Shown here piece after piece: positions 1 through 38,013 of a DNA stretch of 38,013 nucleotides. Every line of letters starts with the position of its first letter. Position 1 is the stretch's first letter. The translations under genes were made by a program, and so were the position numbers. The stretch is from NCBI GenBank assembly GCA_027460465.1, contig JAPZAV010000171.1, positions 1-38,013 on the forward strand, given 5' to 3'. Source of the stretch: Candidatus Methanoperedens sp. (GTDB taxonomy: Archaea; Halobacteriota; Methanosarcinia; Methanosarcinales; Methanoperedenaceae). The notes under the pieces are model-generated. The model saw nothing but the letters and a program-made list of their open reading frames with translations, had not been told where the DNA came from and made no database searches.

Positions 1-2
1 GA

Positions 3-89
3 GAACAGGCTATCTCATATATTGACCATCTTAAACAGTATGGATCTGCATATGAACCTATTAAAGGAGAGGTAAGATGTGCATTTTGA
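3..89 (+). CDS. C-terminal tail of an unidentified protein (5' end outside window)
   Basis: The third forward frame is open from the window edge to a TGA at 87-89 and encodes 28 residues ending VRCAF. The peptide is polar and helical in character, and the other two forward frames stop within the same stretch. The stop lies directly against the stop of the convergent UbiA-family gene, as expected of a real gene end. Too little is visible to name a family. Confidence 0.45.
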   Translation, partial: EQAISYIDHLKQYGSAYEPIKGEVRCAF

Positions 90-905
90 TTATGTGAGCA
101 TGGTAGACGTTAAATTGCCCCGATAGGGGCTTTCTTGATTGGCATACCTGCTGATCAGAACAGATAGGTCTATCACTGCCCAGATAATCAGAGCGATATA
201 CATACCCTTCTCATGAGCTGCTGCATCCATTCTTGCTGACCTGCGGTGCCAGACCGCAAGCATTGCCATCCAGACCACCAAAGCCAGAAGTAATGGAAGC
301 AACGGTATGAAAGCATCATTCCACAGCCAGGCGGCTCCAGCTAGAAATATGGCGGCTATAATGCCAAGCACGATGGCAAGGGTCAGGGCTTTGCCTGTGC
401 CCATGGCTGCAGCCAGAATCAGGTCACCGCGGTCGCGGTCTGTGTCGAGCTGGTAGATCTGGGTCAGAGGATAGAACGATCCGAACAGGAAACCAAACCC
501 GGCTATCAGCAGCCAGCCTGCCAGGTCGGGGCTGACAGATATGGCGCCCAGAGCTACCTGTCCTGCCATTATCCCTGAGAGTGTCGTGGCGCCGCCGTAG
601 CCGACTATATTGATGGCAAGGTCTCTTCCAGGGATGCTCTTCCAGCGGAATGCATCATGAGAATAGAGGACAGACATTATGACGCATCCTGCTGTAACCA
701 GACCGAAGGCTGGCGTTACAAGAAACGCAATAGCTGCGCCTGTTACCATCAGGATCAGGGAGAAAGTCGCCACCAGTGTGCCTCCATTCAGGAAGACGAC
801 CCATGCTACCCATGCCATGACCAGATCGCTCCATGAGAATGTCTCAAATGATCCCCTGGAAATGGTACTGACGACCAAGGGAGCAGTAAGGATCCCGACC
901 ATCAA
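90..905 (-). CDS. UbiA-family prenyltransferase, probably defective
   Basis: A 271-residue, almost entirely membrane-embedded protein of the UbiA superfamily, whose members transfer polyprenyl chains to aromatic or lipid acceptors. Family signs are YSHDAFRWK after the third helix, GYGGATTLSG, and the second Asp-rich motif YQLDTDRDRGD. The first Asp-rich motif (NxxxDxxxD), which should follow NGGTL, is absent: NGGTL runs straight into the next helix (VATFSL), as if about 25 residues were removed in frame. The frame is also open upstream, encoding RLRQWPILTF, which resembles the usual family N terminus, but no ATG/GTG/TTG lies between the preceding TAA (960-962) and the TTG/ATG at 905/902. Lost start and lost catalytic motif together suggest a decaying or repurposed gene. 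The family call is firm; activity is doubtful. Confidence 0.75.
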   Translation of the reverse strand: MMVGILTAPLVVSTISRGSFETFSWSDLVMAWVAWVVFLNGGTLVATFSLILMVTGAAIAFLVTPAFGLVTAGCVIMSVLYSHDAFRWKSIPGRDLAINIVGYGGATTLSGIMAGQVALGAISVSPDLAGWLLIAGFGFLFGSFYPLTQIYQLDTDRDRGDLILAAAMGTGKALTLAIVLGIIAAIFLAGAAWLWNDAFIPLLPLLLALVVWMAMLAVWHRRSARMDAAAHEKGMYIALIIWAVIDLSVLISRYANQESPYRGNLTSTMLT

Positions 906-959
906 TTGAAAGGTCAGAATGGGCCACTGGCGCAGGCGAAGGAAAAGGATATAGTCGAA

Positions 960-1427
960 TTAAATAAAGTAGTGTATTATTTGTTTCCAGATATCATAAC
1001 CAAGCCACGCCAATAAATAAAACCTGGGTGTGCGTGAGAGGAATACTGCGAGCCAATATTTTTTTATATCGTAGCAAACATATCCTGAAGCCAGTCTGAA
1101 GGGCTCAAAAGGAAACGGTGTGAACCCGCCAAGAAGTATCCAGAGAAATGCATTTCGTTTAAATTTTTCCAGGTAAGGTTCGATCTTTTGGAATAATTTT
1201 CCATGTTTGGGTAAGTTCATTCCCAGGTAATAATCTACCGTTGCTCCGATAACATTGCCTATCCCGCCTATGACAGCGATCAGAGCCACGTCTGCTATTT
1301 GTGATGCTCCCGCAGCAATAACAGCAGCGTCGCTGGGTAGAGGAATGAGCGTGCTGGATACTATCATAAATATGAAATAATTCAGCACGATATTGAGTTT
1401 GGCAAAATAAAGAAATATGAGAAGCAA
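960..1427 (-). CDS. DedA/VTT (SNARE-associated-like) membrane protein
   Basis: A 155-residue membrane protein with the VTT/DedA signature: IPLPSDAAVIAAG near the N terminus, GGFTPFPFEPFRLASG in the middle and SRTPRFYLLAWLG near the C terminus. VTT-domain proteins are linked to lipid flipping and membrane homeostasis. The TTG at 1427 is the first formal start, but the frame stays open upstream for about 30 more plausible codons (through a segment reading SAEDIFDYF) with no standard start, so the true N terminus is uncertain. The gene is AT-rich like its upstream neighbour. Its TAA lies in the same frame as the UbiA-family gene downstream. Confidence 0.75.
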   Translation of the reverse strand: MLLIFLYFAKLNIVLNYFIFMIVSSTLIPLPSDAAVIAAGASQIADVALIAVIGGIGNVIGATVDYYLGMNLPKHGKLFQKIEPYLEKFKRNAFLWILLGGFTPFPFEPFRLASGYVCYDIKKYWLAVFLSRTPRFYLLAWLGYDIWKQIIHYFI

Positions 1428-1522
1428 AGAAAGTTCAACCAGAATTACTTTTTTCTGGCTAAAATAATCAAAAATATCCTCAGCACTTAATTTTTTAATA
1501 TATATTCCCGCCCATCATGTTC

Positions 1523-2827
1523 TTAAACTGCCTCTAGATATCTTTCCATCAGCGCATGCACATCAACTGTTCTGCGAAGTGTTATCTCAAATTTTTTATT
1601 AATAATAACAGGTACAGATATATGTTCTCTTGATAGTGAGCCGTGAGAAGCTCTATGCTCTGGAACCTCGAAAGTCCGTAAATCATATCCGTTTTCAGCG
1701 GTAACTATGATATCACCACTTCTATTGCTTCTAAAAATCTGAGCTATTTGAACAATTGAATCAGGGTAATTACTTAAAGATGTTATTCCATGCCATTGAT
1801 TTGAACTGCACCATTCTCCTGAACAGGATTTCAGTCCCAATGGATCTCCTTTAATTGCCTCATACATATATTTATCTTCACTTTGCTTTATTATTGCTTC
1901 TTGAGCGCCTTTATAAATATGAATATCCCTGTCTTTAGTGAGAATCAGATCAATTCCTTTTATACCGGATAATCTTCTGGTAATGTTTTCTTTATTTTTA
2001 TCTGTCTTATTTTTTTCAAAATAAATATGTGCCATGGAGTTGCCGCTTTCCGCTAAAAACAAATCATGTCCATTTCTGATGTTGATAGGATAGCTTCTTA
2101 TTCTGAAACCAGTGAGTTTCAGTATTTTTAACAGGTTTATATGGGCATGCGTATCTGTAAGTCCATGATCACTGGTTATTATGATCAAACTATCTTCATA
2201 GAGTTTATTTAATAATTGTTGAATCTTTCCAAGTTCTTTATCAAATAATTCATACGCTCTCAGCACCTTGGAATGCATACAACCATTTCTGTGGCTCAGC
2301 TCATCGATTGAAGCAAAGAGAGTAACTATTAACTGAAATTTCTTTTTTCGCAGAAGATAAGCTGTGTATCCAAGCCCCAGGCGGTCAAAATTCATCCAGG
2401 TGTTGAATATATGAGAACAAAAATGACCATATGGAAAAATCTTATGAGCAGCACCTTTGTTTATGGGTTCAAAAACGCTTGCTGAAATGAATTCCTCATA
2501 AATAGTTCTTGAAGAATTTTCCAGATCTTTATTGAATCCATTGCCTTTCAGGTAACTGTAAACCGAGGTATAAGACTGCGTTCTGGTCTTTTCTGATCTT
2601 TCCATCCACCGTATACCCGGGATATTACAGTCGCCTGGGTATTTGCCAAGGAAAAATGGGATATGCGCCGGGCCAGTGGTGCTGGGAAATGTGGAGGTTA
2701 TGCTGGAGTATGTACCATTTCGCAGGATCTTTGCCAGATTAGGTAATCGTCCATCAGCTAACAATTTATCAATAATGTCGCTTCTTGCGCCATCCATCAG
2801 TAAGAAGATTATTACTTTCTCGACCAT
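1523..2827 (-). CDS. Alkaline-phosphatase-superfamily phosphodiesterase/phosphatase
   Basis: A 434-residue member of the type I phosphodiesterase/nucleotide pyrophosphatase branch of the alkaline phosphatase superfamily. Metal-binding and catalytic elements are visible: LMDGARSD (Asp12), FPSTTGPAH with the probable nucleophile Thr51, TSDHGLTDTHAH in the middle, and a C-terminal HGSLSREH histidine. No signal peptide or membrane helix is apparent. It lies 51 bp downstream of the RMD1-like gene and upstream of DedA and UbiA, which suggests lipid or glycan phosphate chemistry (inference). It is clearly more AT-rich than gpmI and the genes beyond, suggesting later acquisition. The substrate cannot be told from sequence. 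Confidence 0.85.
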   Translation of the reverse strand: MVEKVIIFLLMDGARSDIIDKLLADGRLPNLAKILRNGTYSSITSTFPSTTGPAHIPFFLGKYPGDCNIPGIRWMERSEKTRTQSYTSVYSYLKGNGFNKDLENSSRTIYEEFISASVFEPINKGAAHKIFPYGHFCSHIFNTWMNFDRLGLGYTAYLLRKKKFQLIVTLFASIDELSHRNGCMHSKVLRAYELFDKELGKIQQLLNKLYEDSLIIITSDHGLTDTHAHINLLKILKLTGFRIRSYPINIRNGHDLFLAESGNSMAHIYFEKNKTDKNKENITRRLSGIKGIDLILTKDRDIHIYKGAQEAIIKQSEDKYMYEAIKGDPLGLKSCSGEWCSSNQWHGITSLSNYPDSIVQIAQIFRSNRSGDIIVTAENGYDLRTFEVPEHRASHGSLSREHISVPVIINKKFEITLRRTVDVHALMERYLEAV

Positions 2828-2878
2828 TTTCCCTCTATCTCGTGCATCTACACTCCACTGGCATATTTAGGCATTTGC

Positions 2879-4003
2879 TCAGAAATATCCTTTTATCAGC
2901 GGGAGTATCACTTCCCACAGGAACAGTATCACGATTGCAAACTCAAGGATCAATGTCAACTGCCCGGTTGAAAGTTCCCTTGCAGTCGCATAAAGGTCCT
3001 GAAGGGCATCGATCTTGTGCTGCACCACTTTTTCAAAGTCCGTCACTTTAAGTGTGTTCAGCATCCTCTGATAGACTGACTGGTAATACCAGTCCTGCGT
3101 TATCTTATGAGGATTCATCAGGTCCTCGATATCATCAAGGATCACAAGCCCGATCTCACTTGCCTTGAGCAGGGATTTCTCAAGTTTCCTCGGCGCAAGT
3201 GTGAGGAAATATAGTTTTGAGGTATGCATCTTTTTTATGGCATCAAAGGCATTCGGGATCTCTTTATCTATTTTTCTGTCGTATATTCGGAATAGTAGTA
3301 AGAGCGAGATGGAAAGCTCAAGCAATTCCCGAAGATCCTTGAAATAGTCGTCGCAGCCCAGGATAAACGCCCCTTCCGGCGAGGCAAGGAAAAGGTCTTC
3401 GTCATAATATGACAGGTCGTTCGAGAGTTTTTCCGATATCTCTTTGCTGTGCAGGGGGCGGATCGAGGTTTCACCTGAAAGAAAACGGGTGAGAATAACG
3501 CCGTACTGCTCCTTGAGACCTTTATTATCAAGCCTGGGAGTGAACTCTTTGATCTTTATAAGCGTGTATCTCTTCGTGATCGGATAATATGTGACTTTCT
3601 TCCCTGGATTGAGCTTTTCACGGATCTCATTGATCTTCTTGTTTGCAAATGCCTGGAAGTCAAGCCCTTCCACGATGATCGTGTTCGAATGAAGCGCCAC
3701 CAGTATATCGTTGAATAATATCCTGTCCCTGATCTCGATTTCTGTACGGAGAATTGATACACCTGCGCTAAAAACATCCGTGAATATATTTACGCTGCAG
3801 GTGATCTTATCGCTGCCTGCCACGATCACACCCACGCCTTCGGTCTGTTCGATCTCGATGGGCTTGCTCCACCTCTCAGCGATAACATCAGAACCAATAA
3901 GCCTGCTCAACTGGCTTTTATCCGGATCCACCTCATAGCCGAAAGCCACAAGTATGGTGAGCTTGCTATTGAAAATAGTTAATTCTTCTCCGGTGGGGTC
4001 CAT
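2879..4003 (-). CDS. RMD1/DUF155-like protein with a C-terminal membrane anchor
   Basis: A 374-residue soluble protein ending in one hydrophobic helix (LILEFAIVILFLWEVILPL) just before the C terminus. The tail arrangement, an amphipathic segment (HKIDALQDLYATARELS) followed by an acidic residue inside a terminal transmembrane helix, resembles the end of RMD1/DUF155 proteins. Those are tail-anchored proteins known from mitochondria and bacteria whose biochemical role is poorly defined. This relation is pattern-based and not certain. The start ATG at 4003 lies 34 bp after the gpmI stop, so co-transcription with gpmI and the downstream phosphodiesterase gene is likely. Confidence 0.6.
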   Translation of the reverse strand: MDPTGEELTIFNSKLTILVAFGYEVDPDKSQLSRLIGSDVIAERWSKPIEIEQTEGVGVIVAGSDKITCSVNIFTDVFSAGVSILRTEIEIRDRILFNDILVALHSNTIIVEGLDFQAFANKKINEIREKLNPGKKVTYYPITKRYTLIKIKEFTPRLDNKGLKEQYGVILTRFLSGETSIRPLHSKEISEKLSNDLSYYDEDLFLASPEGAFILGCDDYFKDLRELLELSISLLLLFRIYDRKIDKEIPNAFDAIKKMHTSKLYFLTLAPRKLEKSLLKASEIGLVILDDIEDLMNPHKITQDWYYQSVYQRMLNTLKVTDFEKVVQHKIDALQDLYATARELSTGQLTLILEFAIVILFLWEVILPLIKGYF

Positions 4004-4037
4004 GTATTAATAATCGGTTGAAAAGTATATAAAGATT

Positions 4038-5564
4038 TTATGGCGGTATTATTAATGATCCTCCCGTCATCTCCACGGGTTTTTCGATGCCAAGTATCTC
4101 GAGAAGGGTGGGTGCTATATCTGCAAGGATACCATTCCTGAGCCTTATACCCTTTTCGCAAAAAAGGAAGGGCACTGGATTGGTGGTATGTGCAGTATGG
4201 ATCCCGCCTGTTTCGTCCATCATCTGTTCTGCGTTCCCGTGATCTCCAGTGATGATCAGCAAACCTCCAGCTTTTGTGATCTCTTGCATCACTATTCCTG
4301 TGCATTTATCCAGCGCCTCCACTGCATTCACAGCAGCTTCGAACACACCTGTATGACCTACCATGTCACAGTTAGCATAATTGAGGATGATAATGTCATA
4401 TATGCCGGAGGCGATCGCTTTCACCACCTCATCTGTCACCAGAAATGCGCTCATTTCTGGCTGAAGATCGTATGTAGCCACTTTCGGGGAAGGCACAAGG
4501 AGCCTTTTTTCACCTTCAAAAGGCACCTCAATGCCTCCATTGAAAAAGAAGGTGACATGGGCATATTTTTCTGTCTCGGCGATCCTGAACTGCCTCAGAT
4601 GATGCGATGAAAGCACCTCTGCAAGTATGTTCCTGAGCGATTCTGGCGGGAAAGCCACAGGAACATTAAAGGTCTCATCGTACTGCGTCAGGCAAACAAA
4701 ATGCGTGTGAGGGCAGGATTTTCGCACGAAGCCGTTGAAACTCCGGTCAATGAATGCCCCTGTAATCTCGCGGGCGCGGTCCGAGCGGAAGTTAAAGAAG
4801 ATCACAGAATCATTATCTGATATTCGGGCAACTGGCTCTCCTTTCTTAGATATGACAGAAGGGGTGACAAATTCATCTGTTTCTCCACGCTGATATGCAT
4901 CCTGCACAGAATCATATGCACTTCCAGCAATTAGCCCGATTCCAGAGGTCATTGCATCATATGCTTTTTCCACCCTGTCCCATCTTCTGTCCCTGTCCAT
5001 GGCATAATATCTGCCCGAGATCGTTGCGAATTCGCCTCCAAGCCCTTGCATTCTGTTTTCCGCATCCTTTATGAACTCAAAAGCGCTTTTTGGAGGCACA
5101 TCCCTTCCGTCAAGGAAGGCATGTACATAGACCTTTTCGATACCCTGACTTTTCGCTATCTCAAGAAGCGCATACAGATGAGTGATGTGGCTGTGCACCC
5201 CTCCGTCAGAAAGCAGTCCAATAAGATGCAGTGATGAGCCGTATTTTTTAACGTTTGCAATCGCATCAAGAATCGTTCTATTCCCGGAGAAATCCCTTTC
5301 GCGGATGGATTTTGTTATCCTGGTCAGGTCCTGGTAAACTATCCTCCCTGCTCCAATATTGAGATGCCCGACCTCGGAATTTCCCATCTGCCCTTCCGGG
5401 AGACCGACTGCTTTCCCGGATGCTCTGAGGATGGAACCGGGATAGATTGAAAACAGTTGATCCATGTTAGGGGTTTGCGCAGAGGCTATGGCATTCCCTG
5501 TTCTTTTCTCGCTGATCCCGTAACCATCGAGTATCATCAACAACAGAGGTCTTTTTTTAATCAT
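4038..5564 (-). CDS. gpmI: 2,3-bisphosphoglycerate-independent phosphoglycerate mutase
   Basis: A full-length (508 aa) cofactor-independent mutase that interconverts 3- and 2-phosphoglycerate in glycolysis/gluconeogenesis. The N terminus LLLMILDGYG holds the metal ligand Asp13. GQMGNSEVGHLNIGAG carries the phosphoserine nucleophile (about Ser63). The substrate-binding middle domain contains HAFLDGRDVPP, and the second metal cluster is NYANCDMVGHTG plus TGDHGNAEQM. The length and two-domain layout are those of the bacterial-type iPGM rather than the shorter archaeal aPGAM. The gene begins a minus-strand run and overlaps nothing. No strong Shine-Dalgarno is visible before the ATG. Confidence 0.97.
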   Translation of the reverse strand: MIKKRPLLLMILDGYGISEKRTGNAIASAQTPNMDQLFSIYPGSILRASGKAVGLPEGQMGNSEVGHLNIGAGRIVYQDLTRITKSIRERDFSGNRTILDAIANVKKYGSSLHLIGLLSDGGVHSHITHLYALLEIAKSQGIEKVYVHAFLDGRDVPPKSAFEFIKDAENRMQGLGGEFATISGRYYAMDRDRRWDRVEKAYDAMTSGIGLIAGSAYDSVQDAYQRGETDEFVTPSVISKKGEPVARISDNDSVIFFNFRSDRAREITGAFIDRSFNGFVRKSCPHTHFVCLTQYDETFNVPVAFPPESLRNILAEVLSSHHLRQFRIAETEKYAHVTFFFNGGIEVPFEGEKRLLVPSPKVATYDLQPEMSAFLVTDEVVKAIASGIYDIIILNYANCDMVGHTGVFEAAVNAVEALDKCTGIVMQEITKAGGLLIITGDHGNAEQMMDETGGIHTAHTTNPVPFLFCEKGIRLRNGILADIAPTLLEILGIEKPVEMTGGSLIIPP

Positions 5565-5674
5565 TCGCGTCGAATACTTTTCACGTGTGTATGTAGTTAT
5601 CGGTTAATTTCTTTCTACAGTTCAGAAAGTATTATCATGTTACAAATCCATTATATTTGAATGTATATGATGAT

Positions 5675-5695
5675 AAGTATTATATGTTAATACTT
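5675..5695. promoter_or_regulatory. Perfect 8-bp inverted repeat (operator-like)
   Basis: AAGTATTA (5675-5682) and TAATACTT (5688-5695) are perfect inverted repeats around a 5-bp spacer, 20 bp before the ATG of a small ORF and in the divergent region upstream of gpmI. The size and symmetry fit a dimeric regulator site. It could also simply be AT-rich promoter DNA. Confidence 0.35.
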
Positions 5696-5715
5696 TGAAT
5701 TTATAATTTGGTTCT

Positions 5716-5868
5716 ATGAGAACTATGATAGAGAGCAAATATAATAAGCTATGGAAGCTCAGTTTGAAGGCAGAACTGTTCTATATTATGCATAAGGCCA
5801 GACTTTACAAAGCAGTGAAAACGATTAAAAAATCACCAGAAGAGCAACCCAGGGGCTTTCAAGCTTAA
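5716..5868 (+). CDS. Small basic protein, 50 aa (hypothetical)
   Basis: An ATG-to-TAA frame of 50 codons in the interval between gpmI and the MgtC-like gene. The product is Lys-rich and amphipathic (KAELFYIMHKARLYKAVKTIKK) and ends EEQPRGFQA. A TATA-like stretch and the 5675-5695 palindrome lie just upstream. No Shine-Dalgarno is evident, so it would have to be leaderless or nearly so. I recognise no family. It could be a chance ORF; conservation in relatives would decide. Confidence 0.3.
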   Translation: MRTMIESKYNKLWKLSLKAELFYIMHKARLYKAVKTIKKSPEEQPRGFQA

Positions 5869-5905
5869 ATATGTTAATATATATTGATCAATAAATAATG
5901 GCCTG

Positions 5906-7207
5906 ATGTTTGAGCTAATCTCTCCTTCTCTGGGCAGCATGGATGTGAATATAGATTTTTTCCAGAAATTAGCCCTTGCCACCCTCATTGGTATCCTGAT
6001 CGGAATAGAAAGAGAGCACAGGAGGATCGAAGGTGTAGAACTGATCGCTGGAGTCAGGTCCTTTACCATTGCATGCATAGCAGGAATGGTCTCAGCATAT
6101 CTGGCATTGAACGTCAACCAGGGGATCTTATTGATCTCGCTTGCTTTTTTTGCAATAATCTCGGCGATATTCGTATATGTTAAAAACGTCACATTGAGGC
6201 AGCCCGGCATCACAGGCCCGATAGCGCTTTATTGCACCTTCCTGCTTGGCGTCCTCATAAACTATGACCTTTTTCTGATCGCTATCGGAGGAGCCGTTGT
6301 CCTGACCCTGTTGCTTGCAGAAAAAAGACCTCTTCATTCATTCGCAACCGCACTGACAGATGAGGAGATCATCAGCGCTGTCCGCTTTATGGCAGTTATT
6401 TTCATACTATACCCGATAACTCCAGACGAACTGTTCTTTGAGGTCATAAATCCAAGGTGGGTTCTTCTCATCGTTATACTTGTGGCGACGATCAGCTTCA
6501 TCAGCTTTGTGATACTGAAGAAACTTGGAGCAAGATACGGGTTGCCTCTATCTGGGATGCTTGGAGGTCTTGTAAACAGCGAAGCCACCACAGGTGCAAT
6601 TGCGGGTCTTGCCAGGAAAAAAAGTGAGTTGATCGAGTCGAGCTATGTGGGGATCGTCCTGTCCAACGCCACAATGCTGCTTCGCAACCTCGCAATAGCG
6701 ATAATCGTTGATCCAAGCGGCAGGGTGCTGCTATTGATGCTGCCTCCGCAGCTGATTATCGCATCATTTGGCATGGTCGCTGCTATTAGATCAAGAAATC
6801 TCTCACCTGAGATAGAGCCCATAAAACTGGAGTCCCCTTTTGCGCTCTTTTCTGCCATAAAATTCGCCTTTGGTTTTGCCGCATTATCCATATTCTCGAA
6901 ATTCGCAAATAACTGGGCAGGAATTGCTGGTGTTTATGCAACAGCGCTTGGAGGATTCATAAGCAGTGCAGTTGTGACCGCATCTGCAACTGCCCTTGCT
7001 GTGAGCGGTCATGTTTCATTCAGCACATCAGCACTGACCGCAGTCCTTGCAGGCATCATCAGCACAGGAAACAAGATACTGATAGTAAGGTGGACAGGTC
7101 CGAAAGAGCTGGCAGAAGCGATAAAGAGGACCTTCACGCGTTTTATAATACTTGACATACTGGTTCTCGTCATATGGGGAATTATCATAACCTATTATCG
7201 TCTATGA
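5906..7207 (+). CDS. MgtC/SapB-family membrane protein with DUF4010 domain
   Basis: A 433-residue polytopic membrane protein. Residues about 20-145 match the MgtC/SapB N-terminal unit (KLALATLIGILIGIERE, then AGVRSFTIACIAG). The C-terminal half (about 190-425) is the DUF4010 multi-helix domain, with GGLVNSEATTGAIAGLAR and TAVLAGIISTGNKI. MgtC proteins are tied to Mg2+ limitation or ATP-synthase regulation in bacteria, but the function of these archaeal fusions is not established. A TATA-like TTAATATATATTG at 5873-5885 sits about 25 bp before the ATG, so the transcript may be leaderless. The 3' end overlaps the convergent hypothetical gene by 13 bp. Confidence 0.85.
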   Translation: MFELISPSLGSMDVNIDFFQKLALATLIGILIGIEREHRRIEGVELIAGVRSFTIACIAGMVSAYLALNVNQGILLISLAFFAIISAIFVYVKNVTLRQPGITGPIALYCTFLLGVLINYDLFLIAIGGAVVLTLLLAEKRPLHSFATALTDEEIISAVRFMAVIFILYPITPDELFFEVINPRWVLLIVILVATISFISFVILKKLGARYGLPLSGMLGGLVNSEATTGAIAGLARKKSELIESSYVGIVLSNATMLLRNLAIAIIVDPSGRVLLLMLPPQLIIASFGMVAAIRSRNLSPEIEPIKLESPFALFSAIKFAFGFAALSIFSKFANNWAGIAGVYATALGGFISSAVVTASATALAVSGHVSFSTSALTAVLAGIISTGNKILIVRWTGPKELAEAIKRTFTRFIILDILVLVIWGIIITYYRL

Positions 7208-8292
7208 ACTGGTACCAGAAGAGCGATAGGGACATCGTATCTTTTCGGTTTTTCAAACCCCAGGATATTCAGAGCAATACCGTAGTTATTCTGCATTATC
7301 CTGTTCTTCTGGATGAAAGGCTTCATCCTGCCCAGTAACGCCGTGATATCTATCTCACCAAACGTAATTCCAAGTTCTTTCAATCTTTTTTCATTTCTGA
7401 AGGCATTAAAAAGCGCAGAGTATTGCATTGGTGCGCAGAATATCACGATCGAAGAATGAGCTGACTGAGAAACAAGGACTTTTAAGCCTTCAAAGATATT
7501 TGAGGATTTTATCTCATCCTCTCTCATCGTATAGTCCAGAAACCTCTCATACGCTGAGACAAATTCAAGAGCTTTGTCTTTTAAATTTTTCACAATATGC
7601 TCCCTGACCTTAAATTTGAGCAGCCTTGTCAGCCTGTTCAAAAGCTCGGTGTAGAATTTCTCTGTCTCCTCGTAGGAAATCGCCGCATTCCTGGTCTGCA
7701 TCGAAGTGTACCAGAGATGCTCTGGAAGCTTACGGAAGTTCGCTATCTCATTGATCACCCTGGCAGCCTGCAATATGAAATCACCATCTCTTTCAAAGAC
7801 CGTCTCGTACACAGGAATGAGTTCTTCTCTGGTTTTGATGTCCAATCCATAAAAAACAACGCTCAGAGGCATGTGCTCTTTATTTTCTATGAGTTTTATT
7901 TCCTTATCAATGATCCCTTTGATGTATATGCAATAAATCGTCTGCAATGCCCCGGACATGCTGGCTGATATCTGATAATACTCTGACCAGAACTCAAGTG
8001 GAGATAAAAGTCTTTTATTATGCCTGTTCTCGAGCTCAACAAAATCCACTGATATATCAAGAAAAACAGCCTGTGGATTGATGATATCGAGCAAGCGCAG
8101 AACCTCGGTGTGAACATCTTCCACGCTTTTCAGGGCGTGCTTTGTGCTCTCGGGGAAAAAACGGGCGAGCCTGAAAGGGAACTCAAGATGATCCTGGAGA
8201 GATTCATCATCAAGCCTGCTCAGCCAGTCCCTCACTGCTGCATCATGGACATCGAATAAGCTTATGATTGGTATCAGAAATAACGTTGCCAT
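7195..8292 (-). CDS. Hypothetical protein, 365 aa
   Basis: A well-formed 365-codon frame with codon use like its neighbours, ending 13 bp inside the convergent MgtC gene. The protein looks soluble and largely helical, apart from a short hydrophobic N-terminal strand (MATLFLIPIISLFDVHDAA) that looks like a buried beta strand rather than a signal peptide. A later segment (SSIVIFCAPMQYSALFNAF) and INPQAVFLDIS also read as core beta strands, suggesting an alpha/beta fold. I recognise no named family or catalytic motif. The 98-residue hypothetical gene lies just upstream in the same direction, so the two may be co-transcribed. Confidence 0.7.
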   Translation of the reverse strand: MATLFLIPIISLFDVHDAAVRDWLSRLDDESLQDHLEFPFRLARFFPESTKHALKSVEDVHTEVLRLLDIINPQAVFLDISVDFVELENRHNKRLLSPLEFWSEYYQISASMSGALQTIYCIYIKGIIDKEIKLIENKEHMPLSVVFYGLDIKTREELIPVYETVFERDGDFILQAARVINEIANFRKLPEHLWYTSMQTRNAAISYEETEKFYTELLNRLTRLLKFKVREHIVKNLKDKALEFVSAYERFLDYTMREDEIKSSNIFEGLKVLVSQSAHSSIVIFCAPMQYSALFNAFRNEKRLKELGITFGEIDITALLGRMKPFIQKNRIMQNNYGIALNILGFEKPKRYDVPIALLVPVHRR

Positions 8293-8323
8293 CGAAAAAG
8301 TTTCCAGATATGTTCATTGATTC

Positions 8324-8569
8324 TCATGCTTCATTTTCAATTGCTTTCAACAGTTCTTTCTTGATCTCTTTTCTGATATCAATTCCTTCCGAACTGTCAA
8401 GGTACACAAGACCATCCTTTAACTTATTTTTATCGGGAGGAGTCTTTTGGAGTTCTGATATGGCATTGATCAAAGCACTTATATCCTGCTTCTGACCTGT
8501 ACCTGTTATCATCACGAACGAATCTCCCTGTTTTTCTAATCGCACCATGCTCTCACATCCAGTATACAT
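8324..8569 (-). CDS. Small hypothetical protein, about 82 aa
   Basis: A short frame upstream of the 365-residue hypothetical on the same strand. The formal TTG start at 8620 is unlikely. ATG at 8569 (preceded by AAAGGG) or ATG at 8548 (preceded by GTGAG) fit better, and the sequence from MVRLEKQGDSFVMI onward reads like a compact beta-hairpin plus helix domain ending KKELLKAIENEA. A TATA-like AGTATAAAA lies about 55 bp upstream at 8622-8633, in the region shared with the divergent histidine kinase. Function unknown. Confidence 0.5.
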   Translation of the reverse strand: MYTGCESMVRLEKQGDSFVMITGTGQKQDISALINAISELQKTPPDKNKLKDGLVYLDSSEGIDIRKEIKKELLKAIENEA

Positions 8570-8673
8570 TTCCCTTTGCCGCCTGAGTTTAAGAATGTTG
8601 CTGAGACTGCAAGAAAACAATAGGTTTTTATACTCATATTAATAGTAATGCTCATCATACAGGCATTTCAGGT

Positions 8674-10452
8674 ATGGACGCCCCATCTATAATCGCAGAG
8701 ATGAAAACCGGAACAAAAAAGTTGAATAACCCAGCGGCAGAGGCAGAGAATGATGGAAAGCATTTTGATGATAGAGACGCCAGACTGCACTCGGTCAATG
8801 CATCGCTCCGCCTTGAAATCAGGAATCTCAGAAAACTGGAAGAAGAGCTGAAAAGTTCAGAAGAGAGGTTCAGGATCCTGTTCGAATACGCACCTGATGC
8901 GTATTATTTGAGCGACATGAAAGGGATATTTTACGACGGCAACCGTGCAGCTGAGGAAATGATAGGTTGTAAGAGGGAGGAATTGATCGGAAAGAGCTTT
9001 TTAAAACTGAATCTGATCGCCCCGGCATACTACCACAAAGCTGCTCCGCTCCTTGCTAAAAATGCCCTGGGTCTGCCCACAGGACCTGACGAATTTGTTC
9101 TAAATAGAAAAGATGGCACTTCGATCGTGATAGAGGTCAGGACATTCCCTGTAAAGATCAGCGGTAAGCATCTGGTTCTCGGGATCGCACGCGACATCAC
9201 AGAGCGCAAAAGGGCAGAAGAGGCGCTTAAAAAAGCTAATGATGAACTGGAAGAGCGGGTTGAGATGAGAACCATCGAGCTGCGCATGACCAATGAGTCG
9301 CTCAACCATGAGATCGCAGAGCGAAAGGCAGCAGAAGAGAAGTTGCGATTGTTCCGCAACCTGATAGATCAATCCAGCGATGCTGTTTTTGTCAATGATC
9401 CTGAATCCGGGCGTATCCTGGACGCCAACAGCAGAGCATGCCGTAATCTGGGATACTCATATGAGGAGCTGCTCAATATGAAGGCTCTGGATATTGAAGC
9501 AGATATACCTGACAATTTTTCATGGGAAGGATACCTCAGGGAGGTTAAAGAGAAGGGTCATATGATAGTAGAACGCAGGTATAAAAGAAAGGATGGTGCC
9601 GCGTTTGCTGTGGAGGTGAATGTGAACTACATAACTCTTGAGAAGAACAGCTACATGCTGGCAGTGGTGCGTGACCTGGCAGAGCGGAAGGTCGCTGAGA
9701 ATCTGCGCATTGAGAACGAGCGCCTTGCTTATGTAAACCAGGCAAAAAGCGAGTTCCTTGCCAATATGAGCCATGAGCTGAGGACACCTCTGAACTCGAT
9801 CATCGGCTTTTCTGATCTTCTGATAAAAAAGATTCCAGGGGAACTGAACGCGAAACAGGAGCATTTCATAGATAACATCCTTAAGAGCAGCAGGCATCTA
9901 CTTTTCCTTATCAACGATATCCTTGACCTGAGCAAGGTCGAAGCGGGAAAAATCGAACTGATCATCGAGAGAATCCCGGTTACTGAAACGATAGAAGAGA
10001 CCCTCAGTCTGATCAAAGAAAGAGCAATCAGGCATAATGTATCAATTAAGAAAGAATATGATCCAGCGCTGGATTACATTGAAGCTGACAGGCAGAGGGT
10101 CAAACAGATACTGTTGAACCTGCTCAGCAATGCAGTGAAGTTCAGCGAAAAAGAGGGGGGTATTGTGACAATAAGAACGAAAAGAGAAGGAGAAATGATG
10201 CAGATTTCGGTGTCTGATACAGGCATAGGTATCAGAGAAGAAAATCTGGGCAAGCTGTTCAGGGAGTTTGAGCAGCTTGACTCAGGGGTGGGAAGAAAAT
10301 ACGGAGGTACGGGGCTTGGTCTTGCGATCACAAAGAAACTGGTGGAACTGCACGGAGGTAAGATCCGGGCAGAGAGCAGGTATGGTGAGGGTACCACCTT
10401 TACTTTCTCGCTCCCGCTGAAATCTGATTATTGCAATCCTGGAAGTTCTTAG
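8674..10452 (+). CDS. PAS-PAS sensor histidine kinase (orphan)
   Basis: A 592-residue soluble sensor kinase. An N-terminal helix leads into PAS 1 (about 60-180), a coiled coil (about 180-225, ending ERKAAEEKLRLFRN), PAS 2 (about 225-345), HisKA with the H box FLANMSHELRTPLN (phospho-accepting His367), and a HATPase domain with N box QILLNLLSNAVKFS, G1 DTGIGI and G2 GGTGLGLAITKKL. There is no transmembrane segment, so it senses a cytoplasmic signal. No response regulator or receiver domain lies nearby, so its partner is encoded elsewhere. AGGT sits just before the ATG. The family call is certain; signal and output are unknown. Confidence 0.95.
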   Translation: MDAPSIIAEMKTGTKKLNNPAAEAENDGKHFDDRDARLHSVNASLRLEIRNLRKLEEELKSSEERFRILFEYAPDAYYLSDMKGIFYDGNRAAEEMIGCKREELIGKSFLKLNLIAPAYYHKAAPLLAKNALGLPTGPDEFVLNRKDGTSIVIEVRTFPVKISGKHLVLGIARDITERKRAEEALKKANDELEERVEMRTIELRMTNESLNHEIAERKAAEEKLRLFRNLIDQSSDAVFVNDPESGRILDANSRACRNLGYSYEELLNMKALDIEADIPDNFSWEGYLREVKEKGHMIVERRYKRKDGAAFAVEVNVNYITLEKNSYMLAVVRDLAERKVAENLRIENERLAYVNQAKSEFLANMSHELRTPLNSIIGFSDLLIKKIPGELNAKQEHFIDNILKSSRHLLFLINDILDLSKVEAGKIELIIERIPVTETIEETLSLIKERAIRHNVSIKKEYDPALDYIEADRQRVKQILLNLLSNAVKFSEKEGGIVTIRTKREGEMMQISVSDTGIGIREENLGKLFREFEQLDSGVGRKYGGTGLGLAITKKLVELHGGKIRAESRYGEGTTFTFSLPLKSDYCNPGSS

Positions 10453-10560
10453 ATTTCATTGATATTTGATGTTTGTGCATAGAAAATTATAGATACCAAA
10501 CAAGAATATATATCTATAGTCAGAGTCTTATGCAATCATAAGTGATTATAGAAAGTAACA

Positions 10561-10632
10561 AACCGCGGATGAACACAGATGAACGCGGATTTGGTGCTAC
10601 GCATCTGTGTTTATCCGCGTTCATCTGCGGTT
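10561..10632. repeat. Imperfect 30-bp inverted repeat of the 'GCGGATGAACACAGATG' type
   Basis: Left arm 10561-10590 (begins AACCGCGGATGAACACAG) and right arm 10603-10632 (ends TTCATCTGCGGTT) form an imperfect 30-bp stem around a 12-nt loop; most mismatches are transitions tolerated as G-U pairs. Arms built from GCGGAT-GAACACAGAT words are typical of dispersed intergenic hairpin repeats seen in many archaeal and bacterial genomes. It sits between the kinase stop and the HicB gene. Confidence 0.75.
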
Positions 10633-10680
10633 AATATTACGGAAATTTAAAAATCATGCTATAATATACCACTTGACATT

Positions 10681-10878
10681 ATGAAATATAGAGTTTTAAT
10701 AGAGCAGGATGAAGACGGAATCTTCATAGCTTATGTTCCTGAATTGCCTGGCTGCATCTCTCAAGGAAAAACAAGAGATGAAGCAATAAATAATATAAAG
10801 GATGCTGTTCTCGGCTATTTGATTAGTCTAAAAAAACATGACGAGCCTATACCACCTTCCATAATGGAACTTTTGTAG
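10681..10878 (+). CDS. hicB: HicB-family antitoxin-like protein (solitary)
   Basis: A 65-residue protein with the HicB core: KYRVLIEQDEDGIFIAYVPELPGCISQGKTRDEA, then a helix ending AVLGYLISL. In type II systems HicB neutralises the small dsRBD-fold RNase HicA. Here only the partial RNase-H-like core is present, with no C-terminal DNA-binding domain, and no HicA-like frame lies on either side: upstream is a repeat, downstream is convergent trpS 7 bp away. It may be an orphan antitoxin, or its partner may be elsewhere. Confidence 0.85.
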   Translation: MKYRVLIEQDEDGIFIAYVPELPGCISQGKTRDEAINNIKDAVLGYLISLKKHDEPIPPSIMELL

Positions 10879-10885
10879 TGCAGAT

Positions 10886-12169
10886 TCATATCCCGAACTC
10901 GCCCAGCCTTTCCCTTGCAAGCTCCATCTTTTCCTGGTGCCCTTTCAGGAACTCCTTCATCCTCTCTGCTGCGTGCTTCTTGCATACACCGCAAACGCGC
11001 GTACCTCCCACGCAGTCCTTATAGACCTCCATAAGCTCGCTGTCGTCCTCTATCAGGTGGAAGAGCAGCAGCTCGTACACGCTGCATTTCTCTGGTTCTC
11101 CGCCCTTTTCTTTTTGCTCCTCTATGGTCACCCTCCCTCCTGTTATTGCGCGCATTACCTTCTTTGCTCCTTCTTCAGGTTTGTCCGAGAGTGCGATGAA
11201 GCTCTCCTGGACGCTGCTTGACATCTTCCCGCCCTGCAACCCTGTCATGAACTTGTGGTACGTCGAGGCAGGGGGCATGAAAGCATAACCTCCATATCTC
11301 AATTCCACATCCCGTACCACGGCTTCGACCTCCTCAGAACTCAGCGCAAAAACATCCACATGTTCTTCATAGAGTTTTCCCCCGGTACGCTTTGCGATCT
11401 CTTTGAGTGCTTCCTTTGGCGCAGCCTTGCCGCGCACGCTTATGTAGGACTTATCATTTCCAGGCCGCTTTTCAATTATGAACATGTTCACCTTGTACGC
11501 AAGACCGCGCGTCAGTCTGATATGAGGGTCCTGGTCTGCACCCACAGGAATAACCACGGGTTTCGGTCCTCTGAACTCCTTTAACTGCGGCTGCAGTATG
11601 TCAGCGCTCTGCGTCAGTGCGCTTACCATGTGTGCGATATTGGTCTCGCCTGAAAAACCATATATGGCAGAGAGTTCTGAAAAATTGGCTTTCACACCCA
11701 GCTCGAAGGCAAGGTCTCTCACATGATCTGATTTTGACTGGAAATATACATGCGCTCCTGGCTCAAGACCGAGTGCGATCGCGCTCAGGATATATTCATT
11801 TATCCCGAGTTCCCTGCACTTCTCCCAGCTTATATTCCTGACAGCATGCGCTTCCATATCTGCGATCGCCAGAAATGCATCCCCGCCCTGCTGCTGGTGC
11901 CATATGATCATTTCCATGACCATTTTATGCCCCAGGTGCGCTTTTCCAGAAGGCATGAACCCGCTCATCGCCGCAAAAGGCTTTCCTGTGATCATGGCAT
12001 CGAGCACTGAATCGTAGCTCCTGTGCCCGAAAATAATGTGCCTGCGCATGTACCTGTGAGGATTCTTTATGTTCCCGAGAAGCTCATCGAACCTTGATAT
12101 GCCGAACTCATCAAAGAGTTTTGTGTAGTTGTCTATTTTGACTGCACCCCAGGGATCGAGTGTGTTCAT
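10886..12169 (-). CDS. trpS: Tryptophanyl-tRNA synthetase, Fe-S-type cysteine motif
   Basis: A 427-residue class I synthetase that charges tRNA-Trp. [11 protein letters not shown] is the HIGH-type signature, [13 protein letters not shown] contacts ATP/Trp, and GGKMSSS is the KMSKS loop. The N-terminal extension ([14 protein letters not shown]) is typical of archaeal/eukaryotic TrpRS. In the anticodon-binding domain Cys362, Cys386, Cys393 and Cys396 give C-x23-C-x6-C-x2-C. This nearly matches the C-x22-C-x6-C-x2-C pattern that binds a [4Fe-4S] cluster in Thermotoga maritima TrpRS, so cluster binding is likely here (inference). A small inverted repeat lies immediately upstream of the start. Confidence 0.97.
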
Positions 12170-12175
12170 AAAGTC

Positions 12176-12193
12176 TCTAAAAATGCTTTTAGA
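12176..12193 (-). promoter_or_regulatory. 7-bp inverted repeat just upstream of trpS
   Basis: On the minus strand TCTAAAA-GCAT-TTTTAGA can form a small AT-rich hairpin ending 6 nt before the trpS ATG. It may be an operator half-site pair or an mRNA hairpin near the ribosome-binding region. AT-rich palindromes also occur by chance, so this is weak evidence. Confidence 0.25.
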
Positions 12194-12323
12194 TATGTAA
12201 AGGTTATGTTGAGATCATACAATAAGTACCTTGCAACATTGAAACAAAATAGAAAAACATAAAGCCAGAAGCTGCTATTACGTTTAACAAAAAACGATCT
12301 GATATTAAAACGGAGATTGAAAC

Positions 12324-12953
12324 ATGGGTTTTAAAGAATGGATTATTCCCCAGGATAAGCACTTTTTTAACATGCTTGAGAACGAGTCGCAGAACGTGCT
12401 GGACGGCTCGGTCGCATTCATTGACATGCTCAACAATTATGAGAACATAAAACAAAAACAGCAGAAGATAAAGGATATTGAACACCAGGGTGATGACTTT
12501 GTTCATGAGATCTTTGAAGAGCTCAACAAGACCTTCATAACCCCGATAGATCACGAGGATATCTCAGCGCTTGCGTCCGCGTTCGATGATGTGCTGGATT
12601 ATATAGATGGTGCTGCGACACGTTTTGTATTATATGAAATCGAAAAGCCTGAAATCAACATGATAAAGCTTGCAGAGGTGCTCGTGAAGCAGACAAGTGA
12701 ATTAAATATTGCACTTTCTGGATTGCGCAACATCAAGAATCCAAAAGAGATAGAAAAAAAATGTATCGAGGTCAACAGGCTTGAGAATGTTGCAGATGAT
12801 ATCTATAAGACCTCTGTAGCTGAGCTATTTAAGCGAAAAGATGCGATAGAGATAATGAAACTGAAAGAAGTGTATGAGCGCATCGAATTTGCAACGGATA
12901 AGTGTGAAGATGCAGCGAACATCATAAGCGACATCGTTGTAAAAAACAGCTGA
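12324..12953 (+). CDS. DUF47/PhoU-like regulator of phosphate transport
   Basis: A 209-residue all-helical protein of the DUF47 (PhoU-like, Pit accessory) family. It has the typical order: N-terminal FFNMLENESQNVLDG, then KIKDIEHQGDDFVHEI, then TPIDHEDISALASAFDDVLDYIDG, whose acidic residues form metal-binding patches in the PhoU fold. A good Shine-Dalgarno (GGAG) precedes the ATG. The stop codon overlaps the Shine-Dalgarno of the phosphate permease 9 bp downstream, so the two are one translational unit. It probably gates or regulates that permease. Confidence 0.92.
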   Translation: MGFKEWIIPQDKHFFNMLENESQNVLDGSVAFIDMLNNYENIKQKQQKIKDIEHQGDDFVHEIFEELNKTFITPIDHEDISALASAFDDVLDYIDGAATRFVLYEIEKPEINMIKLAEVLVKQTSELNIALSGLRNIKNPKEIEKKCIEVNRLENVADDIYKTSVAELFKRKDAIEIMKLKEVYERIEFATDKCEDAANIISDIVVKNS

Positions 12954-12961
12954 GGAGAATT

Positions 12962-13966
12962 GTGTTAGATTATTTTGTCATTATCACAATTATACTCGCC
13001 CTTCTTTTTGATTTCATCAACGGATTCCATGATTCAGCAAACGCAATCGCAACCGTTGTTGCAACAAAAGTGCTGTCTCCTTTAAAAGCAGTCACGATGG
13101 CTGCGATTTTCAATCTTATAGGGCCGCTCGTTTTTGGGACAGCGATCGCGACTATGATCGGGAAAGGCATTATTGACATCGAGATCGTCAACGTGAATCT
13201 GATCTTTGCGACACTTACAGGTGCGGTGCTCTGGGACCTGATCACATGGTATCTGGGACTTCCCACATCCAGCAGTCATGCGCTCGTGGGAGGGCTAATA
13301 GGGGCAGGGATAGCTGCTGCTGGTACTGGTTCTGTCCATGCTTCAGGGGTTGAGAAGATCGTGCTGTTCATGGTGGTCTCACCGATCATCGGTCTGGTCA
13401 TAGGATTTTTATTCGCCCTTTTAATAATGAGGACTTTCAGGAAATACCATCCCTCCAGAATCAATAAATATTTCCGCAGACTGCAGCTATTTTCCTCAGC
13501 GTTCTATTCTCTTACTCATGGTACCAATGATGCACAGAAGACAATGGGGATCATTGCCCTGCTTCTTGTCGCAGAGGGCATATCGGTTCCAGTGAGTGAA
13601 GCATCGCTCCCTATCCCTTTATGGGTTATCGTTTCTTGTGCTGCAGCCATCGGTCTTGGCACGTTCTTTGGCGGCTGGAGGATCGTGAAAACAATGGCGC
13701 AGAGAGTAACACGTCTTCGTCCATACCAGGGTTTCTCCGCTGAAACCTCAAGCGGCATTGTACTTGCCCTGATGGCTCACTGGGGAATACCCGTCAGCAC
13801 AACGCATGTGATATCTTCCTCCATAATGGGCGTCGGAGCCACTGTCAAGCTCTCTGCGGTGAGGTGGGGCATAGCCCGCAAGATTGTGGGTGCGTGGATA
13901 CTCACCATACCAATGGCAGCCCTCATTTCTGCATTTGCTTTTTGGATAATAGAAGCTGTACTTTGA
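12962..13966 (+). CDS. pit: PiT-family low-affinity phosphate permease
   Basis: A 334-residue membrane transporter that imports inorganic phosphate with H+ or Na+. Both PiT signature repeats are visible: FDFINGFHDSANAIATVVATKVL at the N terminus and FSSAFYSLTHGTNDAQKTMGIIAL in the middle. Each is followed by a serine/threonine-rich element (LPTSSSHALVGGLIGAG and IPVSTTHVISSSIMGVG), showing the internal duplication. The start is GTG at 12962 with GAGGAG just upstream, overlapping the stop of the DUF47 gene. Confidence 0.96.
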   Translation: MLDYFVIITIILALLFDFINGFHDSANAIATVVATKVLSPLKAVTMAAIFNLIGPLVFGTAIATMIGKGIIDIEIVNVNLIFATLTGAVLWDLITWYLGLPTSSSHALVGGLIGAGIAAAGTGSVHASGVEKIVLFMVVSPIIGLVIGFLFALLIMRTFRKYHPSRINKYFRRLQLFSSAFYSLTHGTNDAQKTMGIIALLLVAEGISVPVSEASLPIPLWVIVSCAAAIGLGTFFGGWRIVKTMAQRVTRLRPYQGFSAETSSGIVLALMAHWGIPVSTTHVISSSIMGVGATVKLSAVRWGIARKIVGAWILTIPMAALISAFAFWIIEAVL

Positions 13967-14009
13967 TTTCTGGAAAGTATTATTAGTTCAAAAAGATAAC
14001 AGGAACATA

Positions 14010-14303
14010 ATGCTGAAGGAAAAAACAAAACTTGTCATCTGGCCTGTTTATCTGGATGCAACAAAATCAAGGGCTGAAGGAAGGATACTCTCATTGAAGG
14101 AGGCTGTGAAGTCACCTGTGCTGAAAGAAATAGAAAGAGCAGCCCAGGAATTGAGCCTTGCACCTGTGGTCGAAGCTGATAAGGCATATCCGAAATCCTG
14201 GTGGGCAGTCAGCGGCAGGGTGCTCGTGGACAGAAAAGCTCCAAAATCGGTGATAGCAAAACAGATAGCCCAGAAAATCAATAGAATTCGTGAGAAAAAA
14301 TGA
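14010..14303 (+). CDS. srp19: Signal recognition particle 19 kDa protein
   Basis: A 97-residue SRP19, which binds the 7S RNA helices 6 and 8 and allows SRP54 to assemble for co-translational membrane targeting. VIWPVYLDATKSRAEGRIL is the classic RNA-binding N terminus, and ADKAYPKSWWAVSGRVLVD carries the second conserved block. The length is normal for archaea. AGGAACATA precedes the ATG. The stop overlaps the start of the PHP gene (ATGA), so the pair is translationally coupled. Confidence 0.96.
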   Translation: MLKEKTKLVIWPVYLDATKSRAEGRILSLKEAVKSPVLKEIERAAQELSLAPVVEADKAYPKSWWAVSGRVLVDRKAPKSVIAKQIAQKINRIREKK

Positions 14304-14947
14304 TAGATCTTCATACGCATTCCACGTTCAGTGATGGCGAGCTTATACCGAGTGAACTCGTGCGCCGCGCTGTTGTGCACGGGTATAAAGCAGTGGCCAT
14401 AACAGATCATGTTGATTTCACCAATATCGAGCACATATTGTCGTGCATGAGGAATGCTAAATCATTAGAGGATGATTATGATATCAGGATTCTCACAGGT
14501 GTGGAATTGACCCATATCCCGCCCGGGAAAATGCAATCCCTTATTGAGAAAGCAAGGCACCTGGGCGCTGAGATCATAGTGGTGCACGGCGAGACCACAG
14601 TTGAACCGGTTCCAGAGGGCACAAACCACACGGCTGTGTCGCTTGACGTCGATATCCTGGCGCATCCAGGTCTTATTTCTGTGGAAGATGCCGAGCTTGC
14701 AAGAGAGAATGGAGTATGCCTTGAAATAACATCGCGTAACGGGCATAATCGCACCAACGGTCATGTTGCAAGGATGGGGAGAGAAACCGGTGCAGGACTG
14801 ACCGTGAATACAGATGCACATGCACCCTGGGATCTGATCACGGATGATGTGGCCTTTAAGATCGCTCTTGGAGCGGGGCTTGATGAAAAGGGCGCCAGAA
14901 AAGCTACGGTCTCGCAACCTTTAAATATAATAAACTCCATTTTATAA
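14300..14947 (+). CDS. PHP-domain phosphoesterase (histidinol-phosphatase-like)
   Basis: A 215-residue stand-alone PHP metallophosphoesterase. The metal ligands appear in order: IDLHTHSTFSDGE (His5, His7, Asp12), AITDHVD, VHGETT, LAHPGLIS, EITSRNGH and VNTDAHAPWD. This archaeal group is annotated as histidinol-phosphatase-like or as PHP phosphatases of unknown substrate; histidine biosynthesis is not established here. It is coupled to srp19 by a 4-bp overlap. No polymerase X or other extra domain is present. Confidence 0.9.
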   Translation: MIDLHTHSTFSDGELIPSELVRRAVVHGYKAVAITDHVDFTNIEHILSCMRNAKSLEDDYDIRILTGVELTHIPPGKMQSLIEKARHLGAEIIVVHGETTVEPVPEGTNHTAVSLDVDILAHPGLISVEDAELARENGVCLEITSRNGHNRTNGHVARMGRETGAGLTVNTDAHAPWDLITDDVAFKIALGAGLDEKGARKATVSQPLNIINSIL

Positions 14948-14960
14948 GTCCATTGCGAAA

Positions 14961-14990
14961 AGTATATATACAAATTAAATACTTATATGA
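14961..14990 (+). promoter_or_regulatory. TATA-box promoter region for gar1-tfb
   Basis: Two TATA-like elements (AGTATATATAC at 14961-14971 and ACTTATATGA at 14981-14990) lie 22-50 bp upstream of the gar1 start. The first gives room for a short leader containing the AAGAGG Shine-Dalgarno at 14999-15004. Confidence 0.55.
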
Positions 14991-15011
14991 TACCTCCTAA
15001 GAGGCAAATAT

Positions 15012-15257
15012 TTGAAAAGACTGGGAACTGTTCTACATATCATTGATAATATGCTGATAGTCCGTTCTGATAAAACGCTGGAAAAGGGTGTTTCATTCGA
15101 AGACTCCACAGTGATCACAAAAAAAATGAAAAGGATCGGGAAGGTCAAAGAGCTTTTCGGTCCTGTCAACAGCCCATACTTTTCTATCAAGATATTCAAA
15201 GAAGTCCAGAAATCAGAGATCAGGAATCTGAAAAACGAGAGATTATATTTGCAGTAA
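15012..15257 (+). CDS. gar1: H/ACA snoRNP protein Gar1
   Basis: An 81-residue Gar1 homologue, the small beta-barrel subunit that binds Cbf5 and helps substrate turnover in RNA-guided pseudouridylation. Features are GTVLHIIDNMLIVRS, then KKMKRIGKVKELFGPVNSPYFSIKI, the Gar1 core with the conserved GKVxExFGPV block. The start is TTG at 15012 with an AAGAGG Shine-Dalgarno seven bases upstream; no ATG lies in a sensible place. The gar1-tfb order is a widely conserved archaeal pair. Confidence 0.9.
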   Translation: MKRLGTVLHIIDNMLIVRSDKTLEKGVSFEDSTVITKKMKRIGKVKELFGPVNSPYFSIKIFKEVQKSEIRNLKNERLYLQ

Positions 15258-15268
15258 CAGGTGAATAA

Positions 15269-16282
15269 ATGCAAGAAGTTGAAAAAGTTAAAGAAGTCGA
15301 GAAGACAGAACGTGAAAAAATTAGAGAAGATATAAAGCTCAGGAAGGAAAAACAAAAACTCGGAGCGTTTGAAAAGGCTACTGTAGAGTGCCCTGAATGC
15401 GGAAGCCATACGCTTGTCCATGATTATGAAAGGGCAGAACTGGTCTGCAATGAGTGCGGACTGGTTGTGGATGCAGATTTCATAGATCAGGGACCTGAAT
15501 GGAGGGCATTTGACCACGACCAGAGGATGAAGCGCTCAAGGGTGGGCGCACCGATGACCTATACGATCCACGATAAAGGACTCTCCACAATGATAGACTG
15601 GCGGAACCGTGATTCATACGGAAAATCAATCTCATCAAAGAGCAGGGCGCAGCTCTACCGCCTGAGAAAATGGCAGCGCCGCATCCGTGTAAGCAATGCC
15701 ACTGAAAGGAATCTGGCGTTTGCTCTGTCAGAACTGGACAGGATGGCATCAGCGCTTGGTCTATCCAGGAATGTCAGGGAAACTGCAGCTGTTGTCTATC
15801 GCAAGGCTGTTGAAAAGAACCTGATCAGAGGAAGGAGCATCGAGGGCGTGGCTGCTGCAGCGCTGTATGCTGCATGCAGACAGTGCAATGTCCCAAGAAC
15901 CCTGGATGAGATAGGTGAGGTCTCAAGAGTGAGCAGGAAAGAGATCGGAAGGACGTACAGATTCATCTCAAGGGAGCTTGGTCTGAAGCTCATACCCACA
16001 TCCCCGATTGATTACGTCCCGCGCTTCTGCTCGGGTCTGAACCTGCGCGGAGAGGTGCAGTCAAAGGCCGTGGAGATACTCAGGCAGGCTTCTGAGAAAG
16101 AACTCACAAGCGGCAGAGGTCCAACAGGTGTGGCTGCAGCAGCAATATACATCGCTTCCATCCTGTGCGGAGACAGGAGAACGCAGCGAGAAGTGGCTGA
16201 GGTCGCAGGTATAACTGAAGTGACCATAAGGAATCGTTACAAGGAACTGGCTGAAGAGCTGGATATAGAGATCATCCTTTAA
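15269..16282 (+). CDS. tfb: Transcription initiation factor B (TFB)
   Basis: A 337-residue TFIIB homologue that bridges TBP-TATA complexes to RNA polymerase. A 35-residue Lys/Glu-rich N-terminal extension is followed by the zinc ribbon (Cys41, Cys44, Cys60, Cys63: CPECG and CNECG), the B-reader/linker (GPEWRAFD, then [19 protein letters not shown]) and two cyclin-like repeats (about 135-230 and 235-335). The second repeat ends with the helix-turn-helix ([20 protein letters not shown]) that contacts the BRE. GGTGA eight bases before the ATG is a strong Shine-Dalgarno, and the gene follows gar1 by 11 bp. Confidence 0.97.
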
Positions 16283-16290
16283 AGGATCTG

Positions 16291-16315
16291 GGTTTCCCCC
16301 TGCACAGGGGGAGCC
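16291..16315. terminator. GC-rich hairpin between convergent tfb and M4 protease genes
   Basis: TCCCCCTG-CA-CAGGGGGA is a perfect 8-bp stem, extended by flanking GG/CC, in the 43-bp gap between the two convergent stops. A second short palindrome (ATCCTTTAAAGGAT, 16274-16287) overlaps the tfb stop. No long T-run follows, so a terminator role is inferred from position. Confidence 0.4.
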
Positions 16316-16325
16316 AGACCTGATT

Positions 16326-17435
16326 CTAACTCGGCAGTCCCACAGCCTTGAAAGCAGCCCTTATCTTTTGAGGCGAGCCTTTGGGCGCTTTATCTTCCTT
16401 GACGAGAAGACGTGCTGAGTCAACTATAACTTTGACCGCGTCATTGAAGTTCGCAGTGGGCCAGAGTTTCTTCAATGCAGCATACCAGATCATTCCTGCC
16501 TTATCTGTCTCGATCTCCTTTGCAGCAAGGTAGAACGCCTTGTTTGGAATTCCGCTGTTGGTATGCACGCCGTAGTTGTCACCAGAGCCGGTATAATAGT
16601 CCTTCATGTGACCTGGCTGCTGGTCCTTGCCCATGAGTTTGTTATCATAGGCTGTCCCGGGCTCCCTCATGGAGCGCAGCGCTTCCCCGTACAGTTCAGG
16701 TCCCATGATCTCATCTCCTATGAGCCAGTCCGCATTATCCGCGGTCTGCTTTTCAAAATGCTGCGTGATCACGCTCCCAAAAACATCTGAGAAATGCTCG
16801 TTCAGAGCCCCGGACTGACCTTTATAAACAAGATTCGCGGTCCACTGTGTAACGCCATGTGCCAGCTCATGCGCCACCACATCAAGTGACTTAGTAAAGT
16901 TGACGAAGATCTTGTCGTCCCCATCACCAAAGGTCATCTCATCTCCATCCCAGTAGGCATTCTGGTAATCTATTCCATTGTGAACATTCAGAATGAGATC
17001 CATGCTTGCATCGTCAATCGAGTTCCTGCCCAGCTCGTTTATGAAGTAGTCGCGAACCACGCCAGCGTAGTCATAAGCATTGTTAACAGCATCATCGCCT
17101 GTTGCAGAACCATCTTCACTTCTGACCAGTTTAACCCGCTGTTTCCACAGATTTTTGCAATCATACACTTTTCTGGCTGATGTCCCTGCTGCTTCAGTGG
17201 ATGTGAACTCAACCATGTCATTTACGCGAGTATCTCGCTTTTCGCGGCTCAGCTTGCTCTGCTGGATGCTATAAAGAGCTTCCTCCACTCCTTCTCTTGC
17301 CATGTTCTCAAGTATTTGCGGCGGAATAAACATGCAGTGGCATTTGTTAATATGCCTGCATGGTTTAACTGAACCTGAAGTTTTCACATGGCTGTTCTTC
17401 TCTGGATGAATTATCCTTTTTCTCAAATTATTCAT
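16326..17435 (-). CDS. M4 (thermolysin/protealysin-like) metallopeptidase
   Basis: A 369-residue zinc endopeptidase. VVAHELAHGVTQW gives ligands His189 and His193 with catalytic Glu190, GALNEHFSDVFG gives the third ligand Glu213, and NYGVHTNSGIPNKAFYLAA carries the catalytic His. The N terminus is a short (about 60-90 aa) propeptide beginning CHCMFIPPQILENMA, the PPxxL-type element of protealysin-like enzymes. There is no signal peptide, suggesting an intracellular protease activated by removing this propeptide. No emfourin-like inhibitor gene, often next to protealysins, is visible. It is divergent from the metacaspase gene, and both have an identical GTGAGGGAT leader. M4 enzymes are mainly bacterial, so transfer is possible. 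Confidence 0.92.
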   Translation of the reverse strand: MNNLRKRIIHPEKNSHVKTSGSVKPCRHINKCHCMFIPPQILENMAREGVEEALYSIQQSKLSREKRDTRVNDMVEFTSTEAAGTSARKVYDCKNLWKQRVKLVRSEDGSATGDDAVNNAYDYAGVVRDYFINELGRNSIDDASMDLILNVHNGIDYQNAYWDGDEMTFGDGDDKIFVNFTKSLDVVAHELAHGVTQWTANLVYKGQSGALNEHFSDVFGSVITQHFEKQTADNADWLIGDEIMGPELYGEALRSMREPGTAYDNKLMGKDQQPGHMKDYYTGSGDNYGVHTNSGIPNKAFYLAAKEIETDKAGMIWYAALKKLWPTANFNDAVKVIVDSARLLVKEDKAPKGSPQKIRAAFKAVGLPS

Positions 17436-17754
17436 ATTTTCAATCCCTCACTACTTGTATCCAAACCTAAGTTCCCGGGTTCTCCCACCCTGATATCATG
17501 ACCGAACTCAAGTTTATCAATTTATTCCTTATCGGATCTCTTATATAAGTATATCTGCAGACACGGATTCATAGGGCATGAATGTGATTTATTATATCAG
17601 ATAAATAAAAGGCAGGCATGACTATTTCATAAATAATCGATGCTCATGGATTAACTATAAGTATTAACATGACATAAAAACATGTAGATGAGTGGCTTGA
17701 ATCGTGGGGACACAAAATCCTGCCTCTCGTCCTTTATAACATGTGAGGGATAAA
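17436..17754. other. Divergent intergenic region between the M4 and metacaspase genes
   Basis: 319 bp with no convincing ORF. It holds AT-rich TATA-like elements on both strands (for example CTTATATAAGTATAT near 17539-17553 and ACTATAAGTAT near 17653-17663). At each edge lies the same 9-nt leader GTGAGGGAT: minus strand 17451-17443 before the M4 ATG, plus strand 17743-17751 before the metacaspase ATG. I see no tRNA or strong stem-loop. Confidence 0.5.
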
Positions 17755-18588
17755 ATGGTAAGTAATAAAAAAGCACTATGTGTAGGGATCAATAATTTCA
17801 AAAATCTTCCTGATGCAGCTCTCAAGGGCTGTGTGAACGATGCGAACGATATGTCTGCTCTGCTTAAAGACCTGCTTGGTTTTGCAGATTCGGATATCGT
17901 AAAACTGACAGACGCGCAGGCAACCAAGGCAAATATCATGAACAACCTGAAATCCATGGTCGCAGATGCAAAAGCAGGAAAACTCAGTTACCTGGTTTTC
18001 AGTCTGTCCAGCCACGGCACCCAGGTGCCTGATACCTCAGGTGATGAGCCTGACCGGGCTGACGAGGCATTCTGTCCGAATGACCTGATACAGAAAGGTA
18101 ACCAGTGGGATACAGACCATATTATCATAGATGATGAGCTGCACGACCTCTTTGTTCAGCTGCCTGAGGCTGTTTTACTCGAGGTATACATGGACACATG
18201 CCACAGCGGCACAGGTCTGAAAGCCATTGATCTGCTGCTCGATCGCAAACCCCGTTACCTTCCTCCGCCGTCGCTTGATGCATTTGAACAGGTAGAAGGG
18301 CGGCGCGCACGGGGCTTGCATCAGGCACTGCTTGAGAAAGGGATGACCCATCATATCCTGTGGGCAGGCTGCCGTGCAGACCAGACAAGCGCTGATGCTA
18401 ACATCGGCGGAACGTACCACGGGGCATTTACGTATTACTATTGCAAACATATGAGGGCGACAGGTAACAAGCTTTCCAGATCAGAAGTTCTGAAGAAAGT
18501 CAGGGCTGATCTTAAGAAAGGTCGTTATACCCAGATTCCTCAACTGGAATCCGAGGCAACGGTAAGAAAGTCTCCAGTAAAAGTTTAA
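17755..18588 (+). CDS. Caspase-fold peptidase, metacaspase type (C14)
   Basis: A 277-residue caspase-family cysteine protease (clan CD) with the catalytic dyad His87 (FSLSSHGTQ) and Cys149 (YMDTCHSG). GDEPDRADEAFCPND, between them, matches the acidic metacaspase S1-pocket motif and implies cleavage after Arg/Lys rather than Asp. The N-terminal strand KKALCVGINNFKNLPD with GCVNDANDM is also typical. No adapter domain (CARD/DED/TIR) or membrane helix is present. ATG at 17755 is preferred over GTG at 17743, which lies in the GTGAGGG Shine-Dalgarno. The clostripain-like gene begins three bases after its stop. Confidence 0.93.
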   Translation: MVSNKKALCVGINNFKNLPDAALKGCVNDANDMSALLKDLLGFADSDIVKLTDAQATKANIMNNLKSMVADAKAGKLSYLVFSLSSHGTQVPDTSGDEPDRADEAFCPNDLIQKGNQWDTDHIIIDDELHDLFVQLPEAVLLEVYMDTCHSGTGLKAIDLLLDRKPRYLPPPSLDAFEQVEGRRARGLHQALLEKGMTHHILWAGCRADQTSADANIGGTYHGAFTYYYCKHMRATGNKLSRSEVLKKVRADLKKGRYTQIPQLESEATVRKSPVKV

Positions 18589-18591
18589 ATC

Positions 18592-19857
18592 ATGGCGACA
18601 AAGAAATGGACTGTATTGATTTATCTTGCGGGGGATAACGATCTCGATGAGGATGGAGCACGCGACATCGGCGAAATGGCAAAGGTCGGGTCGAACGATG
18701 ATGTTAATGTGGTTGCCCAGTTCGATAGAGCAGGCACGGTCGGAACTCAGAGATTTTATATCACAAAAGGCGGGGGGTATCCGGATGATAGCATCGCTGA
18801 CCTGGGTGAGACCAATACCGGCGACCCTGGAGTATTGATCGATTTCCTGAAGTGGGGCATTACCACTTATCCGGCTGAACATTACATGGTAGTGCTGTGG
18901 AACCATGGAAGCGGATGGAACGAAGATGAGGTATATGACAAGGCAGTAAAATTATCGCCGGAAAAAGACAGGCTCCTGCCAACGGCAAAGAGAACATTCC
19001 GCGAAGCAGGGATAAAGAAGGCACTGTTCAGTACAACGATCGAGGAAATATTAAAACAGAAGGCAGCGGACAGGGCAATTCTCTATGACGATGAATCAAA
19101 AGATTTCCTTGATAACATGGAGATGAAGAACGTTCTCACAGAAACTGCGAAGCTCACTCCTGAAAAGCGTTTTGATATACTTGGATTCGATGCGTGCCTG
19201 ATGAACACAATAGAAGTTGCTTATCAATTGAAAGACACGGCAAAGATAATCCTTGGTTCTGAAGAAACAGAACCCTCAGCAGGATGGCCTTATGATAAAG
19301 TGATCGGTGCTATTGCTGCGGATCCAGATAAGGATCCAGGAGAACTCTGTAAAGAGATAGTTGATTCCTATATCAAATCATATGATACGGGAGAAAATAG
19401 CGAGCCTGTGACATTATCAGCAGTGAATACCGGGAAGATAGGTGATGCACTGTCTGCTATTGATAAGTGGGCTGCTGTCCTGAAAAAGAACATGTCTGAT
19501 CGCGATACGTTCTATTCGGTACTGTCCATTATAGATGAAATACAGAAGTTCTACTACCCGACCTATAAAGATCTCTACGACTTTGCACGATTGCTCAACG
19601 AGCGCTCAAAATCGAAAGATATAAAGGACAGTTCAAAGGCTGTGATGGACATACTTGCTCCAGGAAACAATAATTTCATTGTTGCCTCAAAATACCTCAC
19701 TCAATCAATGGCAAATGCTCACGGCATCACAATCTATTTCCCCGGGCGTCAGAGCTATCTGAAGTACTATGACAGACTTGACTTTGCAAAAAAGAGCAGG
19801 TGGAATGAATTCCTGAAAGCATATCAGAAAGCCTACGATAAGCCGTGGTTACTCTGA
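18592..19857 (+). CDS. Clostripain-family cysteine peptidase (C11)
   Basis: A 421-residue C11 peptidase with N-terminal WTVLIYLAGDNDLD, catalytic His105 (LWNHGSGW) and catalytic Cys202 (FDACLMNTIEVAYQL), plus SEETEPSAGWPYD, all family marks. C11 enzymes prefer Arg/Lys at P1 and self-activate by internal cleavage. A Lys/Arg-rich insertion at about 115-165, between His and Cys, is a plausible processing region. No signal peptide or dockerin is seen, so it appears cytoplasmic. It is the second gene of a two-gene unit with the metacaspase; both are clan CD with probable basic P1 specificity. Confidence 0.93.
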   Translation: MATKKWTVLIYLAGDNDLDEDGARDIGEMAKVGSNDDVNVVAQFDRAGTVGTQRFYITKGGGYPDDSIADLGETNTGDPGVLIDFLKWGITTYPAEHYMVVLWNHGSGWNEDEVYDKAVKLSPEKDRLLPTAKRTFREAGIKKALFSTTIEEILKQKAADRAILYDDESKDFLDNMEMKNVLTETAKLTPEKRFDILGFDACLMNTIEVAYQLKDTAKIILGSEETEPSAGWPYDKVIGAIAADPDKDPGELCKEIVDSYIKSYDTGENSEPVTLSAVNTGKIGDALSAIDKWAAVLKKNMSDRDTFYSVLSIIDEIQKFYYPTYKDLYDFARLLNERSKSKDIKDSSKAVMDILAPGNNNFIVASKYLTQSMANAHGITIYFPGRQSYLKYYDRLDFAKKSRWNEFLKAYQKAYDKPWLL

Positions 19858-19875
19858 TATCAACGGGATCAGCTT

Positions 19876-20124
19876 TCAGATCTTATATCTGTTGTAGAGT
19901 TCCTTCCTTACAGGGCAGATGCACACAAAAGAGTATCCAAATGGTATCTTATAGCTGCAGGGTTTGCTGTTGATACATTTAATAAAATGGATTTTATTCT
20001 CAATGCACAGTTCGACCTTGCAGATCTCCGCATTTTCATCCCGGAGGCAGGAAATATTTTTTTTGCACCTGGTGGCCTTTTTTAGAATGTCATCACTTAT
20101 TTTTATAACCGTTTTTTGAGTCAT
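19876..20124 (-). CDS. Small cysteine-rich protein (hypothetical)
   Basis: About 82 residues with eight cysteines spread through the last 65 (TRCKKNISCL, EICKVELC, FIKCINSKPCSY, FVCICPVRKEL), consistent with a zinc or iron-sulfur site. No family recognised. ATG at 20124 is preferred over GTG at 20139. It converges on the clostripain gene with an 18-bp gap and lies downstream of the Vms1-like gene on the same strand; the 47-bp spacing allows co-transcription. Confidence 0.6.
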   Translation of the reverse strand: MTQKTVIKISDDILKKATRCKKNISCLRDENAEICKVELCIENKIHFIKCINSKPCSYKIPFGYSFVCICPVRKELYNRYKI

Positions 20125-20186
20125 GCCTGAATTATCCACTGTTGCTCAACTTATTCACAGACATACTATATACATTCTTCCATTTA

Positions 20187-21188
20187 TCAGATCCCGTAGA
20201 CCCTTACAGACATCGCTTCTTTGAGCAGATGCTGGGGATCTGAAGCCCTGGCGTCCATGCTTTTCATTATCAGTGGATAATCATACCCTTCCATTATCAT
20301 CCTTATCAACTTTCCATCTCCGCCTGCAATGACGTACTTTATATCTCTATTTTTTTCAATAACAGGCTCAAGTGCGGCTCTTACCTTATCTGCGTGATGT
20401 TTGATATCCTCCTCAACAAGACTCTGGAATCGTTTCTGGCTCCATCCCCCTTTTGAGTGTTTGCCCATCACGCTGCTCTTTACCACTTCATGTTCCACAA
20501 AAGTATCTGCCTCTATAATTCCGATAAATGTCATGCCTGCATGTGCATTGATAATCAATGTTCTCTCGCTCTCAAGACCGATCTCGAATTGTCCGGTATT
20601 GAAACCCCTGTCCAGTGAATTTTCGGATTTGAGTACGGGAAAGACAGGGATTATCATGAGTTTAATGATTCTGTCAGTATCATAGAAGATCACCTTGCCT
20701 GTCTGGGATTCAATTTTCTCGATCAGTGCACGTTCAGAATTCAGGATCCGATCAGTTATATCCCGATCGATATCCATGAGGGTTCCATCCTTCGCAAGAT
20801 AGATTGTGATCAATGTGGAGCTCTTTGATTGCACAGATCCGAGAAAAAACAGGAGATCCTCAAGCCTCTTCTTTGATAAAGATTCAGAGAACCTGAAGCT
20901 CAACTCGCCAGTTGTCTCTTTTTTCAGGTTCTGAATTTCACTTTCAAGCGAAAATATTTTCTGTCTGCATTCGTTCAGTTCTCTGTCTGCATCCTGCTTT
21001 ACTGCAACAGTTCTTTTTACCTTCTCATCCCTTTTTTCAAGCTGAAGCAAAAGTTTCTTGTTTTCTTCTTCAAGCTGTATTATTTTCGTTTTTAGAGAAC
21101 CGATCTCCTCTTTCTTAAACAGGTCAAGCAATTCCTTCGCCTCGTATTCCGGTGATTCTAAGTACACCTTAAACTTCTTGTATTTCAC
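20187..21188 (-). CDS. Vms1/Ankzf1-like (VLRF1) peptidyl-tRNA release factor
   Basis: A 333-residue protein in two parts. Residues about 20-100 are a charged coiled coil (KTKIIQLEEENKKLLLQLEKR). The rest is an eRF1-like/VLRF1 domain with the catalytic loop SKGGWSQKRF (Gln251, equivalent to the GxxQ of yeast Vms1) and DIKYVIAGGDGKLIR, the conserved baRF/eRF1 middle strand. In eukaryotes Vms1 releases nascent chains from stalled 60S subunits during ribosome quality control. A matching archaeal role is inferred. It sits downstream of the exosome-proteasome superoperon, separated from it by a repeat-containing gap. Confidence 0.82.
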   Translation of the reverse strand: MKYKKFKVYLESPEYEAKELLDLFKKEEIGSLKTKIIQLEEENKKLLLQLEKRDEKVKRTVAVKQDADRELNECRQKIFSLESEIQNLKKETTGELSFRFSESLSKKRLEDLLFFLGSVQSKSSTLITIYLAKDGTLMDIDRDITDRILNSERALIEKIESQTGKVIFYDTDRIIKLMIIPVFPVLKSENSLDRGFNTGQFEIGLESERTLIINAHAGMTFIGIIEADTFVEHEVVKSSVMGKHSKGGWSQKRFQSLVEEDIKHHADKVRAALEPVIEKNRDIKYVIAGGDGKLIRMIMEGYDYPLIMKSMDARASDPQHLLKEAMSVRVYGI

Positions 21189-21317
21189 TTATATAGTCAT
21201 GCACAAAAACGGCAATCATCCCGCATAACTTCGTTATATCAATCGCGAATCCACAATTCTTATATTCAGCGGCCTTCGGGGTTCGCGCATGAACTGGTTA
21301 AACTTAAATCACCGCAA

Positions 21318-21347
21318 GTCATCCATGAACCCAGTTTCATAGATGAC
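21318..21347. repeat. Short hairpin within the insertion in repeat copy A
   Basis: GTCATCCATGAACC (21318-21331) and GTTTCATAGATGAC (21334-21347) pair over 14 bp with two mismatches and a 2-nt loop. It lies at the left edge of the segment missing from copy B, so it may be part of the inserted unit's end. Confidence 0.55.
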
Positions 21348-21376
21348 AATGAAAAAGAGCAACGAGATAAACGATA

Positions 21377-21448
21377 ACAACGAACCGGTACGAACTCGTA
21401 CGAACTCTGAATAGATCGAGTTCGTATCAGTTCGTAAGAGTTCGTTGT
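21377..21448. repeat. 31-bp inverted repeat made of six 10-bp iterons (3+3)
   Basis: Left arm 21377-21407 and right arm 21418-21448 pair almost perfectly (mismatches only in two short positions) around a 10-nt loop. Each arm is three tandem decamers: ACGAACCGGT, ACGAACTCGT, ACGAACTCTG on the left, and the mirror-image GTTCGT units on the right. The period is one helical turn. On the minus strand a TTTTT run follows about 25 bp downstream, so it could terminate the rpoP operon transcript; it could also be a protein-binding array. Confidence 0.75.
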
Positions 21449-21630
21449 CTATTATGAACTTTTCCATACCAGTTCGCAAAGCTTAGCCACATTAATCTTT
21501 GCGACTCTGGCACGGTGTGCGTTCTGAGTTACTCAAACAGGTCTGTGGACTCTAAGGTTAGCGTTTATCTGCCGTTTCAACTGCGATTTGATCGTTGATT
21601 CGGATAACTCTTTCTGGCTGACCAGGTTAA

Positions 21631-21768
21631 TCATTCAGCTTTAACGCGCTTGACAAGAACAGGTCTTTCCTTGATAAGGATGCGGTGTCCGCAGTAGGGG
21701 CAGCGGATGCCGCTGTACTGATAATCAATCTCCACAGCACGCTTGCAGCGTGTGCATTTATAGACCAT
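21631..21768 (-). CDS. rpoP: DNA-directed RNA polymerase subunit P (Rpo12)
   Basis: A 45-codon gene encoding the small zinc-ribbon subunit of archaeal RNA polymerase (Rpb12 homologue). It begins [15 protein letters not shown], has the second metal pair in [17 protein letters not shown], and ends VKRVKAE. The four Cys of KCTRC and RCPYC bind zinc. It starts 8 bp after the eL43 stop, the standard archaeal order, and ends the superoperon. Confidence 0.95.
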
Positions 21769-21776
21769 GATCTATC

Positions 21777-22079
21777 CTACTTTACTTGAACTTTGCCGCC
21801 GGTCTCGATCTTCTCGCCCTGCACAGCTCGCAGAACCGTGAGATGCGCTGAAGTTTGAGGCACGTACGAACCTCCGGCAAATGCAACCTTGCATTTGGTG
21901 CACTGCCATATTCCTGTGCCTTTTCTTTTTACTTTTATTGCACCGCATTTCGAACAGGCATAATCTGCATGCATCTTCTCTTCAATATCAGCCACGAGTT
22001 TTCTGTTCTTGACACCATATCTGACACCGAATCTGCCGGCAGATCTTGATTTTCTTCCTTTCGCTCTGATTTCAGCCAT
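21777..22079 (-). CDS. rpl37ae: 50S ribosomal protein L37Ae (eL43)
   Basis: A 100-residue eL43 with the basic N terminus [18 protein letters not shown], a zinc finger (YACSKCG and WQCTKC) and [11 protein letters not shown]. Its length is somewhat above the archaeal norm because of a C-terminal tail ([13 protein letters not shown]). The start lies 2 bp after the rrp42 stop, so translation is coupled. It is part of the exosome-proteasome superoperon. Confidence 0.97.
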
Positions 22080-22081
22080 GA

Positions 22082-22867
22082 TTATATCACCAGGAACTTT
22101 TCTCTCAATTCTTTTGCCTTCTCAATTGCAATATCCACTATATAATTTATCTGTTCACTGGTAAGCGGGTGTGTACCGCTCTTCTGCATTGCTGAAATAT
22201 CCCCGTTCTGATTGGATGTTACTGTTAATTTGGTCCCTGCTATGCTTTCTTCGTTCAGCGACGGATCGAGCATTATGGTTCCTCCCACTTCAACTGCAGT
22301 TACGGCAACAGGTATGTCCCTGATCGGAACCGGGGAGTCTTCGCCCAGATCATAGCGTTTTGCAGGCAGTTTCGAGGTCAGAAGCGCTGCAGTTGCACCA
22401 AGTGATGCAGCGTCCATTATATTCCCTCCATCATCAAGCACATGCACGTCTATGAATACCATCCATACCTTTTCGCCTTCAGTGATGCACAGTTTGGATA
22501 GATCAACAGCTCCTGACTCCCTTATACCCCTGTCAACCACCCTTGCAAGTTCGATCGCATCCTCCCTTGGAGGACCTGCTTCAAATACAGGCGATGCCAG
22601 AGGGATAAGTTCAAGATTGGTGATTATCACGCCCTGATCAGGCGTGTCTGGAAATGGAGTTCCTGGCTGGATCTTTACTCCCACGACCAGGTGGGTTTCC
22701 CCGATCTTCACGCGCGCAGACCCTTCAGCTTTGTTGATCACGTTTGTTTCAATTGTTATCTCCCTGCACTGATCGAATGCCCTCCCGTCCTCTCTTTCTC
22801 CTTTGACCATGAGGTTGTAGATATAATCCTTATGCAGCTCTGCCATTATCTCATTACTCAATGACAT
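22082..22867 (-). CDS. rrp42: Exosome complex subunit Rrp42
   Basis: An RNase PH-fold protein of about 261 residues, the non-catalytic partner that alternates with Rrp41 in the hexameric ring of the archaeal exosome (3'-5' RNA decay and tailing). Typical elements are [51 protein letters not shown] and [14 protein letters not shown]-like strands. ATG at 22867 is chosen over the adjacent GTG at 22870; a later ATG (MAELHKDYI) is also possible. Its start overlaps the 3' end of rrp41. Confidence 0.96.
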
Positions 22868-23585
22868 CACCTTCTAACTGTGCAGGGTATTTTTCCATCA
22901 GTGCTGCCTTCTGCATCTCATAGATCGCCTCGCACCCTTTCAATGCCATCTCCAGGGCTTCCCTGAATTCATCCCGCGAGAGGTGACCATCCATCTGCAG
23001 TAGCGTGATATTTCCATCCTTCGTGATGGCAACAGGCATGTCAGCCTGACCATAGTTATCTTCATCCTTGTTAAGGTCAAGCACCAGAGTATCATTGATT
23101 TTTCCTACCGCGCATGAGGAAACAAGGCTCTTCATCGGTATTCCTGCATCCGCAAGAGCAATCGAGGCTGCGTTTATTCCTGCGGTTCTCGTACCCGCAT
23201 CTGCCTGGAGCACTTCAACAAAAATATCTATGGCTGAGCGCGGAAAATATTCCTGAAATATCACAGGTTCAAGAGCCTCCCTGCTTACCTTTGATATCTC
23301 GATGCTCCTTCTATCAGGGCCAGGCCTCTTGCGCTCTTCAACCGAGAACGATGCCATATTATATCTATACCTCACCACAGCACTGGTGGATTTCTGCATA
23401 TGCCGCGGGTGAACTTCCCTTGGACCATAGACAGCAGCGATCACTTTATTTCCACCAAATTCAAAATAACATGAGCCGTCTGCTCTGTTTAAAACGCCCA
23501 CTTCTATTTTGATGGGTCTTAACTCGTCAGGTTTTCTACCATCAAGGCGAATTCCGTTTTCAATCAAATTTTCAGGTTTATTCAT
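22854..23585 (-). CDS. rrp41: Exosome complex catalytic subunit Rrp41
   Basis: A 243-residue RNase PH-fold subunit with the phosphorolytic active site of the archaeal exosome. It shows [32 protein letters not shown], the arginine-rich RNA/phosphate region [14 protein letters not shown] and, near the catalytic aspartates, [23 protein letters not shown]. Length is normal. It overlaps rrp42 by 14 bp and follows rrp4 by 44 bp. Confidence 0.97.
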
Positions 23586-23629
23586 AAAATTCCTCTTCTC
23601 TTTCTTCCTATTTTATAATAAAATACAGA

Positions 23630-24424
23630 TCATTTATCATTCCCGAGGAGCTCGTCAAGAATTCCTCCCTCCTTTTCCTCCATTGTTTCTTTCTCTGAGG
23701 GCTCTTTTTCTTCCTGAGTTTCCATTTTTTCAGTTTCCTGTTCCACGGGCTCCCGTTCTATGATTTTTTCACCTTTTTCTTCCTTCAGGAATCTGGTAAT
23801 TCTTTCAGTCAGGCCAGAAATATGGGTTTCTCGTTCAATTTTAAGTATTGCTCTTACCGCCAGATCCATGCCTTTATCTTTGCCTGCAACCCAGATCCTG
23901 CCATTCTGCCCCACAAAGATGTGGCAGTTCGTTTCGTTTTTCAGCATTGCAATCATGGACCCTCCCCTGCCAATCAACCTTGGGACTTTGGAAGGTGTGA
24001 CCTCAACCACGCGTCCTTCTCTTATGGGTCTTAACCTCTGATCGTTCAATGTAAGCTCAATCTTCATGTTTGCGTCCACATCTTTTATAAGCGTCATTAT
24101 GGAATCGCCCACATTGAGGTATCTTGACATTTCCTCACTCTCTATCCTTCTGGGATATTCCGAGATATGCAGAAGTCCCTCATATGGAGATCTGATATCA
24201 ACGATCCAGTTTGAAAAAGCGACCTCTTTTACGATACCTATCACCAGATCTCCTGGTTTTGGTACATATTTTCCTGAGAGCGGGACGACCCTGATGCGGT
24301 TCTTCATTGATGCCACACCCATTACAGACGAAAATACCTTTCCATCTTCAACATATGTCCCTTCATCGGCAAGATCAGGATTTTCAGATAAAAATTCACC
24401 CGGAATAACTAATTTCTTGTCCAT
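23630..24424 (-). CDS. rrp4: Exosome RNA-binding cap protein Rrp4
   Basis: A cap subunit of about 264 residues with N-terminal VIPGEFLSENPDLADEGTYVEDG, a central S1 domain (PKPGDLVIGIVKEVAFSNWIVDI) and a KH domain (VPRLIGRGGSMIAMLKNETN). It feeds RNA into the Rrp41/Rrp42 ring. A glutamate-rich tail of about 45 residues (beginning EEKGEKIIEREPVEQ) extends beyond the usual C terminus and is probably disordered. ATG at 24424 (MDKKLVIPGE) is preferred; the GTG at 24433 overlaps the SBDS stop and lies in a GTGATC Shine-Dalgarno-like stretch. Confidence 0.96.
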   Translation of the reverse strand: MDKKLVIPGEFLSENPDLADEGTYVEDGKVFSSVMGVASMKNRIRVVPLSGKYVPKPGDLVIGIVKEVAFSNWIVDIRSPYEGLLHISEYPRRIESEEMSRYLNVGDSIMTLIKDVDANMKIELTLNDQRLRPIREGRVVEVTPSKVPRLIGRGGSMIAMLKNETNCHIFVGQNGRIWVAGKDKGMDLAVRAILKIERETHISGLTERITRFLKEEKGEKIIEREPVEQETEKMETQEEKEPSEKETMEEKEGGILDELLGNDK

Positions 24425-24429
24425 TTCGA

Positions 24430-25125
24430 TCACTTCAAAAACTTGGTTTCTGCTGAGCCTTTGGTGTGCGCATTCAAAAGTCTGTACAGATCATCCTGCA
24501 TTCCTGCTGGTATGGCGATAACCCCTATCCATGAACCATCGTTCTGCCATTCCTGCTTTATGAGATTCCCGAACTTCGCAACACTGCCGTAAGTTTTTGC
24601 AGCGTACTCGCGTGGGATCTTTATGGCTATCTTTACCTCCTCGAAACGTATCGGGATGATGGGCCGTATCGCCTTCATGGCAATATTCACAAGCTCATCC
24701 GCACTTTTCATGGGGTCTATATGAACTCCAGCCTCATCCATGGCTGCTTCGATCCTGGATGGAGGATGAGGGGATTTTGTCTGGGGATTTATTGCATTCT
24801 GAGCAATGATGGTGATCACCTGTCTCTTTTTTTCTTCCTGCATCTTTTTGCGCTGCTCTGTTGTAAGCTGAAGCTCTCCTTCAAGTATGATCTTCTCGGC
24901 GATCTTTATGGCATCGGTTGTCCCGAACGCATTCAGGACATCCTGTTCCGCAGGTCTGTCCCCGCTTTTTGCATCAGAAAAAACATCCTCTACTGCAAGC
25001 AGGTTCTCGATTTTTACCTGGTCGCCTCTTTTGAAGGCCAGAGCATTGTCCGGATCTACAAAAATTTCAAAAGTCTTTCCATGGGTCTTGAGGCGTGCGA
25101 TTATGGACTCATCAAGTGCGACCAT
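24430..25125 (-). CDS. Ribosome maturation protein SBDS/SDO1
   Basis: A 231-residue orthologue of the Shwachman-Bodian-Diamond protein, which in eukaryotes helps release eIF6 from nascent 60S subunits. Domain I contains FEIFVDPDNALAFKRGD and VEDVFSDAKSGDRP. Domain II contains QRKKMQEEKKRQVITIIAQNAINPQTKSPHPPSRIE, and domain III ends with IGVIAIPAGMQDDLYRLLN. It starts 6 bp after the psmA stop. Confidence 0.96.
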   Translation of the reverse strand: MVALDESIIARLKTHGKTFEIFVDPDNALAFKRGDQVKIENLLAVEDVFSDAKSGDRPAEQDVLNAFGTTDAIKIAEKIILEGELQLTTEQRKKMQEEKKRQVITIIAQNAINPQTKSPHPPSRIEAAMDEAGVHIDPMKSADELVNIAMKAIRPIIPIRFEEVKIAIKIPREYAAKTYGSVAKFGNLIKQEWQNDGSWIGVIAIPAGMQDDLYRLLNAHTKGSAETKFLK

Positions 25126-25131
25126 ATCGGC

Positions 25132-25905
25132 TCACTCTTCTTTCTTCCTCTCCTTTCCTTTCCCCTTACTTTCTGATGCATGCATCTTTATGACCTGGTT
25201 CACATACTTTTCTACTTCTGAAGGCTCAAGTTTTCTGAATTTCTTTGTACTCAGCTCGATGACCCCGACTTCGATAGTCGAAGAATTGAAAACGCCCTCA
25301 GCAGTGCTGTGAAGTGCTTCGAGTCCAAGGATGATGGCATCTTCCAGTTTAATGTCATCAGTATATTTTTTCTCAAAGACTTCCATGGTTTCAGTTCTTC
25401 CAGATCCTATGCCTGTGGCTTTGTATTCAAGCAATGCTCCACTCGGATCTGTCTCAAAAAGCCGCGCTCTATTGTCATCCACTCCTGCGATCAGGAGCGC
25501 TGTCCCGAACGGTCTCACACCTCCATACTGGGTATAAGACTGTTTAAAGTCGCATATCTTTTTTGCCAGGATCTCAACCCCGATGGGCTCATCGTAGGTC
25601 ACCACGTTGATCTGTGCTTCTACCCTTGCCCTGTCTATGAGAGCCCTCGCATCCGCGACCAGTCCTGAGGTCGCTGCTCCGATATGGTCATCGATCTGGA
25701 ATATCTTCTCTATGGATTCAGCTTCAAGCAATTTACTTGTAACCCTTTTATCCACAAGTAAAGCCACTCCATCGACTGCTTTCACTCCTACAGCAGTGGT
25801 TCCACGCTTTACTGCTTCTCGCGCATACTCTACCTGGAACAACCTTCCATCAGGGCTGAATACTGTTATTGCCCTGTCGTATCCCATCTGGGGTGCCATT
25901 TGCAT
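25132..25905 (-). CDS. psmA: Proteasome alpha subunit
   Basis: A 257-residue alpha subunit forming the outer rings of the 20S proteasome. It has the gate-forming N terminus ([25 protein letters not shown]), the proteasome signature [14 protein letters not shown], and [12 protein letters not shown] Lys/Glu-rich C-terminal tail ([14 protein letters not shown]) is present. Co-transcription with exosome and RNase P genes is a conserved archaeal arrangement linking RNA and protein turnover. Confidence 0.98.
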
Positions 25906-25937
25906 TATATCATCTCCTGATATTAAAAATCCAATCT

Positions 25938-26417
25938 TTACATTTCATTTTCGAACGATTTTTTTTTCACACTAAGAGGATTGTCTGGGGATATATCAAT
26001 TTCGTTTTTGACGGTATGATCATTTTCCCGCCGCCCGATAGTCCGGATTCCTGTGTTTTTATTTTCTGGTTCGGACTCTTTAATGATGCACTGTTGTATA
26101 AACTTTTCCGTCGCCCCTCTGATCGTCCCTGATATTCCAAGCACAAAGATCGAGACCCGGGCTCCGCGGACTCTGGTCACGCATGCAAGTGCGGCTCTTG
26201 TATCAATGGTTTTATCTCTTGCGCACCTGATAATCCCGTATCTTCCATCATAAGACAGAAGCCCGGCATTGATCTCGCCAGTCCCTTTATCACCGAACAA
26301 TGAGTGCATGGAGTTGCTGATCTCATCTGACAGCTCGTATCTTGTTACTGCCTGCTCTGACATCACCTTGAAAGCCATGTATCGCTTTTTTTCACGAAGG
26401 ACAGGGAGCGTCTTCAT
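25938..26417 (-). CDS. rnp2: RNase P protein component 2 (Pop5 homologue)
   Basis: A 159-residue Pop5-family subunit of archaeal RNase P, which pairs with Rpp30 to activate the catalytic RNA for tRNA 5' processing. The core begins [15 protein letters not shown] and contains [17 protein letters not shown] and [18 protein letters not shown]-terminal extension of about 40 polar residues is unusually long for the family. The start overlaps the rnp3 stop in ATGA, so the two subunits are translationally coupled. Confidence 0.93.
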
Positions 26418-27082
26418 AATATTTCAACACCTTCCTGTATGTAATCCCTGCTTTTTTTTCTCAGGATTTCAAGCGGAGCCATTCTCATTGCATCAACTGC
26501 CTCTTTTTCTGTCATGCCGAAAAGACCTGCAAGCGCTGCCATATCTCTCGGAGATCGAAGATCGTATAACGAAGAGGGCTCTCCCGTGAGGATCATACGC
26601 AGCCCATATTTTCGTGCATACATCAGGTTCGTCTTCATAATTCTCAATTCCCTTACCCGTACTTCGCCCCGCATGCGGATGATCGTGCCGGTGTTAAAGC
26701 CCAGGGCAACAGAGGTGTCTTCAGCTGCTTTTGCAAGCACATTATTGAATTTCGCAGGCTGCATGAGAATATCAAGTCCTTCTGCCTCCACAGCCGCACG
26801 GTTGAGATCCTCGCCCCCTCCTCTGACCATCAGGATACTGCTGCCGTATTTTTTTATTTCATTTCTGATCTTCCCTGGTACTGCTGAGATCTCGATACAT
26901 GGATAGATCATGAAACCATCGGGTTTGCGGACCTGATCCAGATTATTCAGTTCTGGATTGATGATTGCGATTCCAGAATATCCATATCTTTTTGCTTCAA
27001 AAGCGAATCTGGTTGTTGAATCTCCATTTTCCAGAGAATGTACAGCAAGATCATAGAATCTGGCATCAAATAGCGACATCAT
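26414..27082 (-). CDS. rnp3: RNase P protein component 3 (Rpp30 homologue)
   Basis: A 222-residue TIM-barrel-like Rpp30 with FYDLAVHSLENGDSTTRFA, the GYSGIAIIN strand, IYPCIEISA, MQPAKFNNVLAKAAEDTSVALGFN and ILTGEPSSLYDLRSPRDMAAL, all typical of the archaeal family. It is the first gene of the superoperon. A TATA-like ATATACTTATT on the minus strand lies about 30 bp upstream. Confidence 0.95.
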   Translation of the reverse strand: MMSLFDARFYDLAVHSLENGDSTTRFAFEAKRYGYSGIAIINPELNNLDQVRKPDGFMIYPCIEISAVPGKIRNEIKKYGSSILMVRGGGEDLNRAAVEAEGLDILMQPAKFNNVLAKAAEDTSVALGFNTGTIIRMRGEVRVRELRIMKTNLMYARKYGLRMILTGEPSSLYDLRSPRDMAALAGLFGMTEKEAVDAMRMAPLEILRKKSRDYIQEGVEIL

Positions 27083-27137
27083 CCGGCTTAATAATTCTAT
27101 GATGTAATATACTTATTCGATCAGCATATCACAAGTT

Positions 27138-27168
27138 ACTTATACACAATCATCTCTTTTGGATGATG
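27138..27168 (+). promoter_or_regulatory. Promoter and ribosome-binding region of the FKBP gene
   Basis: ACTTATAC at 27138-27145 is placed about 34 bp before the ATG, and GGATGATG at 27161-27168 can serve as the Shine-Dalgarno. The 13-mer GATGATGAAGCGA (27162-27174) recurs at 28048-28060, before the next gene. Confidence 0.45.
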
Positions 27169-27178
27169 AAGCGATATT

Positions 27179-28045
27179 ATGAAAAAATACTTCATTCTTT
27201 TATTGGGTGCTGTAATTCTGCTGAGCGGCTGTGTGGATCAGAGAACCGTGAAAATGGGTGATAATATCTCTATTGATTATACAGGACGTCTTCAGGACGG
27301 AACTGTTTTTGATACATCCCTGGAGAGCGTGGCAAAAGCCAATAACATATTTGATCCCAGGAGGGATTATGAGCCTCTCAATTTCACAGTGGGGAAAAAA
27401 GGAATCATTACTGGATTGAGCGATGGCGTGATAGGAATGACAGTGGGTCAATCAAAAACCCTGACGATCTTGCCTGAGAAAGCATATGGTCAAATCAATC
27501 CTGAGATGATTCAGGTTTATCCCAGGATACAGGAAATGCCAGCAACAGAGTCATTCCCCAGGATTATTAATATCTCTTTATCCAGGTTCGAAGCAGAAAT
27601 CGGGACAGGGCATAAGGCAGGCGACGTGGTTGCCCCCCCAGGCTCTTCCTTCAACTACACGGTCAAGAACATCAGCAATGAGGTATTTTTATCCTATAAT
27701 CTGAAGGTCGGAGATACCCTTCCTTCAACAGGTTTACCCTGGAATATCACAGTAATAAAGATAGACGACAAGAACATCACAGTGAAGCACGATGTGAATA
27801 AAAACTATACATTCCAGTTCCAGCTTGATACGTTCCAGAAGACACCATGGGACACCACGGTGACTGATGTGAACAGCATGAATATAACGCTCCGACACAA
27901 TGCAATCCCTGACACAGAGATTCAGTCAATGTTCGGACCTGTGAAAGTGCATTTCAATGAGACGTCCATAATCATGGACTCGAACCATGAACTTGCAGGA
28001 AAGACGCTGATCTTTAATGCAACGCTGATATCGATCAACAAATAG
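27179..28045 (+). CDS. FKBP-type peptidyl-prolyl isomerase, lipoprotein
   Basis: A 288-residue long-form archaeal FKBP. The N terminus (KKYFILLLGAVILLSGC) is a lipoprotein signal with lipobox LSGC at Cys19, so the enzyme is anchored outside the membrane, unlike most cytoplasmic archaeal FKBPs. The PPIase core follows (GDNISIDYTGRLQDGTVFDTS, TGLSDGVIGMTVGQSKTLTI and EKAYGQINPEMI) with an SlyD-like insertion. The C-terminal half (about 150-288) is a beta-rich domain with repeated NITVK elements and many N-x-S/T sites. It probably folds surface or secreted proteins. Confidence 0.92.
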   Translation: MKKYFILLLGAVILLSGCVDQRTVKMGDNISIDYTGRLQDGTVFDTSLESVAKANNIFDPRRDYEPLNFTVGKKGIITGLSDGVIGMTVGQSKTLTILPEKAYGQINPEMIQVYPRIQEMPATESFPRIINISLSRFEAEIGTGHKAGDVVAPPGSSFNYTVKNISNEVFLSYNLKVGDTLPSTGLPWNITVIKIDDKNITVKHDVNKNYTFQFQLDTFQKTPWDTTVTDVNSMNITLRHNAIPDTEIQSMFGPVKVHFNETSIIMDSNHELAGKTLIFNATLISINK

Positions 28046-28094
28046 AAGATGATGAAGCGAAAGGTTTACCTTGGATGAAAAAATAGAAGAAGAT

Positions 28095-29207
28095 ATGAAA
28101 ATCACAGTAAGTTTGATAAAAGCAGATGTGGGCGGGTATCCCGGGCATGCAAGCGTGCATCCATCACTGATCGAGATCGCAAAAAAAGAACTTGAAAAGG
28201 CAAAAAAAAGCCAGCTGTTAATAGATTTTCATGTTCTGGCAGCCGGGGATGACCTTGAGCTATTGATGAGCCATACAAGAGGCTGCGATAACAGCGAGGT
28301 GCATGAGCTGGCATGGAACACGTTTGTGGCAGCCACAGAAGTAGCAAAGGAGCTGAAGCTTTACGGGGCGGGACAGGACCTTTTGAGCGATGCTTTTTCA
28401 GGTAATATAAAAGGTATGGGCCCTGGTTCTGCTGAGATGGAGTTCACCGAGCGCAAGGCAGAACCCCTGCTGGCTTTTATGATGGATAAGACAGAGCCAG
28501 GAGCCTTCAATCTCCCGGTTTACAAGATGTTCGCTTCACCTGAGAATACGGCAGGGCTCGTGATCGACCCGAGCTGCCATAACGGTTTCAGGTTCGAGGT
28601 CTGGGACATAATGGAACACAAACGCGTCTTCATGAATGCGCCTGAAGAGATATATTCCATGCTCGCGCTCATTGGGGCAAAGTCGCGCTATGTGATAAAG
28701 CGCGTTTATCCAAAGGAAGGAGGAAAACTCCCTGCTGATGAGCCGGCGGCAGCAGTGAGCACTGAAAAACTCTACCAGATCGCAGGCGAATACGTGGGCA
28801 AGGACGATCCTGTTGCTCTGGTGCGCGGGCAGTCAGGTCTGCCTGCTGTGGGCGAGATCCTTGAGGCTTTTTCGTTCCCGCACCTTGTCAGCGGGTGGAT
28901 GCGCGGCTCGCATAACGGTCCCCTCATGCCTGTTTCGTTCAAAGATGCAAGGTGCACAAGATTCGATGGTCCTCCACGTGTGATCGCTGCAGGTTTCCAG
29001 CTCAGCAACGGCAGGTTGATAGGTCCTGTGGATCTGTTCGATGATCCTGCTTTTGACTGCACGCGCCGGAAAGCGCAGGAAATCGCAGAATATATGCGCC
29101 GCCACGGTGCTTTTGAGCCTCACAGGCTGCCTTTAGAGGACATGGAGTATACAACGCTGCCAAAGGTCATGGATAAGCTAAAGGGCAGGTTCGAGGATAT
29201 CGCATAA
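28095..29207 (+). CDS. Fructose-1,6-bisphosphate aldolase/phosphatase
   Basis: A bifunctional archaeal gluconeogenic enzyme (FBPA/P type V) of about 370 residues. It condenses triose phosphates and dephosphorylates the product using Mg2+. Family marks are SLIKADVGGYPGHASVHP, HTRGCDNSEVHELAW, GPGSAEMEFTERKAEP, KTEPGAFNLPVYKMFASP, GWMRGSHNGPLMPV and RFDGPPRVIAAGFQL. ATG at 28095 (MKITVSLIKAD) matches the usual start; TTG at 28071 would add eight residues. With gpmI elsewhere in the window it marks a gluconeogenic carbon flow. Confidence 0.96.
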   Translation: MKITVSLIKADVGGYPGHASVHPSLIEIAKKELEKAKKSQLLIDFHVLAAGDDLELLMSHTRGCDNSEVHELAWNTFVAATEVAKELKLYGAGQDLLSDAFSGNIKGMGPGSAEMEFTERKAEPLLAFMMDKTEPGAFNLPVYKMFASPENTAGLVIDPSCHNGFRFEVWDIMEHKRVFMNAPEEIYSMLALIGAKSRYVIKRVYPKEGGKLPADEPAAAVSTEKLYQIAGEYVGKDDPVALVRGQSGLPAVGEILEAFSFPHLVSGWMRGSHNGPLMPVSFKDARCTRFDGPPRVIAAGFQLSNGRLIGPVDLFDDPAFDCTRRKAQEIAEYMRRHGAFEPHRLPLEDMEYTTLPKVMDKLKGRFEDIA

Positions 29208-29239
29208 GAATTGGCTTCGGGATACCTGAGCCAGGGAAC

Positions 29240-29602
29240 ATGCTGCAAAAAGAAGAAAAGATCGTCGTGGTGCTGCTGATCATGGCAGCACTTTCCCTTA
29301 TTATCGCATATTCTGGCTTTTCTGAAGAGATCCAGAGCTATTCTCCTGATTCAAAGCTTGGCGAGCGGGTGTATGTGGAGGGAACGATACTCTCAAAGCA
29401 GATGACAAGAACAGGGGGCAATCTCATACTCACCATTTCGAACCTGAACATCAATGTGTTCATACCAGAGAAAAGTGGAGCAAAGGAAGTTAACGACTCT
29501 TTAAAAATCGGGGACAGGGTCAGGATCGCTGGTAAGGTGCAGGAGTATAAAAATATCAGAGAGATAGCAGTCGAGAGCGCAAGAGATGTGGTGAGGTTAT
29601 AA
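29240..29602 (+). CDS. Membrane-anchored OB-fold protein
   Basis: A 120-residue protein with one N-terminal transmembrane helix (IVVVLLIMAALSLIIAYSG) followed by an OB-fold domain: GERVYVEGTILSKQ, LILTISNLNINVFIP and IGDRVRIAGKVQEYKN. The OB part resembles the tRNA-anti/nucleic-acid-binding type, but with the fold outside the membrane a nucleic-acid role is doubtful. CcmE shares the same layout but has a heme-binding His that is absent here. It lies between FBPA/P and the ABC exporter on the same strand. Confidence 0.7.
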   Translation: MLQKEEKIVVVLLIMAALSLIIAYSGFSEEIQSYSPDSKLGERVYVEGTILSKQMTRTGGNLILTISNLNINVFIPEKSGAKEVNDSLKIGDRVRIAGKVQEYKNIREIAVESARDVVRL

Positions 29603-29643
29603 ATCCATCACGCTTTTATGCTTTTCATTCATAGAAGATAACA

Positions 29644-30636
29644 ATGATAAATGAAGGTTCCTGCTCCGGGGAAGGCGAGCCTGCTGTCATCAAGACAGAA
29701 GCCATTTCTAAAAAATTCGGCAGGATCACAGCTGTGGATGAACTCGACCTGGATATTGAAGAAGGGGAGATCTTCGGTCTTCTCGGCCCGAATGGCGCAG
29801 GCAAGACAACGCTTATCTCAATGCTCTGCACAATCATGAAGCCAACATCCGGAAAGGCATGGGTGAATGGTTTTGATATAGTGAAACAATCATCAAAGGT
29901 CAGAAAATCCATAGGCATCGTGTTCCAGCAGCCAAGCGTGGACGATCTCCTTACAGGAAGGGAGAATCTTGCGATGCACAACCTGCTGTTCGGAGTGCCG
30001 AGGGGAATAAGAAAGCAGCGCATTGATGAAGTACTTTCGCTTGTGGATCTTGAGAAACGTGCTGATGACCTTGTGAATACATACTCTGGCGGCATGCGCC
30101 GGCGGCTTGAACTTGCACGGGGTATAATGCACCATCCAAAGATACTGTTCCTAGACGAACCAACCCTGGGTCTTGACCCTCAGACAAGGGAACATATCTG
30201 GGAGTATATCCAGGATCTCGCTGAGAAGGAGTGCATGACCGTCATGCTGACAACGCATTACATGGAGGAAGCCGAGATGCTGTGCGACAGGGTTGCGATA
30301 ATAGATTACGGGAAGATAGTGGCGCTTGATTCGCCGCATGAGCTCAAGAACAGGATAGTGGGAGATGTTGTTAAGATAAAGCAAAAGCATCCAGATATCG
30401 AAGCAATGAAGCATCTGGAATATGTCAGGAAGGTGGAGGTAAAAAAAGGTCTTGTATATCTCTCTATTAAAGATGCAAGCCAGCATCTTCAGGATCTCCT
30501 TGCACATACAGGTCCTATAGATTTTGTGGAGGTGAGGAGCGGGACGCTCAATGACGTGTTCCTGCATTACACAGGGAGAGAGATCAGAGAGGCAGGGGCA
30601 GAAGGCGGGTTCATGGAGAGGGCGATGAAAAAATGA
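29644..30636 (+). CDS. ABC-2 type exporter ATP-binding protein
   Basis: A 330-residue ATPase with Walker A GPNGAGKTT, Q-loop VFQQPSVDDLLTG, signature YSGGMRRRLELARG, Walker B ILFLDEPTLGLDP and H-loop LTTHYMEEAEMLCDRVAI, followed by a C-terminal domain of about 90 residues typical of the daunorubicin/DrrA-like group. It powers the permease that overlaps it by 4 bp (ATGA). The substrate cannot be told. Confidence 0.95.
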   Translation: MINEGSCSGEGEPAVIKTEAISKKFGRITAVDELDLDIEEGEIFGLLGPNGAGKTTLISMLCTIMKPTSGKAWVNGFDIVKQSSKVRKSIGIVFQQPSVDDLLTGRENLAMHNLLFGVPRGIRKQRIDEVLSLVDLEKRADDLVNTYSGGMRRRLELARGIMHHPKILFLDEPTLGLDPQTREHIWEYIQDLAEKECMTVMLTTHYMEEAEMLCDRVAIIDYGKIVALDSPHELKNRIVGDVVKIKQKHPDIEAMKHLEYVRKVEVKKGLVYLSIKDASQHLQDLLAHTGPIDFVEVRSGTLNDVFLHYTGREIREAGAEGGFMERAMKK

Positions 30637-31391
30637 GCGAGATCATGAACGAGCTTGATGGCATATATGCGGTATGGCTGCGCGAGGCGAAGATCTATGT
30701 CAGAGAAAAAGAACGCCTCATATCGTCAGGGTTTTCACCTCTTCTCTGGATTTTCGGGTTTGGAACCGGTATAGGTTCTTCACTGGGAACGGTGGAGGGA
30801 TACCCTTACCAGACCTTTATCTATCCCGGGATAGTGGTCATGGCGGTCCTGTTCACATCGCTGTTCTATGGAATATACATAATCTGGGACAGGAAACTTG
30901 ATTTTTTGAAAGAGGTGCTCGTTGCTCCAGTCTCAAGGGCAAGCGTGTTTGCCGGAAAGATGCTCGGAGGAGCAACAGATGCAATGGTGCAGGTAATATT
31001 CCTGATGATAATCGGTCTTTTTATAAATATCCCGCTGAACCCTCTCATCGTTATTCAAGCTTTTCTCCTGCTTCTGCTGATCTCGATTGCCATGGTGAGC
31101 ATCGGGCTTGTGATAGGTGCAAACCTGAAGAGTCCAGAAGGGTTCGGTCTTGTGATCAACTTTGTTATGTGGCCCATGTTTTTCTTCAGCAATGCCCTGT
31201 TCACGCTTGAAAATCTGCCTGCATGGCTTACCGCAATAACATTCATCAATCCTCTCACCTATGCTGTGGACGCTGTGCGCGGTGTTATCCTTGGTATTAA
31301 CCATTTTCCGATCTATCTTGACATAGCAGTGATGATGATCTTCTCTGGAATTATGATGATCCTTGGAGTGTTGAGTTTCAGGAGAATGTGA
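30633..31391 (+). CDS. ABC-2 type exporter permease
   Basis: A 252-residue, six-helix permease of the DrrB/ABC-2 type. After a cytoplasmic N terminus (VWLREAKIYVREKERL) come FSPLLWIFGFGTGIG, YPGIVVMAVLFTSLFYG, the amphipathic loop WDRKLDFLKEVLVAPVSR with the conserved 'EVLVAP' element, and the final NPLTYAVDAVRGVILG signature. It is translationally coupled to the ATPase gene and runs directly into cysS. Confidence 0.94.
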   Translation: MSEIMNELDGIYAVWLREAKIYVREKERLISSGFSPLLWIFGFGTGIGSSLGTVEGYPYQTFIYPGIVVMAVLFTSLFYGIYIIWDRKLDFLKEVLVAPVSRASVFAGKMLGGATDAMVQVIFLMIIGLFINIPLNPLIVIQAFLLLLLISIAMVSIGLVIGANLKSPEGFGLVINFVMWPMFFFSNALFTLENLPAWLTAITFINPLTYAVDAVRGVILGINHFPIYLDIAVMMIFSGIMMILGVLSFRRM

Positions 31392-31393
31392 TC

Positions 31394-32605
31394 ATGCTGC
31401 GGCTTTTCAATACCTTCACGCGCAGGAGAGAAAAGTTCGAACCTCTTGGCGATGTCGTGGGGATCTATACATGCGGTCCTTCAGTATACCAGTACGCACA
31501 TATCGGGAATTTCAGGACTTTTATCTTTGAGGACGTGCTCGTTAGATACCTGAGGTTCAGGGCTTTTAAAGTGAAAAGGGTGATGAACCTCACGGATATC
31601 GAAGATAAAGCCATAGAAACAGCCAGAGAGGAAGGAAGATCGCTGCGCGAGATGACAGAGTTCTATTCGGAAGTATTTTTTAAGGATATGGAGGCTCTGA
31701 ACCTTGTGCCTGCCGAGGTTTTTCCAAAAGCCACAGAACATGTGCCGGAGATGGTTGAAGTGATAAAGAAACTGATGGAAAACGGCTATGCATATCGTGG
31801 AAAGGACGGCTCCATATACTACGACATCTCAAGATTCAAGGGCTGGGGTGAGCTTTCGCGTCATAAGCTCAAGCGCGGGAAAAAGAGGATAAAACGAGAT
31901 GAATGGGGAGAGGAGACATTCATTATCTCGGATTTTGCTCTCTGGAAATCGTATGAGAAGGAGGATGGAAATGCTTTCTGGGAGACAGAACTTGGAAAAG
32001 GCAGACCCGGGTGGCATATAGAATGCACTGCAATGTCATTGAAGCTTCTTGGCACACGGTTTGATATCCACGTGGGAGGAGTGGACAATGTCTATCCCCA
32101 TCATGAGAGCGAGATCGCCCAGAGTTACGGGGCATTTGGCGAGAACCCCGCGAAATACTGGCTGCACAGCAGGCATCTGATGGTCAACGGCAGGAAGATG
32201 TCAAAATCTGTGGGGAATTACTATACCCTGCGCGATCTGCTTGATATGGGGTTCAAACCGATGGCGATAAGATATGTTCTGCTCACCATGAACTACAGAC
32301 GCAGGCTGAATTTCACTTTTCAGGGGATCAAGGAAGGTGAGGAAAGGCTTCAGAGAATCCAGGGCACCATCGAGAGATTGAAAAAAGCAGATGGAGAGCA
32401 TGATGCTGAAAAACTTGCAGAGAAAGCGATGAGGGAATTCGAGAAGGCAATGGATGACAATCTGAACACAGGAAAGGCGCTGAAGGTGCTTCTGGAGTTC
32501 ACAGATGAGATCGAGAGGATAAATCCTGACAGGTGGTCTGTTGAAAAGATACTTGGGAGCTTCAGGACAATGGACTCGATACTTGGATTGAGACTATTCG
32601 ATTAA
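31394..32605 (+). CDS. cysS: Cysteinyl-tRNA synthetase
   Basis: A class I synthetase of about 403 residues that charges tRNA-Cys. It has YTCGPSVYQYAHIGNFRT (zinc ligand and HIGH-type signature), PGWHIECTAMS (second zinc Cys), DIHVGGVDNVYPHHESE (remaining zinc ligands) and GRKMSKSVGN (KMSKS). It ends soon after the helical bundle, about 50-60 residues shorter than typical CysRS (about 460), so the usual C-terminal anticodon-binding tail seems reduced. ATG at 31394 (MLRLFNTFTRR) is preferred; GTG at 31388 overlaps the permease stop. Confidence 0.95.
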   Translation: MLRLFNTFTRRREKFEPLGDVVGIYTCGPSVYQYAHIGNFRTFIFEDVLVRYLRFRAFKVKRVMNLTDIEDKAIETAREEGRSLREMTEFYSEVFFKDMEALNLVPAEVFPKATEHVPEMVEVIKKLMENGYAYRGKDGSIYYDISRFKGWGELSRHKLKRGKKRIKRDEWGEETFIISDFALWKSYEKEDGNAFWETELGKGRPGWHIECTAMSLKLLGTRFDIHVGGVDNVYPHHESEIAQSYGAFGENPAKYWLHSRHLMVNGRKMSKSVGNYYTLRDLLDMGFKPMAIRYVLLTMNYRRRLNFTFQGIKEGEERLQRIQGTIERLKKADGEHDAEKLAEKAMREFEKAMDDNLNTGKALKVLLEFTDEIERINPDRWSVEKILGSFRTMDSILGLRLFD

Positions 32606-32609
32606 TCCT

Positions 32610-32780
32610 CATATCCAGCGGCATTCTGGGATTGGTGCTGAACTGGTTGAATTTAAATCACCGCAATGTTCGCAAAGAACACAAAGCGCCGCTGCATTGA
32701 TCTTTGCGACCTTCGCGTTCTTGGCGGTGTGCGTTCTGAGTTACCCCAACAGGTTTGTGGACGCTAAGATTAATAATAGT
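32610..32780. repeat. Dispersed repeat, copy B (uninterrupted)
   Basis: This matches both blocks of the repeat at 21262-21575 without the middle segment. It includes GAACTGGTTGAATTTAAATC, GTTCGCAAAGAACACAAAGC, ATCTTTGCGACCTTCGCGTT and GTGTGCGTTCTGAGTTACC. The middle is itself an imperfect inverted repeat (CGCAAAGAACACAAAG against CTTCGCGTTCTTGGCG). It lies between cysS and the MNT/HEPN pair, and its reading frame creates a spurious N-terminal extension on the MNT gene. Confidence 0.8.
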
Positions 32781-32807
32781 CTGCTGCATGACAATCGATT
32801 AAATATT

Positions 32808-33320
32808 ATGAGCTGTATTGATAATAATATGATACAGGATCTTCTGAACAGATACGCAGAGCTCTTAAAAGAATTCTTTGGAGAAAGGCTTCTGAGCGCG
32901 GCTGTTTTTGGATCGGTTGCCAGGGGGACTGCGAAGTTTCCGCAAAGTGATATTGATGTACTGACAGTCCTGGAAGGTATAGAGAAATTATCACTCGGAG
33001 AACGATTGAAACTGACGGGCAAGGTCGAAGAGGAACTATCAAAAACCAGAGCATATAAAGAATTCAAAGATGTCTCTGGAAGGCGCCCCCATATCCAGGA
33101 AATAATATTCTCCCCTGAGGAGCTCAGGGCTCATCCTCCTATCCTTCTGGATATGACCAGCGATGTCATAATACTCCATGATACAGGCATCCTGAGACAG
33201 GAACTTGACAAACTTAAAAAGAGGCTTCAGGAACTTGGAGCCAGACGAGTGGTACGCGGTGATTCATGGTTCTGGATATTGAAACCTGATTTGAAGCCTG
33301 GAGAAATCGTGGAACTATGA
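32808..33320 (+). CDS. Minimal nucleotidyltransferase (MNT), antitoxin-type
   Basis: A protein of about 170 residues with a nucleotidyltransferase core: AAVFGSVARGTAKFPQSDIDVL contains the GS and DxD catalytic residues, and the C terminus [21 protein letters not shown] is typical of the archaeal group paired with HEPN proteins. In such pairs MNT proteins neutralise the HEPN partner, in studied cases by adenylylating it. A longer frame from 32697 begins inside the dispersed repeat, so ATG at 32808 (or 32829) is taken as the start. It overlaps the HEPN gene in ATGA. Confidence 0.88.
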   Translation: MSCIDNNMIQDLLNRYAELLKEFFGERLLSAAVFGSVARGTAKFPQSDIDVLTVLEGIEKLSLGERLKLTGKVEEELSKTRAYKEFKDVSGRRPHIQEIIFSPEELRAHPPILLDMTSDVIILHDTGILRQELDKLKKRLQELGARRVVRGDSWFWILKPDLKPGEIVEL

Positions 33321-33757
33321 ACACCAGAATGATGGCGCAGGATTACATGAAAAGAGCCAGAAGGTGTTTTAAAGAAAGTAAAGACGCATTTGAGGATAAG
33401 GATTATCCTGTTACGATAAGAAGAGCCCAGGAATGTGTTGAGATGAGCTTAAAAGCAGTTCTCAGAGGTACCTCAGTGGAATACCCGAAGGAACATGATG
33501 TAAGCGATACACTTGAAATTGTAATGGAAAAATTTCCAGACTGGTTCTCTTCCAGGATCCCTGAGTTCATGAGAATATCAAAAGATCTGAGCAAAAAAAG
33601 AGGTCCTGCACTGTATGGCTATGAAGCGCGCCTTACGCCTGCATCTGATATTTTCAGCAAAAATGATGCCGATGAGGCTTTGATGTCAGCAGAAAAAATT
33701 TTTGATGCATGCACCAGATTGATCAATGAAATGTTTGAAAACTTCACTTCCTTCTGA
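33317..33757 (+). CDS. HEPN-domain protein (probable toxin partner)
   Basis: A 146-residue all-helical HEPN protein. [19 protein letters not shown] and [21 protein letters not shown] are the first two helices, and [20 protein letters not shown] lies at the usual active-site loop. The classical R-x4-6-H RNase motif is not present there; only Arg and YGYE are seen, so RNase activity is uncertain. The start overlaps the MNT stop by 4 bp, and the 3' end overlaps the convergent PDCD5 gene by 14 bp. Confidence 0.85.
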
Positions 33758-34079
33758 TCTGCATCTCCTTCTTTTTGGGCTGGAGCTGGAGAAGCAGGGC
33801 TTTTAGTTTGGCATCGTCAATCTTCGTGGTAAGCCTTCCGCTCTGCGCCAGACCGACCAACTGCGCCTCAACGTTCGCAACAAGTTCTGGTTTTGTCATC
33901 CTCAGCGTATTTAACCTCTCTCGCGCCTCGGGTGTGAGTATCTGGCGCAGGATTGACTGTTTCTTTGCCTCATATTCTGCTCTTGCCTCCTCCTGCTGGG
34001 CTGCCTGCGCCTGGGCGCCGTACTGCTGCTGCAACTGCTCAAGCTTGCGCCGTTTAATCTCTTCGATATCATCTTCCAT
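33744..34079 (-). CDS. PDCD5-family DNA-binding protein
   Basis: A 111-residue homologue of PDCD5/TFAR19: a basic N-terminal helix ([18 protein letters not shown]) followed by the three-helix core ([22 protein letters not shown], then [14 protein letters not shown]). Archaeal members bind DNA or ribosome-associated factors; the exact role is unsettled. It follows rps19e by 17 bp, a conserved archaeal pairing, and ends the minus-strand operon that starts with the KaiC-like gene. Confidence 0.93.
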
Positions 34080-34096
34080 ATTGTATCCATGGGGTC

Positions 34097-34546
34097 TTAA
34101 TATTTCGCCATTGCAGGATTTATTTTAATCACTTCAGCCTTAACTTCGTTGGCAGTATTATCCAGAAACGATCTGCCCTGCGGGGAGATGATCCTTCCTG
34201 ACTTCTGAGCCTTAACAAATCCTGCTTTTTCGAGCTGCTGGAGTGCTTCCCTTGCAATCGATCCGCTTCCTTTTGAAAAGTGTACAGGCGTTACTCCATT
34301 CCTGTGCCTGCCGCCATAGAAACTCCGGATCCGTGATATTCCCACAGGTCCGTCAATATAGACGCGTCTCAATATCGATGCGCATCTGACGTACCACCAG
34401 TCCACATTATCTGGCGATAGCTCTTTATGAGCCCCGGTCTTGGCAAATTTCGCCCACTCAGGGGGGTTGACTTTCTGGTCGTTCTTCAATTTCAATGCCG
34501 CGCTGTTTATCAGCATCTCAGCAGGCACATCATATACTGTTGTCAA
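34097..34546 (-). CDS. rps19e: 30S ribosomal protein S19e
   Basis: A 149-residue eS19 with [19 protein letters not shown], the RNA-binding [40 protein letters not shown] region and the C-terminal winged-helix part ([18 protein letters not shown]). Length is normal. It lies 65 bp downstream of the YhbY gene; no other small gene is seen in that gap. Confidence 0.97.
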
Positions 34547-34611
34547 TGTTGATCCTCCGTAAAATCATCTTTATATACGCTGTGAAAGGTGACTAATTTG
34601 CGGGATAGTAT

Positions 34612-34866
34612 TTACGTTTTTCGGCGAAACACCGCTGTATTTCCCCTGACATCAATAAGTTCCGAGTCGGTCAATCTCGCCAGTTTTTCTGCAAGTTCCT
34701 GTCTGTTCCCTTCTACAAAAGCGGTTTTAAGGAATTTTATTTTTACCAGCCTTTTATTCTTTAATTGCTTCTTCAATTCCTCAACCGCGCTCTCGATACC
34801 CGATTTGCCAATGTGCAACGTTGGTTCAAGTTCGGTGGATGCTGATCTGTATTCCTGTTTATTCAT
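34612..34866 (-). CDS. YhbY-like CRM-domain RNA-binding protein
   Basis: An 84-residue single CRS1/YhbY (CRM) domain, with ELEPTLHIGKSGIESAVEEL and the KIKFLKTAF strand followed by RTGG-like loop residues and NTAVFRRK. YhbY binds pre-50S particles in bacteria; archaeal copies usually lie next to ribosomal and RNase P genes. Its ATG overlaps the Roadblock stop by 4 bp, so translation is coupled to the signalling module upstream. Confidence 0.92.
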   Translation of the reverse strand: MNKQEYRSASTELEPTLHIGKSGIESAVEELKKQLKNKRLVKIKFLKTAFVEGNRQELAEKLARLTDSELIDVRGNTAVFRRKT

Positions 34867-35231
34867 GTAAGCAGCTCTTTGACTTTCAGTGCTGCTTTTT
34901 CAAGTTCCAGGAGTATCAGTCCCAATCCAGTATTTGAATCCACAAGAACAATGAGCAGTGCTTTGGGCCCTGCTCCGACAGCAATCAACTTTCCCTGATC
35001 AGATTCCACAATAACGCGATTGGGTACACCTTTTCCAAGCTCTATGGTGGCGGTCTCTGCTGCTCCGAGCATTGTCGCAGCCATAGCAGCAAAGGATTCA
35101 GCGAATTGTTGTTTTTGAATAATACCTCGAATAAGCAATCCATCACGACTTACAGCAGCGCATGCTTCCACTCCTCCTGTCTTCCTCAGATTTTCGAGTA
35201 TTTCATCCAGTATATCAATTATATCGGGCAT
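34863..35231 (-). CDS. Roadblock/LC7-domain protein (MglB-like)
   Basis: A 122-residue Roadblock/LC7 protein: a helix (DILDEILENLRKTGGVEACAAVS), the central strands RDGLLIRG and RVIVESDQGKLIAVGAGPKALLIVLV, and a final helix. Roadblock proteins dimerise and act as GTPase-activating or scaffolding partners of small GTPases such as MglA or CvnD. The gene immediately upstream, overlapping by one base (TGATG), encodes just such a GTPase, so this is very probably its partner. Confidence 0.92.
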   Translation of the reverse strand: MPDIIDILDEILENLRKTGGVEACAAVSRDGLLIRGIIQKQQFAESFAAMAATMLGAAETATIELGKGVPNRVIVESDQGKLIAVGAGPKALLIVLVDSNTGLGLILLELEKAALKVKELLT

Positions 35232-36403
35232 CAGATCCTTCCTTCAGTAATTTTATCGATCAATACTTCAAAAGCCTCAAAGACACCCTTTTTATCCGTT
35301 GCAACTACAGAGACTATAGGTATGTCCTGCGGCAGATTAAATTGCTTTCGGATTTCTTCGGGCGCCATAGCACCTGGCAAATCCTGCTTGTTCGCCACCA
35401 CAACCATAGGTAATCCATAGGATTTGGTGATCTCAAGCATCTGTTTTGCACGGACAAAATCGGTTGGGTTTGTGGAATCAACAATAAGAAAAACGCCCAT
35501 GGATTCACCGCTCAGGAGTTTTATGATCGGGTCGAACCGTTCCTGACCAGGCGTTCCGAAAATATCGGCACTGAAACCTTTATAATCCACATGACCGTGG
35601 TCCAGAGCAATCGTCGTCCCAAGCCTGTCCACAGATATCGCCCTGGTTGACAGCGCATGCACGAAAGTGGTTTTTCCTGAGTCGAATGGGCCTGTTACGA
35701 GAATCTTTGGGATGTATAATTTTATCCCTCCAGGGCGCAATACCCTGAAAAGCATTGACTTTTTTATTTCTTTTGTCCAGTCGGATTTGAGTATCCCGAA
35801 ATACTGCCCAAAGATGACGCGCTCTGCTATGCCTCCGATAGATATTACTGCATTGAACAGGTCTCCTTTTATTGAGTTCAGTGTTTCCTCTGAATATGGC
35901 CATGCTGTGAAATTATAGATCATGACATGATCGTACAGCATCGCCATTTTATTCCAGTCCCTGACAGCACTGATCGTTTCTTTCTCTCCGCACAGGTCTA
36001 TTATGGTGGAGAGAGAGCCGAACACTATGGTGGTCGGCGGCGAATCTTTAATGATATTAATGATCATTTTACTGAACTCTTCGATACTTTCAGGATTTGA
36101 GACTACATATTTTTCTTTCGATGGGGCACCAATCAAAGGGTCATAGGCATCAACGCAAAAGAATGTTTCATTATAAGAATTAATATCCCAGCCAAATTCC
36201 TTGAACTGACCTCTAATGATGTCAGGAATCGTGCTTGATACCACAAAGATGCAGTTCCTCCCGTTTTTTAAGGCACTATAAACTGTTTGCATCCCGAAAA
36301 CCTCGCCTTCCACTCCGGGCTGGATAAAATAAACAAGGCTTTTCCCCTTAGGCATGCCGCCGCCAAGGAATTCATCCAGTTTTGGAATACCTGTCTCGAT
36401 CAT
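35231..36403 (-). CDS. KaiC/RecA-like domain fused to a Ras-like small GTPase
   Basis: A 390-residue fusion. Residues 1-230 are a KaiC/GvpD-type RecA fold (TGIPKLDEFLGGGMPKGKSLVYF) whose P-loop is degenerate (IQPGVEGEVFG, no Lys), so it probably does not hydrolyse ATP normally. Residues about 232-390 are a small GTPase of the COG2229/SR-beta-like group: G1 GPFDSGKTT (Lys244), G2 region RLGTTIALDHG, G3 DIFGTPGQERF, G4 NKQD and G5 VATD. It is sandwiched between the KaiC-like gene (1-bp gap) and the Roadblock gene (1-bp overlap). Inferred role: a nucleotide switch whose state is read or set by its fused RecA fold and its Roadblock partner. Confidence 0.88.
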   Translation of the reverse strand: MIETGIPKLDEFLGGGMPKGKSLVYFIQPGVEGEVFGMQTVYSALKNGRNCIFVVSSTIPDIIRGQFKEFGWDINSYNETFFCVDAYDPLIGAPSKEKYVVSNPESIEEFSKMIINIIKDSPPTTIVFGSLSTIIDLCGEKETISAVRDWNKMAMLYDHVMIYNFTAWPYSEETLNSIKGDLFNAVISIGGIAERVIFGQYFGILKSDWTKEIKKSMLFRVLRPGGIKLYIPKILVTGPFDSGKTTFVHALSTRAISVDRLGTTIALDHGHVDYKGFSADIFGTPGQERFDPIIKLLSGESMGVFLIVDSTNPTDFVRAKQMLEITKSYGLPMVVVANKQDLPGAMAPEEIRKQFNLPQDIPIVSVVATDKKGVFEAFEVLIDKITEGRI

Positions 36404-36404
36404 G

Positions 36405-37109
36405 CTATATACTCCCCACTATCTTGATGTTCGCTCCATCTATCTCGAATTCAAACCAGGGGGTAGGTTTTGGAGATAGCCCGACTATCCTGATATAATT
36501 CTTATCGTTCTCAGATTTTACCTCGATCATGCCGTCAAATAGCTGCTTCAGGGTGGCAATAGACTGTTCGTCATGCATGCCGCTCTCTATCATATATATC
36601 CCAAGAGCCCCTGCAGATTTTATGCGCCCTGTGAAAACGTGAAGAAACCTGAAAACTGTCTGGATGTTTGAATACATCAGTATGGTAGAAAGTGAATTGA
36701 TATGAAGCTGGGTCTTCCGAATGTTCTTTTTCATGACATATTCTTCAAAGAACTGGCTTATTTTCACCCCGATTCCTGTTAAGTCCACAGGGCTGCTTGC
36801 TATTTTTATATTTTCAGTTTCCACCGCTGCTCCACCAAGCGTTTTTGTGACGCAGTCCACTATACCGATCCTTGTCAATGGGAGGACCAGTCTGTGTTCT
36901 TTGAACCAATCCAGAATATGAGTCGCAGATTCGCGGGTTGTTACCATTATTACAGCATTTTCAGTTACTGCTGAACCATGATACATTATATAATAGAGAA
37001 TTACTTCTTTTCCGCTCATGGGCGGACCTATCATCATTATATTCGAGCCCTTTCTTATACCCCCTATAGCATTATCCAGTTCCTTGATACCCAGCGTGTA
37101 ATCGCTCAT
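36405..37109 (-). CDS. KaiC-like RecA-superfamily ATPase
   Basis: A 234-residue single-domain RecA/KaiC-like protein. It begins SDYTLGIKELDNAIGGIRKG and has a Walker A-like GPPMSGKE (residues 28-35) in which the usual T/S after Lys34 is Glu. Walker B is also weak (LHINSLSTILMYS). Similar KaiC-like or 'HTR-like' proteins in euryarchaea accompany signalling genes. It is the first gene of the operon: a TATA-like TTTATATATAC lies upstream on the minus strand near 37150-37160, with GGCAGGAC before the ATG. Confidence 0.85.
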   Translation of the reverse strand: MSDYTLGIKELDNAIGGIRKGSNIMMIGPPMSGKEVILYYIMYHGSAVTENAVIMVTTRESATHILDWFKEHRLVLPLTRIGIVDCVTKTLGGAAVETENIKIASSPVDLTGIGVKISQFFEEYVMKKNIRKTQLHINSLSTILMYSNIQTVFRFLHVFTGRIKSAGALGIYMIESGMHDEQSIATLKQLFDGMIEVKSENDKNYIRIVGLSPKPTPWFEFEIDGANIKIVGSI

Positions 37110-37228
37110 AGTCCTGCCTTTAACTTATAATGATACTATTTAAATTTTAGTATATATAAATAACTATGGTCGCATATAAAGATCAGCATAAAACATCGAA
37201 TGGCTTTAATAGGTGCAAGCATTGTGGT

Positions 37229-37630
37229 TCAAGATTTGTATAAATAGAACCTCGCCTTTTTATAATTCACAACTGCGCATGTCCTGTAAAATCCGCTCAG
37301 ATCAGCTTTTTCACTGCCCAGTGGGCGGATCAGCAGGTCTGCTCCTGCTTTCTTTGCAGTTTTTGCCATTCCTTCCTGGATTTCGACTGGCGGTCTTATG
37401 GAATAGATAAGCGTGGCACCTTCGTATATTCTCATATCAGGAGCGAATATATCATCCCTGCAAAATTTTATTCCATGGTATTTCTGTTCATAGATATCGG
37501 TAACTATGACATCCAGTTTGTCCTTTAATGCAAATGCCACCTGCGGCAGACTGCCCACTCCGATCTCCACCACTTTATCTCTATAGTTCTTGAGAATGAA
37601 TTCCGCGATATCTTCGCAATCCTGTATCAT
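37229..37630 (-). CDS. UPF0146 family protein (SAM-methyltransferase-like fold)
   Basis: A 133-residue archaeal UPF0146 protein: VVEIGVGSLPQVAFALKD resembles the glycine-rich SAM-binding loop, followed by VIVTDIYEQ, GIKFCRDDIFAPDM, LIYSIRPPVEIQ and ADLLIRPLGSEK. It looks like a small Rossmann-type methyltransferase core. No substrate is known. It stands alone between the KaiC-like gene and the end-of-window gene. Confidence 0.85.
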   Translation of the reverse strand: MIQDCEDIAEFILKNYRDKVVEIGVGSLPQVAFALKDKLDVIVTDIYEQKYHGIKFCRDDIFAPDMRIYEGATLIYSIRPPVEIQEGMAKTAKKAGADLLIRPLGSEKADLSGFYRTCAVVNYKKARFYLYKS

Positions 37631-37903
37631 TTGATGACCTTAGTTTGCATAGTTCTTAATTTCTCTTGGATATTAGCGTTATTTTCAAACTTCATTATAA
37701 TACCATGTATCTTCATGAAACTTTGGCAACAGGAAAAATTTAATTAAAGAAAGTCCCTATTTTAACAGGTGTATATGGTCTCAACCTGCGCCTCGCAAGT
37801 ATGATCCCTGGTGCTGCTGATGTGGTATGAAAAGGGAATATGAGAACCTTGAATATACGGACAACATTATTTCACAAATATAATCAGACAAGGGAGGATA
37901 GCA

Positions 37904-38013
37904 ATGGCTGGCGATAAATCAAAACTCAAAGCGCTGTCTGATATTGCCCTGTTAGATATCTCTCTTGAATTCGATGAAATACTGAAGAACATACTCAAAA
38001 TAACATGTGAAGC
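37904..38013 (+). CDS. Start of a probable GAF-domain signalling protein (3' end outside window)
   Basis: An ATG preceded by a strong Shine-Dalgarno (AGGGAGGAT) opens a frame that runs off the window after 36 codons. The visible peptide (LDISLEFDEILKNILKITCE) matches the first helix of GAF sensor domains, commonly at the N terminus of histidine kinases or regulators. The rest is not visible. Confidence 0.55.
   Translation, partial: MAGDKSKLKALSDIALLDISLEFDEILKNILKITCE

Follow-up and report, generated by a model that had tools for sequence, protein, structure and literature searches.

Within a 38,013-nucleotide stretch of DNA from the methane-oxidising archaeon Candidatus Methanoperedens sp. 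(contig JAPZAV010000171.1; hereafter, the window), we examined three adjacent genes encoding a KaiC-like protein, a KaiC-GTPase fusion and a Roadblock/LC7 protein. As the sequence-only reading of this DNA had noted, the genes are almost without spacing: the lead gene ends 1 bp before the fusion gene, which overlaps the Roadblock gene by 1 bp, and all are encoded on the minus strand. The Roadblock gene overlaps a YhbY gene by 4 bp, and genes for ribosomal protein S19e and then a PDCD5-like protein lie downstream. The features of the locus are as follows:

36405..37109, minus strand: lead gene, KaiC-like (DUF7504/KaiC), 234 aa (Pfam, AF2, Foldseek)
37005..37028, minus strand: degenerate Walker A GPPMSGKE of the lead protein, with Lys kept and Glu for Ser/Thr (motif table by lineage)
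35231..36403, minus strand: KaiC-GTPase fusion, 390 aa (Pfam, PDB matches, AF2, 155 distinct archaeal fusion genes)
35732..36403, minus strand: N-terminal pseudo-KaiC (RecA-fold) domain of the fusion, approximately residues 1-224 (Foldseek 2dr3)
36302..36325, minus strand: lost Walker A site IQPGVEGE, fusion residues 27-34 (K[ST] in 1/155 fusions)
35234..35731, minus strand: C-terminal Ras/Arf/MglA-like GTPase domain of the fusion, approximately residues 225-390 (Pfam Arf, TIGR00231)
35669..35692, minus strand: G1/P-loop GPFDSGKT of the fusion (both Gly and Lys in 155/155)
35534..35560, minus strand: G3 FGTPGQERF of the fusion, with Gly at the Ras Asp57 site and the catalytic Gln kept (Gly 155/155, Gln 148/155)
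35381..35392, minus strand: G4 NKQD of the fusion (Asn 155/155, Asp 150/155)
34863..35231, minus strand: Roadblock/LC7 (MglB-like) protein, 122 aa (Pfam, PDB-chain similarity)
35139..35144, minus strand: Asp-Gly pair (SRDG) of the Roadblock protein (Asp in 73/87 and Gly in 87/87 module Roadblocks)
34612..34866, minus strand: YhbY/CRS1 RNA-binding protein (Pfam 1.5e-17), kept in Methanoperedens and ANME-2 relatives

Profile searches bore out the identities first proposed for the three genes, each of which has Pfam matches. The lead protein matches DUF7504 (1.2e-24) and KaiC (1.1e-8), while the fusion matches KaiC (6e-19) and, in its GTPase domain, Arf (4.5e-14) better than Ras (7e-11), along with the NCBIfam family TIGR00231 small_GTP above its cut-off (8.7e-16). 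The Roadblock gene product exceeds the cut-off for Robl_LC7 (PF03259; 2.1e-13), which identifies a Roadblock/LC7 fold, and among solved chains resembles Roadblock/LC7 proteins, CvnB5 and MglB; at 20.2 bits against a cut-off of 200 for NCBIfam NF052242, it is not a member of the bacterial MglB equivalog. The fusion has PDB matches to 2dr3 and to Arf-family GTPases, and its AlphaFold model, built with a 60-row alignment, comprises two confident domains (pLDDT 91.9, pTM 0.85). Foldseek matched the pseudo-KaiC domain to the RecA/KaiC-like ATPase PH0284 (2dr3) with a TM(target) of 0.84 and an E-value of 5.9e-19. The lead protein (pLDDT 95, pTM 0.91) has the same fold, with Foldseek matches to 2dr3, KaiC CI and FlaH (4yds). 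Pfam, AF2 and Foldseek agree on a RecA/KaiC fold for the lead protein as well as for the fused domain.

The arrangement is conserved well beyond this contig. The order lead-fusion-Roadblock-YhbY-S19e-PDCD5 is kept in all 30 relatives sampled, which belong to the same genus with the exception of one from the same family. Across archaea, we identified 155 distinct fusion genes, which come from Halobacteriota, Methanobacteriota, Thermoplasmata, Asgard and a number of DPANN groups; the trio is found again in no fewer than six archaeal phyla. With a carriage cut-off of E<=1e-20, 71 of the 393 sampled genomes of the Halobacteriota-type phylum carry the fusion; it is absent from the listed genomes of another family of the window's order. 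Archaeoglobaceae, ANME-2 and other Methanosarcinales, and Methanomicrobiales are among the groups that have it. In the other sampled phyla, at E<=1e-60, carriage is 18/152 in the phylum of a Methanobacteriaceae-labelled genome, 30/194 in that of a Thermoplasmata-labelled genome, 7/195 in that of a Jordarchaeia genome, 9/194 in that of a Parvarchaeota-labelled genome and 7/145 in that of a Micrarchaeota-labelled genome, and the fusion is also found in single Altiarchaeota and Aenigmatarchaeota records. The relatives found include standalone bacterial GTPases, some of which adjoin Roadblock genes.

Linkage to both partners is close. A KaiC gene lies within 300 bp of the fusion in 143/155 cases. 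The GTPase-Roadblock module with a covalently attached RecA fold and a second KaiC partner, as picked out in the sequence-only reading, is conserved in archaea. When fusions outside Methanomicrobiales are considered (n = 135), a search for an adjacent Roadblock gene, which the sequence-only reading had recommended, found one on the fusion's own strand and no more than 300 bp away in 125, a KaiC gene in 123 and both in 116; the median gaps are -1 bp between fusion and Roadblock and 0 bp between fusion and KaiC. The ten exceptions to Roadblock proximity include a triple fusion at one locus (L103), four slightly more distant genes and several contig-end cuts. Methanomicrobiales-type fusions (n = 20) all have an adjacent KaiC gene and none has an adjacent Roadblock gene, and most of these genomes carry Roadblock elsewhere. 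In raw counts that ignore relatedness, a Roadblock gene is present in 69/71 fusion carriers of the Halobacteriota-type sample versus 79/322 non-carriers.

The Roadblock gene is downstream of the fusion in 90 cases and upstream in 35, and the orders observed include lead-fusion-Roadblock, Roadblock-fusion-KaiC(-KaiC), Roadblock-diverged lead-fusion, and KaiC-fusion-Roadblock-KaiC. Because gene order is permuted between lineages, linkage has been kept or rebuilt through rearrangement. Genomes with two modules have matched partner sets, in which the parts of the second module all cluster with those of other second modules. At L103, KaiC, GTPase and Roadblock (PF03259, 7.6e-13) form a natural triple fusion, a single 546-aa ORF on a single contig of 2,957,635 bp. 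The arrangement is far beyond chance, and the 30 of 30 relatives together with the archaea-wide linkage rule out both chance adjacency and a private assembly. Of the outcomes named beforehand as refuting the original proposal, neither a private assembly nor the lack of a conserved neighbourhood applies.

The motifs of the GTPase are almost invariant amongst the fusions. Both Gly residues and the Lys of G1 are found in every one of the 155, as are the Gly at the Ras Asp57 site and the Asn of the G4 NKxD motif, whose Asp is kept in 150. The switch-I (G2) Thr is present in 152 and the equivalent of Gln61 in 148, and the position beside the switch Thr that is Arg in group 1 is Thr in 131. In 146/155, an Arg precedes the switch Thr by four residues, and we speculate that it could act as an intrinsic arginine finger. 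In MglA groups 2-5, the signature is GTPGQ in G3 and Thr for the group-1 Arg, giving TT in G2, and the conserved mark of their Roadblock partners is an Asp-Gly pair (PMC4316618). The module has GTPGQ, Thr for the group-1 Arg and a coupled Roadblock with the Asp-Gly pair, in keeping with the likeness to MglA-MglB and conservons that had been drawn at the outset. Since the GTPase carries the signature of groups 2-5 and the Roadblock the matching Asp-Gly pair, the module is most likely a GTP switch of the MglA/MglB type. The triple fusion at L103 retains neither the catalytic Gln, its G3 reading GTPGH, nor the Asp of Roadblock.

The nucleotide sites of the KaiC folds are in a different state. The fused domain has lost Walker A in 154/155 fusions, with K[ST] at the aligned P-loop in 1/155. 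A simple Walker A regular expression matched 62 fusions; these matches are best explained by an upstream GGxPxGKS stretch, because only one fusion has K[ST] at the aligned P-loop. Among the fusions, the GxxxxGK[ST] expected of a catalytic KaiC is confined to that one, and it is also missing from the lead protein of the window, which reads GPPMSGKE. In lead proteins of Methanoperedens, GKE stands where GK[ST] is expected and the Walker B Asp is replaced by Asn; considered with ANME-2, they have GKE or GKD and mostly Asn at Walker B. The Walker A Lys is absent in Methanomicrobiales, and the lead protein is degenerate in Nanoarchaeota relatives as well. Archaeoglobaceae and type-2 modules mostly retain GKS plus the Walker B Asp. 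This lineage-wise variation, set against the conserved GTPase motifs, suggests that in several lineages the lead protein has probably degenerated in its use of ATP, while the GTPase has not. ATP-hydrolysing RecA domains are ruled out on motifs in this organism, and the lead protein of the window is predicted to be an inactive ATPase. As Walker A is lost in the fused domain and degenerate in the lead protein, the RecA folds are unlikely to sense ATP here, and of the nucleotide-sensing or polarity switch suggested by the sequence-only reading, nucleotide sensing by these folds is not supported. Judged by its motifs, the GTPase is the sole intact nucleotide site of the module in this organism.

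Collectively, these data lead us to propose, with a probability of roughly 70%, that the trio works as a single functional unit, an archaeal GTP switch of the MglA/MglB type with a Roadblock GTPase-activating protein (GAP) and a non-catalytic KaiC platform. The GTPase half of the fusion would alternate between GTP and GDP states, and the Roadblock protein, probably a homodimer, would bind the GTP form at its switch regions and accelerate hydrolysis. The pseudo-KaiC domain and the lead protein would not hydrolyse ATP here and would instead provide a platform for assembly and docking, probably by forming homo- or hetero-oligomers as KaiC and ArlH do; this platform would bring the GTPase to its target and read out the state of the GTPase. 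By analogy with MglA-MglB and MfpB-MfpD, we infer that the Roadblock protein dimerises and has GAP activity; MfpD, a Roadblock protein, is a GAP of the group-2 GTPase MfpB (PMC9769811). The oligomeric form of the platform and an output through surface type IV filaments are weaker suggestions.

Roadblock proteins may also serve as scaffolds, as in Ragulator, and a GEF role has been stated for MglB (PMC11016934). Such scaffold or exchange roles, the Methanomicrobiales fusions that lack an adjacent Roadblock gene and the motif losses at L103 weigh against the proposed switch. Inputs to the module possibly differ between lineages, as PAS-STAS proteins adjoin type-2 modules only, and V4R genes are found in Archaeoglobaceae and at one Thermoplasmata-phylum locus.

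What the switch might control is best considered through its neighbours. One possibility, which we hold tentatively and with the odds against it, is that the KaiC parts dock in the manner of ArlH on a VirB11/PilB-type ATPase and that the GTPase sets when or where a filament machine works, as an archaeal counterpart of pilus control by MglA; this would narrow the output of the GTP switch. At a Nanoarchaeota-phylum locus (L257), T2SSE-T2SSF-T2SSF-fusion-124 aa-Roadblock form one same-strand run, T2SSE lies approximately 3-12 kb from the fusion in four other genomes (G695, G849, G653 and G671), and pilin-like genes with class III-type N-termini, recognised by eye and regular expression with no Pfam match, are directly upstream of Roadblock in Methanobacteriota. 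Archaeal type IV pilus loci contain the KaiC families arCOG01172/01173 and Roadblock arCOG02603 (PMC4858521), and ArlI, a motor ATPase, is under the control of the KaiC-like protein ArlH (PMC8978795). However, recognised pilus genes are not beside the module in Methanoperedens, Archaeoglobaceae, Methanocella-like genomes and most other lineages, and in one genome with the module (86% complete) T2SSE was not detected. T2SSE is found in nearly all archaea, and its occurrence within 12 kb of the fusion in 5/38 genomes, versus a rough estimate of 1.4 by chance, is a modest excess, so the link to type IV pili is suggestive and filament output stays a lead. A quite different role for the Roadblock protein, holding the GTPase on a ligand-sensing platform as a Rag/Ragulator- or TRAPP-like scaffold, together in some lineages with a TRAPPC3-like V4R protein, and regulating exchange and not hydrolysis, appears decidedly unlikely. 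In Rag GTPases, Roadblock is C-terminal to the GTPase, and the triple fusion at L103 has this arrangement. V4R genes (PF02830) directly follow Roadblock in Archaeoglobaceae (L079-L084) and one lies between Roadblock and the fusion at the Thermoplasmata-phylum locus (L208), and the TRAPPC3/Bet3 component has been proposed to descend from V4R (PMC2253512). Yet in most lineages, the window included, the module has no V4R, this domain is also widespread in unrelated regulators, where it binds ligands, and the fusion GTPase is MglA-like (GTPGQ) rather than Rag-like.

The neighbourhood in the window itself could be taken to place the module in a YhbY-S19e-PDCD5 ribosomal operon of this order, acting in ribosome assembly or translation control. 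The 4-bp YhbY overlap and the order through S19e and PDCD5, kept in all sampled Methanoperedens, fit such a role, as do TruD upstream at one locus (L069), a class I tRNA synthetase downstream at another (L085) and a MetRS-like gene near Methanobacteriota modules. We nevertheless regard this as highly improbable: neighbours of this kind vary by lineage and include FeoB-like, siroheme-like, pilin-like and citrate lyase genes, whereas KaiC and Roadblock are constant, and co-expression with housekeeping genes suffices to explain the location. YhbY was not seen beside the module in lineages other than Methanoperedens and ANME-2 relatives, and is probably a continuation of the operon in this archaeal order only. 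There is a similarly slim chance that the separate KaiC is an active autokinase/ATPase timer in a clock- or redox-type signalling hub, with the GTPase as its output. The mostly intact GKS and Walker B Asp of Archaeoglobaceae and type-2 lead proteins would suit a timer, and a KaiB/thioredoxin-like gene precedes the module at a Jordarchaeia locus (L140), although that KaiB match is below the Pfam cut-off and the lead protein is degenerate, with GKE/GKD or loss of the Lys, in the genus of the window, ANME-2, Methanomicrobiales and Nanoarchaeota relatives.

A broader and, in our judgement, unlikely extension of the GTP switch would make it an ancient archaeal complex, spanning at least Halobacteriota, Methanobacteriota, Thermoplasmata, Asgard and DPANN lineages, in which an ArlH-like pseudo-ATPase ring with an MglA-type GTPase, under the control of Roadblock and sometimes V4R, governs type IV filament motors. 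It would then be a prokaryotic forerunner, outside Asgard, of GTPases regulated by Roadblock and TRAPPC3.

The trio appears to be undescribed as a unit. No description of a KaiC-GTPase-Roadblock unit was found in the literature searched, in agreement with the earlier impression that it is uncharacterised; the KaiC-hub paper of Makarova et al. 2017 lay outside that search and could list the fusion. Those authors reportedly proposed that KaiC homologues with inactivated ATPase domains are hubs with many partners. Few archaeal signalling systems have been characterised, and the module would add a new one, kept as an operon in several archaeal phyla, whose parts have links to polarity in bacteria (MglA/B), to the KaiC hubs of archaea and to Rag/TRAPP regulation in eukaryotes. 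What is new with respect to known switches is a pseudo-KaiC without Walker A in 154/155 fusions and a second KaiC as a fixed partner.

Of the known systems, MglA-MglB shares with the module adjacent GTPase and Roadblock genes, the TT and GTPGQ motifs of MglA groups 2-5 and the Roadblock Asp-Gly pair; it differs in that the module GTPase follows a pseudo-KaiC in the same polypeptide and is almost always accompanied by a KaiC-like gene. The intrinsic Arg that MglA group 1 uses beside the G2 Thr is missing from the module GTPase. The Group 4 MglA defined by Wuichet and Sogaard-Andersen is likewise archaeal, with GTPGQ and no long G1-G2 insertion, and no conserved neighbours emerged for it in their 2014 survey of prokaryotic Ras-like GTPases (PMC4316618). 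That survey took single-domain GTPases of <=240 aa, an inclusion rule and not a mechanistic criterion, and the 390-aa fusion therefore falls outside it. The Streptomyces and Mycobacterium conservons (CvnA-D, Mfp) are also operons of Roadblock and an MglA-type GTPase with further fixed partners, but theirs are a histidine-kinase-like sensor and DUF742, whereas those of the module are two KaiC folds; neither a CvnA-like histidine kinase nor a DUF742 CvnC is among the classified neighbours in the window or the sampled relatives. ArlH/FlaH and PH0284 (2dr3) have the RecA/KaiC fold common to the lead protein and the fused domain, and ArlH does not hydrolyse ATP either (PMC8978795), although ArlH has no fused GTPase or Roadblock, and Walker A is missing from the fused domain of the module. 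Finally, the Roadblock, GTPase and TRAPPC3 proteins of Asgard archaea belong to the same protein families, V4R/TRAPPC3 included, but the MK-D1 genes are generally outside operons, whereas the module is tightly linked and mostly non-Asgard. GTPase-regulator pairs are hard to assign in Asgard archaea because the genes are scattered there (PMC10933270), and the module offers a concrete, testable pair of this kind.

The three components of the module, KaiC, GTPase and Roadblock, are joined in one open reading frame in a single-contig genome (locus L103):

L103 5752-7392: natural KaiC-GTPase-Roadblock fusion

In its G3 motif GTPGH replaces GTPGQ, such that the catalytic Gln is lost, and its Roadblock part lacks the Asp of the Asp-Gly pair. 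Loss of the GTPase catalytic residue coincides with loss of the partner Roadblock Asp.

Among the Methanomicrobiales fusions (L091-L106 and L141-L146), the adjacent Roadblock has been lost, as has the Walker A Lys of the lead protein, the separate KaiC-like partner. By eye, the neighbours of these fusions resemble genes for ferrous-iron transport (FeoA/FeoB-like) and for diphthine synthase. The Candidatus Methanoperedens genome itself contains three more Roadblock genes (L001, L003 and L004; 58%, 40% and 45% identity to the module Roadblock, respectively), and their fetched 3.3-kb flanks contain no fusion gene. Elsewhere in the window (32697-33757), a nucleotidyltransferase-like ORF adjoins a HEPN-like ORF, both judged by eye, and the pair is possibly an MNT/HEPN toxin-antitoxin. 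In a congener (L107), a second fusion gene bearing an internal insertion is surrounded by extra KaiC-like genes without Roadblock.

A second module type, ordered Roadblock-fusion-KaiC, is found in ANME-2-related genomes (L088-L090), where the adjoining genes encode proteins that carry repeated PAS domains and match STAS weakly. V4R genes (PF02830, TRAPPC3-related) directly follow Roadblock, with a few-bp overlap or gap, in Archaeoglobaceae (L079-L084); in a Thermoplasmata-phylum locus (L208 2657-3175) another separates Roadblock from the fusion, and a further one is located upstream in L131 (1151-1792).

In a Nanoarchaeota-phylum genome (L257 8465-14281), the gene run is T2SSE-T2SSF-T2SSF-KaiC-GTPase fusion-Roadblock, downstream of which more Roadblock genes alternate with proteins of ~300-340 aa, one of them ABC_sub_bind-like. 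The Jordarchaeia (Asgard) locus L140 (2118-7189) comprises, in order, a KaiB/thioredoxin-like gene, whose match is sub-threshold, KaiC, the fusion, Roadblock, a further KaiC, and then a gene with a strong Ras-family GTPase match (PF00071, 2e-57).
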